A stretch of 64,000 bases of DNA, taken from positions 1 to 64,000 of the forward strand of contig NZ_JAMHGA010000044.1 of NCBI RefSeq assembly GCF_023660105.1, in the 5' to 3' direction. This DNA comes from Desulfovibrio aminophilus (lineage in GTDB: Bacteria > Desulfobacterota > Desulfovibrionia > Desulfovibrionales > Desulfovibrionaceae). Shown in pieces: positions 1-64,000 of the stretch (within the stretch, counting starts at the first letter, position 1; every line of letters starts with the position of its first letter). Under the pieces are notes generated by a model, which searched no databases, had not been told where the DNA came from, and worked only from the letters and a program-made list of their open reading frames with translations. The position numbers were made by a program, and so were the translations under genes.

Positions 1-37
1 CGCCGGGCCAAGGCCCGGCGGGCGCGCCGACGCATTG

Positions 38-66
38 AAAGGGGTCCAGGGGCCAGTGGCCCCTGG
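38..66 (-). terminator. Hairpin downstream of pdxA
   Basis: A perfect 9-bp inverted repeat (CCAGGGGCC, loop of 3, GGCCCCTGG; 46-66) lies 11 bases past the pdxA stop. On the minus strand it is followed by ACCCCTTTCAA, a poor uridine run, so it may be an inefficient terminator of the pdxA operon. A second hairpin of 9-bp arms sits at 1-20 at the window edge and may serve a gene outside the window. Confidence 0.45.
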
Positions 67-77
67 CCGCCGGAGGC

Positions 78-1058
78 CTATTTTCTTTCCTTCTCCACCA
101 ACTTCCCCAACAACTCGTAGGCCGCGACGAAGCTGTCCAGGCGGGCCTCGCCGGCGCCCACGAGGTCGTAGCCCGTGCCGTGGTCCGGGGAGGTGCGGGG
201 AAACGGCAGGCCCAGGGTGGTGTTCACGGCCTCGCCGAAGTGCAGGAGCTTGAGCGGGCCGAGGCCCTGGTCATGGTACATGGCCAGGACCGCCGAATAG
301 CGCCCCTTGGCCGCGAAGTGGAAGACCGTGTCCGCGGGCAGGGGCCCGGCCACGTCCAGGCCCAGGGCGCGGGCCTCCTCGATGGCCGGGGTGATGACCT
401 CGATCTCCTCGCGGCCGATGCGGCCCCACTCCCCGGCGTGGGGATTCAGGCCGCAGACCGCCACGGGCTCGGCCAGGCCCAGGCGGCGGACGAAGGCGTG
501 CGTCAGGAGCAGGCAGTTGAGCACGGCCTGGTGGGTGACGAGGCGCGGCACGTCGGCCAGCGGCGGATGGGTGGTGACCAGGCTCACGCGCAAGACCGGG
601 CCGCAGAGATGCATGCAATGGCCCTCGGGCCCGGTGCCCAGGCGCTCGGCCAGGAACTCCGTGTGGCCGGGGAAATCGAACCCGGCGGCCTGGAGCATGG
701 CCTTGTTCAGCGGACAGGTGAGCAGGCCGTGGGCCTGACCGGAGAGCAGGAAGCGCGTGGCCCACTCCAGGCTGATCCCGGCCGCGCGGCCTCCGGCCAC
801 GGTGGCCTGGCCGGGCGGCACGTCCAGACCGGCCAGTTCCGGCGGCTCGAAGAGATAGAGCCCCGGGCGTTCGGGCCGGGCGGAAGGATCATCCAGGCGT
901 TCATAGAAAGGCTCGCCCAGGCGCGCCAGGGCGGGCTCCGGGCCGATGAGGATCACCGGGCCCGTGGGCGCGACGGCGGTGAAGAAACGCCGGACCAGCT
1001 CCGGGCCGAGCCCTCCAGGGTCGCCCAGGGTCAGGCAGACGGTCTTGGTCATGGTCAT
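78..1058 (-). CDS. pdxA: 4-hydroxythreonine-4-phosphate dehydrogenase PdxA
   Basis: PdxA oxidises 4-phosphohydroxy-threonine in the DXP-dependent pathway to pyridoxal phosphate; it is a cytoplasmic metal- and NAD-dependent enzyme. The protein of about 326 residues opens with the typical [13 protein letters not shown] and carries [21 protein letters not shown] and [10 protein letters not shown], all family signatures. The first ATG overlaps the glgB stop (ATGA). A second ATG six bases on (1052) has AAGG at a better distance and may be the true start, giving 324 residues. It is last in the minus-strand run from glgA/glgB and is probably translationally coupled to glgB. Nothing in the sequence links it functionally to glycogen metabolism. 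Confidence 0.93.
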
Positions 1059-2965
1059 CCTTGAGTGAAGGCGACGGCGGCCAGGGGCGGCAGGCTCAAG
1101 GACAGGCTCCAGCCCCGGCCCTCGCGGTGGAAGGCCTCGGCGCCGCCGTTGTTGCCCAGGTTGGAACCGCCGTAGATGGCGGCGTCGGAATTGAAGACCT
1201 CGCGCCACCAGCCCTGGCCGGGGCAGCGCATGGCGTAGCCCTGGCGCGGCACGGGCGTGAAGTTGAAGACCCAGAGCACGGGGGCCTGGCCCGGAGCCTT
1301 GCGGGCGAAGCCCAGGACCGAGGCGCGGCTGTCGGCGAAGTCCATCCACTCGAAGCCCTGCCAGGAGTGGTCCTCGCGGTGCATGACCGGGAGGTCGCGG
1401 AGCAGGCGGTTCAGGTCGCCCACCAGCCGGGAGATGCCGGTGTGGGTGTCGAAGCTGTGCAGAATCCAGTCCAGCTCGGCCTGGGAGTTCCACTCGTTCC
1501 ACTGGCCGAACTCGCCCCCCATGAACAGGAGCTTCTTGCCCGGATGCGCCCACTGGTAGGCCAGGAGCAGCCGCAGGTTGGCGAACTGCTGCCACATGTC
1601 GCCGGGCATCTTGGAGAGCAGCGCGCCCTTGCCGTGGACCACCTCGTCGTGGGACAGCGGCAGGACGAAGTTCTCGGTGAAGGCGTAGATCATGGAAAAA
1701 GTCAGCTTGTTCTGGTGAAAGCTGCGGTGGATGGGCTCGTAGTGGAAATAGTCCAGGGTGTCGTTCATCCAGCCCATGTTCCACTTGAAGGTGAAACCCA
1801 GGCCGCCGGTGTAGGTGGGCCGGGAGACTCCTGCCCAGGCCGTGGACTCCTCGGCGATCATGGCCGCGCCGGGAAAGTGGGCGTGGACCACGGTGTTCAG
1901 CTCCTGGAGCAGGTGGATGGCCTCCAGGTTCTCGTTCCCGCCGAAGGCGTTGGGAATCCACTCCCCTTCCTTGCGGGAGTAGTCCAGATACAGCATGGAG
2001 GCCACGGCGTCGATGCGCAGCCCGTCGATGTGAAATTCCTTGAGCCAGTAAAGGGCGTTGGCCAGCAGGAAGTTCTTCACCTCGTTGCGGCCGTAGTTGA
2101 AGATGTAGGTGCCCCAGTCCGGGTGCTCGCCCTTGCGCGGGTCCATGTGCTCGTAGAGCGCCGTGCCGTCGAAGCGGCCGAGGCACCAGTCGTCCTTGGG
2201 GAAGTGCCCCGGAACCCAGTCCAGGATCACGCCGAGGCCCGCTTGGTGGCAGTGGTCGATGAAGTCCTTGAGGTCTTCGGGGCGGCCGAAGCGCGAGGTG
2301 GGGGCGAAGTAGTGGCTGGTCTGATACCCCCAGGACTCGTCCAAGGGGTGCTCGGCCAGGGGCATGAACTGGATGTGGGTGAAGCCCAGGTCGCGGACGT
2401 AGGGAATGAGCTCGTCGGCCAACTCGGACCAGGTAAGAAAACGGCCGTCGCGGCGACGCCAGGAACCCGCGTGGACCTCGTAGACCGACATGGGCTCGTG
2501 CAGGCGGGGCCCGGTTTCCCGCCGGGCGGCCATCCAATCCTGGTCGCGCCACTCGTGGTTGTCCAGGCTCCAGGCCACGGCCGCGTTGCCCGGACGCATC
2601 TCGGCGAAGAAGGCCATGGGGTCGGTCTTCAGGGCCAGGTGGCCGGACTGGTGGCGCACGGCGTACTTGTAGAGCGTCCCCTGGCCGAGTCCGGGGATGA
2701 ACCCGGCCCAGATGCCCGAGGAGCCCACGGGGTGCAGGTGGTGGCGTTCGCTGTGCCAGCCGTTGAAGTCCCCGACCACGCTCACCGCGCGGGCGTTGGG
2801 CGCCCAGACCGCGAAGCGGTAGCCCGGGAGGCCCGCGGCCTCGCCTTCGTCGGGGGTGCGCGGATGCGCCCCGAGGATGCGATAGAGATCCCAGTGTTCG
2901 CCCCGGCCGAAGAGGTGCAGGTCGAAGGGGGGGATGTAGACCGGAATGGTCCGGGACGTGTTCAC
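1055..2965 (-). CDS. glgB: 1,4-alpha-glucan branching enzyme GlgB
   Basis: GlgB transfers alpha-1,4-glucan segments to alpha-1,6 positions during glycogen synthesis. The product of about 636 residues has an N-terminal CBM48-like region ([20 protein letters not shown]), then a GH13 barrel with [12 protein letters not shown] (nucleophile Asp) and AEESTAW (acid/base Glu), and [12 protein letters not shown]. The GTG start at 2965 was chosen because it lies 2 bases after the stop of the small upstream gene and the protein then begins with sequence expected for the family; the frame is open to 3061, but that extension overlaps the small gene. The stop overlaps pdxA. It is slightly shorter than the roughly 730-residue E. 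coli enzyme, lacking its extra N-terminal module. Confidence 0.94.
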
Positions 2966-2967
2966 TG

Positions 2968-3171
2968 TCAGTTTTCTTCGGAAGCGGACTGCTTCATGCA
3001 GTCGTCGTAGAAGAGGCACTCCGACTGGTCGCAGAACCCTCCATCGGCGCGGCCGTAGCAATCGAAGTTGCCCTCCGCCCTCTGGATGGCGCGAATGGCG
3101 TCCTTTTTGCTCATGTTCCCGATCTTGACTTCCTTCCTCCTGGCCATGGCGCGGACGTCCTGCATCTTCAT
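2968..3171 (-). CDS. Small cysteine-rich protein with SAP-like N-terminus
   Basis: A 67-residue protein overlapped by a much longer uninterrupted frame that is a shadow. Residues 1-34 form two short basic helices ([26 protein letters not shown]), a pattern like SAP or Rho-N nucleic-acid-binding motifs. The C-terminal half has four cysteines (C38, C47, C52, C58), suited to a metal or redox site. The ATG at 3171 has AAAGGAGC at normal distance. It lies 2 bases before glgB and follows its own promoter-like sequence, so it should be cotranscribed with glgB and pdxA. Similar small proteins occur in deltaproteobacteria to my knowledge; function unknown. A regulatory or RNA-binding role is a guess from the SAP-like part. 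Confidence 0.75.
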
Positions 3172-3183
3172 TGCCCTGCTCCT

Positions 3184-3255
3184 TTGGGTCCTGGACCCAA
3201 CAAGCGGTTTTGCCTCAATACCCGCGAATATAGTCATTCCCGCAACGGCAGGCAA
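3184..3255 (-). promoter_or_regulatory. Promoter and 17-bp palindromic operator candidate before the small gene and glgB
   Basis: On the minus strand, TTGCCT (3255-3250), a 17-bp spacer and TATATT (3232-3227) make a fair sigma-70 promoter, with a start near 3220. Downstream at 3200-3184 is the perfect palindrome TTGGGTCC-A-GGACCCAA, directly before the ribosome binding site. It could be a repressor operator or a small RNA hairpin that controls translation of the small gene and glgB. No regulator is identified. Confidence 0.5.
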
Positions 3256-3284
3256 GGCCGTCACGAAATCTTCACCCGACGGGC

Positions 3285-4748
3285 CTATGCCAGCCGGGCG
3301 CCGATGTCCTGATAGAGCTTGATGTAATCCCCGGCGGAGCGGTCCCAGGTGAAGGCCTGGTGCATGGCCCGGTCCACCATTCCGGCCCAGGCGTGCTTGT
3401 CTTCCTTCCAGAGCTTGATGGCCAGGTTGATGGTCCAGAGGAACTGCTCGGCCGAGGGCTCGGCGAAGGTGAAGCCCGTGGCCGCCGGATCGGGATAGGG
3501 CACGATGGTGTCGATGAGCCCGCCCACGGCCGTGGCCACGGGAATGGCCCCGAAGCGCAGGGCGTACATCTGGGTCAGGCCGCAGGGCTCGTAGCGCGAG
3601 GGCATGAGGAAGATGTCCGACCCGGCCTGGATGCGGTGGGCCAGATCCTCGGAATAGCCCACCACCACGGCCAGACGGCCGGGGTATTCCTCGATGAGTT
3701 CCATCAGCCGCGCCTCGTGCTTGAGATTGCCCTCGCCGAGGGCCACCACGCCCACCTGCTTCTTCATCAGCCTGGGGATGATGCCGATGAGCAGGTCGAT
3801 GCCCTTCTGGCCGCGCATGCGGCCGATGAAGCTCAACAGCGGCTTGTCCTCGAGCTGGTCCGAAAGATAGAGTTCGCGGATGAGGGACTTCTTGCACTCG
3901 CGCTTCCCGGAGGGATCGCCGACGTCGTAGGAGCAGGACAGGAACTTGTCGCCGTCCGGGTCCCAGACGTCGTAGTCCGCGCCGTTGAGGATGCCCCGCA
4001 GCACGGGCCGCCGCTTGTTCAGGATGCCCTCCAGGCCGCAGCCGAACTGGGGCGTGAGAATCTCCCTGGCGTAGGAGGGGCTCACCGTGGTCACGGCGTC
4101 GGCGTAGGCGATGCCCGCCTTGAGCAGGTTGAAGTCCCCGAAATACTCGGCCCCGTCCATGTGCCAGGCCGCGTGGTCCAGGCCGCATTCCCAGAACAGG
4201 CGCGAGGAGAAGCGGCCCTGGAAGGCCAGGTTGTGGATGGTCATGACCGTGCGGGTGTCGGCCCAGCGCGGGTCCTTCTTGCGCAGGAACCAGACATAGG
4301 CCGGAGCCAGGGCGGTCTGCCAGTCGTGGGCGTGGATCACGGCCGGGGGCTCGGGCAGCCGGGAGGCGAACTCCAGCGCGGCCCGGCAGAAGAAATTGAA
4401 TCGCTCGCAGTTGTCGAAGTAGTCGCCGTCGTAGGTATTGTAATAGAAGCGGCGGTCGAAGTACTCGCCCCGGGCCAGGAAGTAGACCGGCATGCCGTGG
4501 TAGTCGGTCTGGTAAACGTCGGCCGTGACCGGGGGCCAGGGATAGCCCACGGGAATGTGCGACTGGGTCAGGCGGAGCTTGTAACCCGCGGTGGACAGGC
4601 GGCCGTACATGGGTGTGAGAACCGCCGTGTTGATCCCCTTGCGGTGCAGCGCCAGGGGCAGCGCGCCGAGCACGTCGCCCAGTCCGCCGGTCTTGGAAAA
4701 GGGATACATCTCCGAGGTGAGGAAGAGGACGAGGGGCTTTCCGGCCAT
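3285..4748 (-). CDS. glgA: Glycogen synthase GlgA
   Basis: GlgA adds glucose from ADP-glucose to the non-reducing end of glycogen. The 487-residue length is normal for bacterial GT5 enzymes. The N-terminal KTGGLGDV loop binds the nucleotide sugar; [18 protein letters not shown] and the C-terminal [17 protein letters not shown] are classic GT5 motifs. The start codon lies 8 bases from the end of the Nudix gene, so the two are probably cotranscribed. glgB follows after 113 bases with a separate promoter candidate. No glgC is present in the window. Confidence 0.96.
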
Positions 4749-4755
4749 GGCTCTC

Positions 4756-5238
4756 TCACGACCCGGGCGAGCCGGGGCTTGCGGCGCCGGGGTCGCGGCG
4801 TCCGAGATCGCGGGCGAAGTCGCCGAGGATGCGGGCGTGGTCGAAGGCCAGCGGCGGCAAGGCGTCCAGGGGGAAGAAGCGGGCCGAGCGGGCGTCGTCG
4901 CCGCCTCGTGGTTCGGCCGGATTCTCGGCCTGGGCCGTGTAGACCACGCTCAGGGTGTGCCCCCTCGGGTCGCGGGCCGGGTCGGAATAAACCCCCAGCA
5001 GGCCCGTGAGGACCACGCGCAGACCGGTTTCCTCCCGCGCCTCGCGCACGGCGGCCTGCTCGCAGGTCTCGCCCCGGTCCACGAACCCTCCCGGCAGGGC
5101 CCAGCCCAGGGGTGGGTTGGCCCGCTCCACCAGGACCACACCCCGCGAAGGGTCGAAGATCACGGCGTCCACCGTGGGCAGGGGATTGCGCGGCTCCGGC
5201 AAGGCAGCCCCGCAATGCGGGCATTTCCGATCGTTCAT
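4756..5238 (-). CDS. Nudix hydrolase
   Basis: A 160-residue Nudix hydrolase, cleaving nucleoside diphosphates linked to another group. The Nudix box runs from [18 protein letters not shown] to REETGL (about residues 50-72) with the expected REXXEE glutamates. A CPHCG pair (C6, C9) at the N-terminus looks like half of a zinc ribbon. I prefer the ATG at 5238 over the upstream ATG at 5280 because the latter would fall 6 bases from the predicted transcription start and adds non-conserved sequence; neither has a good Shine-Dalgarno. Position before glgA suggests an ADP-sugar or ADP-ribose substrate, but this is inference. Confidence 0.85.
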
Positions 5239-5292
5239 CGTGTCGGGTATCCACTTTCGGGGCCGGCAGCCCCGCCGCATCGCATTCTTTGT

Positions 5293-5321
5293 ATCATACC
5301 GGAACTATTGTTACCGCACAA
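5293..5321 (-). promoter_or_regulatory. Promoter candidate for nudix-glgA
   Basis: Minus-strand TTGTGC (5321-5316), 17-bp spacer, TATGAT (5298-5293). The -10 box matches 5 of 6 bases and the -35 box only 3. Predicted start near 5286, leaving a leader of about 48 bases to the ATG at 5238. Confidence 0.4.
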
Positions 5322-5397
5322 TGACACGAAAGACGGGAAAAAAGCGCACCATAGAGATTATCATACGCGGCGGGGGAAGTCTCGACCAAACCCGCTG

Positions 5398-5465
5398 AAA
5401 ACGAAAAGGCTTCCGGGGACCGTCCCCGGAAGCCCGTTTCGTGCTTCGGTGCAAAAGAAAGGATG
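5398..5465 (-). ncRNA. Putative sigma-54-dependent small RNA, copy 1
   Basis: Predicted to start 12 bases after the -12 element (near 5465) and to end in the uridine run at 5407-5398, about 68 nt. The 5' part reads AUCCUUUCUUUUGC, an unpaired pyrimidine tract complementary to purine-rich ribosome binding sites. The 3' end is a 12-13 bp stem (5434-5408) followed by UUUUCGUUUU, a strong intrinsic terminator. No start codon with a reading frame fits. Promoter and terminator only 40 bases apart are best explained by a regulatory RNA. No resemblance to a named RNA family was recognised. Confidence 0.68.
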
Positions 5466-5473
5466 CTTGAGCC

Positions 5474-5492
5474 ATAGCAGGGAGCGTGCCAA
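5474..5492 (-). promoter_or_regulatory. Sigma-54 promoter, copy 1
   Basis: The minus strand reads TTGGCACGCTCCCTGCTAT from 5492 to 5474. The GG (-25/-24) and GC (-13/-12) are separated by exactly 10 bases, and the first eight bases match the -24 consensus fully. The same 19 bases recur unchanged in all three repeat copies. Such promoters need RpoN and an ATP-dependent enhancer-binding protein. Confidence 0.82.
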
Positions 5493-5603
5493 CTCCAGGG
5501 AGCATGTGCACATTTCCTTTTTATTCAATGAATCCAGCATGAAGGATGCACAGATCGCAACACCCGGCCCAACACGCCGGGAGGCGAAACGGTTCCAGTT
5601 TTT

Positions 5604-5614
5604 GCACCTCGTGC
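5604..5614. promoter_or_regulatory. Inverted repeat, possible enhancer-binding site, copy 1
   Basis: GCAC-CTC-GTGC, centred about 144 bases upstream of the predicted start of RNA copy 1, lies in a conserved stretch of roughly 35 bases. Distance and symmetry suit an upstream activator site for a sigma-54 enhancer-binding protein. A second palindrome, ATGTGCACAT (5504-5513), lies just upstream of the -24 box. Confidence 0.4.
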
Positions 5615-5771
5615 TCGCTCTTGAGTCTCGGGCGGCGGCACTATCGACCATAACCGCATGTTTTCACTTGAAAATATAAATTCTGCCCGGACCAGGGCCC
5701 GGGGAGGAAAAAACTGAACCGGCCCGGCCAGGCTCCGCTCCGGACCCGTGGCGCGGGAACGCCGGACGCTG

Positions 5772-5840
5772 AAAAACGAAAAGGCTTCCGAGGACCGTCC
5801 CCGGAAGCCCGTTTCGTGCTTCGGTGCAAAAGAAAGGATG
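5772..5840 (-). ncRNA. Putative sigma-54-dependent small RNA, copy 2
   Basis: The same predicted RNA as copy 1, ending with the stem at 5809-5783 and the uridine run to about 5772. Between predicted start and terminator it is identical to copy 1. The single change inside the stem (plus-strand G to A at 5791) gives a G-U pair in the minus-strand RNA but an A-C mismatch on the plus strand, so the structure is kept only in the minus-strand transcript. Confidence 0.68.
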
Positions 5841-5848
5841 CTTAAGTC

Positions 5849-5867
5849 ATAGCAGGGAGCGTGCCAA
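5849..5867 (-). promoter_or_regulatory. Sigma-54 promoter, copy 2
   Basis: Identical 19-base -24/-12 element to copy 1, read 5867 to 5849 on the minus strand. The bases between it and the predicted start carry two substitutions relative to copy 1, while the promoter itself has none. Confidence 0.82.
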
Positions 5868-5978
5868 CTCCAGGACGTATGCGCACATTTATTTTTTATT
5901 CAATGAATCCAGCATGAAGAATACACAGATCGCAACTCCCGGCCCAGCACGCCAGGGGGCGAAACGGTTCCAGTTTTT

Positions 5979-5989
5979 GCACCTCGTGC
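5979..5989. promoter_or_regulatory. Inverted repeat, possible enhancer-binding site, copy 2
   Basis: GCACCTCGTGC at the same -144 position relative to RNA copy 2 as in copy 1. The flanking sequence from about 5961 to 5999 is unchanged, although nearby bases have diverged. The palindrome next to the -24 box is here ATGCGCACAT (5879-5888). Confidence 0.4.
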
Positions 5990-6146
5990 TCGCTCTTGAG
6001 CCTTAATCGGCGGCATCAACAATCGCAATAGTTTGTTTTCACAGATAAATTTAAATTTCGCCCAGGCCCGGGCCCAGGGAGGAAAAAACTGAACCAGCCC
6101 GGCCAAGCTCCGCTCCAGACCCGTGGCGCGGGAACGCCGAACGCTG

Positions 6147-6214
6147 AAAACGAAAAGGCTTCCGAGGACCATCCCCGGAAGCCCATTTCGTGCTTCGGTG
6201 CAAAAGAAAGGATG
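6147..6214 (-). ncRNA. Putative sigma-54-dependent small RNA, copy 3
   Basis: Third copy, stem 6183-6157 and uridine run to about 6147. It has three changes relative to copy 1 in the terminator region; the stem change again converts a G-C pair to G-U in the minus-strand RNA and the others fall in the loop or outside the stem. The pyrimidine-rich 5' part is unchanged apart from one base at the predicted start. Confidence 0.66.
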
Positions 6215-6222
6215 TTTGAGTC

Positions 6223-6241
6223 ATAGCAGGGAGCGTGCCAA
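6223..6241 (-). promoter_or_regulatory. Sigma-54 promoter, copy 3
   Basis: Identical 19-base element, read 6241 to 6223 on the minus strand. Similarity to the repeat ends immediately upstream, so this copy has a different control region, including a consensus IHF site. Confidence 0.82.
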
Positions 6242-6280
6242 CCTCGGGCCCGTCCTTTGAAAAAATAAAACATCAAATAA

Positions 6281-6293
6281 TATCAATATATTA
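6281..6293 (+). promoter_or_regulatory. IHF-binding site candidate
   Basis: TATCAATATATTA fits the IHF consensus WATCAANNNNTTR at every defined position. It lies in an AT-rich stretch about 40-55 bases upstream of the -24 box of promoter copy 3, where IHF normally bends DNA to bring an enhancer-bound activator to sigma-54 polymerase. Copies 1 and 2 have AT-rich tracts in a similar place (5514-5530, 5888-5905) but no full consensus. Confidence 0.5.
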
Positions 6294-6355
6294 TGCATTT
6301 CCAACGACGCTCCGTCTACAAATGCGAAACCATGCCGCCGGGCCCATTTTTTGTA

Positions 6356-6396
6356 CACGCGAACCACGGCAGCCCGCGCCATAGGTCACGCGAACC
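6356..6396. promoter_or_regulatory. Direct repeats, possible activator sites for sRNA copy 3
   Basis: CACGCGAACC occurs at 6356-6365 and 6387-6396, 31 bp apart, about three helical turns on one DNA face. The first copy is 142-151 bases upstream of the predicted start of RNA copy 3, the same distance as the inverted repeats of copies 1 and 2. A paired activator site is plausible but untested. Confidence 0.3.
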
Positions 6397-6436
6397 GCAT
6401 CAACAACCAGTAATTGTTAATGAAATGAAAATTATG

Positions 6437-6455
6437 CCGCCCCCGGCGGGGACGG
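6437..6455 (-). terminator. Terminator candidate downstream of tsaC
   Basis: On the minus strand CCGTCCCC-GCC-GGGGGCGG forms an 8-bp stem with one G-U pair, about 20 bases after the tsaC stop. It is followed by CATAATTTTC, only a weak uridine run. Confidence 0.4.
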
Positions 6456-6473
6456 TTGAAAAAACAGGCCGGA

Positions 6474-7103
6474 TCAGTTCCCGGCCGAAACGCGGAATCC
6501 CTGGGCCTCCAGCTCCGAGACCGGCACGGCCCCGGCGCGGATGAGCCGCAGGCGGCCCGGGCCGTCCAGGGCCACCACGGTGGAAGGTGCGCCGCCCGAG
6601 GGCCAGGGCTTTTGATCCAGCACGAGGTCGGCCTGTACGGCGAGCACGGGGTCCAGTTCAGCCGGAACCCCCGCCGCTGGTTCCCCGCTCAGGTTGGCGC
6701 TGGTGGCCACCAGGGGCGCGCCCGTGGCCGAGCACAACGCGGCCGCCAAGGGATGGGCCGTGACGCGCACGGAGGTGAAGCCCGAGGCGTCCCGGACCGC
6801 CGTGGCCAGCCCCCGGGTGCGCACGAGGACCGAGAGCGGGCCGGGCCAGAAGCGTTCGCCCAGGCGCAAGACGTCCCCGGGCATCTCGCCGTCCAGGATG
6901 CGGCCGAGCCCGTCCATATCCGCCACCACCACGGGCAGGGGCTTGTTCTCGGGCCTGCCCTTGAGCCGCAGCACCCGGGACACGGCCGCGATGTTGCGGG
7001 CGTCGCAGCCCAAGGCGTAGAGCGTCTCCGTGGGGTAGACCAGGACGCCGCCGTGGAGCAGCGCGTCCACGGCGATGCGGATGTCGGTAAATTCCTCGCG
7101 CAT
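6474..7103 (-). CDS. tsaC: L-threonylcarbamoyladenylate synthase (Sua5/YrdC/TsaC family)
   Basis: The enzyme makes threonylcarbamoyl-AMP from threonine, bicarbonate and ATP, the first step of t6A37 tRNA modification. The 209-residue protein has the YrdC fold signatures PTETLYALGCDA, RLKGRPENKPLPV and TSANLSGEP. A much longer frame continues upstream to 8912, but that part is a shadow of the opposite-strand glycosyltransferase. The ATG at 7103 begins MREEFTD and aligns with family starts. It has no Shine-Dalgarno and coincides with the start predicted from the promoter at 7110-7138, so the mRNA may be leaderless. Confidence 0.92.
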   Translation of the reverse strand: MREEFTDIRIAVDALLHGGVLVYPTETLYALGCDARNIAAVSRVLRLKGRPENKPLPVVVADMDGLGRILDGEMPGDVLRLGERFWPGPLSVLVRTRGLATAVRDASGFTSVRVTAHPLAAALCSATGAPLVATSANLSGEPAAGVPAELDPVLAVQADLVLDQKPWPSGGAPSTVVALDGPGRLRLIRAGAVPVSELEAQGFRVSAGN

Positions 7104-7109
7104 GGGAAG

Positions 7110-7138
7110 CCTATAGACTCTCGCTTCCGGCTTTTCAA
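7110..7138 (-). promoter_or_regulatory. Promoter candidate for tsaC
   Basis: Minus-strand TTGAAA (7138-7133), exactly 17 bases, then TATAGG (7115-7110). Transcription would begin at about 7103, on or next to the tsaC start codon. Confidence 0.5.
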
Positions 7139-7178
7139 TGCCCGCCGTTTGCCGTAAAGCGGGAACCAGGAGGCCGCC

Positions 7179-8822
7179 ATGCCCGCACCCGCCCCCGACG
7201 CCGCCGCGCCGCGCCATCTCTTTCCCGGCCTGCCCCTGGGCTTCGAGGAACCCGACTCCCGCCTGGCCCTGTCCCGCCGGGCCCTGGCCATGGCCGCCGA
7301 GAATCCGGCCCTGGGGCCCCTGGCCCGGGGCATGGCCGCCTGGACCTGGCAGCGCGATCCCCTCAGCCAGGGGACCTGCCGCCTGCTGCTGGAGGCGGGC
7401 CGGAGCAGCCCGGTCTGCGGCGATGCGGCCGAGGCCCTGGTCAAACGCCTGGACGCCCTGCTTTCCCTGCCCTTCCCGGCCGACGACTGGCAGACCCTGA
7501 TGCAGTCCGGCGAGCACGTCCTGGTGCTCCGGCACCTCCTGCCCCGCCTGCGGACGCCGGGCACGGGCGCGGCCTGGCTGGCCCGGACCTGGGACTGGCT
7601 CATGCGCCTGGGCCGCGCCGACCTGCCCCGGGACATGCTGGAGGCCACGGCCTGGGAACCGGCGCTCCTGCCCCTGCGGGACCGACTCCTGGCCGAGTGG
7701 ACCCTTTTCCACGCGGCCCCGGGCGAGGCCCTGGAGCGCATCGAGGCCCTGGGCGAGTGCTTCGGCCACTGGCGGCTGCTGGCGGCCTGCGAGGCGCTCA
7801 CGCACCTCGGCCGGGAGGCCGAGGCCCGCGAACGGCTGGAGGTCCTCTGGCGGCGGCTGCCCTGGCACCCGCACCTGACCCTCAAACTGCACGCCCTGCG
7901 CCATGCCCCGGCCCCGGCCCGGGACGCCTCGGACGCCGTGGTCCTGCTCTACTCCTGGAACAAACGCGACCTGCTGCGGGCCACCCTGGAGGGGGTCGCC
8001 GGGCCGGACCTGCTCGGGGCCCGCGTGGCGGTCCTGGACAACGGCTCCACGGACGGCGCCGGCGACATGCTCCGCCAGATCGGCGAACGCTTCCCCGAGG
8101 GGAGTCTCGAAATCGTCTCCCTGCCGGTGAACGTGGGCGCCCCGGCCGCGCGCAACTGGCTGCTCTCCCTGCCCCAGGTCCGCGCCGCGCAACATGCCGT
8201 GTTCCTGGACGACGACGTGGTCCTGCCGACGGGCTGGCTGGCCCGCCTGCTGGGCACGGCCCGCGCCCACCCCGAGGCCGGGGTGGTGGGCTGCCGCATC
8301 GTCTCGGCCTCCGCGCCGGTCTGCCTGCAGTCGGCGGACTACAACCTCCTGCCCGGCCGCCACGGCGTGGAGTCCTTCCCGGGCTTTCCCGAAAACATCC
8401 ACCTCTTCGACAACACGGCCTCGGGCCTCGACCTGGGGCTCTTCTCCTACGTCCGCCGGACCCTGTCCGTGTCGGGCTGCTGCCACGCGCTGCGCGTGGA
8501 CACCCTGGACTCGGTGGGCGGCTTCGACCTGCGCCTGAGCCCCACCCAGTTCGACGACCTGGAGCGCGACATCCGGGCCAACCTGGCCGGGACGCCGGTG
8601 CTCTACGACGGCGGGCTGGCCGTGCGCCACGTGCAGCACTCCAGCCTCGCCCGGGCCAAGAGCGCGGCGGCCGTGGGCCAGGTGCTCGGCAACAAGGTCA
8701 AGCTGGAGTGCCTCTACGAGCAGGATCAGGTGAAGCATCTGGCCGAGGCCGGGCTGGACCGGCTTTGGGACGACCTCGCGGCCAAGGAACGGGAACTGCG
8801 CGCGGAGACGGCTAGCGCGTGA
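7179..8822 (+). CDS. Glycosyltransferase family 2 protein with long helical N-terminus
   Basis: A 547-residue protein. Residues 1-245 are Leu/Ala/Arg-rich, probably helical repeats, without recognised motifs. From about 247 there is a GT-A domain: VVLLYSWNKRDLLRATL, VLDNGSTDGAGDM and VFLDDDVVLPTGWLARLL, the last holding the DxD-type metal/nucleotide site. Later SVSGCCHALRVDTLDSVGGFD is typical of GT2 enzymes that glycosylate proteins or surface polymers. The ATG has AGGAGG at ideal distance. It is monocistronic, its 3' end overlapping trmH tail to tail by 11 bases. Acceptor and sugar are unknown. Confidence 0.82.
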   Translation: MPAPAPDAAAPRHLFPGLPLGFEEPDSRLALSRRALAMAAENPALGPLARGMAAWTWQRDPLSQGTCRLLLEAGRSSPVCGDAAEALVKRLDALLSLPFPADDWQTLMQSGEHVLVLRHLLPRLRTPGTGAAWLARTWDWLMRLGRADLPRDMLEATAWEPALLPLRDRLLAEWTLFHAAPGEALERIEALGECFGHWRLLAACEALTHLGREAEARERLEVLWRRLPWHPHLTLKLHALRHAPAPARDASDAVVLLYSWNKRDLLRATLEGVAGPDLLGARVAVLDNGSTDGAGDMLRQIGERFPEGSLEIVSLPVNVGAPAARNWLLSLPQVRAAQHAVFLDDDVVLPTGWLARLLGTARAHPEAGVVGCRIVSASAPVCLQSADYNLLPGRHGVESFPGFPENIHLFDNTASGLDLGLFSYVRRTLSVSGCCHALRVDTLDSVGGFDLRLSPTQFDDLERDIRANLAGTPVLYDGGLAVRHVQHSSLARAKSAAAVGQVLGNKVKLECLYEQDQVKHLAEAGLDRLWDDLAAKERELRAETASA

Positions 8823-9402
8823 GCCAGTCGGCGGCCAGGCGCTCCATCTCCTCCGGGGCCAGGGACGGCTCGTCCAGCAGGCCGCGCTCGCGGCGCTGGC
8901 GCATGGCCTCATAGAGGATCAGGGCCGCGGCCACGGAGACGTTGAAGCTCTGGACCATGCCCCGCATGGGGATGAACAGCTCGTCCGGGACCAGGGCGCA
9001 CAGCTCCGGGGAGACGCCCCGGTGCTCGTTGCCCAGGATCACGGCCGTGGGCCCGGAGAGGTCGAAGTCCCAGAGCGGCCGGGCCGTGTCCGAGAAGCCC
9101 GTGCGCAGGATGCGGAAGCCCTGGCCGTGGAGCTGGTCCACCAGCGAGGCGGCGTCCTGGTGGCGCACGCGATCGATCCACTTCTTGGCCGAGGCCGAGG
9201 ACTTCTTGCCCAGGTCGGGCCAGGGCTCGGTGGTGTAGTGCAGATGCACGCGCAGGACCCCGAAGGCGTCGCAGCTGCGGAGAATGGCCGAGACGTTGTG
9301 CGGGTCCCAGATGTTGTCCATCACCAGGGTGAGATCCTTGCGGCGATGGGCCAGGACGTTGCGGATGCGTTCTTCCCGTTCCGGTGTGCGCTCTCTGGAC
9401 AT
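8812..9402 (-). CDS. TrmH-family tRNA/rRNA 2'-O-methyltransferase
   Basis: A SPOUT methyltransferase of about 196 residues, most like TrmH, which methylates ribose of G18 in tRNA using SAM. Motifs seen are VMDNIWDPHNVSAILRSCDA near the N-terminus (motif 1), AVILGNEHRGVSPE (motif 2) and IPMRGMVQSFNVSVAAAL (motif 3, SAM-binding knot). The ATG at 9402 (MSRERT) has GGAAG at good distance and is preferred over the start at 9438. The tail RLAADWLTR resembles that of E. coli TrmH. Exact target nucleotide is inferred. Confidence 0.86.
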   Translation of the reverse strand: MSRERTPEREERIRNVLAHRRKDLTLVMDNIWDPHNVSAILRSCDAFGVLRVHLHYTTEPWPDLGKKSSASAKKWIDRVRHQDAASLVDQLHGQGFRILRTGFSDTARPLWDFDLSGPTAVILGNEHRGVSPELCALVPDELFIPMRGMVQSFNVSVAAALILYEAMRQRRERGLLDEPSLAPEEMERLAADWLTR

Positions 9403-9538
9403 GGGGGGCTTCCTACCCCATGCCCCGGCGGGGCGCAAGGACGGGCGTTATATTTTCCGCGATACCATTGACAAGAAAAACGATTGGCCCGAGACCATAA
9501 GGTATGGAACACCCGGGCCAGCGGAGGATGGACACGCC

Positions 9539-9934
9539 ATGAGAGCCCTCATCGCCGAAGACGAATTCCTGAGCCGCAAGATCCTGCTCTCCTACCTGAC
9601 GACCCTCTTCGACGTGGACATCGTGGTCAACGGCAAGGAGGCCGTGGACGCCTTCAGGATGGCCCGCGAGGAGGGCCGCCCCTACGACCTCATTCTCATG
9701 GACATCATGATGCCCGAGGTGGACGGCATGCAGGCCCTGGAGATCATCCGGGGCGAGGAACGGGAGGGCAAGACCCGGCGTCCGGTGCGGGTCATCATGA
9801 CCACGGCCCTGGACGATCCCAAGGTGGTCATCCGCTCCTTTCACGAGGGCGAAGCCTCGGGCTACATCGTCAAGCCGGTGATCAAGGAAAAGCTGTACGC
9901 CGAACTGGAGAAGCTGGGTCTGTTGGGAAGATAG
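9539..9934 (+). CDS. Single-domain response regulator (CheY-like)
   Basis: A 131-residue receiver domain with no output domain. Acidic pocket E7/D8, phosphorylation site D55 (LILMDIMMPE), switch residue T88 or T89 and K112 (IVKPVIK) are all present. The ATG at 9539 is the only sensible start; GGAGG lies 11 bases upstream. It begins a three-gene unit with the Hpt-STAS protein (16 bases on) and the CheA-like kinase, which should act as its phosphodonor route. TTGACA at 9468-9473 may be part of its promoter, but no matching -10 box was found. Confidence 0.92.
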   Translation: MRALIAEDEFLSRKILLSYLTTLFDVDIVVNGKEAVDAFRMAREEGRPYDLILMDIMMPEVDGMQALEIIRGEEREGKTRRPVRVIMTTALDDPKVVIRSFHEGEASGYIVKPVIKEKLYAELEKLGLLGR

Positions 9935-9950
9935 CGCGCCGGGGGACGGC

Positions 9951-10700
9951 ATGGGCGAAGACGACGCCTTGGTCGAGGAGTTCTTCTCCGAGGTCAACGA
10001 CAAGTATTCCCCCCAGGTCATGGAAGGCCTGGGGCTGCTCGAGGCCGGCGACATCCAGGGCGGCATCGAGATTCTCGCCCGCCCGCTGCACACCATCAAG
10101 GGCGTCACCGGCTTCATGACCGGCTTCGAGGCCGCCTCCCGCTTCACCCACAAGGTCGAGGACTACCTCAAGAAGGTCCAGTCCGGCGAGGTCGAGCCCA
10201 CGGAGCAGAACGTGACCCTGCTCTCCCTGGGCGTGAACATGATCTTCACGGTCATCGAGCAGATCCGCGAACAGGGAGCCCCGGACGAGAGCGAGACCAC
10301 GGAGATGCTCGAACTCCTGCGCCAGGCCTCCGGCCCGGGCGGCGCGGCCGCCGCCGAGGCCAAGGCCCGGGTGGAGATCGAGCAGCGCGACGGGGTTCTC
10401 ATCCTGCGCGTCCTGGCCCGGCGCATCCACCTGGGCCCGGAGCGCGAGACCCTGACCCGCGCCGTGGCCGCCGTGCCCGAGGGCGGCAAGGCCCTCCTGG
10501 ACTTCTCCGGCGTGCTCACCGTGGGCTCGGCGGCCTGGGAGGCGCTGGCCGCCCTGGCCGAAAAACGCGAGATCGCCGTCGCCGGTCTGAGCTTCGACTG
10601 CCGCAGCGTGTTCTATTCCTGGGGCCTGGACCGGGCCTTGCGCGCCTTCGCCTCGGCGGAGGACTACTTCCAGGCGGCCTCCGCGCCGCCCGGGCAGTGA
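9951..10700 (+). CDS. Histidine phosphotransfer (Hpt) and STAS two-domain protein
   Basis: A 249-residue protein. Residues 1-110 form a full Hpt helix bundle with ARPLHTIKGVTGFMTG; H47 is the expected phosphorylated histidine. After an Ala/Gly linker, residues 136-245 form a STAS-like domain (ILRVLARRIHLGPE, ALLDFSGVLTVGSAAW). The Hpt part is the P1 domain usually found at the start of CheA, and the CheA-like gene 7 bases downstream lacks this histidine. The two thus probably form one split kinase. The STAS domain could localise it or sense a ligand. I know no assigned name for this arrangement. Confidence 0.8.
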   Translation: MGEDDALVEEFFSEVNDKYSPQVMEGLGLLEAGDIQGGIEILARPLHTIKGVTGFMTGFEAASRFTHKVEDYLKKVQSGEVEPTEQNVTLLSLGVNMIFTVIEQIREQGAPDESETTEMLELLRQASGPGGAAAAEAKARVEIEQRDGVLILRVLARRIHLGPERETLTRAVAAVPEGGKALLDFSGVLTVGSAAWEALAALAEKREIAVAGLSFDCRSVFYSWGLDRALRAFASAEDYFQAASAPPGQ

Positions 10701-10707
10701 GGCGGCC

Positions 10708-12369
10708 ATGCTCGACAGCATCCAGCAGTGCATCGAAACCCTGGAGCAGGGCGTCCTGGACCTGGAATCCGGCTCGGGCCGGACCGCCGAGGTCATGGAG
10801 AAGCTCGGGCTCTCGCACGTGAAGCTGCCCTCGGCCCAGGTCATCACCCTCCTGGACATGCTGGCCGACGGCATCACGCCCATGAACCAGGACATCGTCT
10901 CGGCCTTCCTGGGGGTCTGCGAGGCGCACAAGAAGCTGCTCTACGCCCTGGCCGGATTCCTGGAGCAGGGCGCGGGCGTGCTGCGCTCCGGCAAGGAGCT
11001 GGCCCCGGCCCAGGTGGACGCGCCCATCCCCGCCGCGCCCCCGGCCCAGGAGGAGGCCGCCCCGGCCGGACAGCCCGAGGAGCACCACGACGAGCACGCC
11101 CAGGACAAGGTCCACGAGGCCCAGGCACACGCCCGCCAGGCCATAGCCTCGGTGCGGGTGGGCACGGACCGGCTGGACAAGCTCATCGAGCTGGTGGGCA
11201 AGCTCATGGTCACCTACGCGGTCATCTCCCAGGCCGGGAACGGCGACATGGCCAAGACCCTGGCCGGACTGCGCGACATGGACTCGGTCATCGGCCGGCT
11301 CCAGACCGAGGTGGAGGCCATCCGGCTCGTGCCTCTCAAGCAGATCGTCGCGCCCATGCAGCGGCTGGTGAAGAGCCTGAGCCAGAAGATCGGCAAGAAG
11401 GTCCGCTTCGAGATCGAGGGCGAGGACCTGGCCCTGGACAAGTCCATCGTGGAGTCGCTCAACGAACCCCTGGTGCACCTGCTGCGCAACGCCCTGGACC
11501 ACGGCCTGGAGCCCGCCGAGGAACGCGCGGCCGCGGGCAAGAACGAAACCGGCACGGTGCGGCTCTCGGCCCTGCGCAAGGGCGAGACCGCCTACCTGCT
11601 CGTCTCCGACGACGGCCGCGGCATGGACCCCGAGCGCATCCGCCGGAAGGCCGTGGAAAAGGGACTCATGAAGGAGTCCGAGCAGCTCCCCGAGGCCGAC
11701 ATCCTCCAGTTCATCCTCAAGTCCGGCTTCAGCACCGCCGAGCAGATCACCGACGTCTCGGGTCGGGGCGTGGGCATGGACGCGGTGGTCAACGCCATCC
11801 GCGTGGGCCTCGGCGGGGACATCCTCATCGAGAGCGACCTCGGCAAGGGCGCCACCTTCACCATCAGCATCCCGCTCTCGCGCTCGGCCAACGAGGGCAT
11901 CGTGGACGCCCTGGTCTGCCGCCTGGGCCAGGAGGTCTTCCTCATTCCCAGCCGGGACGTGGTGGAGATCTACGCCCCGGCCGAGCGCGACGTGGTGGCC
12001 CTGCCCGGCGACCGCGAGACCGTGGACGTACGCGGCGAGGTCCACGCCCTGCTGCGCCTGGACCGCTTCCTGGACACCCCCTCGGACGGGCGGCCCATCG
12101 ACCGCAGCCAGGCCGTGGTGGTCCGCGTGGGCGACGCCCGGGCGGCCATCCTGGTGGACGAGGTCCTGCGCCAGCAACAGGTGGTCATCACCGGCTTCAC
12201 CGTGCCCGTGCAGGACATCTTCGCCCTGCCCATCCTGGGCCTCGGCATGATGGGCGAGTCCGACGCCGTGGTGGTCAACGTGGAGGAGCTGCTGCGCCAC
12301 TTCCAAGGCCGGACGCCCCCGCCGCAGGACTCCGGGCCGTCCTTGACAGCGCTTCCCGGCCAGGGATAG
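10708..12369 (+). CDS. CheA-like histidine kinase lacking the phospho-histidine
   Basis: A 553-residue kinase. Residues 1-97 resemble the latter helices of a P1 domain but contain no HTxKG site. Then come a Pro/Ala/Glu/His linker (98-135), a dimerisation helix pair (GTDRLDKLIELVGKLMV), an HATPase domain with LLRNALDHGLEP (N box), DDGRGMD and GRGVGMD (G boxes), and a C-terminal CheW-like domain ending near residue 540. The kinase must phosphorylate a histidine in trans, most simply H47 of the preceding Hpt-STAS protein. No CheW, MCP, CheR or CheB gene is nearby, so this is probably not a flagellar chemotaxis set. Confidence 0.85.
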   Translation: MLDSIQQCIETLEQGVLDLESGSGRTAEVMEKLGLSHVKLPSAQVITLLDMLADGITPMNQDIVSAFLGVCEAHKKLLYALAGFLEQGAGVLRSGKELAPAQVDAPIPAAPPAQEEAAPAGQPEEHHDEHAQDKVHEAQAHARQAIASVRVGTDRLDKLIELVGKLMVTYAVISQAGNGDMAKTLAGLRDMDSVIGRLQTEVEAIRLVPLKQIVAPMQRLVKSLSQKIGKKVRFEIEGEDLALDKSIVESLNEPLVHLLRNALDHGLEPAEERAAAGKNETGTVRLSALRKGETAYLLVSDDGRGMDPERIRRKAVEKGLMKESEQLPEADILQFILKSGFSTAEQITDVSGRGVGMDAVVNAIRVGLGGDILIESDLGKGATFTISIPLSRSANEGIVDALVCRLGQEVFLIPSRDVVEIYAPAERDVVALPGDRETVDVRGEVHALLRLDRFLDTPSDGRPIDRSQAVVVRVGDARAAILVDEVLRQQQVVITGFTVPVQDIFALPILGLGMMGESDAVVVNVEELLRHFQGRTPPPQDSGPSLTALPGQG

Positions 12370-12372
12370 ACG
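12343..12372 (+). promoter_or_regulatory. Promoter candidate for the cobalamin operon
   Basis: TTGACA (12343-12348), 18-bp spacer, TAGACG (12367-12372), inside the last codons of the CheA-like gene. It would start transcription near the 5' edge of the riboswitch. The -35 box is perfect, the -10 box poor. Confidence 0.4.
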
Positions 12373-12560
12373 GAAGGCTCCTTCAGGCGCCCGCGAGGGC
12401 TTCATAGGGAATCCCGTGCGAATCGGGAGCGGTCCCGCCGCCGTAAGCTTCATGCAAAGCCCGTCCCCGCGACGGCCACTGGGGAAACCTGGGAAGGCCG
12501 GGACAGGTGAAGCGAGCCGGAAGACCTGCCTGGAGGTGTCGAGGCCGGTTCGGCGTCCAC
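12372..12560 (+). ncRNA. Cobalamin (B12) riboswitch
   Basis: The leader contains the B12-box landmarks in order: AGGGAATCCCGTGCGAATC, CGGTCCCGCCGCCGTAA, CCACTGGGGAAACCTGGGAA and AGCCGGAAGACCTGCC. This is a class I cobalamin aptamer. Adenosyl- or related cobalamin binding should promote the terminator at 12603-12640 and switch off the genes downstream. The stem GGTTCGG...CCGAACC (12547-12580) links aptamer and terminator and may belong to the expression platform. Boundaries are approximate. Confidence 0.93.
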
Positions 12561-12602
12561 GGGGCTTTGGCGACCGAACCTCTTGGAAGGGGTAAAAACG
12601 GG

Positions 12603-12640
12603 AATCCCTTTCTCCATGCTGGAGAAAGGGATTTTTGTTT
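12603..12640 (+). terminator. Riboswitch-controlled Rho-independent terminator
   Basis: AATCCCTTTCTCC, loop ATGCT, GGAGAAAGGGATT, then TTTTGTTT: a 13-bp stem and uridine run between the aptamer and the first gene. Its position makes it the regulated terminator of the cobalamin operon. Confidence 0.9.
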
Positions 12641-12680
12641 CTCCTTCCCAACCGAGCCCCTCCACCTTCGGAGGTTTTCC

Positions 12681-13574
12681 ATGCGGCACCTGAAACCGCT
12701 GCTCTCCCTGCTCGCGCTTCTCCTGCTTCTCTCGGCCCAGGCCGTTCCGGCCCTGGCCCACGGCGACTCCCGCCCCGACAAGGAGGCCATCCTCCTGGTG
12801 GCCTTCGGCAGCAGCATGCCCGAGGGCCAGAAGGCGCTCAAGGCCTTCGACGCCCAGGCGCGCGCGGCCTTCCCCGGCGTGGAGGTGCGCTGGGCCTGGA
12901 CCTCGCGGATCATCCGCGACAAGCTGACCAAGGCCAAGACCGCCCATCCGGGCTCCCCGGCCCTGGCCCTGGCCCAGCTGGCCGAGGACGGCTACACCCG
13001 GGTGGCCGTGCAGTCCCTGCACAGCATCCCCGGCGAGGAGTTCACCGAGTTGGAGGAGACGGTCAAGCGCTTCGACGGCATGCCCAAGGGCCTGCGCGCC
13101 ATCAGCCTGGGCCGCCCGCTGCTCTCCGCTCCCGAGGATCTGAAGCTGGCCGCCAAGGCCCTGCTCGAGTCCCAGTCCGGCCGCAAGGAAGGCGAGGCCG
13201 TGCTGTTCATGGGCCACGGCACCGAGCACCCGGCCAACGCCATGTACCCGGCCATGCAGTACCAGCTCTGGACGCTCGACCCCACCGCCTTCGTGGCCAC
13301 GGTGGAGGGCGTGCCCGCCCTGGACGACGTGCTGCCCCTGCTCAAGCGCGACAACGTCCGCTCCGTGCGCCTCGTGCCGCTCATGGCCGTGGCCGGGGAC
13401 CACGCCCACAACGACATGGCGGGCAAGGAGGAGGACTCCTTCGCCTCCCGGATCAAGGCCCTGGGCATCCAGACCACGCCCGTGCTGCGCGGCCTGGCCG
13501 AGACCCCGGCGGTGTCCGCGCTATGGCTGGAGCACCTGCGCGACGCCGTGAAGGCCCTCAAGGAAATGAAGTGA
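12681..13574 (+). CDS. cbiK: Sirohydrochlorin cobaltochelatase CbiK, secreted form
   Basis: CbiK inserts Co2+ into sirohydrochlorin in the anaerobic cobalamin pathway. This 297-residue protein begins with a clear signal peptide (MRHLKPLLSLLALLLLLSAQ, cleavage near ALA-HG), so it should be periplasmic. Chelatase motifs ILLVAFGSSMPEGQ, SLHSIPGEEF, LFMGHGTEHPANAMY and AGDHAHNDMAG supply the metal-binding histidines. Desulfovibrio species are known to have periplasmic CbiK-P and cytoplasmic CbiK-C proteins; here both lie in one operon. GGAGG precedes the ATG. The periplasmic form may handle metal or porphyrin rather than sirohydrochlorin. The stop overlaps the permease GTG. Confidence 0.93.
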   Translation: MRHLKPLLSLLALLLLLSAQAVPALAHGDSRPDKEAILLVAFGSSMPEGQKALKAFDAQARAAFPGVEVRWAWTSRIIRDKLTKAKTAHPGSPALALAQLAEDGYTRVAVQSLHSIPGEEFTELEETVKRFDGMPKGLRAISLGRPLLSAPEDLKLAAKALLESQSGRKEGEAVLFMGHGTEHPANAMYPAMQYQLWTLDPTAFVATVEGVPALDDVLPLLKRDNVRSVRLVPLMAVAGDHAHNDMAGKEEDSFASRIKALGIQTTPVLRGLAETPAVSALWLEHLRDAVKALKEMK

Positions 13575-14596
13575 CCAACGCCTCCCGGGCCGCGCTGGCC
13601 CTGGCCGTGGCGGGCCCGCTCTCCATCGTGCTGGCCTGCCTCCCCGGCCCCGCGCCGATTCCGGCCCGGGAGGCGTTGACCATCCTGGCCTCGGGCCTGG
13701 GTCTGGCCTCCCCCCCGTCGGACCCGGCCCTGGCCACGGTGGTCCTCGGCATCCGCGCCTCGCGCGCGGTCCTGGCCTACGCCGTGGGCGCGGGTCTGGC
13801 CTTGGCCGGAACCGCCTTCCAGGGCATCCTGCGCAACCCCCTGGCCGACCCCTTCACCCTGGGGGTCTCCACGGGCGCGGCCTTCGGGGCTTCCCTGGCC
13901 CTGGCCCTGGGGTTCTCGGCCCCGGCCGTGCTGCCTCTGGCCGACCCCCTGCCCTTCTTCGGCCTGCTCGGGGCCATGGCCGCCCTGCTGGCGGTCCTGG
14001 CCCTGGCCCGCTCCGGCCGGGAGCTGCGCCGCGAAACCCTGGTCCTGGCGGGCGTGGTCACGGCCACCTTCCTCTCGGCCTGCATCGCCCTGCTCAAGGC
14101 CCTGGACGAGTCCTCGGTCTCGGGCATCGTCTTCTGGATCATGGGCAGCTTCCAAGGCCGGGGCTGGGGCCACGTGCTCGTCTACCTGCCCTATCTGGCG
14201 CTCGGCTCGACGATCATCCTGGCCCAGGCCCGCGAACTGGACCTGCTCTCCCTGGGTTCGGCCCAGGCCCGGCTCCTGGGCCTGAACGCCGACCGCTCCC
14301 GGCTCCTGCTCCTGGTGGCCGCGAGCCTGCTCTCCGGGGCGGCCGTGGCCGTATCCGGGGTCATCGGCTTCGTGGGCCTGGTGGTGCCGCATCTCGTGCG
14401 CCGCATCCAGGGCGCGGAGCACGGCCCCCTGGCGCTCAACGCCGCGCTCCTGGGCGGGCTGCTCCTGCTCTGGTCCGATGTCCTGGCCCGCACCCTCCTG
14501 CCGGGCGGCGTGGAACTGCCCGTGGGCGTGCTCACGGCCCTGCTCGGCGGCCCGTTCTTCTGCCTGCTGCTCAAGCGCCGCGCGGAGGCCGCGTGA
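13571..14596 (+). CDS. BtuC/FecCD-type ABC transporter permease
   Basis: A 341-residue membrane permease of the vitamin B12/iron-siderophore importer family. The FecCD signature GLALAGTAFQGILRNPLADP followed by FTLGVSTGAAFGA is near the N-terminal third, and SGVIGFVGLVVPHLVRR marks the coupling region near the C-terminus; about nine to ten hydrophobic segments can be traced. The GTG at 13571 overlaps the cbiK stop (GTGA). Together with the next two genes it completes an importer. Control by a B12 riboswitch suggests cobalamin or cobinamide as substrate, less likely a metal chelate. Confidence 0.9.
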   Translation: MTNASRAALALAVAGPLSIVLACLPGPAPIPAREALTILASGLGLASPPSDPALATVVLGIRASRAVLAYAVGAGLALAGTAFQGILRNPLADPFTLGVSTGAAFGASLALALGFSAPAVLPLADPLPFFGLLGAMAALLAVLALARSGRELRRETLVLAGVVTATFLSACIALLKALDESSVSGIVFWIMGSFQGRGWGHVLVYLPYLALGSTIILAQARELDLLSLGSAQARLLGLNADRSRLLLLVAASLLSGAAVAVSGVIGFVGLVVPHLVRRIQGAEHGPLALNAALLGGLLLLWSDVLARTLLPGGVELPVGVLTALLGGPFFCLLLKRRAEAA

Positions 14597-15405
14597 TCCG
14601 CCTGGAGAACGTCAGCGTGGGCCACGGCGACCGGGTCGTGCTGCGCGACCTGAACCTGGCGGTGGAGCCCGGGGAGCTGGTGGGCCTGCTGGGCCCCAAC
14701 GGCTCGGGCAAGACCACCCTGCTGCTCACCCTGGCCGGGGCCCTGCCGCCCCTGGCGGGCCGCGTGACCCTGGCCGGACACCCCCTGGAAGCCCTGCGAC
14801 CCCGGGAACGGGCCCGGCTGGCGGCCTCCGTGCCCCAGCACGCCGAGCCCCCGGGGCTCAAGGTCCTCTCCGTGGTGCTCATGGGCCGCTACGCGCGCGT
14901 CTCCTTCCTCGGCGGCTACACCGACGAGGACCGGGCCAAGGCGCTGGACGCCCTGGAGGAAACCGGCGGCGAGGCCCTGGCGGACCGCCGCGCCGACGAG
15001 ATCTCCGGCGGCGAGTGGCGACGGGTGCTCATGGCCCGCGCCCTGGTCCAGGAGGCCGACCTCCTGCTCCTGGACGAGGCCGCCTCCGGCCTGGACCCGG
15101 CCCGGCAGGCCGAGGCCGCCGAGCTGCTCCTGCGCCGCAACGCGGCCGGGCTCACCGCCGTCTCGGCCATCCACGACCTGAACCTGGCCGCCCTGACCTG
15201 CCGCCGCCTGATCTTCCTCAAGAACGGCCGTGTCGCCCTGGACGGCCCGGTGCACGACGTCTTCACCGAAACCCATCTCTCGGAGATATATGAAACGCGC
15301 ATCCTCGTCTCCCGCCACCCGCTCCTGGGCCTGCCTCAGGCGCATCTGGCTCCCGGCGCTGGTCCTCTGCCTCACGGCGCTTCCGGCCCTGGCCGGACCC
15401 GTTGA
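14593..15405 (+). CDS. BtuD/FecE-type ABC transporter ATP-binding protein
   Basis: A 270-residue ATPase with Walker A GPNGSGKTT (near residue 35), Q-loop VPQHAEPPG, signature ISGGEWRRVLMARAL and Walker B LLLLDEAASGLDP followed by the switch His in AIHDLN. The GTG start overlaps the permease stop. The C-terminal 38 residues are encoded in the same 116 bases as the signal peptide region of the next gene; this is a large overlap, and the tail (about residues 233-270) is Pro/Gly-rich and not conserved-looking. It powers the importer of the neighbouring permease and binding protein. Confidence 0.92.
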   Translation: MIRLENVSVGHGDRVVLRDLNLAVEPGELVGLLGPNGSGKTTLLLTLAGALPPLAGRVTLAGHPLEALRPRERARLAASVPQHAEPPGLKVLSVVLMGRYARVSFLGGYTDEDRAKALDALEETGGEALADRRADEISGGEWRRVLMARALVQEADLLLLDEAASGLDPARQAEAAELLLRRNAAGLTAVSAIHDLNLAALTCRRLIFLKNGRVALDGPVHDVFTETHLSEIYETRILVSRHPLLGLPQAHLAPGAGPLPHGASGPGRTR

Positions 15406-16243
15406 GATCACCGACGACCTGGGCCGCCAAGTGCGCTTGGCCGCTCCGGCCGAGCGCATCGTGGCCCTCTACGGCGCCTTCAACGAAGTGCTCGACGGCA
15501 TGGGTCTGGCCGAGCGCATCGCGGCCCGCACCCAGGCCGACGAGCTGCCCGCCTCGATCCTGGACCGGCCGATCATCGGCACGCACATGCGGCCCAACGT
15601 GGAGATGATCGTGGCCCTCAAGCCCGACCTCGTGCTCCAGATGGGCGGCCGGGCCGAGGCCGCCGCGCCGTTGCGCGACCTGGAGCGCTTCGGCCTGACC
15701 ACGGCCTTCTTCGAGGCCCGTTCCTTCGCGGAATTCTTCTCCGTGCTCCAGCGCCTGGGTGTCCTCTGCGGCGAACCCGGCCGCGCGGCCACGCTGGAAA
15801 AGTCGTTGCGCTCCCGCCTGGAGGCCGTGGCCCGGGCCGTGGACGGCGACGGACAGCCCACGGTTCTCTTCGAGGTCCGCTATCCGAACCTCCTGGCCGC
15901 CGGGCGCGGCTCCATGGTCGACGACGTGATCCGGGCCGCCGGAGGGGCCAACGCCGTGCCCCTGGAGGACAAGCTGGCCCGGCTCTCCGAGGAGGAGGTC
16001 TTCCGCCTGGACCCGGACGCCTACGTGCTCCAGCGCGGGCCCATGAACCGCAACCCCGTGGCCCCGGCGGAGCGGCCCAACTTCGAGGGCCTGCGCGCCG
16101 TGCGCCAGGGCCGCGTGCTCCTGGTGAACGAGCAGGTCTTCTCCCGGCCCGGCCCGCGCAACGTGGAGGCCGTGGAGACCCTGGCCCGCTTCCTCCACCC
16201 CGGCCGGTTCCAGGACGGCGGCAAGGAAGGCGCGAAGCCATGA
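15290..16243 (+). CDS. BtuF-like periplasmic substrate-binding protein
   Basis: A 317-residue solute-binding protein of the TroA/BtuF fold. It begins with a basic N-terminus, a hydrophobic core (IWLPALVLCLTALPALA) and a signal peptidase I site before GPVEITDDLGRQV. Family features are the ITDDLGRQVRLAAPAERIV opening, VEMIVALKPDLVLQMGG and the C-terminal RVLLVNEQVFSRPGP. The ATG at 15290 is preceded by GGAG and overlaps the ATPase gene by 116 bases; later starts would lose the signal peptide. It delivers corrinoid or chelate to the permease. The stop overlaps cbiL (ATGA). Confidence 0.88.
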   Translation: MKRASSSPATRSWACLRRIWLPALVLCLTALPALAGPVEITDDLGRQVRLAAPAERIVALYGAFNEVLDGMGLAERIAARTQADELPASILDRPIIGTHMRPNVEMIVALKPDLVLQMGGRAEAAAPLRDLERFGLTTAFFEARSFAEFFSVLQRLGVLCGEPGRAATLEKSLRSRLEAVARAVDGDGQPTVLFEVRYPNLLAAGRGSMVDDVIRAAGGANAVPLEDKLARLSEEEVFRLDPDAYVLQRGPMNRNPVAPAERPNFEGLRAVRQGRVLLVNEQVFSRPGPRNVEAVETLARFLHPGRFQDGGKEGAKP

Positions 16244-16950
16244 AGCAGGGCACCCTTTACGGCCTGGGCATCGGCCCGGGCGACCCCGAACTGATGACCC
16301 TCAAGGCCGTGCGCCTGCTGAACCGGGTGGACGTGGTGCTCGGCGCGGCCTCGCCCAAGAACGACGCCTCGCGAGCCTTGGAGATCGCGGCTCCGCACCT
16401 GCCCACCTCGGCCGAAATCCTGCGCCTGGACTTCCCCATGACCCGCGACCGGGCCGTGCAGCAGGCGGCTTGGCGGACCAACGCCGAGAAGACCCGGGCC
16501 GTGCTCGACTCCGGCCGCGACGCGGCCTTCCTGACCCTGGGCGACCCGCTGACCTACAGCACCTTCGGCTACCTCCTGCGCACCCTGGCCGAGACCGGGC
16601 CCATGCCGCCGATGGAGATCGTGCCCGGGATCACCTCCTACCAGGCCGCCGCCGCCCGGGTGGCCCGGCCCCTGATGGAGGCCGAGGAGAGCCTCATCGT
16701 CATCCCCGGGGTCTGTTCGGCGGAAAAACTGGAAAAACTCCTGTCCTGCGCGGACAACGCGGTGATCCTCAAGGCCTACCGCAACCTGCCGGAGATACGA
16801 GAAACACTTTCCCGTCTTGACCTGGCGGGGTCGTCCGTGTTTGTGTCCCGCGTGGGACTTCCGGGCGAGCTGGTCCACGAGGACCTGGACGACGCGCCCG
16901 ACTCCCCCCACTACTTCTCCCTGATCCTGGTGCGGAAACAAAAGACATGA
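16240..16950 (+). CDS. cbiL: Precorrin-2/cobalt-factor II C20-methyltransferase CbiL
   Basis: CbiL methylates C20 of the cobalt-factor II macrocycle with SAM in the anaerobic B12 pathway, directly after the CbiK step. The 236-residue protein has the tetrapyrrole methylase signatures LYGLGIGPGDPELMTLKA, FLTLGDPLTYSTFGYL and EIVPGITSYQAAAAR. Stop/start overlaps on both sides (with the binding protein and with the second cbiK) show tight coupling. Other cbi genes are not in this window. Confidence 0.93.
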   Translation: MKQGTLYGLGIGPGDPELMTLKAVRLLNRVDVVLGAASPKNDASRALEIAAPHLPTSAEILRLDFPMTRDRAVQQAAWRTNAEKTRAVLDSGRDAAFLTLGDPLTYSTFGYLLRTLAETGPMPPMEIVPGITSYQAAAARVARPLMEAEESLIVIPGVCSAEKLEKLLSCADNAVILKAYRNLPEIRETLSRLDLAGSSVFVSRVGLPGELVHEDLDDAPDSPHYFSLILVRKQKT

Positions 16951-17720
16951 GCCTGGCCATCCTGCTGGCGGCTTACGGCTCCCGGCAGGCCGGGGCCAGG
17001 GCCGCCGTCGAACACCTCCGCGAACGCGTGCGCGCGGCCTACCCGGACGCGGCCTGCGCCGTGGCCTACACTTCGCGCGCCGTGCGCCGCCACCTGAACC
17101 GCGACGGCCAGGAGGCGGACTCCGTGCCTGCGGCCCTGGACAAGCTCCGGGACCAGGGCTTCCGGCGCGTGGCCGTGCTCTCCCTGCACATCGTGCCCGG
17201 CGAGGAATACTCGGGTGTGGCCGAGGCCGCGTCCGCCGTCCCGGACCTGCGCGTGGAGCTGGGCGGCCCGCTCATGTCCCAGGAGACCGACGTGGAGCGC
17301 GTGGCCGACATCCTGGCGGCCCACTTCCCGGCGGGCGGCCGGGGCGAGGCCGTGCTCTTCATGGGCCACGGCGGAGCCCACCCGGGCAACGCCCTCTACC
17401 TGCGCCTGGACGAGGCCCTGCGCCGCCGCGACCCGGGCCTGCACCTGGGCCTGCTGGAGTCCGAGCCGGGCATCGAGGCGTTGCGCGACCGGCTCCTGGC
17501 CCAGGGCGCGCGCTCGGTCCTGCTCCTGCCCTTCCTCTTCGGGGCCGGCTACCACGCGGTCCAGGACCTGGCCGGGGACGGCCCGGACTCCTGGCGCGGC
17601 CATCTCACCCGGGCGGGCCTGGACTGCCGCGTGGAGCTCAAGGCCGCGGGCGACTACCCGGAGCTGGTGGACCTCTGGCTGGCGCACCTGCGCCGGGCCG
17701 TGGACCGGCTGGCGGCCTGA
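16947..17720 (+). CDS. cbiK: Sirohydrochlorin cobaltochelatase CbiK, cytoplasmic form
   Basis: A second CbiK-like chelatase of 257 residues without a signal peptide, starting MSLAILLAAYGSRQAG. Shared motifs with the secreted form are SLHIVPGEEYSG, LFMGHGGAHPGNALY and FLFGAGYHAVQDLAGDG; the second histidine of the GDHAHND motif in the secreted form is replaced here (GYHAVQD). It is the likely enzyme for cobalt insertion in B12 synthesis, next to cbiL. Sequence identity between the two copies is low apart from motifs, so the pair is old and specialised, not a recent duplication. Confidence 0.9.
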   Translation: MSLAILLAAYGSRQAGARAAVEHLRERVRAAYPDAACAVAYTSRAVRRHLNRDGQEADSVPAALDKLRDQGFRRVAVLSLHIVPGEEYSGVAEAASAVPDLRVELGGPLMSQETDVERVADILAAHFPAGGRGEAVLFMGHGGAHPGNALYLRLDEALRRRDPGLHLGLLESEPGIEALRDRLLAQGARSVLLLPFLFGAGYHAVQDLAGDGPDSWRGHLTRAGLDCRVELKAAGDYPELVDLWLAHLRRAVDRLAA

Positions 17721-17791
17721 ACCCTCCCGGCATTTACAGTTCGCGCCCCATGGGCTAGGTGTCGGATCACGGCGCGAACGCCCCTTCATCC

Positions 17792-19339
17792 ATGAGCGAC
17801 ACCATCCGCGTACAGACCTCCGACGGCCGCGAACTGACGGTCCGACCCGATCCGGCCCTGAGTCTGGCCCAGGCCCTGTTCCTGGCCGGGCCCTTCCGGG
17901 GCCTGCCGCTGTGCTCCGGCCTGGGGCGCTGCGGCCTGTGCCGGGTGCGCTTCCTGGCCGACGCGCCGCCCGTGCTGGCCGCCGAGGAAAAACGTCTCTC
18001 CGCCGAGGAGCTGGCCCAGGGCTGGCGGCTCTCCTGCCTCCGCCCGGCCGCGCCCTGCTCCCTGGCCCTGCCCGAACCCCGGCAAGAGAAGCCCCGCGCC
18101 ACGGCCTTCACCGCCGGGCCCGGCCCCCTCTCCCTGGCCGTGGACCTGGGCACCACCTCCCTGCACTGGGCCGCCCTGGCCGAAGGCCGCGTCGCGGCCC
18201 GGGGCCGGGGACTGAATCCCCAGATGGGCCTGGGCTCGGAGGTCATGTCCCGGCTGGCCTTCGCGGCCCGTCCCGAGGGCGCGGCCGTGCTGCGCGACCT
18301 CGTGCTGGAACGCCTGCGGGAGATCATCTGGAACCTGCCCGCGCGGCCGGAGTCCCTGGTGGTGGCGGGCAACCCGGCCATGACCCTGATCCTGCTCGGC
18401 CTGGACGCCAAGGGCCTGCGCGGCGCGCCCTACCGCCTGGACTACGCGGGCGGCGACGTGCGCGAACTGGCCCCGGACCTGCCCCCGGCCTTCATCCCGC
18501 CGCTCTTCGCGCCCTTCGTGGGCGGCGACCTGAGCGCCGGGCTGGCGGCCCTCATGCTGGCCCCGGGCGCGGCCCCCGAGTATCCCTTTCTCCTGGCCGA
18601 CCTGGGCACCAACGGCGAGTTCGTCCTGGCCCTCTCGCCCGATGAACTGCTCTGCGCCAGCGTGCCCCTGGGTCCGGCCCTGGAGGGCGTTGGGCTGCGC
18701 TTCGGCCGCACGGCCGGGCCCGGCGCGGTGGAGGTCTTCGACCTCGGACCGGCGGGCCTCGCGCCGCGCCGCATTGGCGGCGACGCGCCCGGCGAGCCCG
18801 GACTCACCGGCCCGGCCTACCTCTCCCTGGTCTCCATCCTCCTGGCCAACGGCCTGCTGGACGCCTCCGGCCGCTTCACCCGGGGCGACACGCCCCTGGC
18901 GCGCAAGATCGGCCAGGGCCTTGGTCGCGAGGCCGGAGAACCGGCGCTGCACGTCCTCCCAGGCCTGTTCCTGGCGGCCTCGGACGTGGAGGAAATCCTC
19001 AAGCTCAAGGCCGCCTTCAACCTGGCCTTCTCCCGGCTCCTGGCCGAGGCCGGGCTCACGGCCACGGCCCTGGCCGCCGTGCACCTGGCCGGGGCCGTGG
19101 CCGAGCACGCCCGGCCCGCGGACCTGGAGCGCCTGGGCTTCCTGCCCCCCGGACTCCTGCCGCGCGTGCACGTGGCCGGAAACACCTCCCTGGCCGGAGC
19201 CGAGCTCCTGGCCGTGGACGCGGACGCACGCCGCGCCGTGCTGGACCTGCCCCGGGCCGTCCGGGCCATCGACCTGACCAATGAACCCGGCTTCGACGCC
19301 CGCTACCTGGAGCGCATGACCTTCCGCCATGTTTCCTGA
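17792..19339 (+). CDS. RACo-like protein: 2Fe-2S ferredoxin plus ASKHA (DUF4445) domain
   Basis: A 515-residue protein. Residues 1-90 are a 2Fe-2S ferredoxin domain with C41, C47, C50 and C82. From about residue 110 there is a hexokinase/actin-type fold: LAVDLGTTSLHWAAL (phosphate 1), LVVAGNPAMTLILLG, LLADLGTNGEFVLAL (phosphate 2), and a C-terminal VHVAGNTSLAGAELLA. RACo proteins use ATP to reduce inactive Co(II) corrinoid proteins. The neighbouring B12 operon fits, but no methyltransferase or corrinoid protein gene is in the window, so the partner is unknown. ATG 17792 was chosen over the upstream GTG at 17759. Confidence 0.85.
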   Translation: MSDTIRVQTSDGRELTVRPDPALSLAQALFLAGPFRGLPLCSGLGRCGLCRVRFLADAPPVLAAEEKRLSAEELAQGWRLSCLRPAAPCSLALPEPRQEKPRATAFTAGPGPLSLAVDLGTTSLHWAALAEGRVAARGRGLNPQMGLGSEVMSRLAFAARPEGAAVLRDLVLERLREIIWNLPARPESLVVAGNPAMTLILLGLDAKGLRGAPYRLDYAGGDVRELAPDLPPAFIPPLFAPFVGGDLSAGLAALMLAPGAAPEYPFLLADLGTNGEFVLALSPDELLCASVPLGPALEGVGLRFGRTAGPGAVEVFDLGPAGLAPRRIGGDAPGEPGLTGPAYLSLVSILLANGLLDASGRFTRGDTPLARKIGQGLGREAGEPALHVLPGLFLAASDVEEILKLKAAFNLAFSRLLAEAGLTATALAAVHLAGAVAEHARPADLERLGFLPPGLLPRVHVAGNTSLAGAELLAVDADARRAVLDLPRAVRAIDLTNEPGFDARYLERMTFRHVS

Positions 19340-20456
19340 AAATCTCTTCCCCCCCCTGCCCGTCGCCACCCGCAAGGATCTGGCGGACCTGGGCCCGGCC
19401 CTGGACGCGGTCCTGCCGCTGAAGGCCCGCCACCGCGCGGACCTGCCCGGCAACATCCGCATGCTCTCCGCCCTGCTCACCGAGGACCGCGACGACCTGG
19501 GCCGCGACTACATGGGCGACCCGCGCACCCTCTCGGCCTACCTGCGCTACTTCCTGCCCTGGAACCTCTACCGCCTGGGCCGCCTGTTCACCGGGCTCTC
19601 CCTGGACCTGCCCGAGGGGGCCACCCTGGTGGACTACGGCTCCGGCCCGCTCACCGCGCCCCTGGCCCTCTGGCTCGCGCGGCCCGAACTGCGCTCCCGG
19701 CGGCTGAACGTAGTCTGCGTGGACCGCACGCCCAAGCCCATGCGCGCGGGCCTGGACCTGCTGCGCCACCTGGCCGGGGGCGAGCCGCCCTGGAAGATCA
19801 CCCTGGTCAAGGGCGCGCTCGGCATGCACCTGCGCGAGCGGGCCGACCTGCTCGTGCTGGCCAACACCCTCAACGAGCTGGCCTGGACCCGCCGCCCGGA
19901 CCTGGAGGAAGACGCCGCGCGCCTGGCGGCCACCCTGCAGAAGGGGCTGACTCCGGGCGGCCGCGCGCTCCTGGTGGAGCCGGGCACGCGCGGCGCGGGC
20001 CGGGCGCTCTCGGCCCTGCGCGGGGCCTGCCTGGAGCTGGGCCTGCATCCCCAGGCCCCCTGCCCGCACCTGCGGCGCTGCCCCATGCCCGGCCGCGAGC
20101 CCGCGCCCTGGTGCCACTTCAACTTCGACACCGCCGGAGCGCCGGAATGGCTGGCCAGGCTCACGGCCAAGGCCGACCTGACCAAGCGCAACCTCTCGCT
20201 CTCGTTCCTCCTCCTGGCCCAGGGCTTCGAGCCCGAGCCGAACCGCGTGCGCGGCGTGTCCGAGGCCTTCGACCTGCCGGGCGGCTTCCGGGGCCAATAT
20301 GCCTGCTCGTCCCTGGGCCTGACCCTGCTGCGCTTCCCGGCCGGGGCGCGCGGCCTGCCGCCGGGCATGGGCATCACGGCCGAACTGCCGGAGCAGCCCG
20401 AGCGCGACCGCAAGTCCGGGGCCGCGATCCTGTCCCTGCCGGGGGCCCGGCCGTGA
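19329..20456 (+). CDS. Rsm22-like methyltransferase with cysteine cluster
   Basis: A 375-residue protein of the Rsm22 (METTL17-like) family. A Rossmann core is visible at ATLVDYGSGPLTAPLALWLA (about 100-119), with NTLNELAW and LVEPGTRGAGRAL later. A CPHLRRCPMPG...WCHF cluster follows at roughly residues 247-265; in mitochondrial METTL17 an equivalent cluster binds iron-sulfur. The mitochondrial relatives act in small ribosomal subunit assembly. The bacterial substrate is not established. The gene overlaps the previous one by 11 bases and lipB by 4, and its placement before lipB/lipA may reflect shared Fe-S dependence. Confidence 0.8.
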   Translation: MFPENLFPPLPVATRKDLADLGPALDAVLPLKARHRADLPGNIRMLSALLTEDRDDLGRDYMGDPRTLSAYLRYFLPWNLYRLGRLFTGLSLDLPEGATLVDYGSGPLTAPLALWLARPELRSRRLNVVCVDRTPKPMRAGLDLLRHLAGGEPPWKITLVKGALGMHLRERADLLVLANTLNELAWTRRPDLEEDAARLAATLQKGLTPGGRALLVEPGTRGAGRALSALRGACLELGLHPQAPCPHLRRCPMPGREPAPWCHFNFDTAGAPEWLARLTAKADLTKRNLSLSFLLLAQGFEPEPNRVRGVSEAFDLPGGFRGQYACSSLGLTLLRFPAGARGLPPGMGITAELPEQPERDRKSGAAILSLPGARP

Positions 20457-21109
20457 GGATCGTCGATCTCGGGCTCATCGGCCACGCCGAGGCCGAGGCC
20501 CTGCAACTGGAAACGCTCGACGCCGTGCGCGGGGAGCGCGAGGAGAACACCCTCTTTCTCTTGGAGCACCCGCCGGTGATCACCCTGGGACGCCAGGGCG
20601 GCCTGGAGAACCTGCACGCGCCCGAGGCCTTTCTGAAGGAACGCGGCATCACGCTCTCCAAGACCGGACGCGGCGGCAACATCACCTGCCACTTTCCGGG
20701 CCAGCTCGTGGGCTATCCGGTCTTCCGCGTGGAGCGCCGCCCGGGCGGCATCCGGGCCTTCTTCAACGACATGGAGGAGGCCGTGATCCGCGTCTGCCGG
20801 GACTTCGGCGTGGACGCCGGGCGCTGGGAAGGCCGCCCCGGGGTCTGGGTCGGGGAGCGGAAAATCTGTTCCATGGGCATCGGGGTCAAGCACTGGGTCA
20901 CGTTCCACGGGCTGGCCCTGAACGTGGGCCCCGACCTCTCCCTGTTCGATCTCATCACCCTCTGCGGACTGTCCGGGGCCCGGCCCACATCGCTGGCCCT
21001 GGAATCCGGCCGCGGCATCGACATGAAGGACGTCAAGGATGCACTCTCGCGACACTTCCTGGGACTCTTCCCGGATTCCGCCGTGGCTGCGCGTCAGCCT
21101 GCCGCGTGA
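20453..21109 (+). CDS. lipB: Octanoyltransferase LipB
   Basis: LipB moves octanoate from acyl carrier protein to lipoyl domains, the first step of protein lipoylation. The 218-residue protein starts at a GTG overlapping the Rsm22-like stop. It shows LLEHPPVITLGRQ, the RGGNITCHFPGQLVGYP motif (H80), K137 in GERKIC, and the catalytic C171 in LITLCGLSG. The C-terminus overlaps the lipA start by 71 bases in another frame. A long upstream extension of the frame to 20111 is a shadow. Confidence 0.95.
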   Translation: MRIVDLGLIGHAEAEALQLETLDAVRGEREENTLFLLEHPPVITLGRQGGLENLHAPEAFLKERGITLSKTGRGGNITCHFPGQLVGYPVFRVERRPGGIRAFFNDMEEAVIRVCRDFGVDAGRWEGRPGVWVGERKICSMGIGVKHWVTFHGLALNVGPDLSLFDLITLCGLSGARPTSLALESGRGIDMKDVKDALSRHFLGLFPDSAVAARQPAA

Positions 21110-21920
21110 CCCGGCCTTCGCCGCCACCGAGGCCCTGACCCGCGACCTGAACCTGCACACGGTCTGCACCGGGGCCAAGTGCCCGAACAAGTGGGAGTGC
21201 TACTCCCGCCGCGTGGCCACGTTCCTCGTGCTGGGCGCGGTGTGCACGCGCAACTGCGCCTTCTGCAACATCCACCCCGGCCGCGCGGAGCCCCCGGACC
21301 AGGACGAGCCGCGCCGCGTGGCCGAGGCCGTGGCCCGGCTGGGCCTGGCCTACGCCGTGGTCACCTCCGTGACCCGCGACGACCTGCCCGACGGCGGGGC
21401 CGGGCACTTCGCGGCCGTGATCCGCTCCATCCGGGAACGCAATCCGGGCTGCGCCGTGGAGGTGCTCATCCCGGACTTCAAGGGCGACGAGGCCGCCCTG
21501 CGCGTGGTGCTCGACGCCGCGCCGGACGTGCTGAACCACAACGTGGAGACCGTGCCGGGACTCTATCCGCGCATCCGGCCCCAGGCCCGCTACGAGCGCA
21601 GCCTGGAGCTTTTGCGCAACTCCAAGGCGGCGGCCCCGGCCATCCCGACCAAGAGCGGGCTCATGCTCGGCCTGGGCGAGGAGATGGAGGACGTGCGGCG
21701 GGTGCTGGCGGACATGGCGGGCGTGGGCTGCGACATGATCACCGTGGGTCAGTACATGCGGCCCAGCCGGGAGCATCCGGTGGTGGTCCGCTGGGTCCAC
21801 CCGGACGAATTCGAGGAGCTGGCGGAATACGGCCGAGGCCTCGGCGTGCGGCACATGTTCTGCGGCCCGCGCGTGCGCTCCAGCTACCACGCCGCCGAGG
21901 CGGCCCGGGAGATGGGCTGA
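21039..21920 (+). CDS. lipA: Lipoyl synthase LipA
   Basis: LipA is a radical SAM enzyme that inserts two sulfurs into the octanoyl chain. In its 293 residues C43, C48 and C54 (CTGAKCPNKWEC) bind the auxiliary cluster, C69, C73 and C76 (CTRNCAFC) the radical SAM cluster, and the C-terminal RSSYHA serine is present. The start at 21039 gives a normal N-terminus and overlaps lipB by 71 bases. It ends one base before the converging recJ stop, with no obvious terminator between. Confidence 0.97.
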   Translation: MHSRDTSWDSSRIPPWLRVSLPRDPAFAATEALTRDLNLHTVCTGAKCPNKWECYSRRVATFLVLGAVCTRNCAFCNIHPGRAEPPDQDEPRRVAEAVARLGLAYAVVTSVTRDDLPDGGAGHFAAVIRSIRERNPGCAVEVLIPDFKGDEAALRVVLDAAPDVLNHNVETVPGLYPRIRPQARYERSLELLRNSKAAAPAIPTKSGLMLGLGEEMEDVRRVLADMAGVGCDMITVGQYMRPSREHPVVVRWVHPDEFEELAEYGRGLGVRHMFCGPRVRSSYHAAEAAREMG

Positions 21921-21921
21921 C

Positions 21922-23628
21922 CTACTCGCACCAGTCGCGGAGGTGCAGCTCGATGCGCGGGACGCCGTCCCAGTCGTCGATGCCCGGGGAATAGGCGAAG
22001 CGCATGGTCCGGCCGATCACGGCCGGGGTGAGGTTGGCGGCCTGCCGCCAGGCCTTCCCGGAGAGCGTGGCCCGGGCCTCGGCGTCCACCAAGGTCAGCT
22101 TCACGTGGTCCTTGCCGAACACGCGGCGGTCCTTGACGATCACCGGCGGGGACTGGAACACCGGCTCGGGGTTGCCGACCCCGAAGGGCTGGAGCAACTC
22201 CAGTTCCTTGAGCAGCACGTGGCTGATCTCGCCGAAATTCAGTTCGCGGTCGAGCTTGAGCACCGGCCGCAGGGCCCGTTCGCCCACCTGCGCGAGCACG
22301 GCGGCGTGGAACCGCTCGCGCAGGGCGTCCAGGTTCTCCGGGGCCAGGGAGAGCCCGGCGGCCTGGCGGTGCCCGCCGAATCCCAACAGGATGTCCGAAA
22401 AACTCCGCAGCCCGGCGTGCAGGTCGAACTCGTCCACGCTCCGGCCCGAGCCCTTGAGCTTCTCGCCCTCGCTGCAGAGAATGAGCGTGGGCAGATAGAA
22501 TTCCTCCACCACCCGCGAGGCCACGATGCCGATGACCCCGGGGTGCCAGTGGGCCCCGAAGAGCGCCAGCCCGCGCAGGCCGGGCCGCGCGGCCAACAGT
22601 TCCCGGGCCTGGGCCAGGGCCTCCTGCTGGATGGACTCCTCCTCGCGGCGGCGCTCGACGTTCAAGGCGTTCAGCTCCAGGGCCAGGGGCTTGGCCGTAT
22701 CCTCGTCCGGGGCCAGGAGCAGGTCCAGAGCCTTGCCCGGGTCACCCAGCCGCCCGGCGGCGTTGATCCGGGGCGCGAGGCCGAAGCCGATCTGCCCGGC
22801 CCCCAACTCGGCGTGGCGGTCATAACCGCTGGCCGCCTTGAGCGCCGCAATGCCCGGCCGCCTCGCCTCCTTGATGAGCAGCAGCCCGTTCTTGACCAGG
22901 ATGCGGTTCTGGCCCGTGAGCGGCACCACGTCGGCCACGGTGCCCAGGGCCACCAAGTCCAGGAAGCGGCGCATATCCAGCGGCGCGCCGGGCAGCAGTT
23001 TGTTCAGGGCCACGGCGAGCATGAAGGCCACGCCCACCCCGGCGAGGTCCGCGAAGGGGCCCTCGGCCGCGAGCCGGGGATTGCAGACCGCCTCGGCCTC
23101 CGGCAGGGTTTCGCCCGGCAGGTGGTGGTCCGAGACGATCATGGCCAGGCCCAGGGCGCGGGCCCGCTCCACGGCCGCGTGGTCCGAGACCCCGCAGTCC
23201 ACGGTGAGCACCACGCCCACGCCCTCGGCGGCCAGCGTCTCCATGCCCGCCGCGTTCAGGCCGTAGCCCTCCCGGAGCCGGTTGGGCAGGTAGGGGCGCG
23301 GCGCGAAGCCCTTCAGGGTCAGAAATTCCGTCATGAGCGCCGTGGAGGTGATCCCGTCCACGTCGTAGTCGCCCCAGATGGCGGGCTTGCGTCCCTCGCC
23401 CAGGGCCCGGGCCAGGGACTCGGCGGCCGGGGTCAGGCCGGGGATGCACGCCGGGTCGGCCATATGCCGCAGCCCCGGAGAGAGGAAGCGGTCCATCTCG
23501 CCGACTTCGCGCAGACCGCGCGTCCAAAGAATCCCGGCGGTCACGGCCGAGACGCCCAGGGCCTCGCCCAATTCGGCCACGGAGGCCGGGGGCGTTTCCT
23601 CGCTGCGGGGTTTCCAGAGGCAGGGCAT
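21922..23628 (-). CDS. recJ: Single-stranded-DNA-specific exonuclease RecJ
   Basis: RecJ degrades single-stranded DNA 5' to 3' in recombination and mismatch repair. The 568-residue protein has DHH family motifs: WGDYDVDGITSTALM (residues 85-99), LTVDCGVSDHAA, IVSDHHLPGE and later GFGGHRQAAGLSL (DHHA1). It is the last gene of the long minus-strand run. The ATG at 23628 follows the HDOD gene by 19 bases. Confidence 0.95.
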   Translation of the reverse strand: MPCLWKPRSEETPPASVAELGEALGVSAVTAGILWTRGLREVGEMDRFLSPGLRHMADPACIPGLTPAAESLARALGEGRKPAIWGDYDVDGITSTALMTEFLTLKGFAPRPYLPNRLREGYGLNAAGMETLAAEGVGVVLTVDCGVSDHAAVERARALGLAMIVSDHHLPGETLPEAEAVCNPRLAAEGPFADLAGVGVAFMLAVALNKLLPGAPLDMRRFLDLVALGTVADVVPLTGQNRILVKNGLLLIKEARRPGIAALKAASGYDRHAELGAGQIGFGLAPRINAAGRLGDPGKALDLLLAPDEDTAKPLALELNALNVERRREEESIQQEALAQARELLAARPGLRGLALFGAHWHPGVIGIVASRVVEEFYLPTLILCSEGEKLKGSGRSVDEFDLHAGLRSFSDILLGFGGHRQAAGLSLAPENLDALRERFHAAVLAQVGERALRPVLKLDRELNFGEISHVLLKELELLQPFGVGNPEPVFQSPPVIVKDRRVFGKDHVKLTLVDAEARATLSGKAWRQAANLTPAVIGRTMRFAYSPGIDDWDGVPRIELHLRDWCE

Positions 23629-23647
23629 GTGTCGCGCGCCGCCCCGC

Positions 23648-24508
23648 TCAGACCAGATTCTGGACGAACTGGTCCACGGACTCGTCGGCCAGGATGGCGG
23701 CGGCCTGGGCCCGGACCTCGTCCAGGGACAGACCCAGGGCCTCGGACAGGCCGTAGCCGGGCATGGCCTGGGGATCGGCCGGATCGGCGGCCTCGTGGAT
23801 CAGGGCGTCGGCCAGGGCCAGAAGCGCGGCCTCGTGGCCCGACACCGGGGCCAGCTCCGGGGCATGGTGCCAGTTCACCGGCTCCACGATCTCGGCGGGC
23901 AGGTCCCAGGAGCCCAGGACCAGGGCCCCGATCACCCCGTGGTCCACGCCCCAGTAGTCGTTCTCTGCCTGGGCCTCGGTGACGTTGCGTTCGCGCGCCA
24001 GGGCGAGGACCTCCACCGCAACCTCGGGCCGGAACATGGCCACGATGAGCTTGCCCAGGTCGTGCAGAAGCCCGGCGGTGAAGAGCTGGTCCGGGTCCAT
24101 GTCGCCCACGGCGCGGGCCAGGTCGCGGCTCAGGCAGGCCACCCGGAACTGGTGCCGCCAATAGGCGTCCAGGTCGAATTCCTTGGGCACCGGACGCTTG
24201 CGGCCCAGGGCGCGGATGCCGATGGCCAGGACGATGTTGCGGATCTCGCGCATGCCCAGGACCGTGGCCGCCCGCTGCACCGTGGTCACCTGGGCCTGGA
24301 GGCCGTAGAAGGCGGAGTTGGCCATGGCCAGGAGCTTGGCCGTGAGGCCCTGGTCCTTGGCGATGGTTTCGGCGATCTCGTGCATGGAGGCCAGGGCCCC
24401 CTCGCCGGTCTGCATGAAGAGCTTCTGCAGGAGCACCGGGGAGAACGGCAGGTCGTTGCGCACGCCGGGCAACTCGGCCAGGAACTTCTGGGCGGTCTCA
24501 TGCGTCAT
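23648..24508 (-). CDS. HDOD domain protein
   Basis: A 286-residue protein consisting almost wholly of an HDOD domain, the HD-related output module of bacterial signalling. Recognisable parts are LPFSPVLLQKLFMQTGEG, LAMANSAFYGLQAQVTTVQRA and FTAGLLHDLGKLIVAMF. A conserved HD-like HDLGK is present but HDOD proteins are often not active phosphohydrolases. It has no receiver or other sensor domain, so its input is unknown. It lies between pyrF and recJ in a housekeeping run. Confidence 0.87.
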   Translation of the reverse strand: MTHETAQKFLAELPGVRNDLPFSPVLLQKLFMQTGEGALASMHEIAETIAKDQGLTAKLLAMANSAFYGLQAQVTTVQRAATVLGMREIRNIVLAIGIRALGRKRPVPKEFDLDAYWRHQFRVACLSRDLARAVGDMDPDQLFTAGLLHDLGKLIVAMFRPEVAVEVLALARERNVTEAQAENDYWGVDHGVIGALVLGSWDLPAEIVEPVNWHHAPELAPVSGHEAALLALADALIHEAADPADPQAMPGYGLSEALGLSLDEVRAQAAAILADESVDQFVQNLV

Positions 24509-24538
24509 GGCGTCTCCTCGGCGTCCCGGTTCCGGCCG

Positions 24539-25240
24539 TCAGTTCCCCGCGCCCATGTCGCGCAGCAGCTCCCGCGCCGCGCCCACGGGGTCCGGGGCCT
24601 GGGTGACGGGCCGGCCCGCCACCAGATAGTCCGCACCCGCGGCCACGGCCTGGGCCGGGGTCACGGTGCGGCGTTGGTCGTCGCTCCCGCCCGCCGGGCG
24701 GATGCCCGGAGTGAGGCAGCGGAAGTCCGTCCCGCAGGCGGCCTTGATCCGGGCAGCCTCCAGGCCGGAGCAGACCACACCGTCAAGATAATACCCCCGG
24801 GCGCGGCGGGCAAGCTCGAGCGCCAGGGCCCCGGCTCCGCCGGGATAGTCCACGGGCAGGTCCGCGTCGGCCATGCTGGTCAGCACGGTGACGCCGAGCA
24901 GCAGGGGCCGCGTGGCCCCGGGCCCGGTTCCGGCGTCCCGGCCCTCCAGGGCCGCCTCGGCCATGCGCGCGCCGCCCAGGACGTGGATGTTGACCATGTC
25001 CGCGCCCAGCCGCGCGGCCGAGCGCACCGCGCCGCGCACCGTGTTCGGGATGTCCAGGAACTTGAGGTCCAGGAAGACCTTGAAGCCCAGGGCCTTGAGC
25101 CCGGACACCAGGCCCGGCCCCTCGGCGGTGAACAGCTCCAGCCCCACCTTGACCCAGGGCACGGTCCCGGCCAGGCGGCGGGCCATGTCCAGGGCCGGCG
25201 CGGCCTCGGGATAGTCCAGGGCCACCACCAGCTCAGCCAT
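24539..25240 (-). CDS. pyrF: Orotidine 5'-phosphate decarboxylase PyrF
   Basis: PyrF decarboxylates OMP to UMP, the last step of pyrimidine synthesis. The 233-residue protein has [25 protein letters not shown] (catalytic DxKxxD) and [16 protein letters not shown] with the phosphate-binding loop, then [13 protein letters not shown]. Its start overlaps the end of gmk by 8 bases. Confidence 0.96.
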
Positions 25241-25859
25241 GCCGCCCCCACTCCGCCAGCAGGCCCGCCACGAGTCCGGGACGCAGCCCGGGACGCAGCC
25301 GGGCGGCCAGGTACACGGCGCGCAGCTCGTCGCAGGCCCGGTCCAGGTCGTCGTTCAGGATCAGGAAATCGAAATTATCCGCCGCCGCGATTTCGGCCCG
25401 GGCGTTCTCCAGGCGTTTGGCCACCACCTCGGGCGCGTCCGTGCCCCGGCCGCGCAGGCGGCGCTCCAGCTCCGCGCGCGACGGCGGCAGGATGAAGGCC
25501 AGGACCGCCTCGGAAAAGGCCTTGCGCAGCTGGGCCGCACCCTGCACGTCGATGTCGAAGAGCGCGTCGCGGCCCTGGTCCAGCATGGCCAGCACCGGGG
25601 CCTTGGCCGTGCCGTAAAAATTGCCGTGGACCTCGGCCCACTCGGCGAACTCCCCGGCCTCGCGCATGGCCAGGAAGCGGTCGCGGTCAACGAAATGGTA
25701 ATCGGTCCCGTCGCGCTCCGCGCCCCGGGGGGCGCGCGTGGTGTAGGACACGGAGTAGCCGATCTCCGGGAACTCCCGCAGGAGCTTGCGGACCAGGGTG
25801 CTCTTGCCCGCGCCGGAGGGCGCGGAGAGCACGAGGACGATGCCGCGCCGCTCAGACAT
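25233..25859 (-). CDS. gmk: Guanylate kinase
   Basis: Gmk phosphorylates GMP to GDP. The 208-residue protein opens with [20 protein letters not shown] (P-loop) and has [20 protein letters not shown], the GMP-binding region, and [16 protein letters not shown]. It overlaps the upstream remA-like gene by 8 bases and pyrF by 8; this yicC-remA-gmk order is common in many bacteria. Confidence 0.96.
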
Positions 25860-26142
25860 CGGCGGCCTCCTCCGCGACCTCGAAGGCCTCGGCCTGGAAG
25901 CGCTGGCCGATGGTCTCGGCCTGAATGGCCGAGAGGATCACGTGGTTCGAGTCGGTGACGATGATGGCGCGGGTCTTGCGGCCCTGGGTGGCGTCCACCA
26001 GGCGGCCCTCCTGGCGCGCGTCCTCGCGCAGGCGGCGCATGGGCGCGGAGGACGGGTTGGCGATGGCCACCACCCGGGTGAGGACCACGAAGTTGCCGAA
26101 GCCGATGTTCAGAAGCCCCTGCCGGAGCGACTGCCTGCTCAT
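25852..26142 (-). CDS. RemA-like (DUF370) DNA-binding protein
   Basis: A 96-residue member of the DUF370 family: [33 protein letters not shown] and [20 protein letters not shown] are conserved. In Bacillus subtilis RemA is an oligomeric activator of matrix operons; in deltaproteobacteria the role is unknown. It lies 2 bases after the yicC stop and overlaps gmk, the usual position for this family. Confidence 0.88.
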
Positions 26143-26144
26143 GC

Positions 26145-27026
26145 CTACTCCAGGTTCTGGACCTGCTCGCGGCAGCGCTCCAGCTCGGTCTTGAAGTCCA
26201 CCACCAGGCGGCTGACCTCCACGTCCTGGGCCTTGTTGCCGCAGGTGTTGATCTCGCGGAAGGCCTCCTGGATGAGGAAGTCCAGGCGCTTGCCCTCCTC
26301 GGCCTCGCCGGAGAGGGTCTGCTCCAGGCGGTCCAGGTGGGCGAAGAGCCGGGTCAGTTCCTCGGACACGTCCAGCCGATCCGTGAGCACGGCCACTTCC
26401 TGGAGCATGCGGTCCTCGGAGTACTCGGCCCCCACCTGGGTCAGGGCCTCGCGCACCCGCTGGCAGAGCACGGCGCGCTTCTCGGCGAGCACGGTGGGGA
26501 TACGCCCGGCGATGCCCTGGGCCAACGCGCGCAGCCGGGCCAGACGGGCGCGCAGGTCCTCGGCCAGGACCGCGCCCTCGGCCTGGCGGGAGGCCCGCCA
26601 GTCCTCCAGGGCCGCGCGCAGACCCCTCTCCAGGCTCTCCAGGAGCGCCGGGTCCGGGCCGCTGGAGTCGTCGCGCCAGAGCGAGGACATGGACAGCAGC
26701 CGGTTGTAGTCCGGCTCGAAGGCCTGGCCGCGCATCTCCGCCAGCTTGGCCACCTGATCCAGCATGGCCGCCACCAGGGGCAGGTTCAGGCTCACGCCCA
26801 GGATGTCCGGGCTCTTCACCTCAAGGTTGAGCGAGACGTCCACCCGTCCCCGGCTGCCATGGGAGCGCACGACCTTTTCCCAGGCCGTCTCCAGGCTGCG
26901 CAGGGCCGAGGGGATGCGCCACTTCACGTCCAGGAAGCGGCCGTTGACGCTCTTCACCTCGAACCCGTGGGACCACTTCTCCGAGGCGCTCTCCGAACGG
27001 CCGAAGCCGGTCATGCTCGCGGGCAT
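26145..27026 (-). CDS. yicC: YicC family endoribonuclease
   Basis: A 293-residue YicC protein, from the MTGFGRS opening to the DUF1732 C-terminus ([20 protein letters not shown]). E. coli YicC is an endoribonuclease that promotes RyhB small RNA decay, so an RNA role is likely. The ATG at 27026 ([10 protein letters not shown]) is preceded by GAAGAAAGGAAGGA, an unusually purine-rich site. Nine bases of it (AAGAAAGGA) are the exact complement of the pyrimidine tract in the small RNAs at 5398-6214. It overlaps the DUF4416 gene by 16 bases. Confidence 0.9.
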
Positions 27027-27607
27027 GCATCCTTCCTTTCTTCGTCGGGGGCCTGGGGCCCCGGGTTGTCGCCGCGCGGGACGAAAATCTTGCGGCGGTA
27101 GTGTTCGCGCATGGCGCTCAACAGTTCCAGCATGTCCGGGGCGGCGTAGTCCGGGAAGGTCCAGGGCAGGACCAGCCAGCCGCCGCCGGTGTACACCAGG
27201 GTCAGGTCGGCCCAGATGCCCTGGCCGAGGTAGACCCGGTGCGTGAAATTCTTGCCCGTGGCCAGGATGAGCCGCTCCTGGGTCAGGACGCCGGGGTCCA
27301 GGTTGAAGCGCCTGCCGCCGTCGGGACGGGCCCCGGCGCGTTCCAGCCCGTTGGTGAAGAGCTTGGCCTCGGGCAGGCAGTCCAAGGGGACCAGCCGTTC
27401 GAAGGCCAGCATCCGCCGCCGCAGGGGCGCGCCCAGTTCCCGGTCGTAATACGCCGTGTGGCCGAAGTCCATGAACCCGGACACGAAGTCCGCCGGGCCG
27501 AAGCGCTCCTCCAGCGCGGCCGAGAGTTCCGGCCAGCAGGCCTCCCACTCGGCGCAGAGCACGGAGAGCACGAGCAGTCCCGGCTCCGGGACGCGCGGCG
27601 CGCTCAT
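27011..27607 (-). CDS. DUF4416 family protein
   Basis: A 198-residue protein matching the DUF4416 family as I know it: FGPADFVSGFMDFGHTAYYDRELG near residue 35 and KLFTNGLE, RRFNLDPGVLTQERLILATGKN, WTFPDY later. The family is common in anaerobic deltaproteobacteria and Thermodesulfobacteria, with no established function. The start overlaps the mtaB stop (ATGA) and its end overlaps yicC. Confidence 0.82.
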   Translation of the reverse strand: MSAPRVPEPGLLVLSVLCAEWEACWPELSAALEERFGPADFVSGFMDFGHTAYYDRELGAPLRRRMLAFERLVPLDCLPEAKLFTNGLERAGARPDGGRRFNLDPGVLTQERLILATGKNFTHRVYLGQGIWADLTLVYTGGGWLVLPWTFPDYAAPDMLELLSAMREHYRRKIFVPRGDNPGPQAPDEERKDACPRA

Positions 27608-28866
27608 CCCCCGGGCTCCACGCGGACCAGGACGCGTCCGCCTTCCAGGCCGACAGGCCGGGCCCGCACCAGGGCGCGCGCGGCCGCGTCGCCTTCCACC
27701 CGGCAGGGGGCGTAGTGCTCGGACAGGCCCTCGCCCCCGGCGTTCTCCATCAGGACGGAGAGCGGCCCGCCTCCGGCCAGGGCCTTGAGGAAGCTCCGCT
27801 TCCGGGCCGAGGTCACGGCCCGCAGGCTCGCGGCCCGGGCCTTCTTCTCCGCCTGGGGGACCTGGCCGTCCAGGTCCGCCGCCGGAGTGCCCGGCCTCGG
27901 AGAATACGGGAAAACATGGGCATAGGAAAGGGGCAGCGCCCGCGCCAGGGCCAAGGTGTTGTCGAACTGCGCGGCCGTCTCGCCCGGAAAGCCCACCAGC
28001 AGGTCCGCGCCCAGGCCGAAGACCGGCCAGACCGCCGCCAGCTCCCGGCTGAACTCCAGGGCCTGTTCCGGCCGGTAGTGCCCGCGCCCCATGCGCCGCA
28101 GCACCTCCGGGTCGCCGCTCTGCAGGGAGAGGTGCAGGTGCGGGCAGACCATGCGGGAGTTTCCCAGCACGTCCAGGGCCTTGGCCCCCAGCTGCCCGGG
28201 CTCCAGGGAGCTCAGGCGCAGCCGGGCGCGTCCCGCCCAGCGCGGGGCCAGGGCGCGCTCCAGTCCGGCGAGCAGGTCCCAGAAATCCGGGCGGCCCGGC
28301 AGATCCGGACCATACTGGCGCAGGTTGATGCCGCCCAGGACGACCTCGCGGAACCCGGCCTCCAGAAGGCGTTCGGCCTCGGCCAGGACCTCGGCCGGGT
28401 CGCGGCTCACGCTCCGACCCCGGGCCAGGGGCACGATGCAATAGGTGCAGCGGTGGGAGCAGCCGTCCTGGACCTTGAGCACCGGGCGGGCGCGGTCGTA
28501 GCCCGAGATGGCGAAGGGCTGCCAGCCCGGCCGCGCGGGCCCGGCCTCCAGCAACTCGGCCTTGCGCGACTGGGGCACCACCCGCTCCACGCCGGGCAGC
28601 CCGGCCAACTCCCCTTCCAGGACCTGGGCCGCGCAGCCGGTGATCACGATGGCGGCTTCGGGATTCTCGCGGTGCAGCCTGCGCACGAGCTGGCGCAGAT
28701 CGCTCACGGCGTTGGCCGTGACGGCACAGGAGTTGACCAGGATGCGTCCGGCCAGGGCCGGGTCGCCCACCTGGGTCCAGCCGCGCGCCTCCAGGGCCTC
28801 GGCCAGGGCGCGGGTCTCGTATTGGTTGATCTTGCAGCCCAGGGTGGCGGTGTGGAACGTCTTCAT
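27604..28866 (-). CDS. mtaB: tRNA N6-threonylcarbamoyladenosine(37) methylthiotransferase MtaB
   Basis: MtaB converts t6A37 of tRNA to ms2t6A37. The 420-residue radical SAM protein starts MKTFHTATLGCKINQYETRA, typical of MtaB rather than MiaB or RimO. Auxiliary cluster cysteines lie in LGCKIN, NSCAVTANA and GCAAQV; the radical SAM motif is CSHRCTYC. A short TRAM-like C-terminus is present. The ATG at 28866 has AGGAG upstream; the longer frame to 28983 overlaps mnmA. The tsaC gene at 6474 makes its t6A substrate. Confidence 0.93.
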   Translation of the reverse strand: MKTFHTATLGCKINQYETRALAEALEARGWTQVGDPALAGRILVNSCAVTANAVSDLRQLVRRLHRENPEAAIVITGCAAQVLEGELAGLPGVERVVPQSRKAELLEAGPARPGWQPFAISGYDRARPVLKVQDGCSHRCTYCIVPLARGRSVSRDPAEVLAEAERLLEAGFREVVLGGINLRQYGPDLPGRPDFWDLLAGLERALAPRWAGRARLRLSSLEPGQLGAKALDVLGNSRMVCPHLHLSLQSGDPEVLRRMGRGHYRPEQALEFSRELAAVWPVFGLGADLLVGFPGETAAQFDNTLALARALPLSYAHVFPYSPRPGTPAADLDGQVPQAEKKARAASLRAVTSARKRSFLKALAGGGPLSVLMENAGGEGLSEHYAPCRVEGDAAARALVRARPVGLEGGRVLVRVEPGG

Positions 28867-28927
28867 CTCGGGCTCTCCTACACCGTGGCCCGGAGAGGGA
28901 CAAGGCCCGCGCGCGGCTCCCGGGCGG

Positions 28928-29938
28928 TCAGCCCGCGATGACGCCCCCGGCCAGGACCGCGCCCTCCGGGGTGTACAGCGCACTGATCTGGCCCGGGGTG
29001 GGCCGCCCCTGGGGTTCCAGGAAATGCAGGCGCAGGCCGTCCCCGGCCTCTTCCCAACGGCCGGGCCGGGCCTTCTGGCGGTAGCGGGTCTGGACGAGGA
29101 CCACCTCCGGCCAAAAATCCGGGGCCACGAGGCGGTTCACCCCGCGCAGCACGCAGCCGGAGGACTCCAGGGACGCGCGCGGGCCCACCACCAGGGCGTT
29201 GCGCTCCACGTCCTTGTCCAGCACGTAGAGCGGCTCGGGCCAGCTCAGGCCCAGGCCCCGGCGCTGGCCCTGAGTGTGCCGCCAGAGTCCCCGGTGCCGC
29301 CCCAGCGCGCGGCCGTCCTCCAGAAGCACGGGCCCGCCGCCGGGCAGGGCCTCGCCCCGGCCTTCCAGAAAGGCCCGGTAGTCGTCGCCGGGCACGAAGC
29401 AGATCTCCCGGCTCTCCCGAGGCACGGGGGCTGCCAGGCCACGCCGGGCCAGCTCCGCGCGGACCTCGTCCTTGGTCCGGCCGCCCAGGGGGAACACGGC
29501 CCGCGCCAGCCGCCCGGCGGACACGAGGCTCAGGAAATAGCTCTGGTCCTTGCGCGCGTCGGCCCCGCGCAGCAGCCGCCCGTTCTCCAGGCGCACGTAG
29601 TGCCCGGTGGCCAGCCGGTCCGCTCCGCGCTCAATAGCGCGGTCGAAGAGGACGCCGAACTTGATGCCGGGATTGCAGGCCGCGCAGGGGTTGGGCGTCT
29701 CGCCCGCGAGATAGGCCCGGACAAAGGGCCGCACCACCCGCTCCTCGAACTCGCGGCGCAGGTCCAGTTCCAGGTAGGGCACGCCCAGGGAGGCGCAGAG
29801 GGCGGCCAGGGGCTCCCCGGCCGCGTCCTGGTCCAGGAAGCGGCCGTGCACGGCCAGGACCTCCTCGCCCGCCTCGCGCAGGAGCGCCAGACAGAGGAGG
29901 CTGTCCACGCCCCCGCTCACGGCCACGACGACGGTCAT
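28928..29938 (-). CDS. mnmA: tRNA-specific 2-thiouridylase MnmA
   Basis: MnmA thiolates U34 of Lys, Glu and Gln tRNAs using ATP and a sulfur relay. The 336-residue protein has the PP-loop VAVSGGVDSLL, NPCAACNPGIKFG (C85, C88), RKDQSYFLSLV and the second catalytic cysteine C180 in SREICFVPG. It is shorter than the E. coli enzyme. It starts 8 bases after apbE, continuing the rnf run. Confidence 0.94.
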   Translation of the reverse strand: MTVVVAVSGGVDSLLCLALLREAGEEVLAVHGRFLDQDAAGEPLAALCASLGVPYLELDLRREFEERVVRPFVRAYLAGETPNPCAACNPGIKFGVLFDRAIERGADRLATGHYVRLENGRLLRGADARKDQSYFLSLVSAGRLARAVFPLGGRTKDEVRAELARRGLAAPVPRESREICFVPGDDYRAFLEGRGEALPGGGPVLLEDGRALGRHRGLWRHTQGQRRGLGLSWPEPLYVLDKDVERNALVVGPRASLESSGCVLRGVNRLVAPDFWPEVVLVQTRYRQKARPGRWEEAGDGLRLHFLEPQGRPTPGQISALYTPEGAVLAGGVIAG

Positions 29939-29946
29939 GGAGCGGA

Positions 29947-30906
29947 TCAGGCCAGGATGACCCGGCCGACGTGCGGCCGCAGCAGGTCTTCGCCCCGGGG
30001 GCCGAGCACCATCAGGGCCGTGGACATGGAGTCGGCCAGGGCCGTGGTCCCGGCCGTCACGGTGACGGAATGGGCCCAGTGCGGTGACCGGCCCGAGACC
30101 GGGTCCACGATGTGGTGGAACAGGCGCTCCCGGTCGAAGAAGACCTCGTAGTCGCCGGAGGTGGCGCAGGCCCCGTCGGTGAGTTCCAGCGTGGTCAGGG
30201 CCCGCTCGGGATGGAGCGGATCGCGCACGGCCACGTTCCAGGGCAGGCCCTCGGCCTTGCCGCCGAAGGCGCGCATGTCCCCGCCCGCGTTGACCAGTCC
30301 GTGACGCACGCCCGCGCCGCGCAGGGCCTCGGCCATGCTGTCCACGATGTGGCCCTTGCCCACGGCGTTCAGGGTCAGGGCCATGCCCGGACGCTCCAGG
30401 CGCACCGAGCGGCCGTCCCAGCGGACCTTGCCGAAGCCCAGCAGGGGCCGCAGCTCCGCCACCCGGGCCGGATCGGGCCGGAGCCCGGCCGAGGCGCTCT
30501 CCTCCAGGTAGGCCAGCACCGGCTGCACCGTGGGGTCGAAGGCCCCGTTGGAGGCCCGGTGGGCGAAATCCGCGAGTTCCAGGAGCCGCACGATGCCCGG
30601 CGGCGGGCCGTCCAGGCGGCCCTCGGCGTTGAGCACGGACAGGGCCGTGCCGGGACGGTAGCGGGTGAGTTCGGCCTCCATGCGCGTGAGCACGTCCCAG
30701 GCCGCGCCCAGGGCCGCCTCGGCCCGGGACGCCGAGGGGTCCACCACGCTCACGCTGACATAGGTGCCCATGCCCAGGCGGGTCTCGCTCAGCATCCGGC
30801 CGGGACGGCCCAGGGGCACCACCCCGTCCAGCCAGGAGGCCACGCCGTACCCGGCGGCCAGCGCCGCGCCCGTTCCCAGAAACCGCAACACGTCCCTGCG
30901 CTTCAT
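29947..30906 (-). CDS. apbE: FAD:protein FMN transferase ApbE
   Basis: ApbE attaches FMN covalently to threonine of secreted or membrane flavoproteins. The 319-residue protein starts MKRRDVLRFLGTGAALAAGYG, a twin-arginine-like signal/anchor, then LGMGTYVSVSVV, the GGDMRAFG loop and the C-terminal GTTALADSMSTALMVLG with the metal-binding Asp. It follows rnfB by 10 bases. Its targets are evidently RnfD (T163) and RnfG (T257), which carry the S/TxAT motif. The ATG at 30906 was chosen because the longer frame overlaps rnfB. Confidence 0.94.
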   Translation of the reverse strand: MKRRDVLRFLGTGAALAAGYGVASWLDGVVPLGRPGRMLSETRLGMGTYVSVSVVDPSASRAEAALGAAWDVLTRMEAELTRYRPGTALSVLNAEGRLDGPPPGIVRLLELADFAHRASNGAFDPTVQPVLAYLEESASAGLRPDPARVAELRPLLGFGKVRWDGRSVRLERPGMALTLNAVGKGHIVDSMAEALRGAGVRHGLVNAGGDMRAFGGKAEGLPWNVAVRDPLHPERALTTLELTDGACATSGDYEVFFDRERLFHHIVDPVSGRSPHWAHSVTVTAGTTALADSMSTALMVLGPRGEDLLRPHVGRVILA

Positions 30907-30916
30907 ACCCTCGTCC

Positions 30917-31810
30917 TCATGCTTGTTCCCCACTCGCGGTCCCGGCCGCCCGCTGCCGCGCCTCGGGCTCCGGCCGCGCCGTGGGGGTCTCGTCCCCCAG
31001 GGGGCGGAGGATGCCGCGCGGGCAGAATCCGGCGCAGGCCAAGCCGCAGGAGGGGCCATAGGCCACGCAGGCCTTGTGGTCCACGCTGATGCGCCCGCGA
31101 TCCAGGCTCACGGCCTGGGCCGGGCACTTCTTCACGCACATGCCGCAGGAGATGCAGCCCGCCTCGCAGACGTCCTTGACCTCGCGGCCCTTGTCCCGCG
31201 AGGAGCAGAAGACCTGGACCCGGGCGTTGCGCGGCGTCAGTTCGAGAATGGACTTGGGGCAGACCCGCACGCAGTTGCCGCAGCCGGTGCAGAGTTCCGC
31301 GTCCACCCGCACGAGCCCGTTCTCCAGGCGCATGGCCCCGAAGGGACAGGCCGCCACACAGTCGCCCAGACCGATGCAGGCGAAGCGGCAGGCGTCCGGC
31401 CCGCCCAGGGCCAGGCTGGCGGCCTGGCAGGTGGACACGCCGGAATAGAGCAGCCGCCGGGCCACCTTGCCCTCGTCCTTGACGCAGCGACGGAAGGCCG
31501 CCACCGGCTCGGCCCCGCCCATGGCCTTGCCCGTGAGCCGGGCCACGGCGGCGGCCACCGAGGGTCCGCCGGGGCGGCAGAGGTCCGGCGGCACGTCCGG
31601 GTCCTTGACCACGGCCTCGGCGTAGGCCTCGCAGCCGGGATAGGAGCAGCCGCCGCAGTTGGCGCCCATGAGCGCCTCCTTGACCTCGGCGATGCGCGGG
31701 TCCACCTCGACCTTGCAGCGCACGGCCGCCAGGGCCAGGGCCACGCCCGCCACCAGCCCCAGGGCCCCGAAGACGGCCAATCCGGTCCAGGCCAGTTGCA
31801 TCAGGTCCAT
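30917..31810 (-). CDS. rnfB: Rnf complex subunit RnfB
   Basis: RnfB receives electrons from ferredoxin in the Rnf ferredoxin:NAD+ oxidoreductase, which couples this to ion export. The 297-residue protein has an N-terminal membrane helix, then the NCGGCSYPGC cluster, and several ferredoxin-type clusters: CIGLGDCVAACPFGAM, CTGCGNCVRVCPKSI, CISCGMCVKKCPAQAV and CGLACAGFCPRG. The C-terminus is a charged linker. It is longer and more cluster-rich than the roughly 190-residue gammaproteobacterial form, as in other anaerobes. Confidence 0.94.
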   Translation of the reverse strand: MDLMQLAWTGLAVFGALGLVAGVALALAAVRCKVEVDPRIAEVKEALMGANCGGCSYPGCEAYAEAVVKDPDVPPDLCRPGGPSVAAAVARLTGKAMGGAEPVAAFRRCVKDEGKVARRLLYSGVSTCQAASLALGGPDACRFACIGLGDCVAACPFGAMRLENGLVRVDAELCTGCGNCVRVCPKSILELTPRNARVQVFCSSRDKGREVKDVCEAGCISCGMCVKKCPAQAVSLDRGRISVDHKACVAYGPSCGLACAGFCPRGILRPLGDETPTARPEPEARQRAAGTASGEQA

Positions 31811-31823
31811 GCCGCGTCCACTC

Positions 31824-32744
31824 CTAGAAACTCATGCCCGAGAAGCCCAGGAAGGCCAGGGCGAACAATCCGGCCACCACGAAGGCGATGGGCAGGCCCC
31901 GGAACGGTTCCGGGATGTCCGCCAGTTCCAGCCTCTCGCGCACGCAGGCCATGAGGAACAGCGCCAGGGCGAAGCCCGCGCCCGAGCCCAGGGCCAGCGC
32001 CAGGCTCTCCCAAAGGTCGTAGGCGTTGTCCACCAGGATCAGGGGCACCGCCAGGATGATGCAGTTGGTGGTGATGAGCACCAGGTACACGCCGAGCTTC
32101 TTGAACAGAAACGGGTTCACCTTGCGCAGCACGGTGTCCAGGAGCTGCACGAAGATGGCGATGATGCCCACGAAGGTGAGCACCTGGAGGAATTGGAGGT
32201 GCAGGGGCTTGAGCACGAAGTTGTACATGGCCCAGACGAAGACCGCCGAGAGGGTCATCACCAGGATGAACGAGAAGCCCATGCCCACGGCCGTCTCCTT
32301 GCGGCCCGAGGCCCCGAAGAAGATGCACAGGCCGAGGTAGCGGCTGAAGACGAAGTTCTGGATCAGGGCCGCGCTGATGAGGATGGAGAAGAGTACGGCC
32401 AGCACGCCCTTGCGCACCTGGAAGGTCTCCCCCGCGCCGTTCGGGCCCGCGCGCAGGGTCACGGTGTAGGCCCCCTGGCCCGAGACCGGCTCGGCCAGGG
32501 TCAGGACCAGCGCCCGGCCGTCCTTGGAGAGAGTCGCGGCCGTGACGGTCAGGGGAACGTCCGGGTTCTCGCGCTCCACCACGCCCACGAGGCCGCGCCA
32601 CTCCACGGCCGCGTCCAGGGGCGCGGCCAGGGCCAGGGTCAGTTCGTGCTCGCCCGTGATCTCGCCCGCGACGATGTTCCCGGCCTGGGCCGGAGCGGCC
32701 CAAAGCAGGACCAGCAGGAGCAGGAACGTCGCCCGGGCGGTCAT
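31824..32744 (-). CDS. rnfA: Rnf complex subunit RnfA with signal peptide and periplasmic extension
   Basis: Residues 115-306 are a normal RnfA membrane subunit with six helices (FSILISAALIQNFVFSRYLG, GFSFILVMTLSAVFVWAMYN). Residues 1-114 are extra: a signal peptide (TFLLLLVLLWAAPAQAGN) and a beta-rich domain with alternating hydrophobic strands (ELTLALAAPLD, GRALVLTLAEP, YTVTLRAG), looking Ig-like. RnfA has its N-terminus outside, so the added domain would lie in the periplasm. The ATG at 32744 overlaps the rnfE stop (ATGA), which supports the long form; no good start is seen near residue 115. Confidence 0.9.
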   Translation of the reverse strand: MTARATFLLLLVLLWAAPAQAGNIVAGEITGEHELTLALAAPLDAAVEWRGLVGVVERENPDVPLTVTAATLSKDGRALVLTLAEPVSGQGAYTVTLRAGPNGAGETFQVRKGVLAVLFSILISAALIQNFVFSRYLGLCIFFGASGRKETAVGMGFSFILVMTLSAVFVWAMYNFVLKPLHLQFLQVLTFVGIIAIFVQLLDTVLRKVNPFLFKKLGVYLVLITTNCIILAVPLILVDNAYDLWESLALALGSGAGFALALFLMACVRERLELADIPEPFRGLPIAFVVAGLFALAFLGFSGMSF

Positions 32745-33361
32745 CGCTTGGCCCTCCAGGCGTTGAAGCGGCGCTCCAGCCAGATGAACAGGGCCATGAT
32801 CAGGCCGATGGCGAAGAATCCGGCGGGCGGCAGGGACCAGAAGAAGAACGGCTTGAAGGGCAGGATCTCCACGCCCCAGAGCGTACCCGCGCCGAGGAAC
32901 TCGCGCAGGCAGCCCACGAGCATGAGCGCGAACATGAAGCCCAGGCCCATGCCCATGCCGTCCCAGAAGGAGGGCCAAACCGTGTTGCGCGAGGCGAAGA
33001 CCTCCAGCCGGGAGATGATGATCGCGAAGACCACGATGAGCTTCACGTAGAGCGCGATCTCCTTGTAGAAACCCGGGGCGTAGGCCGCCAGGGTCATGTC
33101 GCTCACGCTGACCCAGGTGGCGATGATGATGATGTAGGCCGGAATGCGGATGCGCTCGTGAATGAAGCGCCGAAACACCGAGACCGTGACGTTGGAGGCC
33201 ACCTGCACGAAGAGCACGGCCAGCCCGAGGAGGAAGCCGTTGCGCACGGTGTTGGTCATGGCCACGGCCGGGCACATGGAGAGCGCCAATTTGAAGATCG
33301 GGTTCTCCTTGACCAGGCCGTTGGACAGCCGTTCCAGGACCGTGTGCTCGTGTGCGTCCAT
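32741..33361 (-). CDS. rnfE: Rnf complex subunit RnfE
   Basis: A 206-residue integral membrane subunit, paralogous to RnfA with opposite topology. Signatures are NGLVKENPIFKLALSMCPAV and TNTVRNGFLLG at the N-terminus, then six helices, ending in a basic tail. Each of RnfA and RnfE supplies cysteines to a membrane-embedded Fe-S site (MCPAVA here). It lies 13 bases after rnfG and overlaps rnfA. Confidence 0.95.
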   Translation of the reverse strand: MDAHEHTVLERLSNGLVKENPIFKLALSMCPAVAMTNTVRNGFLLGLAVLFVQVASNVTVSVFRRFIHERIRIPAYIIIIATWVSVSDMTLAAYAPGFYKEIALYVKLIVVFAIIISRLEVFASRNTVWPSFWDGMGMGLGFMFALMLVGCLREFLGAGTLWGVEILPFKPFFFWSLPPAGFFAIGLIMALFIWLERRFNAWRAKR

Positions 33362-33374
33362 GTCCCCTCCCCGC

Positions 33375-34259
33375 CTAGAACGCCGGCTCCAGGCCCGCCG
33401 AGCGCGCCGTGCGCTCCACGATCTCCATGCGCTTGACGAAGGCCAGCACGAGCCGCTTCACGCCCTCGGTGACGCGGCGGCTGGAGATGGTCGCCCCGGT
33501 GATGGCGTGGATGTCCTCGTGGCCGTAGCGGGCGCAGACATCCTCCTCCCGTTGCGGGTCGAGGCCGCGCGCCGCCCACTTGGAGCGCTCCAGGCAGCGG
33601 CGGTAATCGTCCGGCAGGGGCAGCCGGACAACGCCCAGCTTGCGCAGCTCGTCCAGGGTCCGGCCCGCGAACTGGTTGCGGAAATACTCCTGCTCGATCT
33701 CCGCGCCCAGGCCCGGGTCCTCCTCGTGGTGCAGGACCTCCAGGCCCTTGACGCTCCCGTCCGGGCCCAGGGCCACCAGCAGGTGCACCCAGGTCTTGAA
33801 GCCGCCGGTGCGGCCCTGGATGAACGAGGCCATGCGGTGTCCGGCGGCGTCCAGGGCCAGGATGTAGGAATCGGCGTAATGCACCGCCGCGCCGGGCAGG
33901 GCCCGGGCCAGGGTGGCGTCGCGCTCGGCCTCGTCGTCCACCGGGCCGTCGAGCGGCGTGGCCGAAAGCACCTCGCCGCCGGGCGTGAGCAGGAGGAAGG
34001 CGTTGCCGCCGCCGCGCACGGGCAGCACGTAGCCCACGGCCGCGGCCTGTCCCGGACGCTCCACGAGGTAGCGGTGGATGCGGGCGTAGTGCGCTGGACC
34101 GGCCGAGGGGTCCAGGTAGCGGCCCATGGAGGTCTCCAGACGGGCCTGCTCGTTGTGCTTGCGGATGTTCTCCGTACGCGTGAAGACCAGCCCCAGCAGC
34201 GCGGCCGAGACCAGGCTGATGATCAAAAGGTTCAGGGCGATCCGCAAAAATTCCTTCAC
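33375..34259 (-). CDS. rnfG: Rnf complex flavoprotein subunit RnfG
   Basis: RnfG carries covalent FMN facing the periplasm. The 294-residue protein has one N-terminal membrane helix (IALNLLIISLVSAALLGLVF) and an FMN-binding domain with HAITGATISSRRVTEGV, where T257 is the flavin attachment site. It is longer than the usual 200 or so residues because of an insertion at about 185-245, holding QEYFRNQFAG and a Cys pair (C222, C242). Start codon 4 bases after the rnfD stop. Confidence 0.93.
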   Translation of the reverse strand: MKEFLRIALNLLIISLVSAALLGLVFTRTENIRKHNEQARLETSMGRYLDPSAGPAHYARIHRYLVERPGQAAAVGYVLPVRGGGNAFLLLTPGGEVLSATPLDGPVDDEAERDATLARALPGAAVHYADSYILALDAAGHRMASFIQGRTGGFKTWVHLLVALGPDGSVKGLEVLHHEEDPGLGAEIEQEYFRNQFAGRTLDELRKLGVVRLPLPDDYRRCLERSKWAARGLDPQREEDVCARYGHEDIHAITGATISSRRVTEGVKRLVLAFVKRMEIVERTARSAGLEPAF

Positions 34260-34263
34260 GGCC

Positions 34264-35262
34264 TCATTCCTTGGGCAGCGGCGGGGCGAAGCGCCGGGGC
34301 CGGACCCATTCCTCGAGCACGGGGCTCAGGCAGTTCATGAGCAGAATGGCGTAGCACACGCCCTCGGGATAGCCTCCCTTGAGCCGGATGAGCATGGTCA
34401 GCGCCCCGGCCCCGGCACCATACAAAAGCTTGGCCGCCGGCCTGGAGGGCGAGGTCACGTAGTCCGTGGCCATGAAGAAGGCCCCCAGGATCAGGCCTCC
34501 GGAGAGCGCGTGGACCAGCGGCGCGCCGCTGAAGGCCCCGTCCGGGCCGAAAATCCAGGCCAGGAGCGCCGCGCAGGCGATCATGGACACCGGGATGTGC
34601 CAGGTGATGATCCGCCGGACCAGCAGGTAGGCCCCGCCCAGGAGCAGGAGCGCGGGGCTCGTCTCGCCCACGCAGCCGGGCCGGAAGCCCAGGAGCGCGG
34701 CCCAGAGCCCCTTGGTCCCGCCGAACTGGGCGGCATAGGCCGCCGCGCCGGAATGCTTGAGCAGGTAGAGCGGCGTGGCCGAGCTCAGGGCGTCGGGCCG
34801 GGCCAGGAAGGACGGCAGTTCGGGCATGATCCAGGCCGTGGTCATGGCCACCGGGAAACCCACGGTGAGGAAGGCTCGGGCGATGAGCGCCGGATTGAAG
34901 AAGTTGAAGCCCAGACCGCCGAAGAGCTGCTTGCCGATGCAGATGGCGAAGAGCGAACCCCAGAACGGCAGGGTCAGGGACACGCCCGGGGGCAGTACAT
35001 AGACCAGGAGCAGGCCGGTGAGCGCCGCGCTGCCGTCGGAGACGCGCACGGGCTTGCCCAGGAGCCGCTGCATGAGCGCCTCGGAGAGCACGGCCGTGCC
35101 CACGCCCACCGCCGCCAGGGCCAGGACGCGCGGGCCGAAGATGAAGACCGAGAGCAGGAGCTGGGGCAGGAGCACGGCGAACACGGTCCACATGATCCCG
35201 CTCACCGTGGCCTCGTCGCGCAGGTGCGGCGAGATGGAGACGCGCCAGAGCCGTTCGCTCAT
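34264..35262 (-). CDS. rnfD: Rnf complex flavoprotein subunit RnfD
   Basis: A 332-residue polytopic membrane subunit with covalent FMN. The attachment motif is SSATPL (T163). Conserved RnfD parts are SPHLRDEATVSGIMW, GKQLFGGLGFNFFNPAL and FFMATDYVTSPSRPAAKLLYG, with about nine to ten helices. The ATG at 35262 overlaps the rnfC stop (ATGA); the long upstream frame is a shadow of rnfC. Confidence 0.95.
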   Translation of the reverse strand: MSERLWRVSISPHLRDEATVSGIMWTVFAVLLPQLLLSVFIFGPRVLALAAVGVGTAVLSEALMQRLLGKPVRVSDGSAALTGLLLVYVLPPGVSLTLPFWGSLFAICIGKQLFGGLGFNFFNPALIARAFLTVGFPVAMTTAWIMPELPSFLARPDALSSATPLYLLKHSGAAAYAAQFGGTKGLWAALLGFRPGCVGETSPALLLLGGAYLLVRRIITWHIPVSMIACAALLAWIFGPDGAFSGAPLVHALSGGLILGAFFMATDYVTSPSRPAAKLLYGAGAGALTMLIRLKGGYPEGVCYAILLMNCLSPVLEEWVRPRRFAPPLPKE

Positions 35263-36593
35263 TTTCCGGCCCCGCTCTTGAGCCGCGCCTTGCCCGCGCG
35301 GATGAACTGGACCAGCGGCCGCTTGGCCGGACAGACGTAGGAGCAGGAGCCGCACTCGAAGCATTCCCAGAGTCCGAAGCGCGGCATGCCGTCGTACTTG
35401 CGGCGCTCGGCGTAGATGGACATCTCGTTGGGCATGAGACCCATGGGGCAGGCGTCCAGGCAGCGGCCGCAGCGGATGCAGGGGCCGTGCTCGAACTCCG
35501 GGCTCTCCTCGGCCGTGAGGAAAAGCACGCCCGAGGTGGTCTTGGTCACGGGGTAGTCCAGCCCGGCCACGGCGAAGCCCATCATGGGCCCGCCGAGCAC
35601 GCACTTCACGGCCTCCTCGCGCACCCCGCCCAGGTGCGCGGCCAGGTCGGCCAGGGTCACGCCCACGCGGCAGACGAGGTTGGCCTGGCGCGCCACGCCC
35701 CGGCCCGAGACCGTGACCACCCGCTCGTAGCAGCTCCGGCCCAGGGCCACGGCCTCGTACACGGCGTGCGCGGTGGCCACGTTCTGGACCACGCAGCCCA
35801 CGTGCGCGGGCAGGCCCCCGGCGGGAACGCGGCGGCCGGTGAGGGCCTCGATGAGCTGTTTCTCCGAGCCTTGGGGGTACTTCACGTCCAGGGCCGCCAC
35901 GGTCACGCGGCTCCCCTCCCCGGCCTCGTCCACGGCCGCGCGCAGGGCCGCGACGGCGTCGGGCTTGTTGTTCTCGATGCCGATGAAGGCCCGCCCGGCG
36001 CCGAGCGTCTGGAGCAGGATGCGCAGCCCCTGGACGATGTCCGCCGGGCGCTCGAGCATGAGCCGGTGGTCGGCGGTGAGGTAGCTCTCGCACTCCACGC
36101 CGTTGAGGATGCAGGTGTCGATCGTGAGGTTGGCCGGGGGGCAGAGCTTGACGTTGGTGGGAAAGCCCGCGCCGCCCATGCCCACCACCCCGGCGTCGCG
36201 GATGCGGGCCAGGATGTCGCAGGACGGGAGGCATTCCCACTCCTGGGGAGTGACGGCCGCCTCCGAAGCCTCGGGGTCGCGCTCAATGACCACGGCGGGC
36301 ACCGGGCCCAGGATGGGATGCGGCGCGCGGCCCACGGAGACCACCGTGCCCGTCACCGGGCTGTGCACCTCCGCGCCGAGGAACTTGTCCACCCCGCCGA
36401 TGCGCCGGCCCTCGCGCACGGCGTCGCCCTTCTTGACCAGGGGCAAGGCCGGAGCGCCGAAGTGCTGGGACATGGAGACGACATAGCGGGATTGGAGCGG
36501 CATGGCCTCCAGGGCCAGGCTCTCGGTAAGCGCCTTGCGGCCGGGGGGATGGACTCCCCCGAGGGTGAACGTGAACGGTTCGGCGTTGCGCAT
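35259..36593 (-). CDS. rnfC: Rnf complex subunit RnfC
   Basis: RnfC binds NAD(H) and FMN and is the cytoplasmic NADH-side subunit. The 444-residue protein has a biotinyl-like N-terminal part (VDKFLGAEVHSPVTGTVV), the Nqo1-like GMGGAGFPTNVKL, GVECESYLTADHRLM and two C-terminal 4Fe-4S motifs, CIRCGRCLDACPMGL and CFECGSCSYVCPAKR. It is first in the rnfCDGEAB order. In some sulfate reducers a multihaem cytochrome gene precedes rnfC; none is seen here. GCAGGAAGG lies right before the ATG. Confidence 0.95.
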   Translation of the reverse strand: MRNAEPFTFTLGGVHPPGRKALTESLALEAMPLQSRYVVSMSQHFGAPALPLVKKGDAVREGRRIGGVDKFLGAEVHSPVTGTVVSVGRAPHPILGPVPAVVIERDPEASEAAVTPQEWECLPSCDILARIRDAGVVGMGGAGFPTNVKLCPPANLTIDTCILNGVECESYLTADHRLMLERPADIVQGLRILLQTLGAGRAFIGIENNKPDAVAALRAAVDEAGEGSRVTVAALDVKYPQGSEKQLIEALTGRRVPAGGLPAHVGCVVQNVATAHAVYEAVALGRSCYERVVTVSGRGVARQANLVCRVGVTLADLAAHLGGVREEAVKCVLGGPMMGFAVAGLDYPVTKTTSGVLFLTAEESPEFEHGPCIRCGRCLDACPMGLMPNEMSIYAERRKYDGMPRFGLWECFECGSCSYVCPAKRPLVQFIRAGKARLKSGAGK

Positions 36594-36606
36594 CCTTCCT
36601 GCCCGA

Positions 36607-36636
36607 AAAGTAGTCAGGGCGATATCAGATCGTCAA
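36607..36636 (-). promoter_or_regulatory. Promoter candidate for the rnf operon
   Basis: Minus-strand TTGACG (36636-36631), 18-bp spacer, TACTTT (36612-36607). The -10 box is weak. The transcription start would be about 36600, close to the rnfC start. The rest of 36594-36776, between divergent rnfC and the phosphotransferase gene, shows nothing else I can identify. Confidence 0.3.
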
Positions 36637-36776
36637 CTTCAAGAAATAGGCAATGCAGCCCGGGAACGCAAGCGGAAATCCTTTTTTCACCGGCCGCTCG
36701 AAGGCCGAAGCCCCTGGACAGGCCTGCCCCGGGCGTGGGAAACCTCCCGCAGACCGTCTTCCAGGAGCCGTCGTCC

Positions 36777-37739
36777 ATGCTCGACCTCATACCGTCCTTC
36801 GGCCTGATCCCCGGCCGCCTCCGCCGCGACATACCGCTGCCCGGCAGCCCGGAGCGCTGCCGCGAACGCCTGGCCGTGGAGGACGCCGAGGGCCGCCTCT
36901 GGATGCTCGAACGCCTCGCCCCGGGCCAGGCCGCCCGCCGCGAGGAGGTGGCCGCCCTGCTCGACGCCCTGGCCGCGCGAGGGGACGACCTCCGAGGCCT
37001 GATCCCGGCTTACCGCCCCCTGGCGCGCGGAGGCGGGCACATCCTGCGCGTGGAAGACGGCCCGCGCGCCGGAGACTGGCAGCTCTCGCCCTGCGTGCGG
37101 CACGCGCCCCTGCCCCGGCCGGGCTACCTGGACGACGCCTGGCGCGGCGCCGCCGCGGCCGGTTTTCTCCTGGCCCTGGAACAGACATCGCGCGGCGTGG
37201 CGGTCCCGCCCGCGCCCGTGCCGCCCCTGTCCGCCTACATCCGCGACCTGACGGCCACGGCCTCGGCGCGGAATCCGGGCCTCGGCGCGCGGCTGGAACC
37301 GGCGCTCGCGGCCCTGGCCGACCTGCCGGAAATCGAGGCGTCCCTGCCTCAATCCCTGGCCCACGGCGACCTGCATCCGCTGAACATCCTCTGGGGACCG
37401 GACGGCGGTGGGCCCATCCGGGCGGTCATCGACTGGGAGTTCGCCGGCGCGCGGCCCCCGCTCACCGACGCGGCCAACTGCCTGGGCTGCGTGGGCTTCG
37501 AGCACCCCTCCGGGCTCGGGCGCGGCTTCGCCCTGGGGCTGATGAGGGAACTGCGCCGCGGCGGAACGCCGGAGGCATCCCTGGCGCGGCTGCCCGTCCT
37601 GGTCCTGGCCTCGCGCTTCGGCTGGCTCTCCGAATGGCTGCGCAAGCGCGACCGCGAGATGCTCGACATGGAGCTGGACTACCTGGACATCCTGACGTCC
37701 GAACGCGATCGTCTGGCCGCCCTCTGGAGCGGGCGGTAG
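36777..37739 (+). CDS. Aminoglycoside-phosphotransferase-like kinase
   Basis: A 320-residue protein of the APH/choline kinase fold. The catalytic loop LAHGDLHPLNILW (194-206) and the metal-binding VIDWEFAGARPPLTDAAN are complete; the N-terminal ATP-binding lobe is divergent, with LEDxRLWMLERL-like strands. Substrate is unknown; such proteins in genomes of anaerobes usually act on small hydroxyl metabolites rather than antibiotics. The ATG at 36777 has AGGAG 9 bases upstream. Single gene, with its own terminator, divergent from rnf and convergent with gatA. Confidence 0.8.
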   Translation: MLDLIPSFGLIPGRLRRDIPLPGSPERCRERLAVEDAEGRLWMLERLAPGQAARREEVAALLDALAARGDDLRGLIPAYRPLARGGGHILRVEDGPRAGDWQLSPCVRHAPLPRPGYLDDAWRGAAAAGFLLALEQTSRGVAVPPAPVPPLSAYIRDLTATASARNPGLGARLEPALAALADLPEIEASLPQSLAHGDLHPLNILWGPDGGGPIRAVIDWEFAGARPPLTDAANCLGCVGFEHPSGLGRGFALGLMRELRRGGTPEASLARLPVLVLASRFGWLSEWLRKRDREMLDMELDYLDILTSERDRLAALWSGR

Positions 37740-37784
37740 AACGCCTCCAGGAAATCCCACCCACACGACGTCCGGACGGACGCG

Positions 37785-37826
37785 AAAAAGCGGGCCCTCG
37801 CGCGGCATCAGCGCACAAGGGCCCGC
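37785..37826 (-). terminator. Terminator of the gatA operon
   Basis: On the minus strand GCGGGCCCT (37826-37818) pairs with AGGGCCCGC (37798-37790), followed by TTTTT (37789-37785). It lies 39 bases past the gatA stop. Confidence 0.6.
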
Positions 37827-37832
37827 CTTGAC

Positions 37833-37856
37833 GCCGCCCCGCGGGCGGCGCGTTTT
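37833..37856 (+). terminator. Terminator of the phosphotransferase gene
   Basis: GCCGCCC-CGC-GGGCGGC (37833-37849) followed by GCGTTTTTC on the plus strand. It faces the neighbouring minus-strand terminator, so the convergent genes are insulated from both sides. Confidence 0.6.
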
Positions 37857-37864
37857 TCAACGGT

Positions 37865-39337
37865 TCACTCGGCCAATCCGGCGGGACGCGGCAGCTTCGG
37901 CAGGGCCCGTTCCAGCACGTCGGCGGCGGACAGCAACACGTCCTCGGCGAAAGGCTTGGCCATGAGCTGCAAGCCCACGGGCATGCCCGAGTCGCGGCCC
38001 AGACCGCAGGGCAGGCTCAGGCCCGGGATGCCCGCCAGGTTGGCCGAGATGGTGAAGATGTCCATGAGATACATCTGCAGGGGATCGCTGGTCATCTGGC
38101 CCACGCGGAAGGCCGTGGTCGGGCAGACCGGCCCGGCGATCAGGTCGCAGGTCTGGAAGGCCGTGTCGAAGTCGCGGCGCAGCAGGGCGCGCACCTGGGC
38201 GGCCTTGCGGTAGTAGGCGTCGTAGTAGCCAGCCGAGAGCACGTAGGTGCCCAGGATGATGCGCCGCTGGACCTCGTCGCCGAAGCCCTGGGTGCGAGAA
38301 CGGGTGTACATCTCGGTCAGATCCTGGGCCTGCTTGTCGCGGTGGCCGTAACGCACGCCGTCGAAGCGGGCCAGGTTGGAGGAGGCCTCGGCCGTGGCGA
38401 TGACGTAGTACACGGCCACGGCGTACTCCGAGAGCTTGAGCGGCACGGGCACGGTGCGCGCGCCCAGGGCCTCGGCCTGGGACACGGCCGCGCGGCAGCA
38501 CTCGGCCACCTCGGGGTCCACGCCCTCGCTCCAGTATTCCTCGGGCAATCCGATGGTCAGGCCCTTGAGGTCGCCCCGGGCCGACAGGGCGGCCAGATAG
38601 TCCGGCACGGGCTCGGCCGCGCTGGTGGAGTCGCGGGTGTCGTGCCCGGCCATGACCTGGAGCAGCCGCGCGGCGTCCTCCACCGTGCGGGTCATGGGTC
38701 CGATCTGGTCCAGGGACGAGCCGTAGGCGATGAGTCCGTAGCGCGAGACGCGGCCGTAGGTGGGCTTGAGCCCGACGATGCCGCAGAACGAGGCGGGCTG
38801 GCGGATGGAGCCGCCGGTGTCCGTGCCCAGGGCTCCGAAGCCCTGGCAGGCGGCCACCGCCGCGGCCGAGCCGCCGCTGGATCCGCCGGGCACCCGTTCC
38901 GGGTCCCAGGGGTTGCGGGTGGGCTGAAAGGCCGAGTTCTCGGTGCTGGAGCCCATGGCGAACTCGTCCATGTTGGACTTGCCCAGGATCACGGCCCCGG
39001 CCGCCTTGAGCCGGGCCACGGCCGTGGCGTCGTAGAACGGAACGAAGTTTTCCAGGATGCGCGACCCGGCCGTGGCGGGCAGGCCCTTGGCGGTCAGGCA
39101 GTCCTTGACGATCAGGGGCACGCCCCAGAGCGGCCGCTCGGGGTCCGGTCCGGCCGCGTCCAAGGTCCGGGCCTCGGCCAGGGCGGTTTCGGCGGACACG
39201 TGCAGCAGGGCCCGGATCGTGGGCTCGGTGGCCTCGATGCGCTCCAGGCAGGCTTTGGTCGCCTCCTCGGCGGACACCCGGCGTTCGGCCAGCAGGCCGC
39301 GAAGCTCGGAAAGCGTCTTCAAATGCAGGTCGGACAT
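37865..39337 (-). CDS. gatA: Asp/Glu-tRNA amidotransferase subunit A (GatA)
   Basis: GatA hydrolyses glutamine and feeds ammonia to GatB to amidate Glu-tRNAGln or Asp-tRNAAsn. The 490-residue amidase has its catalytic Lys in [13 protein letters not shown], the cis-Ser/Ser pair in [14 protein letters not shown] and [16 protein letters not shown], and the GatA-typical FDGVRYGHR. It lies 49 bases after gatC. gatB is not in the window. Confidence 0.97.
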
Positions 39338-39386
39338 GGTTTTCCCGTTCTCTTCAATGGACTGAATAGTTGCTGATGCAACCGGA

Positions 39387-39683
39387 TCAGTGTCCGGCGG
39401 AGACGATGCGCGGCACGATGAAGAAGCTCCCGTCGGTCTCCGGCGCGTTGGCCAGGACCTGCTCCCGGGTGCACTCCCGGCGGACCTCGTCGGGGCGCAG
39501 GAGCGTGGTCTTCGAGCCCGGGCCGTACATGGGCTCCACGCCCGAGGTGTCCAGGCGGTTGAGCTGGTCGATGTAGTCCAGGATGTCGCCCACCTGCCCG
39601 GCGAACAGCTCCACCTTGTCCTCGCTCAGCTCCAGGCGGGCCAGCCGGGCCACGCGGAGCACTTCCTCTCGGCTGATCTTCAT
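39387..39683 (-). CDS. gatC: Asp/Glu-tRNA amidotransferase subunit C (GatC)
   Basis: A 98-residue GatC, the small subunit that clamps GatA and Gat[21 protein letters not shown] and [20 protein letters not shown] are characteristic, as is the C-terminal FFIVPRIV. It lies 19 bases after the lipoprotein gene stop. Confidence 0.95.
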
Positions 39684-39702
39684 GTCGTCTCCTTGATGGA
39701 AC

Positions 39703-41754
39703 TCAGTCGCGGTCCAGCTCGTCGGACGGCGCGGGCTTCCGGGGCTGGGCCGGGGCGGCGGCCGGAGCCGGGGCCGGAGTCGAGGCCTTGCCCTGCCGCT
39801 GGGTGTTGGCGGCCTTGATGAACAGTTCGCGCCGGGACAGGGCCTTGGCGATGCTCTCGCGCATGCGGGCGGGATCGGCCGCCACCTTGCCGTCCTTGGC
39901 GGGCTGGAAGAGGTGCAGGGCCTCGCTGGCCGAGCCGTCGGGGCCCCAGCTCATGGGCGCGAGGCTGAAGTCGAAGCCCTCCATGCGGGACAGGCGCCCG
40001 TTGATCTCGGCCGGAGAGACCGAATCCGGGTTGCCCATGCGGGCGGCGAAACGCACGAAGTCGTAGCCCAGGGCCACCCAGAAGTCGGCCGTCCCGAGCC
40101 CCTGCTCGTCCAGGGCGGACTGCAGCGCCCGGGCCGCCGGGCTCTCCTGGTCCCAGGCCCCGGAGCAGGCCGTCAGCCGGTAGTACTGCTCCTCCAGGTC
40201 GCGGGACTCGTCCAGGGCCCGGCTCCACATCTCCGGCCCCAGGAACACGAGGTAGCCGGACTCATGGAAGAAGAAGTTCGGGATGAGCACCTGGGCCTGG
40301 GCCCAGCCGTCGGGCAGGAACACGGCCCCGAAATCGGCCTTGGGCGCGGTTCCGCCGGACTTGAACGGCACGCGCAGCAGCCGGGCCACGCTCTTGCCCC
40401 ACTCGGGATGGTCGCCCGGAGGATAGGTCTCCGTCACCGAGACATGGCCGCCCCGGGCCGCGACCTCGGCGGCGAAGAGGTCGCGCATGTGGCGGCCGAA
40501 CTTCTCCTCCGGGGCCAGCACGGCCACGTTGCGGATGCCCAGGTCGTCCACGGCCAGCTTGGCCGCGGCCCGGGCCTGGTCGCGGGCGCTGGGGAAGAAG
40601 CGCCAGGCCTGCGCGCCCTCGCGCACATCGCCCAGGCTCGGCAGGAAGGTGAAAAAGGCCCGCCGGGAGAGCGCTCCCGAGGGCTCCACCTCCTTCACGG
40701 CCTCCATGCGCAGCGGCCCGCCCACCAGGGAGAAATGCGGCGGCAGCTCGTTCAGGCGGCCGACCCAGCCCTGGGCCTCGGTGTTGATCACCCGGACCTC
40801 GGTCTCCTGGCCCGCGTTGGCCAGCACCCACTGGGCCAGGGACGCGCCCCGGGCGACCTTCTGGCCCACGTCGGCGAAGCGGCCGGACAAAGGCAGGGCC
40901 AGGGCCACGCCGGTGCGCGGCACGCCGCGCTTCTTCTCCAGCTCGCGCAGGTCGCGGCCGAGAACGTCCTTGGACTCCAGCTGCGAGGCGGCCAGGACCG
41001 CGCGCATGGTGCGCCAGCTGTCGGCCCATTCGTCCTTGTCCTTGGCCTCCCGGCGGGCCCGTTCGAAATCCGTCAGGGCGTAGGGGAAGGCCGAGCGGGC
41101 CTCGGCGGGCGCGGCCTCGGCCAGCCGTTTCAGGTCCCGGTCCCCGAGTTCGCCCAGACGGGCCAGGAAGTCCTTCTCCAGGGCCGCCCGCGAGGGGCCG
41201 TCCGGGGCCAGGCGGTAGCCGTCGGCCAGGGCCTGCAGGGCCTGGGCCGGGTGGCCGTCGGCGTAGAACACGTCGAAGAAGGCCAGGGCGGCCTTGCGCC
41301 GCGTCTCCCAGGGCACGTTCTTGCGCCCGGCCAGCCAGACGCGCTGCTCGTCCAGGGCGGCGGCCTTGCCCAGGGCGGCCAGGGAGCGGATGTTCAGGTC
41401 GGTCCAGCGCCAGTCGTCCACGGCCTTCTTGTCGGCCTTGGCCCAGGCGTCCAGGGCGGCCAGGGACTGGTTGTAGTGGCGCGACTCGAAGGCGCTCTCG
41501 GCCAGGCGGCGGGCCACGAGGGGCCGGTCGCGGCCGGGCAGGTCGGGCCGTTCGAGCAAGCGGCCGTAGTACAGCTCGCCCCGGGCCCAGTCGTGCTTGT
41601 CGTAGGCCTTGGCGGCCTCCTGCATGAGCTGCGGGGTGGCCATGAGATTCACGGATTCGGCGCTGGGGCCCCAGGCGATGCGCTGGGCGCAGCCGAAGAG
41701 CAGCGCGGCGCAGAGCGTCAGGGCGGCGGCGAAGGCGATGCGGCGGAAGGTCAT
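39703..41754 (-). CDS. LppC/LpoA-like lipoprotein with type 1 periplasmic-binding fold
   Basis: A 683-residue exported lipoprotein with lipobox LLFGC (C22). Residues 40-260 contain TPR-like helical pairs ([20 protein letters not shown]); residues 275-640 form a two-lobed binding-protein fold ([40 protein letters not shown]). This layout is that of LpoA/LppC, the outer membrane activator of PBP1A in Enterobacteria. Activation of a peptidoglycan synthase is thus likely but not shown. The C-terminus is Pro/Ala-rich. Separated from dnaK by a strong terminator, and followed by gatC. Confidence 0.8.
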
Positions 41755-41810
41755 GAAGACTCGTCTCCAGAGGGCGGCGGTTTGAGGAGAGCCGGTCCCG
41801 GCACGGGACG

Positions 41811-41846
41811 AAAAAAACCCGGCCCGCGTTCGGTCGCGGGCCGGGT
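41811..41846 (-). terminator. Rho-independent terminator after dnaK
   Basis: ACCCGGCCCGCG (41846-41835), loop ACCGAA, CGCGGGCCGGGT (41828-41817), then a run of six T bases on the minus strand. A strong 12-bp stem 50 bases beyond the dnaK stop. Confidence 0.9.
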
Positions 41847-41896
41847 CAGGCTATACTGGTTGGCCGTGCAAGGCAAGCGCCCCGGGCGCGGCCGGG

Positions 41897-43813
<1,917 letters not shown>

Positions 43814-43921
43814 TATCTCGTCCTCCTCAGTTGGAAGAATTCGTTCGTATGTCCGACGGGAACCCGCCGTCCCGTTTGGGATAAGTCCTGTTGTCCGTTT
43901 GTAAAGAAGCCCGCCGCGCTT

Positions 43922-44485
43922 TTATTGCGGCTTGTTCACCAGAACCTTGGCCGGCCGCAGGAGCCGATCCTTGAGCAGATAACCCTTCTGGGCCACCTGG
44001 GTCACGAAGCCGTCGGGCAGGTTCGGGTCCTGCACCGCGCCGAGGGCCTCGTGGCGGTTGGGGTCGAAGAGCACCCCGGTCTCGTCCACGGGGGTCAGGC
44101 CGTGGTTCTTGAGGATGTCCAGGAAGACCTTGCGGGTCATGTCCACGCCCATGACGAAGTCCTTGCAGCCCTCGCCCGGGGCGTGGTTCAGGGCCAGGTC
44201 CAGGTTGTCCAGCACGGGCAGCAGGTCGGCCAGCACGGACTGGCAGGCGAACCGGCGCAACTCCTCGGTCTCGCGCGAAAGCCGCTTGCGCGTGTTGTCG
44301 GCCTCGGCCAGGGAGCGCAGGCGCACGTCCTCGGCCTGCTTCATGACCTCGCAGCTCGGGCAGACGTGGCTCTTGCAGAGCGCGGCCAGCTCCTCCTCGC
44401 TCAGGGTCAGCTCCGGGGCCTCGCCCGGCGTCTTGTCTCCATTGGTCACGGGAATCTCTTGGTCCTTGCTTTCCTCGACGGACAT
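43922..44485 (-). CDS. grpE: Nucleotide exchange factor GrpE with N-terminal cysteine cluster
   Basis: GrpE releases ADP from DnaK. The 187-residue protein has a long coiled coil (EADNTRKRLSRETEELRR), VLPVLDNLDLALNH and the beta-domain tail YLLKDRLLRPAKVLVNKP. Unusual for GrpE is C37-x4-C42-x2-C45 (LCKSHVCPSCEV) just before the coiled coil. These could bind a metal or form disulfides across the dimer, giving a redox input; similar cysteines occur in other Desulfovibrio GrpE sequences as far as I recall. It lies first in grpE-dnaK. Confidence 0.94.
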   Translation of the reverse strand: MSVEESKDQEIPVTNGDKTPGEAPELTLSEEELAALCKSHVCPSCEVMKQAEDVRLRSLAEADNTRKRLSRETEELRRFACQSVLADLLPVLDNLDLALNHAPGEGCKDFVMGVDMTRKVFLDILKNHGLTPVDETGVLFDPNRHEALGAVQDPNLPDGFVTQVAQKGYLLKDRLLRPAKVLVNKPQ

Positions 44486-44500
44486 GAGTCACCTCTCGGC

Positions 44501-44527
44501 AAAAAATCGCGGCGGAAGACCGCCGCG
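44501..44527 (-). terminator. Hairpin and T run between aminopeptidase gene and grpE
   Basis: CGCGGCGG-TCTT-CCGCCGCG (44527-44508) followed by ATTTTTT on the minus strand, 73 bases past the aminopeptidase stop. It looks like that gene's terminator. It also lies at the predicted 5' end of the grpE transcript (start near 44526), where it could instead act as a 5' mRNA-stabilising hairpin. Confidence 0.6.
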
Positions 44528-44532
44528 CCCAT

Positions 44533-44560
44533 GAGGTAAGCACGGCTCATGGGTTGTCAA
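44533..44560 (-). promoter_or_regulatory. Promoter candidate of grpE-dnaK
   Basis: TTGACA (44560-44555), 16-bp spacer, TACCTC (44538-44533) on the minus strand. The same geometry, TTGACT-N16-TACCTT, precedes cbpA. No CIRCE inverted repeat for HrcA was found, so an alternative sigma factor such as RpoH is plausible. Confidence 0.45.
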
Positions 44561-44599
44561 CGGGCACGGGCCGGGCGAACGCCGATTTTTTCCCGGAAT

Positions 44600-45802
44600 T
44601 CAGCGCAGGAAGCGGCCGTTCTCGTAGATCACGCGCGCGGCCCCGCCGGGCAGCGCGGCGGTCACGGCCTTGGGCTCGGTGTTCACCAGGTCCCAGTGCA
44701 GGGCCGAGGCGTTGAAGCCGAACTCGGCCTCCATCTCGGGCGTGAGGATTTCCAGCGGGCCGGAGTAGCTGGACAGCGGAGCCGAGCCCAGGGCGATGTG
44801 GCAGTTGCCCCGCTCCCCGCCCAGGTTCTCGTCCAGCAGGGTGTGGGCCATGAACTGCGTCACGCGCGAGAAGCGGCTGTCGGTGAGCGAGAACTCGCCC
44901 AGGCGGCGGGCCCCGGCGTCGGCGTAGAGCCGCTGCTGGAGGAACTGCCCTCCCCTGGCGGCCTCGGCGCGCACGGCGATGCCGTTCTGGAACTCCAGGC
45001 GCGCGCCGAGCACGAGGTGGCCCATGTGCAGCGAGGGCTGGTCGGCGTAGAAGACCCCGCGCGCCGAGCGGCCGTCCGGGGCGATGTACAGCTCCCCGCC
45101 CGGGATGTTGGCCCCGTTCACGCCCACGAAGCGGCGATGCGGTCCGGGCTCCACGGTCAGGTCGCAGGAGGCGGACTCCAGGCGGTAGGACGTGGCCTTC
45201 AGCCCGTCCAGCCAGCGGCCGGTGTCCTCCACCTCCTCGCGCAGGCGCTTCCACTCGCGCACCGGATCGGCCATGTTCAAATAGCAGGCCCGGGCCAGGA
45301 GCCGGGCGTATTCCTCCAGGTCCACCCCGGCCGCGTCGGCCAGGGCCTGGGTGGGGTGGAGGCAGGTGGTCCAGCCCAGGAGACCGGCCCGGCGGCGGCG
45401 CTCCAGGACCTGTCCCGCGTGCAGACGGCCCTGGCGCATCTGGTCCACCACCCGGGGGTCCACGTGGGCCAGGTGGCCGGGATCGGCCGGGGCCAGGATG
45501 TTCAGCACGCCGGAGGTCTTCTGGAACAGCTCCACCTCGCCCGGCTGCTCGAAGGTGAGCTGGCCGAAGCTGCCGTTCTCGCAGAGGCAGGCCTCCATGC
45601 CCGGGGTCGGCCGGGAGAGACAAAGCGGATGGAGATGGGCGTCGATGAGCCGGGCATAGACCGCCTCGGCCAGGTCCGCGGCGGGCACGTCGTAGCGCAC
45701 GAGCACGAGATCGCCGTTCTTGAACGGCACGTCCCGCGAGGTCGTCAACGCCCAGAACAGGACGTCGGCGTAGGATTCGAGATCGTTAGGGGTAAAGCTC
45801 AA
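44600..45802 (-). CDS. M29 family aminopeptidase (AmpS/AmpT-like)
   Basis: A 400-residue cytoplasmic metallo-aminopeptidase. Family features are the N-terminal YADVLFWALTTSRDVPFKNGDLV and the metal-site region EFSLTDSRFSRVTQFMAHTL, then LLDENLGGERGNCHIALGSA and NASALHWDLVN, containing the Glu, His and Asp ligands of M29 enzymes. I start at the TTG at 45802 (LSFTPNDLES), with AGGGA 9 bases upstream and agreement with family N-termini; another TTG at 45847 would add 15 residues lying in the AT-rich border. It lies upstream of grpE but with a terminator between. Confidence 0.8.
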   Translation of the reverse strand: MSFTPNDLESYADVLFWALTTSRDVPFKNGDLVLVRYDVPAADLAEAVYARLIDAHLHPLCLSRPTPGMEACLCENGSFGQLTFEQPGEVELFQKTSGVLNILAPADPGHLAHVDPRVVDQMRQGRLHAGQVLERRRRAGLLGWTTCLHPTQALADAAGVDLEEYARLLARACYLNMADPVREWKRLREEVEDTGRWLDGLKATSYRLESASCDLTVEPGPHRRFVGVNGANIPGGELYIAPDGRSARGVFYADQPSLHMGHLVLGARLEFQNGIAVRAEAARGGQFLQQRLYADAGARRLGEFSLTDSRFSRVTQFMAHTLLDENLGGERGNCHIALGSAPLSSYSGPLEILTPEMEAEFGFNASALHWDLVNTEPKAVTAALPGGAARVIYENGRFLR

Positions 45803-45913
45803 TATGGCGTCCCTATATGTTTCGACGAAAACAGACCGACCTCGCAAACGCTTTTCCCATCGCTACTGAGGCAAAGATGCCAAGAGCTGGTTAACTTAGA
45901 TAGATTTTACTTG

Positions 45914-45942
45914 TTGAAACCGTTTATTCTTGTTGATAAATA
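45914..45942 (+). promoter_or_regulatory. Promoter candidate for the AT-rich orphan gene
   Basis: TTGAAA (45914-45919), 17-bp spacer, TAAATA (45937-45942), about 66 bases before the gene. The region is very AT-rich, so alternatives exist. The remaining sequence of 45848-46007 shows no other recognisable element. Confidence 0.4.
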
Positions 45943-46007
45943 AAATTATATCCTAATAAGATAGCCTTAACAACTCAGTCATCGCAAAACAGAAACGAGC
46001 CTATCCT

Positions 46008-46994
46008 ATGCGTAGTGTCAACTCCTCGGAATTCTCCAAAATATCTTATTTGGATACAACTAATCTTGCCGGAAGGATTATTCCGCTTCACCCCTGTTAC
46101 CACGAAAACGGTGAATGGGAGATGTGGATTGATCATGATGGCAAGCTAATCCCTATGCGGTGTTGCGGAGTGATCGACGGAGTATATTGGGGAAAGATAA
46201 AAGCTGTAAATTCACATCAAAATCTCAAATTTATGAACGTTGCCTATAAGCGATTATCATTCAATGAATTGAGTATTGTAATTAATGGAATATATAATGA
46301 TATATTAAATTTGTCGTGTACATTTTCGAAGTATGATATTTATATAAATTATGATAGCAATCGAACGGCACTTTCCAGAATAATATCAAGCGAGCTCGAA
46401 TTTATTTTTTCTACAGCAAGAAGCATTTTTGATTTAATGCAAGAGTATATCAGAAAATTAAGAGAAAGAATGATTAATTGCAACACCAACAGCAAATTAC
46501 CAAGTATTAAAAAATCGTTTGCATCAATTGTCCTATGCGGCTGTCGCCTCGTTACTAAAAATGAAATGATTTTAAAATATAAAATTGAAGACGGCCTTGC
46601 CGATTGTTATGCAAAACATGCAAAATTTTTCCTATGGGTTAGAGATATCCGCGATAAAATAATACATAGCCCTAAAAATTTTGATCTTATATTTGCCGGG
46701 GAAGAAGGATTCTCCGTTTTAACGCGCAATAGGTTGTTTTCAGATATTGAAATATGGAACGAAATCAACACACTGCGACCTAATAGTCTTGGATCAGTAA
46801 AATCATTAACCGCATACATAATAAATAAACTTATGCTCATGCTTGATGACTTTTTTTCATATTTTGAATCTAACTATCAATTACCGCCTGACATCGCGCC
46901 GAAACACAACCTATTTTCCTGCAGTCCTCACATTCACCATCTCGAAAAATTAAATTCTTATATGACGACCGAAGCCTGGTACTCGAAAAAATAA
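46008..46994 (+). CDS. AT-rich orphan gene, HEPN-like protein
   Basis: A 328-residue protein with base and codon use (AAA, ATA, TTA, AAT frequent) wholly unlike its GC-rich neighbours, so almost certainly acquired. Residues 195-225 contain FFLWVRDIRDKIIHSP, an R215-x4-H220 motif followed by Ser-Pro, as in HEPN RNases and HEPN-type toxins; helices predicted from pattern flank it (120-160, 260-295). The N-terminal 70 residues have WIDHDGKLIPMRCCG and a CC pair. No Shine-Dalgarno is obvious. No partner antitoxin or nucleotidyltransferase gene adjoins it. Function unknown; a defence or toxin role is a hypothesis. Confidence 0.7.
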   Translation: MRSVNSSEFSKISYLDTTNLAGRIIPLHPCYHENGEWEMWIDHDGKLIPMRCCGVIDGVYWGKIKAVNSHQNLKFMNVAYKRLSFNELSIVINGIYNDILNLSCTFSKYDIYINYDSNRTALSRIISSELEFIFSTARSIFDLMQEYIRKLRERMINCNTNSKLPSIKKSFASIVLCGCRLVTKNEMILKYKIEDGLADCYAKHAKFFLWVRDIRDKIIHSPKNFDLIFAGEEGFSVLTRNRLFSDIEIWNEINTLRPNSLGSVKSLTAYIINKLMLMLDDFFSYFESNYQLPPDIAPKHNLFSCSPHIHHLEKLNSYMTTEAWYSKK

Positions 46995-47019
46995 GGCCGA
47001 GCATCCCGCCCGGCCTTAT
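46986..47019. terminator. Bidirectional terminator between orphan gene and clpB
   Basis: ATAAGGCCG (46991-46999) pairs with CGGCCTTAT (47011-47019). A run of six A at 46986-46991 gives a T run on the minus strand, ending clpB transcripts; on the plus strand TATTGATTAATT follows, a weaker run for the orphan gene. Confidence 0.75.
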
Positions 47020-47022
47020 TGA

Positions 47023-49635
<2,613 letters not shown>

Positions 49636-49687
49636 GCGGAACCTCCTTGCAGTCTCGTATGATGATCTCGGCGTACCGGGCGCGCGG

Positions 49688-50017
49688 CTAGAGCAGCCGC
49701 CGCAGCTCGGCCACCTCCTTTTCCAGTTCCTCGATGCGGGCCAGCAGGTCCACGATGATGCTCGCGCCCGCGACGGAAATGCCCAGATCGTTGCTCAGCC
49801 GCAGCAGCTTCTGGATGCGGTAGACGTCGCGCATGCGGAAGAGGTAGCCCTCGGCCCCGGTGCGCACCGGCTCCACCCAGCCCATCTCCACCAGTTCGCC
49901 CATGCAGGCGGGCGCGATGCCCGTCAGCTCCACGAGCTGGGCCCAGGCCACCTGCTCCGACGGCTCGGGCAGGGTGCAGCCCACGGTCACGAGCGTTTCC
50001 TGAACGCGCTTGGTCAT
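49688..50017 (-). CDS. cbpM: CbpM-like chaperone modulator
   Basis: A 109-residue MerR-related protein without a DNA-binding partner domain. Family features are [45 protein letters not shown] and a C-terminal coiled coil ([19 protein letters not shown]). In E. coli CbpM binds and inhibits the J-protein CbpA, whose homologue lies 12 bases upstream. ATG 50017 was chosen over GTG 50023 because AGGAGG is 8 bases from the ATG but only 2 from the GTG. Confidence 0.85.
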
Positions 50018-50029
50018 GCCCACGTCCTC

Positions 50030-50998
50030 CTAGTCCCTGGGCCGGAAGGAGGACTTCCGGGCCAGCTCCTCCCAGAGCCGCCGCTCCTCGTCGGAGAGGC
50101 TGTCCGGGGTCTGGATCATGATCCGCACCAGCTGGTCGCCGCGACCGTCGCCGCAGCCCAGCCCCTTGCCGCGCAGCCGCAGCTTCTTGCCGCTGCCGAT
50201 GCCGGCGGGAATCTTCATCTCCACGCCCCCGTCCAGGGTGGGGACGCGCACGGTCGCGCCCAGCGCGGCCTCCCAGGGCGTGAGCCTCAGGTCGAAGACC
50301 AGGTCCGAGTCCTTGACCTTGTAAAGCGGATGCGGGGCGAGCCGGACCTTGAGGTAGAGGTCGCCCGCCGGACCGCCCGCGCTGCCCGGATTGCCCTGCC
50401 CGGCCAGGCGGATGCGCTGGCCGTCCTTGATCCCGGCGGGCACCGTGACGTTGAGCGTCTTGGTGCTCATCCGGGGCAGGCCGTCGGGCCCGGGCACGTG
50501 CTCGGAGAGCGTGATGGACTGGGGGCCGCCCCGGAAGGCGTCCTCCAGCGAGATTTCATAGCCCGCCTCGGCGTCCTGGCCGCGCCGGGGGCGCTGGCGG
50601 AACTCGCGGCCGCCGAACTCCTGGCCTCCGAACCCCTGGGCGCCGAATCCCCGGCCGCCGAAGATGGTCTCGAAGAAATCGCTGAAGCCAGAGCCGCCGC
50701 CGAACTCCTGGCCGCCGAAGTTGAAGCGCACGTTCTCGTAGCCCGGAGGCGGCTGGAAGCCCTGGCCCTGCTGCCAGTTGGGCCCCAGGGTGTCGTAGAG
50801 CTTGCGCTTCTCCGGGTCCTTGAGCACCTCGTACGCCTCGTTGGCCTCCTTGAACTTGCCCTCGGCCGCGGGGTCGCCCGGATTGAGGTCCGGGTGGTAC
50901 TTGCGGGCGAGCTTCTTGAAGGCCTTGGAGACCTCCTCCTGGGAGGCGGTCTTGGAGACTCCGAGAATCTTATAATAGTCCTTGTATTCGACGGACAT
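50030..50998 (-). CDS. cbpA: DnaJ-like co-chaperone CbpA (class B J-protein)
   Basis: A 322-residue J-protein stimulating DnaK ATPase. The J domain (1-70) has the HPD motif at 35-37 ([10 protein letters not shown]); a Gly/Phe-rich segment follows at about 78-130 with repeated FGG and EFGG; then two beta-sandwich substrate domains ([30 protein letters not shown]). There is no CxxCxGxG zinc finger, so it is of the CbpA rather than DnaJ type. AAGGAGTG precedes the ATG at 50998. It heads the operon with cbpM and clpB. Confidence 0.92.
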
Positions 50999-51051
50999 CG
51001 TCTTGCCACACTCCTTGGCCGGGACCGTCGCGCGGTCCATCTCGATGCTAC

Positions 51052-51079
51052 AAGGTAACGTGAAAGAAGGAGAAGTCAA
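51052..51079 (-). promoter_or_regulatory. Promoter candidate of cbpA-cbpM-clpB
   Basis: TTGACT (51079-51074), 16-bp spacer, TACCTT (51057-51052) on the minus strand, giving a leader of about 47 bases. It matches the pattern before grpE-dnaK, supporting a shared heat-shock type control. Confidence 0.45.
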
Positions 51080-51095
51080 GAAGCCGACGCCCGAC

Positions 51096-51124
51096 TTCAC
51101 AGCGCCGCCACGGTTGCGTAGGAT
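51096..51124 (+). promoter_or_regulatory. Promoter candidate of the BON protein gene
   Basis: TTCACA (51096-51101), 17-bp spacer, TAGGAT (51119-51124), giving a start about 16 bases before the ribosome binding site. It is divergent from, and only 16 bp from, the cbpA promoter. Confidence 0.5.
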
Positions 51125-51146
51125 CGGCCCAGCCAAGGAGGTCCCC

Positions 51147-51701
51147 ATGTCCGCCCTCTCCCGCCCGGCGACCCTCTGCGCCGTTCTGGCCCTGCTCCTC
51201 TGCGCCTCCGGCTTCGTGCCCATGAAGCCCAAGGACCCCGCCGCCTCCGGCCGGAGCCTGGCCACCCTCAGCGGGGACCAGCGCATCGCCAACGCCGTCA
51301 AGGCCAAGCTCCTGGACAAGAACAAGCAAAAAGGACTGTCCGTGAAGGTCTCCTGCTTCGACGGCCGGGTCTACCTCGTGGGACGGCTGGACGACACGTC
51401 CTTCCAGAACTTCGCGGTGACCACGGCGCGCGCGGCGGACGGCGTCCTCTCGGTGGAAATCTACTTCCTGCCCGAAACCGGCGACGCCTCCGCCGATCCC
51501 GAGGTTGCCGACCGGGTGCGCGCGGCCCTGGCCGAGGACAAGGTCGTGGCCAAGGCCCACGTGGAGGTGGAGGTGGTCAACGGCGTGGCCGTGCTTCTGG
51601 GCGTGGTCCCGAACCCGGAGATGATCAAACAGGCACGGGAGACGGCCGAGGCCGTCCCGGGCGTGGAGCGGGTCCAGTCCTTCCTGGTTCCGGCCCGCTG
51701 A
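51147..51701 (+). CDS. Exported BON-domain protein
   Basis: A 184-residue exported protein. The N-terminus is a hydrophobic signal ([16 protein letters not shown]); the LLLC sequence is not a good lipobox. Two BON domains follow: [14 protein letters not shown]...[16 protein letters not shown] (about 43-110) and [14 protein letters not shown]...[16 protein letters not shown] (about 115-180). BON proteins such as OsmY bind envelope surfaces and protect against stress. Its divergent pairing with the cbpA heat-shock operon fits an envelope stress role. AAGGAGG precedes the ATG. Confidence 0.82.
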
Positions 51702-51711
51702 CCGCGTCCGA

Positions 51712-52434
51712 TCAGGGCCCGGGCCGCCGCCACTCGTACTGGCGCGTGCCCCGGTTGTAGCAGGACGGGCAGCTCCGGCGGCCGCGGAAGAAGCGGATGA
51801 GCACGGCCCCGGCCAGGAAGCCGCCCACATGGGCCCACCAGGCCACGCCCCCGCCGCCCTGGGCGGCCATCCCGGAGATGAGCTGGGTCAGGAACCAGAA
51901 GCCCAGGAAGAAGGGCGCGGGGATGTCCACGAACCAGGGGATGAAGAAGATCGGAATGAGGGTGTGCACCGTGCCCCGGGGATAGAGCACGAAGTAGGCC
52001 CCCATGACCCCGGCGATGGCCCCGGAAGCCCCGATGACCGGCACCGGCGAGCCCAGGTTCAGAACGAGGTGCGCGGCCAGGGCGGCCAGCCCGCAGAGCA
52101 CGTAGAAGACCGCGAAGCCCGCATGCCCGGTGGCGTCCTCCACGTTGTCCGCGAAGATCCAGAGCATCCACATGTTGATGATCAGGTGCCACCAGCCGCC
52201 GTGCAGGAACATGTACGTCAGGGCGGGCCAGAGGGACTGCGACAGCCCGTGGACCCGGGCCCATTCCGGGTTGAAGTAGCGCAGCGGGACCACGCCGAAG
52301 AGATGGACCAGGGCGTTGCGGTCCCAGGGCGGCAGGCTCGTCTGGAAGAGGAAAACCAGCACGTTCAGGACGATGATGCCCCAGACCACGTAGGGCGTGG
52401 TCAACCGGGGCACGTTGTCGCGCAGGGGGATCAC
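51712..52434 (-). CDS. Rhomboid family intramembrane serine protease
   Basis: A 240-residue membrane protease of six helices. The catalytic dyad is S137 in VIGASGAIAGVMGAY and H202 in VAWWAHVGGFLAG; the HGGWWHLIINMWMLW loop is conserved. After the last helix is a short tail with CPSC. The GTG start overlaps the stop of the RluD-CoaE gene (GTGA). Substrates are unknown. Confidence 0.9.
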   Translation of the reverse strand: MIPLRDNVPRLTTPYVVWGIIVLNVLVFLFQTSLPPWDRNALVHLFGVVPLRYFNPEWARVHGLSQSLWPALTYMFLHGGWWHLIINMWMLWIFADNVEDATGHAGFAVFYVLCGLAALAAHLVLNLGSPVPVIGASGAIAGVMGAYFVLYPRGTVHTLIPIFFIPWFVDIPAPFFLGFWFLTQLISGMAAQGGGGVAWWAHVGGFLAGAVLIRFFRGRRSCPSCYNRGTRQYEWRRPGP

Positions 52435-54086
52435 GCCCCGTCCTCTCCGTCGGCCGCGGCCAGCTCCCGGCCCAGCCGCTCCCAGAGCGCCTCGAACCTC
52501 CGCGCGGCCGCCTCCCGCCGCCGGGCGGCGACGCCGCCCGCGATCTTGAGCAGGGCTCCGGCCCGGCGTTCCAGGTCGGCCAGGGTCCCGGAGTTGTCCA
52601 CCACGAGATGGCAGGCGCGCAGCTTGGCGGGCCCGGGCCACTGCCAGGAGTCGAACAGGGCCAGGGTCTCGGCGTCCAGGCCGCGCCCGGCCAGCAGGTC
52701 GTCCCGGCGGGCTTCCTCCGGCCGCCAGATTCCGGCCAGCAGGTCCGCCGCGTCGGCCCGGCCGGACTCCTGCAGAAGCGGAATTTCGGCCACCGCCACC
52801 TCGGCCCCGGCGTTGGCGGCCCAGAAGGCCTCCAGCCGGTGCCAGACCAGGGGATGCACGAGGTCCATGATCTCCCGGCGCAGGCCGTCCGAACGGCGCA
52901 TTGCCGCCAGGAGCGCGGCCTTGTCCACCCCGCCGTCCGCCGCGATGAACTCGTCGCCGAAACGCCGGGCCAGGAGCCCCGCGCCGTCCCCGCCCGGGAC
53001 ATAGAGCGCGGCGACCTCGGCGTCGGCGGAGAAGACCGGGGCCCCGCGCGCGGCCAGGGCCCGCAGCAGGGCCGACTTGCCCGAGCCCGTGCGACCCACC
53101 ACGGCCAGACGCAGGCAGCGCCGGTCCAGGGCCGCCAGCAGGGCCAGGAAGTCGGCGGGCGGCCTGCGTTGGAAATGCATCCTCCGCCCCGTGCCGGGGT
53201 GCGTGAGGGCCAGAAAGAAGGCATGCAGCATCTGGCGGTTCGCCAGGGCGGCGGCCTCGCCTCCCCGGGCCGTCCAGGCGGCGTGTTCGCGCGAACCGTA
53301 GACCGCGTCGCCCACGAGAGGGTGGCCGACGTGGGCCATGTGCACGCGGATCTGATGCGTGCGGCCGGTGAAGATGCGCACCAGGAGCAGGGAGGCGCGG
53401 CCCTCGGGATCGCTCCAGAGCACCCGCCAGGCGCTCTCAGCCGGGCGGCCGCCCTTCTCCACCACGGCCATCTTCGTCTTCTGGGTGGGGTGGCGGCCGA
53501 TGGGCGCGTCCACCCGGCCCTCGTCACGCCGGGGCCGCCCGTGGACCAGGGCCAGATAGGCCTTGGACACCCGGCGCTCGGCGAAGTCCCGGGCCAGGGC
53601 CAGGCGGGCCTCCGAGGTCAGGGCCACGGCCATGACGCCCGAGGTGTCCTTGTCCAGGCGGTGCACGATGCCCGGCCGCTGCTCGTCCAGCACGCGGATT
53701 TCCGGGAAGTGGTGCAGCAGGCGGTGCACCAGCGTGCCCGCCGAGAGCCCGGGCGCGGGGTGCGTGGTCAGCCCGGCGGGCTTGTCCAGCACCGCCAGTT
53801 GGACGTCGCGGTGGATCAGGTCCAGGGCCCCGTCCTCGGCCGCGAGTTCCGCCGCGCGGGCCTCGCCTTCCAGCAGCAGCAGCAGCTCCCCGCCCTCCAG
53901 GCGCAGGTTGGGCTTGGCGCAGGCCGCTCCGTCCACCCGGGCGCGGCCGGACTTGATCCAGTCCTTGACCTGCTCGCGCGAGACGCCCTCACCGGCCAGC
54001 TCCCGGGCCCAGAAACGGTCCAGCCGCAGGCCCGCGTCGCGGCCCTCCACCCGGCGTTCCCAGGACGTGCAACCTTCCGTGACCAT
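52431..54086 (-). CDS. Fusion of RluD-type pseudouridine synthase and dephospho-CoA kinase
   Basis: A 551-residue two-enzyme protein. Residues 1-75 form an S4 RNA-binding domain, 85-310 an RluA/RluD pseudouridine synthase with catalytic D145 in IVHRLDKDTSG and FTGRTHQIRVH. Residues 323-551 are a CoaE kinase: P-loop GRTGSGKS (331-338), FSADAEVAALY and VAEIPLLQESG. RluD-like enzymes modify 23S rRNA; CoaE makes CoA. The reading frame is continuous with no linker stop. The same fusion is known to me from annotated Desulfovibrio genomes. The start is uncertain: ATG 54086 chosen, ATG 54137 also open; neither has a good Shine-Dalgarno. Confidence 0.88.
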   Translation of the reverse strand: MVTEGCTSWERRVEGRDAGLRLDRFWARELAGEGVSREQVKDWIKSGRARVDGAACAKPNLRLEGGELLLLLEGEARAAELAAEDGALDLIHRDVQLAVLDKPAGLTTHPAPGLSAGTLVHRLLHHFPEIRVLDEQRPGIVHRLDKDTSGVMAVALTSEARLALARDFAERRVSKAYLALVHGRPRRDEGRVDAPIGRHPTQKTKMAVVEKGGRPAESAWRVLWSDPEGRASLLLVRIFTGRTHQIRVHMAHVGHPLVGDAVYGSREHAAWTARGGEAAALANRQMLHAFFLALTHPGTGRRMHFQRRPPADFLALLAALDRRCLRLAVVGRTGSGKSALLRALAARGAPVFSADAEVAALYVPGGDGAGLLARRFGDEFIAADGGVDKAALLAAMRRSDGLRREIMDLVHPLVWHRLEAFWAANAGAEVAVAEIPLLQESGRADAADLLAGIWRPEEARRDDLLAGRGLDAETLALFDSWQWPGPAKLRACHLVVDNSGTLADLERRAGALLKIAGGVAARRREAAARRFEALWERLGRELAAADGEDGA

Positions 54087-54160
54087 GCCCGGAAGATACA
54101 CGTGAACCCGTTGAAAGCAAAACACTTTCTCTTCCATTTCAAAAAAAGCGCCGCGCCGTC

Positions 54161-54189
54161 TTGACCCTCCCGGGTGCTGCCTTTACAAG
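54161..54189 (+). promoter_or_regulatory. Promoter candidate of upp
   Basis: TTGACC (54161-54166), 17-bp spacer, TACAAG (54184-54189), predicted start near 54196 and a leader of about 47 bases to the GTG. Confidence 0.55.
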
Positions 54190-54242
54190 AAGGGGATTTC
54201 ATCGGCGGCCCGACCGCCCGATTCCAGCCAAGGAGGCATCCC

Positions 54243-54869
54243 GTGTCGGTATTCGTGGTTGATCATCCCCTGGTGCGGCACAAGCTGGGCATCCTGCGCA
54301 AGCACGATCTGCCCACCAGCCTGTTCCGCGACGTGGCGACGGAAGTCTCGCGGCTTCTCACCTATGAGGCCACCAAGGACCTGGAGACCGAGAAGAAGGT
54401 CATCAAGGGCTGGGCCGGAGACGTGACCATCGACCGCATCAAGGGCAAGAAGATCACCGTGGTGCCGATTCTGCGCGCCGGTCTGGGCATGATGGACGGC
54501 GTCTTGGACATGGTGCCCGGGGCCAAGGTCTCGGTGGTCGGCTTCTACCGCAACGAGGAGACCCTCCAGCCGGTGAAGTATTACGTCAAGCTGGCCAAGA
54601 GCATCAAAAGCCGCATGGCCCTCATCCTGGACCCCATGCTGGCCACCGGCGGCACCCTGAACGCCACCATCTCCCTGCTCAAGGAAGCGGGCTGCAAGCA
54701 GATCCGGGGCCTGTTCCTGGTGGCCGCGCCCGAGGGCATCGAGCGCATCACCTCCCAGCACCCGGACGTGGACATCTACACCGCGGCCATCGACGAACGG
54801 CTCAACGAGAACGGCTACATCCTTCCCGGACTGGGCGACGCCGGGGACCGCATCTTCGGCACCAAGTAA
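54243..54869 (+). CDS. upp: Uracil phosphoribosyltransferase
   Basis: Upp converts uracil and PRPP to UMP (pyrimidine salvage). The 208-residue protein has [30 protein letters not shown] and the PRPP loop [15 protein letters not shown], ending in [16 protein letters not shown] start with AAGGAGG 7 bases upstream. It is followed by a terminator and then uraA, whose product imports its substrate. Confidence 0.96.
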
Positions 54870-54874
54870 GACAC

Positions 54875-54902
54875 GGGGCGCGTCCGGGCGCCCCTTTTTT
54901 TC
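54875..54902 (+). terminator. Terminator between upp and uraA
   Basis: GGGGCGC (54875-54881), loop of 6, GCGCCCC (54888-54894), then eight T. It lies directly after the upp stop, so uraA is either expressed by readthrough or from a promoter hidden in 54903-54935, which contains no clear one. Confidence 0.8.
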
Positions 54903-54940
54903 GCGCGAACGAGAGAGACCGAGAGAGACAAGGAGGAACA

Positions 54941-56191
54941 ATGAGCGAGGTCCGTCAACCGACTGATTACGTCTTCCGCCTCAAGGACGCGGTCCTTGGG
55001 GCCCAGATGCTCTTCGTGGCCTTCGGCGCCCTGGTCCTGGTGCCGCTGCTCACGGGGCTCAATCCCAACGTGGCCCTGTTCACCGCCGGAGCGGGCACCC
55101 TGCTCTTCCAGGTCATCACCAAGGGCAAGGTGCCGGTCTTCCTGGCCTCCTCCTTCGCCTTCATCGCGCCCATCATCTACGGCGTGCAGACCTGGGGCAT
55201 CCCGGCCACCCTCTCCGGCCTGGCGGCAGCCGGCCTCGTCTACGTGCTCCTGGCCGCGGTCATCAAGCTGCGCGGCGTGCAGATGCTCCACCGCATCCTG
55301 CCGCCCATCGTCACCGGCCCCGTGATCATGGTCATCGGCCTGATCCTGGCCCCGGTGGCCGTGAACATGGCCCTGGGCAAGACCGGCGACGGCGCGGCCG
55401 TGCTCGTGCCGCGCGACACGGCCATGATCGTGTCCATGCTCTCGCTCCTGGCCACGGTCCTGGTGTCCCTGCTGGGCAAGGGCTGGCTGCGGCTCCTGCC
55501 GATCCTCTCCGGCATCGTCGCGGGCTACGCGGCCTCCCTGGCCTTCGGGCTGGTGGACTTCGCCCGGGTGGCCGCCGCGCCCTGGCTCGCGGTGCCCGAT
55601 TTCGTGTTCCCCGAGTTCAAGCTCGAGGCCGTGCTCTTCATCGTGCCCGTGGCCATCGCCCCGGCCATCGAGCACTTCGGCGACGTGCTGGCCATCGGCT
55701 CCATCGCCCGCAAGGACTACATCAAGGACCCCGGCGTGCACCGCACCCTGCTGGGCGACGGCCTGGCCACCTCCCTGGCCTCGCTGCTCGGCGGCCCGCC
55801 GAACACCACCTACTCCGAGGTCTCCGGCGCCGTGGCCCTGATCAAGGTCTTCAACCCGGCGATCATGACCTGGGCGGCCATCACGGCCATCCTCCTGGCC
55901 TTCGTGGGCAAGCTCGGGGCCTTCCTGGGCACCATCCCCGTGCCGGTCATGGGCGGCATCATGGTCCTGCTCTTCGGGGCCATCATGGTCGTGGGCATCA
56001 ACACCCTGGTGCGCGCGGGCCAGGACCTCATGGAGCCGCGCAACATGATCATCGTGGCCCTGATCGTCATCTTCGGCGTGGGCGGCATGAGCTTCAGCAC
56101 GGGCGAGTTCAAGCTGGAGGGCATCGGCTTGGCCGGCATCACCGGCGTGGTCCTGAACCTGCTCCTGCCCGAGGGCAAGCGGCAGTCCTGA
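54941..56191 (+). CDS. uraA: Uracil permease UraA (NCS2 family)
   Basis: A 416-residue uracil:proton symporter of about 14 membrane segments. FRLKDAVLGAQMLFVAFGAL at the N-terminus, APAIEHFGDVLAIGSIARKD (with the conserved substrate-site Glu) and LLGGPPNTTYSEVSGAVALI are NCS2 signatures. AAGGAGG precedes the ATG. Works with Upp in uracil salvage. Confidence 0.95.
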   Translation: MSEVRQPTDYVFRLKDAVLGAQMLFVAFGALVLVPLLTGLNPNVALFTAGAGTLLFQVITKGKVPVFLASSFAFIAPIIYGVQTWGIPATLSGLAAAGLVYVLLAAVIKLRGVQMLHRILPPIVTGPVIMVIGLILAPVAVNMALGKTGDGAAVLVPRDTAMIVSMLSLLATVLVSLLGKGWLRLLPILSGIVAGYAASLAFGLVDFARVAAAPWLAVPDFVFPEFKLEAVLFIVPVAIAPAIEHFGDVLAIGSIARKDYIKDPGVHRTLLGDGLATSLASLLGGPPNTTYSEVSGAVALIKVFNPAIMTWAAITAILLAFVGKLGAFLGTIPVPVMGGIMVLLFGAIMVVGINTLVRAGQDLMEPRNMIIVALIVIFGVGGMSFSTGEFKLEGIGLAGITGVVLNLLLPEGKRQS

Positions 56192-56204
56192 CGCGTTCCC
56201 GGCG

Positions 56205-56242
56205 CGGCGGCGCGGTCCTTCGGGATCAGCGCCGCCGCCCTT
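56205..56242 (+). terminator. Terminator candidate after uraA
   Basis: CGGCGGCGC (56205-56213) pairs with GCGCCGCCG (56229-56237), followed by CCCTTTCT. A strong stem but a short T run. Confidence 0.45.
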
Positions 56243-56291
56243 TCTCCGCCCCGGGCTGGACCGCGTCCGGGAAATCCTCTACATCCCTCGC

Positions 56292-57056
56292 ATGAAGCCC
56301 ACCGTCACCGGCCTGATCCTGACCTTCAACGGCCAGCGCCTCCTGCGCGAGTGTCTGAAGAGCCTCGACTTCTGCGACGAGATCCTGGTGGTCGATTCCC
56401 TCAGCACGGACCAGACCCGGGAGCTGGCCGGGCAGGCCGGGGCCCGCGTGCTCACCCGGAAATGGGAGGGCCCCGGCCCGCAGTTCCAGTTCGCCCTGGA
56501 GCGGATCACCACCGACTGGGTGGTCAGCCTGGACCAGGACGAGTACCTCACCGATGCGCTGCGGGACAACATCCGGCGCGCCCTGGCCGAGGCCCCGGCG
56601 GACCAGGCGGGCTGGTACGTGCCGCGCCGCTCCTTCTACTTCAACCGCTTCCTGAAGCACTCCGGCTGGTACCCGGACCACCTCCTGCGCGTGTTCCGGG
56701 CCGGGCGCATGCGGGTCACGGTGAGCGGGGCGCACTACCACTTCAATCCCCAGGGGCCCACGGCGAAGCTCTCCGGCGACATCGTGCACTACCCCTACGC
56801 CAATTTCCGCGAGCACATGGACAAGATGAACTCCTACGCCCAGCAGGCCGCGGACGAAATGCGCGCCAAGGGCAAGAAGGGGGGCGTGGCCCGGGCCGTG
56901 GCCCACGCCAAGATCCGCTTCATGAAGCTCTATTTCCTGAAGCTCGGATTCCTGGACGGCCGGGCCGGGTTCATCAACGCCTGCGCCGGGGCCTACTACG
57001 CCTTCCAGAAGTACATCCGGGTGGAGGAGAAAGGGGACTGGGGCCCCGAACGCTGA
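56292..57056 (+). CDS. Family 2 glycosyltransferase, LPS core (WaaE/KdtX) type
   Basis: A 254-residue GT2 enzyme. TGLILTFNGQRLLRECLKSL opens the nucleotide-binding half; ILVVDSLSTDQTRELAG and VVSLDQDEYLT hold the DxD-type residues; FYFNRFLKHSGWYPDHLLRVF is typical of the WaaE/KdtX group that adds glucose or heptose to LPS core. No Shine-Dalgarno is seen before the ATG at 56292. No other LPS genes adjoin. Confidence 0.87.
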   Translation: MKPTVTGLILTFNGQRLLRECLKSLDFCDEILVVDSLSTDQTRELAGQAGARVLTRKWEGPGPQFQFALERITTDWVVSLDQDEYLTDALRDNIRRALAEAPADQAGWYVPRRSFYFNRFLKHSGWYPDHLLRVFRAGRMRVTVSGAHYHFNPQGPTAKLSGDIVHYPYANFREHMDKMNSYAQQAADEMRAKGKKGGVARAVAHAKIRFMKLYFLKLGFLDGRAGFINACAGAYYAFQKYIRVEEKGDWGPER

Positions 57057-57064
57057 CGGCGGAG

Positions 57065-57097
57065 AAAAAAAGAGGCCCGGGACGACCCGGGCCTTTT
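57065..57097. terminator. Bidirectional terminator between glycosyltransferase and hisA
   Basis: AGGCCCGGG-ACGA-CCCGGGCCTTTT with AAAAAAAG on the left and TTTTCGTTT on the right, so it works for the plus-strand glycosyltransferase and for minus-strand hisA. Confidence 0.85.
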
Positions 57098-57102
57098 CGT
57101 TT

Positions 57103-57837
57103 CTAGGCGGCCTGGGACCGTATCCAGTCCAGGGCCTCCCGCACGTCCAGCGTGCCGGTGTAGATGGCCCGGCCGGAGATGGCCCCTTCCAGGCCCTTCT
57201 TCGTCAGCGGGGCCAAGGCCTTGAGGTCGTCCAGGGTGTGCACGCCCCCGGCCGCGATGACCGGAAGCCGGGTGGCCTCGCAGAGGGCCTCCAGGGCCTT
57301 CAGGTTCACGCCGGTCTGCATGCCGTCGCGGGAGATGTCGGTGTAGATGATGAAGGCCGCGCCGTCGGCCTCCAGGCGCGGCAGCACGTCGAAAATGGTC
57401 AGGCCCGCGTCCTCGACCCAGCCCTTGGTCTTCAGGCGGCCGTCCACCGCATCCAGGGACACGCCCACGCGGCCCGGGAACTCCCGGCAGATGGAGGCGA
57501 AGAGCTCGGGCTCGATGAGCGCGATGGTCCCGATGATGAGCCGCCGCACCCCGGCCTGGATGTAGGCCCGGGCCGTGGCCGCGTCGCGGATGCCGCCGCC
57601 CAGCTGCACCGGGATGGAGACCTGGGAGCAGATGCGGCGCACGAGTTCGGCGTTGCGCGGCAGGCCGGAAAAGGCCCCGTCCAGGTCGATGACGTGCAGC
57701 CAGGAGGAGCCCAGATCGGCCCAGTGCCGGGCCTGGGCCACCGGGTCGGGCGAAAACACGGTCACCGCGTCCTCCCGGCCCTGGGCCAGGCGGACGCACT
57801 GGCCGTCCTTGATGTCCACGGCGGGGAAAAGGATCAT
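57103..57837 (-). CDS. hisA: Phosphoribosylformimino-AICAR ribotide isomerase HisA
   Basis: HisA performs the Amadori isomerisation in histidine synthesis. The 244-residue barrel has [14 protein letters not shown] (first catalytic Asp), [25 protein letters not shown] (second Asp) and [13 protein letters not shown]. The ATG at 57837 overlaps the stop of the lipoprotein gene (ATGA). Last of the minus-strand group. Confidence 0.96.
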
Positions 57838-58478
57838 AAGCCCAAGGTCCGCAGACCGGTCTCGATGCCCTCGTCGGCCAGTTCGCCGGCCGTGATCCAC
57901 TTGGCCTTGCGCTCGAAGAACTTGGGGATGTCCAGCAGGTTCGAGGTCAGGTCCTGCTGGGTCTCCTCGAAATGGTAGCGCTGGGCGATGCGCCCTTCCT
58001 TCACGTTGATGAGGTAGATGTCGAGCATGACCGAGGCCGGGGCCTCCACGCCCATCTCCTTGCCCTGGCGCTCCTTCCAGTAGAGCAGCTGAGGCACGAG
58101 CAGCATGTCCGCGCCGGTGCAGCGGCCCACCTCGACCCAATACTTGAGCGCCGTGGTGCGGGAACTCACCTCGGCCTCGTAGTTCTTGATGTCCTCGCAC
58201 TGGCGGGTGTTGCCCATGCTCACGTAGCCCGTGGTGCCGTGGGTCATGAGCGCGTTGGTCAGGGACTGGTTCAGCTTGTCGAGGACCAGCGGGTCCACCT
58301 TCACGCCCTCGCGGGGCAGGTAGCCCGCCAGCAGTTCCCAGGTGAACGCCGGGTTGCGGAAGCCCGCCACGGCCAGGGTGCCCGACGGGCGGGGAGCCTG
58401 GGGCACGGGCCGGGCGCAGGCGGCCGCCAGGAGCAGGACGAACAGGGCGCACGAGACGATGACAGCGCTGCGTTTCAT
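57834..58478 (-). CDS. Putative lipoprotein, CsgG/LpoB-like
   Basis: A 214-residue exported lipoprotein with lipobox LAAAC (C21). The mature part begins [14 protein letters not shown], then [17 protein letters not shown] and [19 protein letters not shown] with [21 protein letters not shown]. This strand/helix order resembles the CsgG/LpoB/GNA1162 superfamily, which works in outer membrane assembly or PBP activation; this assignment is tentative. It sits between hisB and hisA with overlaps on both sides, an odd position for an envelope gene. Confidence 0.72.
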
Positions 58479-59065
58479 GAGTCGAGACTCCCCTTGGTGC
58501 TGGACACCCCCGCGCGGGTCACGCGCGCGGCCTGCGCCAGGGCCAAGCCCAGGGCCTTGAACGCGGCTTCCAGCAGGTGATGGCCGTTCTGTCCGTATTC
58601 GAAGCGGATGTGCAGGTTCATTCCGGCCTTGATGGCCAGGGATTTGAAGAATTCGCGCCAGACGTCCTTCTCCTCCCCGGCGATGACCGAGGGCAGGACG
58701 GTGTCGGCGTACACGAGCCAGGGGCGGCCGGAGAGGTCCACGGTGACGCGGGCCAGGGCCTCGTCCATGGGCACTTCGGCCGAGCCCACGCGGGTGATGC
58801 CCTTCTTCTCGCCCAGGGCCTCGGCCAGGGCCTGCCCCAGGGTCAGGCCCACGTCCTCCAGGCTGTGGTGGGCGTCCACTTCCAGGTCGCCCTTGCAGGT
58901 GAGGGTCAGGTCGAAACCGGCCCAGAAGGTCAGCAGGGTGAGCATGTGATCGGCGAACCCGACGCCGGTCGCGATCTTGGCGCGGCCCGAGCCGTCCAAA
59001 TCCAGGACCACGCGCACATCGGTCTCGCGCGTGGTGCGCGCAACGGTCGCCTTTCGCTTGCCCAC
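58475..59065 (-). CDS. hisB: Imidazoleglycerol-phosphate dehydratase HisB
   Basis: The 196-residue monofunctional IGP dehydratase of histidine synthesis. [16 protein letters not shown] and [17 protein letters not shown] hold metal-binding His and Glu residues; a second set is [19 protein letters not shown]. It overlaps the lipoprotein gene by 4 bases. The other his genes are absent, so the pathway is scattered. Confidence 0.96.
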
Positions 59066-59128
59066 CTTCGCCTCCTCTCCGCGCCTGACTATGCAGGAAA
59101 AATGAAAAAAAGGAAATGCCCGGAGCGG

Positions 59129-60127
59129 CTAGGCTCCCGCATTCCCGCCGTCATCCTTGCCCTTTTCCGTATCGGCGGCGGACGCGGTTTCGTCCGTTCC
59201 GGCGGCCTCCCCGCCCTCCTCGGACGCGACGGGAGCCTCGGGCGCGGCCTCCACCGCGGGCGTGGGCGCGGCGGCGGGCACGGCGGCCGGGGTCTCGTCC
59301 TCCTCGTCATCCTCGTCCTTGGGCTGGGGCTTGCGGCCGAAGACCTTGGCCAGCCAGATGGATATCTCATAGAGCAGGACCAGCGGTCCGGCCATGAGGG
59401 TCTGGGTGAAGGGATCCGGCGGGGTCAGGATGGCGGCCACGATGAAGATGATCAGGATCGCGTACTTGCGGGACTTCTTCAGCTTCTCGGCGGTGACGAC
59501 GCCGAGCCGGGCCAGGATGAGCATGAACAGCGGCATCTCGAAGACGACGCCGAAGGCCAGCAGGAGCTGCAGGCAGAACGTGGTGTATTCGTTGAGCTTG
59601 GGGATGAACTGGATCTTCTCGTTGGCGAAGCTGGCGAAGAACTCGAAGCCGAACGGGAAGACGACGAAATAGCCGAAGAGCGCGCCGGACACGAAGAGCA
59701 CGGCCGTGACGATGGTGATCGGGATGATCCACTTGCGCTCATGCTCGTAGAGCCCGGGCGAGACGAAGGCCCATATCTGGTAGAAGATGTACGGGCTGAC
59801 CAGGAAGATGCCCGCCACCAGGGCGACCTTGAGGTAGGTGAAGAACGCCTCGGGCGGGCTGGTGTACTGGAAGTGGCCGTCGGTGAGGATGCCGGCCATG
59901 GGCGCCAGCATGACGTTGAAGATGTCCTCGGCGAAGGAATAGCAGGCGAAGAAGCCCACGGCCACGGCGTAGACGCACTTGGTCAGGCGCTTGCGCAGCT
60001 CGCCCAGGTGGTCCAGGAGGCTCATGCCGCCTTCCTTGGCGGTCTCCTCGGCGGCGTCCGCGCCGCCCTCCACGGCCTCGGCCTGGGGCAGGGCCTTCTC
60101 TTCAGTCTGGTCCCGGGTCTCGCTCAT
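59129..60127 (-). CDS. tatC: Sec-independent translocase TatC with acidic tail
   Basis: TatC is the receptor for twin-arginine signal peptides. The 332-residue protein has MSLLDHLGELRKRL, the conserved first-loop region and VVFPFGFEFF with six membrane helices (about residues 45-265). The N-terminal 33 residues and a C-terminal tail of about 65 residues are unusual; the tail is Asp/Glu then Pro/Ala/Glu-rich and should be cytoplasmic. It overlaps tatB by 4 bases. An ApbE-type twin-arginine protein in the window could be a client. Confidence 0.95.
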   Translation of the reverse strand: MSETRDQTEEKALPQAEAVEGGADAAEETAKEGGMSLLDHLGELRKRLTKCVYAVAVGFFACYSFAEDIFNVMLAPMAGILTDGHFQYTSPPEAFFTYLKVALVAGIFLVSPYIFYQIWAFVSPGLYEHERKWIIPITIVTAVLFVSGALFGYFVVFPFGFEFFASFANEKIQFIPKLNEYTTFCLQLLLAFGVVFEMPLFMLILARLGVVTAEKLKKSRKYAILIIFIVAAILTPPDPFTQTLMAGPLVLLYEISIWLAKVFGRKPQPKDEDDEEDETPAAVPAAAPTPAVEAAPEAPVASEEGGEAAGTDETASAADTEKGKDDGGNAGA

Positions 60128-60447
60128 GCCTTTTCCTTGGTCTCCCCGGCCGGGGCGGCCTCGGCGGGCTTGCCCGCCTCGGCGGTCTGCGCGGCCTTGG
60201 CCGAATCCGGGGTGACCGTGTCCGGCTTCTCCGGGAACATCTGCTTCTTCATCTCGGCCGTCTTCTGCTCCATCTCGGCCTTCTCGACCTCGGCGTCCAG
60301 CGTGCGCTTGACGTCCGTGCTCATGCGCCGGAATTCGGCCAACCCCTTGCCCAGGGACTTCATGAGCTCGGGCAGCTTGCTGGGGCCGAGCACGATCAGG
60401 GCCACGACGAGGATGATGAGCAGTTCCGTGGTGCCGATGCCGAACAT
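60124..60447 (-). CDS. tatB: Sec-independent translocase TatB
   Basis: A 107-residue TatA/B protein: MFGIGTTELLIILVVALIVL membrane helix, the hinge GPSKLPEL, then an amphipathic helix (KSLGKGLAEFRRMSTDVKR) and an Ala/Glu/Lys-rich tail. The single gene with a Phe-Gly-Ile-Gly start before tatC fits TatB; a combined TatA/B role cannot be excluded since no other tatA is seen. It lies 4 bases after guaA. Confidence 0.9.
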   Translation of the reverse strand: MFGIGTTELLIILVVALIVLGPSKLPELMKSLGKGLAEFRRMSTDVKRTLDAEVEKAEMEQKTAEMKKQMFPEKPDTVTPDSAKAAQTAEAGKPAEAAPAGETKEKA

Positions 60448-60451
60448 GTCC

Positions 60452-61999
60452 CTACTCCCACTCGATGGTGCTGGGCGGCTTGGAGGAAATATCCAGGACC
60501 ACCCGGTTCACGCCCTTGACTTCATTGATGATGCGGTTCGACATGCGGGCCAGGATCTCCGTGGGCACCCGCGACCAGTCGGCAGTCATGGCGTCCAGGC
60601 TGTCCACGATGCGCAGGGCGATGACGTGCTCGTAGGTCCGGCCGTCGCCCATGACGCCCACGGTCTTCAGCGGCAGGAGCACCGCGAAGCCCTGCCAGAC
60701 CTTGCGGTACCAGTCCGAGGCGACGAGTTCGTTCTGCACGATCTTGTCCGCCTGGCGCAGGATGTCCAGACGCTCCCGGGTGATCTCGCCGATGACCCGG
60801 ATGGCCAGGCCAGGCCCCGGGAAGGGATGCCGCCAGATGAGCGTCTCGGGCAGGCCGAGCTCGTAGGCGGCCTTGCGCACCTCGTCCTTGAAGAGTTCGC
60901 GCAGCGGCTCCACCAGGGCGAGGTTCATCTGCTCGGGCAGGCCGCCCACGTTGTGGTGGCTCTTGATGACCGCCGAGGGCCCCCGGAAGGAGACGCTCTC
61001 GATCACGTCGGGATAGAGCGTGCCCTGGCCCAGGTGTTTCACGCCCTGGATGGCCTTGGCTTCCTTGTCGAAGATCTCGATGAAGGTGTGGCCGATGATC
61101 TTGCGCTTCTGCTCCGGGTCCGTGACTCCGGCCAGGCGGTCGAGGAAGAGCTTCGAGGCGTCAACGCACTTCACGTTCAGGTCGAAGTGCTCCTCCAGGT
61201 AGCCGATGACCTCCTCGCGCTCGTTCAGGCGCAGCAGGCCGTTGTCCACGAAGATGCAGTAGAGCTGCTTGCCGATGGCCCGGTTCAGGAGCACGGCGGC
61301 CACGGTGGAGTCGATGCCGCCGGAGAGGCCCAGGACCACCTTGTCCCCGCCGATCTTCCGGCGCAGGTCCTCGATGGTCGAGTCCACGAAGGAGGACATG
61401 CTCCAGCCGGGCTTCAGCCCCGCCACCTTGAACAGGAAATTGGAGAGGATGAGCGCGCCGTTCTCGGTGTGGGCCACCTCGGGGTGGAACTGCAGGGCGT
61501 AGGTCCTGGCCGCCGGGTCGCCCATGGCCGCGAACTCGACGCTGGCCGTGCTGCCCATGACCGAGAAGCCCTCGGGCAGGGCCTGGACCTTGTCCCCGTG
61601 GGACATCCAGACCGTGAAACGCTCCTTGTCCTCGATCCCGTCGAAGAGCGGGCAGGCCGGATTGGCCGTGAACTCCGCCCGGCCGTACTCGCGGTCCGTG
61701 GAGGCGACCACCGAGCCGCCCAGGTGGTGGGCCAGGAGCTGCATGCCGTAGCAGATGCCCAGCGTGGGCACGCCCAGGGTCAGGAAACGCGGGTCAAAGG
61801 GCGGCGCGTCCTGGTCCGTCACGCTGGCGGGGCCGCCGGAGAGCACCAGGGCCTTGGGCCGGAGCGCCTTGACGGTCTCGAAATCCGCGTTGCAGGGATG
61901 GATTTCCGAATAGACCCCGGCCTCGCGGATGCGCCTCGCGATGAGCTGGGTGACCTGGGACCCGAAGTCCAGAATGACGACGATATCTCCGTGCTGCAT
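60452..61999 (-). CDS. guaA: GMP synthase (glutamine-hydrolysing) GuaA
   Basis: GuaA aminates XMP to GMP. The 515-residue protein has an N-terminal glutamine amidotransferase with [17 protein letters not shown] (nucleophile Cys) and [13 protein letters not shown], then the ATP pyrophosphatase [15 protein letters not shown] and the C-terminal dimerisation part ending KPPSTIEWE. It follows guaB by 63 bases, so the two steps IMP to XMP to GMP are in one operon. Confidence 0.98.
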
Positions 62000-62062
62000 G
62001 CGCTTTCCTCTATACCAAGGCCGTGGAGAGGGAAAGAAGTTTCGCCCTCGGGCCCCCGTGGC

Positions 62063-63520
<1,458 letters not shown>

Positions 63521-63538
63521 GTCGCCTCCGCGCGCGGG

Positions 63539-64000
63539 CTAGAGTCCCAGATAGGCTTTCTTCACGTCTTCGTTGGCCAGCAGGGCCTGGCCGGTATCGG
63601 TCAGGGTGATCCGGCCGTTCTCCATCACGTAGCCCCGGTGGGCGATCTTGAGCGCCAGGTTGGCGTTCTGCTCCACCAGGAACACCGTGGTGCCGTCGGC
63701 GTTGATCTTCCGCACGATCTCGAAAATCTGCTTGATGACCAGGGGCGCCAGGCCCAGGGAGGGCTCGTCCAGCAGGAGCAGCCGGGGCCGGGCCATAAGC
63801 GCCCGGGAGATGGCCAGCATCTGCTGCTCGCCGCCGGAGAGGGTGCCGCCCGCCTGCCTGCGCCGCTTGGCCAGGATCGGGAAGAGCCCGAAGATGTACT
63901 CCAGGTCGCGCTTCACGCCGTCCTTGTCCGTGCGCATGAACGCGCCCATGTCCAGGTTCTCCAGGACCGTGAGCTCGGGGAAGATGAGCCGCCCCTCGGG
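63539..64000 (-). CDS. livF: Branched-chain amino acid ABC transporter ATPase LivF (partial)
   Basis: The 3' part of a LivF-type ATPase; the 5' end lies beyond the window. Translation from the edge reads [20 protein letters not shown] without a stop, so the frame is open at 64000. Seen are [17 protein letters not shown] (signature), [14 protein letters not shown] (Walker B) and [20 protein letters not shown] (switch His replaced by Gln-Asn as in LivF). It probably follows livG and livHM outside the window. Confidence 0.93.

Follow-up and report, generated by a model that had tools for sequence, protein, structure and literature searches.

Tandem sigma-54-type small RNA genes in Desulfovibrio aminophilus: a conserved family with porin mRNAs as predicted targets

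A tandem array in the window (the whole stretch of 64,000 nt of D. aminophilus DNA that was analysed) would encode three near-identical trans-acting small RNAs (sRNAs) of ~68 nt, each under a separate sigma-54 promoter with enhancer-like sites. According to the proposed mechanism, a sigma-54 activator predicted to bind the palindrome GGTTCAAAAnTTTTGAACC would turn on all copies together, and the free 5' pyrimidine stretch of the sRNAs would pair with the Shine-Dalgarno (SD) region of porin mRNAs and block their translation, with neither Hfq nor ProQ taking part. We put the probability of this reading, a multi-copy sigma-54-driven sRNA that represses porins, is coordinated by an activator, and acts independently of Hfq and ProQ, at roughly 85%, judging from sequence analysis. 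We lean, by a narrower measure, towards the broader proposition that such a family coevolves with porins and represses them across the Desulfovibrionaceae, that a single activator also regulates the porin promoters directly, and that the system is an independently arisen counterpart of OmpR/MicF/OmrAB. The best-known sRNAs that repress porins are those of gammaproteobacteria, which require Hfq and are controlled by sigma-E or OmpR. The array points to an apparently complete porin-control circuit in organisms where neither Hfq nor ProQ was found, a circuit that sigma-54 would drive and the tandem copies would amplify.

Architecture of the array

The array occupies positions 5393-6242 (period 375, 2.3 copies, 89% matches in Tandem Repeats Finder) and contains a 101-nt promoter-RNA-terminator core three times, starting at 5393, 5768, and 6142, with spacings of 375 and 374. 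This bears out the preliminary description of the locus, which had reported a tandemly repeated unit of 374-375 bp with identical minus-strand -24/-12 promoters. The 19-mer TTGGCACGCTCCCTGCTAT, which comprises the -24/-12 box, has exactly three occurrences in the 3.54-Mb genome, all of them in the array copies, and a scan of that genome at up to 2 mismatches revealed no further sites (the reversed control gave 0). The sigma-54 element itself, of the form GG-N10-GC with conserved TGGCAC and TGC, is the same in all three copies. With the C of the GC element taken as -12, the predicted transcription starts (Table 1) yield RNAs of ~68 nt, as had been proposed. The intrinsic terminator described for each copy is likewise recovered as a stem with a U-tract (fold z = -4.3 versus shuffles). 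The stem is lengthened by a lower helix, ACGAAA/UUUUCGU, and in the fold with this extended hairpin the 5' portion, 5'-GCAUCCUUUCUUUUGCA, is almost unpaired. A protein-coding reading of the array RNA was rejected; its short ATG frame is missing from the homologues.

Table 1. Positions of the predicted sRNA genes, their control elements, and conserved neighbours in the window
Feature	Position	Strand	Basis
NUDIX hydrolase gene, conserved neighbour downstream of the array	4756..5280	-	locus conservation
sRNA copy 1, predicted +1 near 5465, terminator 5398-5434	5398..5465	-	core repeat, fold, conserved in relatives
Copy 1, predicted porin-pairing stretch GCAUCCUUUCUUUUGC	5451..5466	-	complementarity
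Copy 1, -24/-12 sigma-54 promoter TTGGCACGCTCCCTGCTAT	5474..5492	-	exact match, genome scan
Copy 1, proximal enhancer-like palindrome, ~-117	5591..5609	-	motif matrix
Copy 1, distal enhancer-like palindrome, ~-228, weaker	5703..5721	-	motif matrix
sRNA copy 2, predicted +1 near 5840	5773..5840	-	core repeat
Copy 2, predicted porin-pairing stretch	5826..5841	-	complementarity
Copy 2, -24/-12 sigma-54 promoter	5849..5867	-	exact match, genome scan
Copy 2, proximal enhancer-like palindrome	5966..5984	-	motif matrix
Copy 2, distal enhancer-like palindrome, weaker	6078..6096	-	motif matrix
sRNA copy 3, predicted +1 near 6214	6147..6214	-	core repeat
Copy 3, predicted porin-pairing stretch, 5' G -> A	6200..6215	-	complementarity
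Copy 3, -24/-12 sigma-54 promoter	6223..6241	-	exact match, genome scan
Copy 3, upstream enhancer-like palindrome TGTACAAAAAATGGGCCCG, weak	6339..6357	-	motif matrix; conserved in G001 and G002
Sua5/YciO/YrdC gene, conserved neighbour upstream of the array	6474..7103	-	locus conservation

Two further observations concern other places. A segment at G000:C18:219954-219997 matches the terminator portion of the sRNA at 83% identity (E 0.007) and carries no promoter. At 12368-12547 the window contains a cobalamin riboswitch (Rfam RF00174, 96.3 bits), located upstream of an anaerobic cobalt chelatase-like gene and an ABC transporter operon.

Conservation of the sRNA family

Homologues were sought by a pattern search followed by a sequence-only model, R1, that extends from the promoter to UUUUGCA and covers the promoter and the 5' end of the RNA. 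At E<=0.001, R1 reached 97 of the 348 genomes of the order, and the matches listed all fall within the window's own family. Among ~83 of the R1 matches listed, seven are leaders of mRNAs and a few more are doubtful; the remaining ones combine the promoter with a CAUCCUU or CAUCUUCC start and a terminator. A promoter spacer one base longer was used in one family scan, which retained a true relative with such a spacer (in G113), and in a collection-wide DNA scan, which returned chance matches only.

Both other genomes examined in the genus carry the unit: in G001 it is present three times, twice in tandem and once 6 kb off beyond an insert, and in G002 once, on a short contig. G024, a member of a different genus, has one copy at the same locus, with a valid but different -24/-12 element, TTGGCATGCCGGTTGCTAA. 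In ~20 genomes the sRNA gene lies, as in the window, between genes of the Sua5 and NUDIX types. Three copies are present at this locus in G045 and G208 and at another locus in G285, and two copies each are found in G111, G113, G024, G276, G294, and G281. In the relatives the -24/-12 element is conserved and the bases of its spacer have diverged; within one subtype (20 copies), 4 of the 11 pairs of the terminator stem have changed on both sides in a compensatory manner. Promoter, pyrimidine-rich 5' end, terminator, and enhancer-like sites are kept together in other genera, and this co-conservation is the comparative evidence for the array of sigma-54 sRNA genes that had been proposed initially. 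As judged from these comparisons, the array is a member of a real sRNA family that spans Desulfovibrionaceae-type genera. The gene anatomy, its conservation, the phasing of the enhancer-like sites, and the complementarity and covariation described below are all seen directly in the DNA.

Complementarity to porin mRNAs

When the complement of the sRNA 5' stretch was searched in the genus, it returned the sRNA genes and the starts of porin genes encoding MKRLVLLATLLAFV; the latter matches are in the SD position and are shared by all three species. Over 13 nt, the conserved 5' stretch, UCCUUUCUUUUGC, is perfectly complementary to the ribosome-binding sites (RBSs) of two porin genes (DESULF_POR1), whose product is an outer membrane homotrimeric porin (NCBIfam NF033939, 536.7 bits). 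Exact non-self sites for the perfect 13-nt complement GCAAAAGAAAGGA number two in the sister genome G001, both in porins. G000 has three: besides two in porins there is one that is not conserved in the sister species.

The pairing was compared among the 32 genomes, from 12 genera, for which both sequences were available, with each sRNA set against the RBS of its own porin. The mean pairing energy was -22.5 kcal/mol for own porins versus -17.1 for swapped pairs, and the longest perfect complement was 11.1 nt versus 8.1 nt (p 0.0002 by permutation in each case). With one genome per genus, own pairing still exceeded swapped pairing at p 0.003, the smallest value that the test could give. The longest perfect complements reach 16 nt in G111 (with the genus-specific GUUUUG) and G045 (with UUCGUU), 15 nt in G270, and 13 nt in G221; pairing is weak in G037, G054, G137, and one of the G208 copies. 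By these measures, the sRNA and the porin site covary from genus to genus. The suggestion in the preliminary description that the 5' tract could mask ribosome-binding sites, together with its call for target prediction among these sites, has thereby acquired a concrete predicted target, the porin RBSs, with a perfect 13-nt match and covariation across the 32 genomes.

An RBS rich in purines will tend to show some complementarity in any case, and the sRNA could potentially be a general anti-SD sRNA under sigma-54 control, with porins as one of many targets reached through a purine-rich RBS. The 5' stretch is indeed rich in CCUUCC/CUUUU in every genus, and in the genomes near-matches to its 14-mer outnumber those to the reversed control. 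However, the covariation extends beyond the SD core into the genus-specific GUUUUG and UUCGUU of G111 and G045, sRNAs pair better with their own porin RBS than with that of another genus, the exact non-self 13-nt sites of the sister genome are confined to the two porins, and the porin RBSs out-pair nearly all other genes tested, the background genes pairing far more weakly. A general anti-SD function is therefore regarded as unlikely, and the specific pairing with porin mRNAs is preferred.

Enhancer-like palindromes, the predicted activator, and chaperones

Motif discovery in 24 upstream regions yielded the palindrome GGTTCAAAAnTTTTGAACC, typically with two sites per promoter. When sRNA promoters at other loci, 67 in all and held out from training, were scored with the matrix built from these regions, 94% lay above the 95th percentile of intergenic controls; the best sites fell at -159 to -152 or -119 to -112 in 48 of the 67, compared with 4.4 expected. 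Because each copy carries such phase-locked enhancer-like palindromes, a single sigma-54 activator is predicted for the whole set, and it probably drives all sRNA copies together.

Most porin genes also have this palindrome upstream, with a median best score of 19.2 and 79% scoring above the 95th percentile of the controls. Its positions there vary, and in the window's genus it overlaps, as judged by eye, a TTGTAA-N17-TACAAG promoter. Since the palindrome lies upstream of both, the simplest reading suggested by these data is one regulator acting on both sRNA and porin, and the sRNA activator would then also act on porin transcription through the palindrome in the porin promoters. Transcription of the sRNA genes, repression of the porins, and the identity of the protein bound at both promoters are what we infer from the features described here.

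Two candidate activators were considered and rejected. In G287 (L136 3672-6886), an sRNA copy immediately precedes a pair of genes for a histidine kinase and a sigma-54 response regulator, and this response regulator is the only activator candidate encoded right beside an sRNA gene. Its orthologues are widespread and do not track the presence of the sRNA, being missing in several sRNA-bearing genomes, and in the window's genome no palindrome lies upstream. The second candidate, a PAS-type sigma-54 activator (Pfam PF00158) encoded between sRNA copies b and c of G001 (L034 3522-8907), is probably part of an unrelated insert, since the window's genome and other relatives are without it at this locus. 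No activator genes were found near the porins inside the flanks examined.

Searches with working positive controls detected Hfq in 0 of 99 genomes (the window's own and 98 relatives) and ProQ in 0 of the 59 genomes searched. Since neither chaperone was found, the sRNA must act chaperone-free or via another protein.

Comparison with known systems

In Rfam, no family reaches threshold in the array at either the gathering or the permissive setting, and Qrr gives no match even at E<=10. The best reading is that the array sRNA would work like OmrA/B or MicF with a promoter logic in the style of Qrr, belonging to none of them.

OmrA and OmrB repress outer-membrane proteins and are controlled by OmpR. 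In enterobacteria they form a tandem pair of sibling sRNAs whose pairing region, the 5' end, is conserved (PMC4211561). The array sRNAs share this organization and are also complementary to outer-membrane protein mRNAs, but they differ in being predicted to be driven by sigma-54, in having up to three copies, and in their sequence and target porin family, with no Rfam match and no Hfq or ProQ found. MicF is complementary to the RBS of a porin mRNA, that of OmpF, and a regulator motif, that of OmpR, is common to the sRNA and porin promoters. The array sRNA is similarly complementary to a porin RBS, and the same palindrome, as a predicted site, is present at the sRNA and porin promoters; unlike MicF, it has a sigma-54 rather than a sigma-70 promoter, several copies, an unrelated sequence, and no Hfq.

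The Qrr sRNAs of vibrios are several near-identical sRNAs with sigma-54 promoters (PMC4211561). The likeness to Qrr noted in the preliminary description stands with respect to promoter logic, i.e., several near-identical copies with sigma-54 promoters and one predicted activator; it fails with respect to the target and to Hfq dependence in a genome without Hfq. The array family is also often tandem rather than dispersed and has no sequence relation to Qrr. A quorum-sensing circuit of the Qrr type, with several sRNAs, a LuxO-like activator, and a master regulator as the target, could explain the common enhancer-like sites of the copies and the two-component pair beside one G287 copy. Given that no Hfq was found, that Rfam gives no Qrr-like match, that the strong complementarity is to porins, and that orthologues of the response regulator are missing from sRNA-bearing genomes, such a circuit is considered very improbable.

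P11/NrsZ of Pseudomonas is sigma-54-controlled, as the array sRNAs are predicted to be. Weak matches to its Rfam family (RF00625) span copies 1 and 2, but they score 18.3 bits against a threshold of 70.

D. vulgaris also has sigma-54-controlled ncRNAs, including Dv_sRNA2/DVU0679; the ncRNA loci are described beside DVU0653, DVU0679, DVU2357, and DVU3282 (PMC3333781, PMC4641369), and the four sigma-54 ncRNAs listed are all without known function (PMC4641369). These are sigma-54 ncRNAs in a related organism, compared with the array by locus description only, and porin pairing provides an immediate target hypothesis for them. No literature linking Desulfovibrio sRNAs with porins was found among the papers searched. 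The family offers a natural data set on sRNA-target covariation over a whole bacterial family.

Genes between copies and related leaders

Unrelated genes lie between the copies in G001, G294, and G276, as if inserted, which would suit a repeated DNA element or integration target that was copied by recombination and whose promoter and terminator are incidental; this explanation is barely credible, since single-copy homologues occupy the same locus, promoter spacing, 5' stretch, stem pairing, and enhancer phase are kept while the remainder diverges, and the 5' stretch covaries with the porin. The case of a dispersed repeat without conserved promoters, named in the preliminary description, is likewise excluded.

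As read from translations, the G001 insert also encodes a sulfotransferase-like protein, a DMT-type transporter, and a BCCT transporter. In G294 and G276 (L075 4254-5693 and L074 4878-10619), sRNA copies near uvrA flank unrelated genes in an insertion-like arrangement: these encode an Nramp-like transporter and, in G276, a repeat-rich calcium-binding-type protein, a substrate-binding protein, and a phosphatase-type regulator. In genus g8 (L180, L189, and L197), a strong sigma-54 promoter is followed by ACATCCTTGAAGC, leading an mRNA with a good ribosome-binding site; this leader resembles the sRNA 5' end and possibly belongs to a different regulated gene.

Follow-up and report, generated by a model that had tools for sequence, protein, structure and literature searches.

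The window, that is the whole stretch of 64,000 nucleotides analysed here, carries three consecutive genes on its plus strand, a lone receiver followed by an Hpt-STAS protein and then by a CheA-type kinase, with the coordinates, order and strand that the earlier note had given. The receiver and Hpt-STAS genes are separated by 16 bases and the Hpt-STAS and kinase genes by 7 bases. Their features are as follows:

9539..9934, plus strand: lone receiver gene (131 aa, CheY-like, without output domain)
9951..10700, plus strand: Hpt-STAS gene (249 aa; Pfam Hpt, AF2 model and Foldseek)
9957..10334, plus strand: CheA-P1-type Hpt domain (phospho-acceptor H47, codon 10089-10091, motif RPLHTIKG)
10371..10697, plus strand: STAS domain (Foldseek and HMM versus PDB; S193 codon 10527-10529)
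10708..12369, plus strand: CheA-type kinase gene, without the phospho-histidine (553 aa)
10708..10992, plus strand: relic P1 (Hpt) domain, residues 1-95, HxxKG stretch missing at about residues 29-31 (10792-10800)
11149..11403, plus strand: dimerisation region, P3 (Pfam H-kinase_dim 20.8 bits, cut-off 23.0; aligned with solved CheA)
11467..11880, plus strand: HATPase_c, P4 (Pfam 57.3 bits; N, G1, F and G2 boxes intact)
11908..12300, plus strand: CheW-like domain, P5 (Pfam 56.9 bits; PF01584 search of its own genome)

In the window the trio is bordered by a divergent SpoU methylase and, downstream, by a cobalamin riboswitch and then CbiK. No MCP, CheW or adaptation gene lies next to it, which bears out the earlier claim that MCP, CheR and CheB are not adjacent, and the locus is thus no canonical Che cluster, in which MCP, CheW, CheR or CheB would be encoded with the kinase; the contig's nearest MCP lies at about 111.6 kb. 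A functional link between the trio and the downstream cobalamin genes was rejected, because these genes start with their own riboswitch and because eight loci with neither a methylase nor a CbiK flank still keep the Hpt-STAS and kinase pair.

A phylogenomic survey of the trio revealed that its homologues do occur together. The order receiver, Hpt-STAS, kinase is found in 79 of the 83 class genomes having the Hpt-STAS protein, the kinase gene lies downstream of the Hpt-STAS gene on the same strand at all 83 loci, as the gene linkage of a split CheA demands, and the trio is located in at least two kinds of gene neighbourhood. A signalling set of three genes is thus conserved in Desulfovibrionaceae sulfate reducers, with a kinase that lacks its own phospho-histidine beside an Hpt-STAS protein.

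The kinase had been described as possessing dimerisation, HATPase and CheW-like domains and as lacking an HTxKG histidine, and both statements hold. All three domains expected of the kinase half of a split CheA are present, the dimerisation region being below the Pfam cut-off and recognized by alignment with solved CheA; residues 148 to 526 align with solved CheA cores (1b3q, 3e-67), and the ATP-binding motif residues of P4 are kept in 82 of 82 kinases. HxxKG is absent from the first 140 residues in every one of the 83 orthologues, again as in a split CheA, and the only invariant histidines of these kinases, H257 and H265, are both situated in the N-box of the ATPase. A branch with SH-aLRT 95 separates the P1-less kinases, all on one side, from 10 ordinary CheAs. 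The structural model of the kinase is poor (mean pLDDT 56.8), and no claim on its fold rests on it.

On profile evidence, the N-terminus of the kinase is a relic CheA P1 domain, a feature that the earlier note had not recorded. When compared with the profiles of 73 CheA-type Hpt domains (hhalign), it matched with 93% probability and a score of 43.8, with a 10-residue gap lying over the HxxKG motif, and none of 200 column shuffles reached this score. The nulls relied on were column shuffles, reversals and a P3 control; circular rotations of the N-terminal alignment scored high and hence provide no valid null. Searches with the N-terminus alone gave nothing significant in Pfam or in the PDB profiles, where the P1 of R. 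sphaeroides CheA3 was listed at E 0.55, and no similarity was detected to the Hpt profile of its own partner (0.1-0.3%).

The preceding gene had been proposed to supply a complete Hpt domain (H47) fused to a STAS domain, and this architecture is borne out. Pfam recognizes the Hpt domain above its cut-off (27.1 bits), Foldseek assigns it to the CheA P1 fold and its profile matches the P1 of T. maritima CheA (2ld6, 1.1e-10), while H47, T48, I49, K50 and G51 are invariant, with HTIKG found in all 83 Hpt-STAS proteins. No CheW-like domain was found in this protein by Pfam, which returned only Hpt, a weak STAS and one sub-cut-off match at chance level.

Although Pfam STAS and STAS_2 remain under their cut-offs (15.0 and 15.6), the STAS call stands because the AlphaFold2 model of the protein (mean pLDDT 84.7) and Foldseek support it; the best PDB matches of this part are anti-sigma-factor antagonists, with a TM by target length of 0.77-0.78. 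The predicted fold of the domain is accordingly of the anti-anti-sigma type, and a STAS domain of this type normally serves to release sigma factors. The best PDB sequence for its profile is M. tuberculosis RsfB, with GS aligned to GS; S193 stands at the helix start. Among the 82 proteins with a residue at this switch site there are 77 Ser, three Thr, one Arg and one Pro, so that the phosphorylatable residue of partner switching is available in 80 of 82; in most members the preceding residue is G instead of D. R158 is invariant in Hpt-STAS relatives, at a position where SpoIIAA has another residue.

The lone receiver scores 65.5 bits against Pfam Response_reg, and E7, D8 and D55 (codon 9701-9703) are invariant in 79 of 79 trio receivers, in line with the D55 named earlier. 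In one genome (G042) a receiver of this kind is fused to Hpt.

Given these features, the kinase probably phosphorylates its Hpt-STAS neighbour in trans. Two lines of evidence argue for this: the loss of the histidine motif on one side and its gain on the other are complementary and complete in 83 genomes, and the gene linkage persists across different neighbourhoods. The relic P1, the STAS features and the links to RsbW and PP2C described below lead us to favour, with moderate confidence, a phosphorelay built on a split CheA, with a partner-switching domain attached to its Hpt protein. CheA would here be divided over two proteins with the kinase as its P3-P4-P5 part, which the CheW-like domain would place in or beside a chemoreceptor/CheW complex, suggesting receptor input. 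The relic P1 should be incapable of self-phosphorylation because the HxxKG stretch is gone; the kinase would instead act in trans, phosphorylating H47 in the Hpt-STAS protein, from which the phosphate may travel on to D55 in the lone receiver. Its STAS domain would turn this phospho-carrier into a partner-switching protein, the binding of which to an RsbW-type anti-sigma kinase or a similar target could depend on the phosphorylation of S193, with the state of H47 as a possible second factor.

The part of the earlier proposal in which the kinase acts in trans on a STAS-linked Hpt thus finds good support, while its addition that the system serves another role rather than chemotaxis is called into question by the retained CheW-like domain, by MCP matches in all 35 trio genomes searched (5 to 43 in each) and by one locus (L154), the only one with an MCP beside the kinase, where the MCP gene comes directly after the kinase gene at a distance of about 40 bases. 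These same observations favour an ordinary split chemosensory kinase, in which kinase and Hpt form one CheA in the receptor array with the receiver as its CheY, and in which the role of the STAS domain is limited to placing or oligomerising the Hpt protein, without any partner switching in the species concerned. R. sphaeroides CheA3 and CheA4, which serve the motor as one CheA (PMC10782961), offer a precedent, and the fetched flank contains no RsbW or PP2C homologue at 81 of the 83 loci, the window included. Against it stand the Ser or Thr at the STAS phospho-site, the missing MCP, CheW and adaptation genes beside the window trio, and the RsbW and PP2C genes found at other loci, and we consider it rather unlikely; the chemoreceptor content does not separate the rival readings, because every trio genome searched has chemoreceptors.

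It is improbable that the Hpt-STAS protein also serves ordinary CheAs as a shared phosphate acceptor or sink, with the P1-less kinase as an allosteric scaffold and not an active kinase: the window genome (G000) does hold two ordinary CheAs, each equipped with an Hpt, but the fully kept ATP-binding motifs and the unbroken linkage of the kinase gene to Hpt-STAS speak against a scaffold. That the kinase autophosphorylates on H37 (LGLSHVKLPS), which would make it a complete CheA with an unusual P1, is hardly credible: 49 of the 83 kinases have H37 whereas the others carry N, C, R, S, K or A there, the profile alignment puts H37 past the gap and off the phospho-histidine, and HxxKG is missing from all 83 kinases; H37 was rejected as a phospho-site, and no histidine of the Hpt type was found in the kinase.

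The anti-anti-sigma role suggested in the earlier note has evidence on both sides. The two most divergent loci (L055 and L056) have no receiver gene; at both, an RsbW-STAS gene lies immediately upstream, with a PP2C gene close by, these being the 2 of 83 with such homologues, and in a second family, Hpt-linker-STAS, PP2C and RsbW genes are found alongside at 30 of 30 loci fetched. The other 81 loci carry neither in the fetched flank, and a sigma-type output in the window organism is put forward as no more than plausible. In that genome no RsbW-STAS homologue was found at 1e-6; an RsbW-like domain on contig C34 (PF13581) was set aside as a partner because it is fused to what appears by eye to be an acetyltransferase, and the remaining candidate is a PDC-HAMP-PP2C-HATPase_c_2 protein on contig C23, unlinked to the trio. 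That such proteins are linked in genomes to RsbW and PP2C is, like the parts, their conservation and the motif loss, evident at the level of sequence; with no RsbW or PP2C nearby, the partner-switching output is the weakest step in the window organism, and a plausible one. It is possible, if doubtful, that by uniting a CheA-relay phospho-histidine and an anti-anti-sigma STAS on one protein, a chemoreceptor-type kinase gates partner switching directly via His phosphorylation, without a receiver-phosphatase intermediate, and that the RsbW arm has been replaced by the lone receiver in most Desulfovibrionaceae carriers.

If true, the favoured split relay would be a clear case of a dismantled CheA: its phospho-histidine, deleted from the kinase, would have been transferred to another protein and fused there with an anti-anti-sigma domain. 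It would also connect chemosensory kinases directly, and in a way open to test, with partner switching in sulfate reducers. The trio is also a simple three-protein system for probing the specificity of trans-phosphorylation. In Desulfovibrio vulgaris, the available text of a 2014 study leaves open the roles of two of three CheAs (PMC3944678).

Several known systems resemble the trio in part. Like SpoIIAA, RsbV and RsfB, which are its best structural and sequence matches, its STAS domain has the STAS fold with Ser at the helix start, whereas it is fused to Hpt and has no RsbW in the window. The Hpt-linker-STAS family (P0007, P0008) also has Hpt and STAS in one protein beside CheA, in clusters of RR-PP2C, RsbW, Hpt-linker-STAS and CheA; these proteins are however about 372 aa long with a middle segment that is P2-like by eye, the adjacent CheA retains its own HTIKG, and conservation of the STAS serine is not the rule (A, S and F in three aligned proteins). 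In Shewanella oneidensis the Che1 chemosensory cluster is tied to a CrsR-CrsA partner switch with a STAS protein, which is said to control RpoS (PMC9855816); there, CheA1, CrsR and CrsA are separate proteins, a full Che set is encoded, and the available text of that source mentions no Hpt-STAS fusion. R. sphaeroides CheA4 consists of P3-P4-P5 only and finds its Hpt on another protein of the operon (PMC10782961), as in the trio, but CheA3 keeps CheW and degenerate kinase domains and has no STAS. Also published is the bipartite CheA, a P1-deficient kinase core with Hpt encoded in the same operon (PMC10782961). The trio shares the core without a phosphorylatable P1 and the Hpt gene in the same operon, and differs in that its Hpt is fused to STAS, a receiver gene leads and a relic P1 is retained in its kinase. 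That paper does not use the word STAS, and Hpt-STAS has no mention in the open-access literature searched; the bipartite CheA itself is known, and the Hpt-STAS trio is a new variant of it.

The three genes lie on the same strand, and their products are as follows.

9539-9934, +, lone receiver (131 aa), the first of the three genes; Pfam-supported
9951-10700, +, Hpt-STAS protein (249 aa), 16 bases after the receiver; Hpt Pfam-supported, STAS below the Pfam cut-off
10708-12369, +, CheA-type kinase (553 aa), 7 bases after Hpt-STAS; ATPase and CheW-like domains Pfam-supported, dimerisation domain below the cut-off

An AlphaFold2 model of the Hpt-STAS protein (mean pLDDT 84.7, pTM 0.52, nine sequences) contains a helical Hpt domain followed by a STAS fold, for which the best PDB matches are CheA P1 domains and anti-sigma-factor antagonists, respectively. 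Residues 148-526 of the kinase align with solved CheA cores. The 3.54-Mb draft genome has its named relatives among Desulfovibrio and Pseudodesulfovibrio records. It also encodes two CheAs of the ordinary kind, each with its own Hpt, together with 10 CheW-domain and 29 MCP matches. A cobalamin riboswitch (RF00174, 96.3 bits) occupies 12368-12547, starting within the kinase stop codon, and leads a cobalt/corrinoid set made up of a pair of CbiK genes and genes for ABC uptake, a tetrapyrrole methylase and a RACo-type corrinoid activator. Elsewhere in the window G+C is about 0.70, but it drops to 0.589 in 44001-48000.

In a profile search, counted from the match table, strong Hpt-STAS matches (170 bits or more, the next ones being at 60) were found in 83 of 348 Desulfovibrionia genomes; one of the 83 genes is cut off at a contig end and one is split over two frames. 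Matches in the sampled phylum were restricted to three of 395 genomes, all from the same family. The surrounding DNA of each of the 83 genes, the window included, was fetched, and the kinase lies downstream of Hpt-STAS in all of them. A SpoU-type methylase and CbiK genes flank the set in 71 loci, and eight loci have neither flank. The possibility raised in the earlier note, that homologues of the trio are never found together, fails because the order receiver, Hpt-STAS, kinase is kept on a single strand in 79/83 loci and five of the eight differently flanked loci are complete. Among the four loci without a receiver, L054 begins at a contig end, part-way through the Hpt-STAS gene; the other three, L055, L056 and L159, truly have no lone receiver within 3 kb. 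The split gene (L160, genome G289) matches as two pieces in different frames and looks broken, with receiver and kinase still present. Upstream of the set, L154 (74-6130) and L159 (1716-6191) encode large proteins that combine solute-binding, PAS, histidine kinase, receiver and Hpt domains.

The key residues are strictly conserved in the receiver (E7, D8 and D55, 79/79) and the Hpt domain (R44-P45 and H47-T-I-K-G51, 83/83), and the N-box, G1, F and G2 residues are kept in all 82 kinases with letters at those positions. The earlier note described the kinase as lacking an Hpt-type phospho-histidine, and this is borne out, with HxxKG present in the first 140 residues of none of the 83 kinases. 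H37, the commonest N-terminal histidine besides those of the N-box, is kept in only 49/83.

Residues 1-95 of the kinase form a conserved helical domain, for which Pfam gave no match in the window protein. Two of the 83 kinases were too short, and a profile of this region built from the other 81 was compared by hhalign in local mode with 73 Hpt domains from other CheAs and from the sister family described below. The match reached 93.0% probability and a score of 43.8, which none of 200 column shuffles attained (best 25.8); reversed alignments scored 13, and a control with the dimerisation region of the kinase itself scored 19.4. A 10-residue gap in the kinase alignment spans the Hpt stretch FRTAHSIKGA and remains over the motif in two more comparisons, and without L055 and L056 the match is still 89.5%. 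The lack of resemblance between the kinase N-terminus and its partner's own Hpt profile counts against a relic P1, even though the partner's Hpt itself matches the CheA-type profile at 100%. We conclude on these sequence comparisons that the kinase derives from a complete CheA and has since lost the phospho-acceptor stretch. In a kinase-core tree built by a quick method (42 rows: 30 of 81 available trio kinases, L055, L056 and 10 other CheAs), all P1-less kinases group together on the same side of a branch with an SH-aLRT of 95; L055 and L056 fall outside the trio, their exact placing being unsure because both branches are long.

Most likely, and with good confidence, the kinase would phosphorylate H47 of Hpt-STAS in trans, and H47 would then, with only slightly less confidence, pass phosphate to D55 of the lone receiver. 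The closest receivers outside the trio, among those compared, are the C-terminal domains of two neighbouring proteins (L208, 8313-10106) in a chemotaxis cluster of genome G042, the second of which is a clear Hpt-receiver fusion; this supports possible phosphotransfer between such an Hpt and such a receiver. The same cluster encodes CheA, along with genes that look like CheR and CheB. Input from chemoreceptors is plausible, given the CheW-like domain, the MCP gene immediately behind the kinase in L154 and the presence of MCPs in 35/35 genomes, but no receptor gene accompanies the set in the window.

The preferred output, in which our confidence is evenly balanced, is a partner switch worked by the STAS domain, which in the window organism would act on a putative partner. 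A single candidate was noticed for this role, a PDC-HAMP-PP2C-HATPase_c_2 protein encoded on contig C23 and unlinked to the trio. Among PDB sequences, the STAS profile best matches RsfB, the anti-sigma-F antagonist of M. tuberculosis, and the GS of the family aligns on the GS of RsfB, whose serine is the residue phosphorylated in that protein. In the AlphaFold2 model this position opens a helix; of 82 proteins, 77 have Ser there, 3 have Thr, and Arg and Pro occur once each. In L055, from another family of the order (G043), Hpt-STAS is preceded by two histidine kinases, a receiver, an HD-GYP protein, a SpoIIE-type PP2C phosphatase and an HATPase_c_2 protein, the second half of which we read as STAS-like, a reading that its homology to L056 supports. 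In the latter (G032), Hpt-STAS directly follows an orthologue of this RsbW-STAS protein, and a receiver-PP2C gene adjoins on the opposite strand. Both are among the three loci truly lacking the lone receiver. In the fetched flanks of the remaining 81 of the 83 loci, no RsbW or PP2C homologue was found. When the L055 RsbW-STAS protein was searched at 1e-6 against 16 trio genomes, matches occurred only in G043, G032, G026 and G015, the last two weak and away from the trio.

Weak RsbW-STAS matches led to a sister family, Hpt-linker-STAS, whose members are about 372 aa long (Pfam Hpt 62-68 bits, STAS_2 31-41 bits). By our own count, 40 class genomes have a match extending through the STAS part. 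Loci L173, L175, L176 and L178-L207 carry members of the family. Their clusters comprise receiver-PP2C, RsbW with or without STAS, and Hpt-linker-STAS, with a complete CheA in two of the first three. PP2C and RsbW homologues occur within a 4-kb stretch in all 30 fetched loci (L178-L207), 18 of which also have a CheA core. HTIKG is kept in the two neighbouring CheAs checked. In the three Hpt-linker-STAS proteins aligned, the STAS serine is not generally conserved. Through this family, Hpt-STAS proteins are linked with CheA and partner switching across the class in general, although the window genome has no member of it.

Split CheAs have precedents. Berry et al. described CheAs that lack an Hpt domain and have it encoded separately in the operon, and also the CheA3/CheA4 case; the word STAS is absent from that paper (PMC10782961). 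Shewanella Che1 has been linked with the CrsR-CrsA partner switch that acts on RpoS (PMC9855816), and the word Hpt does not appear in a D. vulgaris study on three CheAs (PMC3944678). The open-access literature searched gave nothing on an Hpt-STAS fusion; the split CheA is already known, and we therefore call its Hpt-STAS fusion version new.
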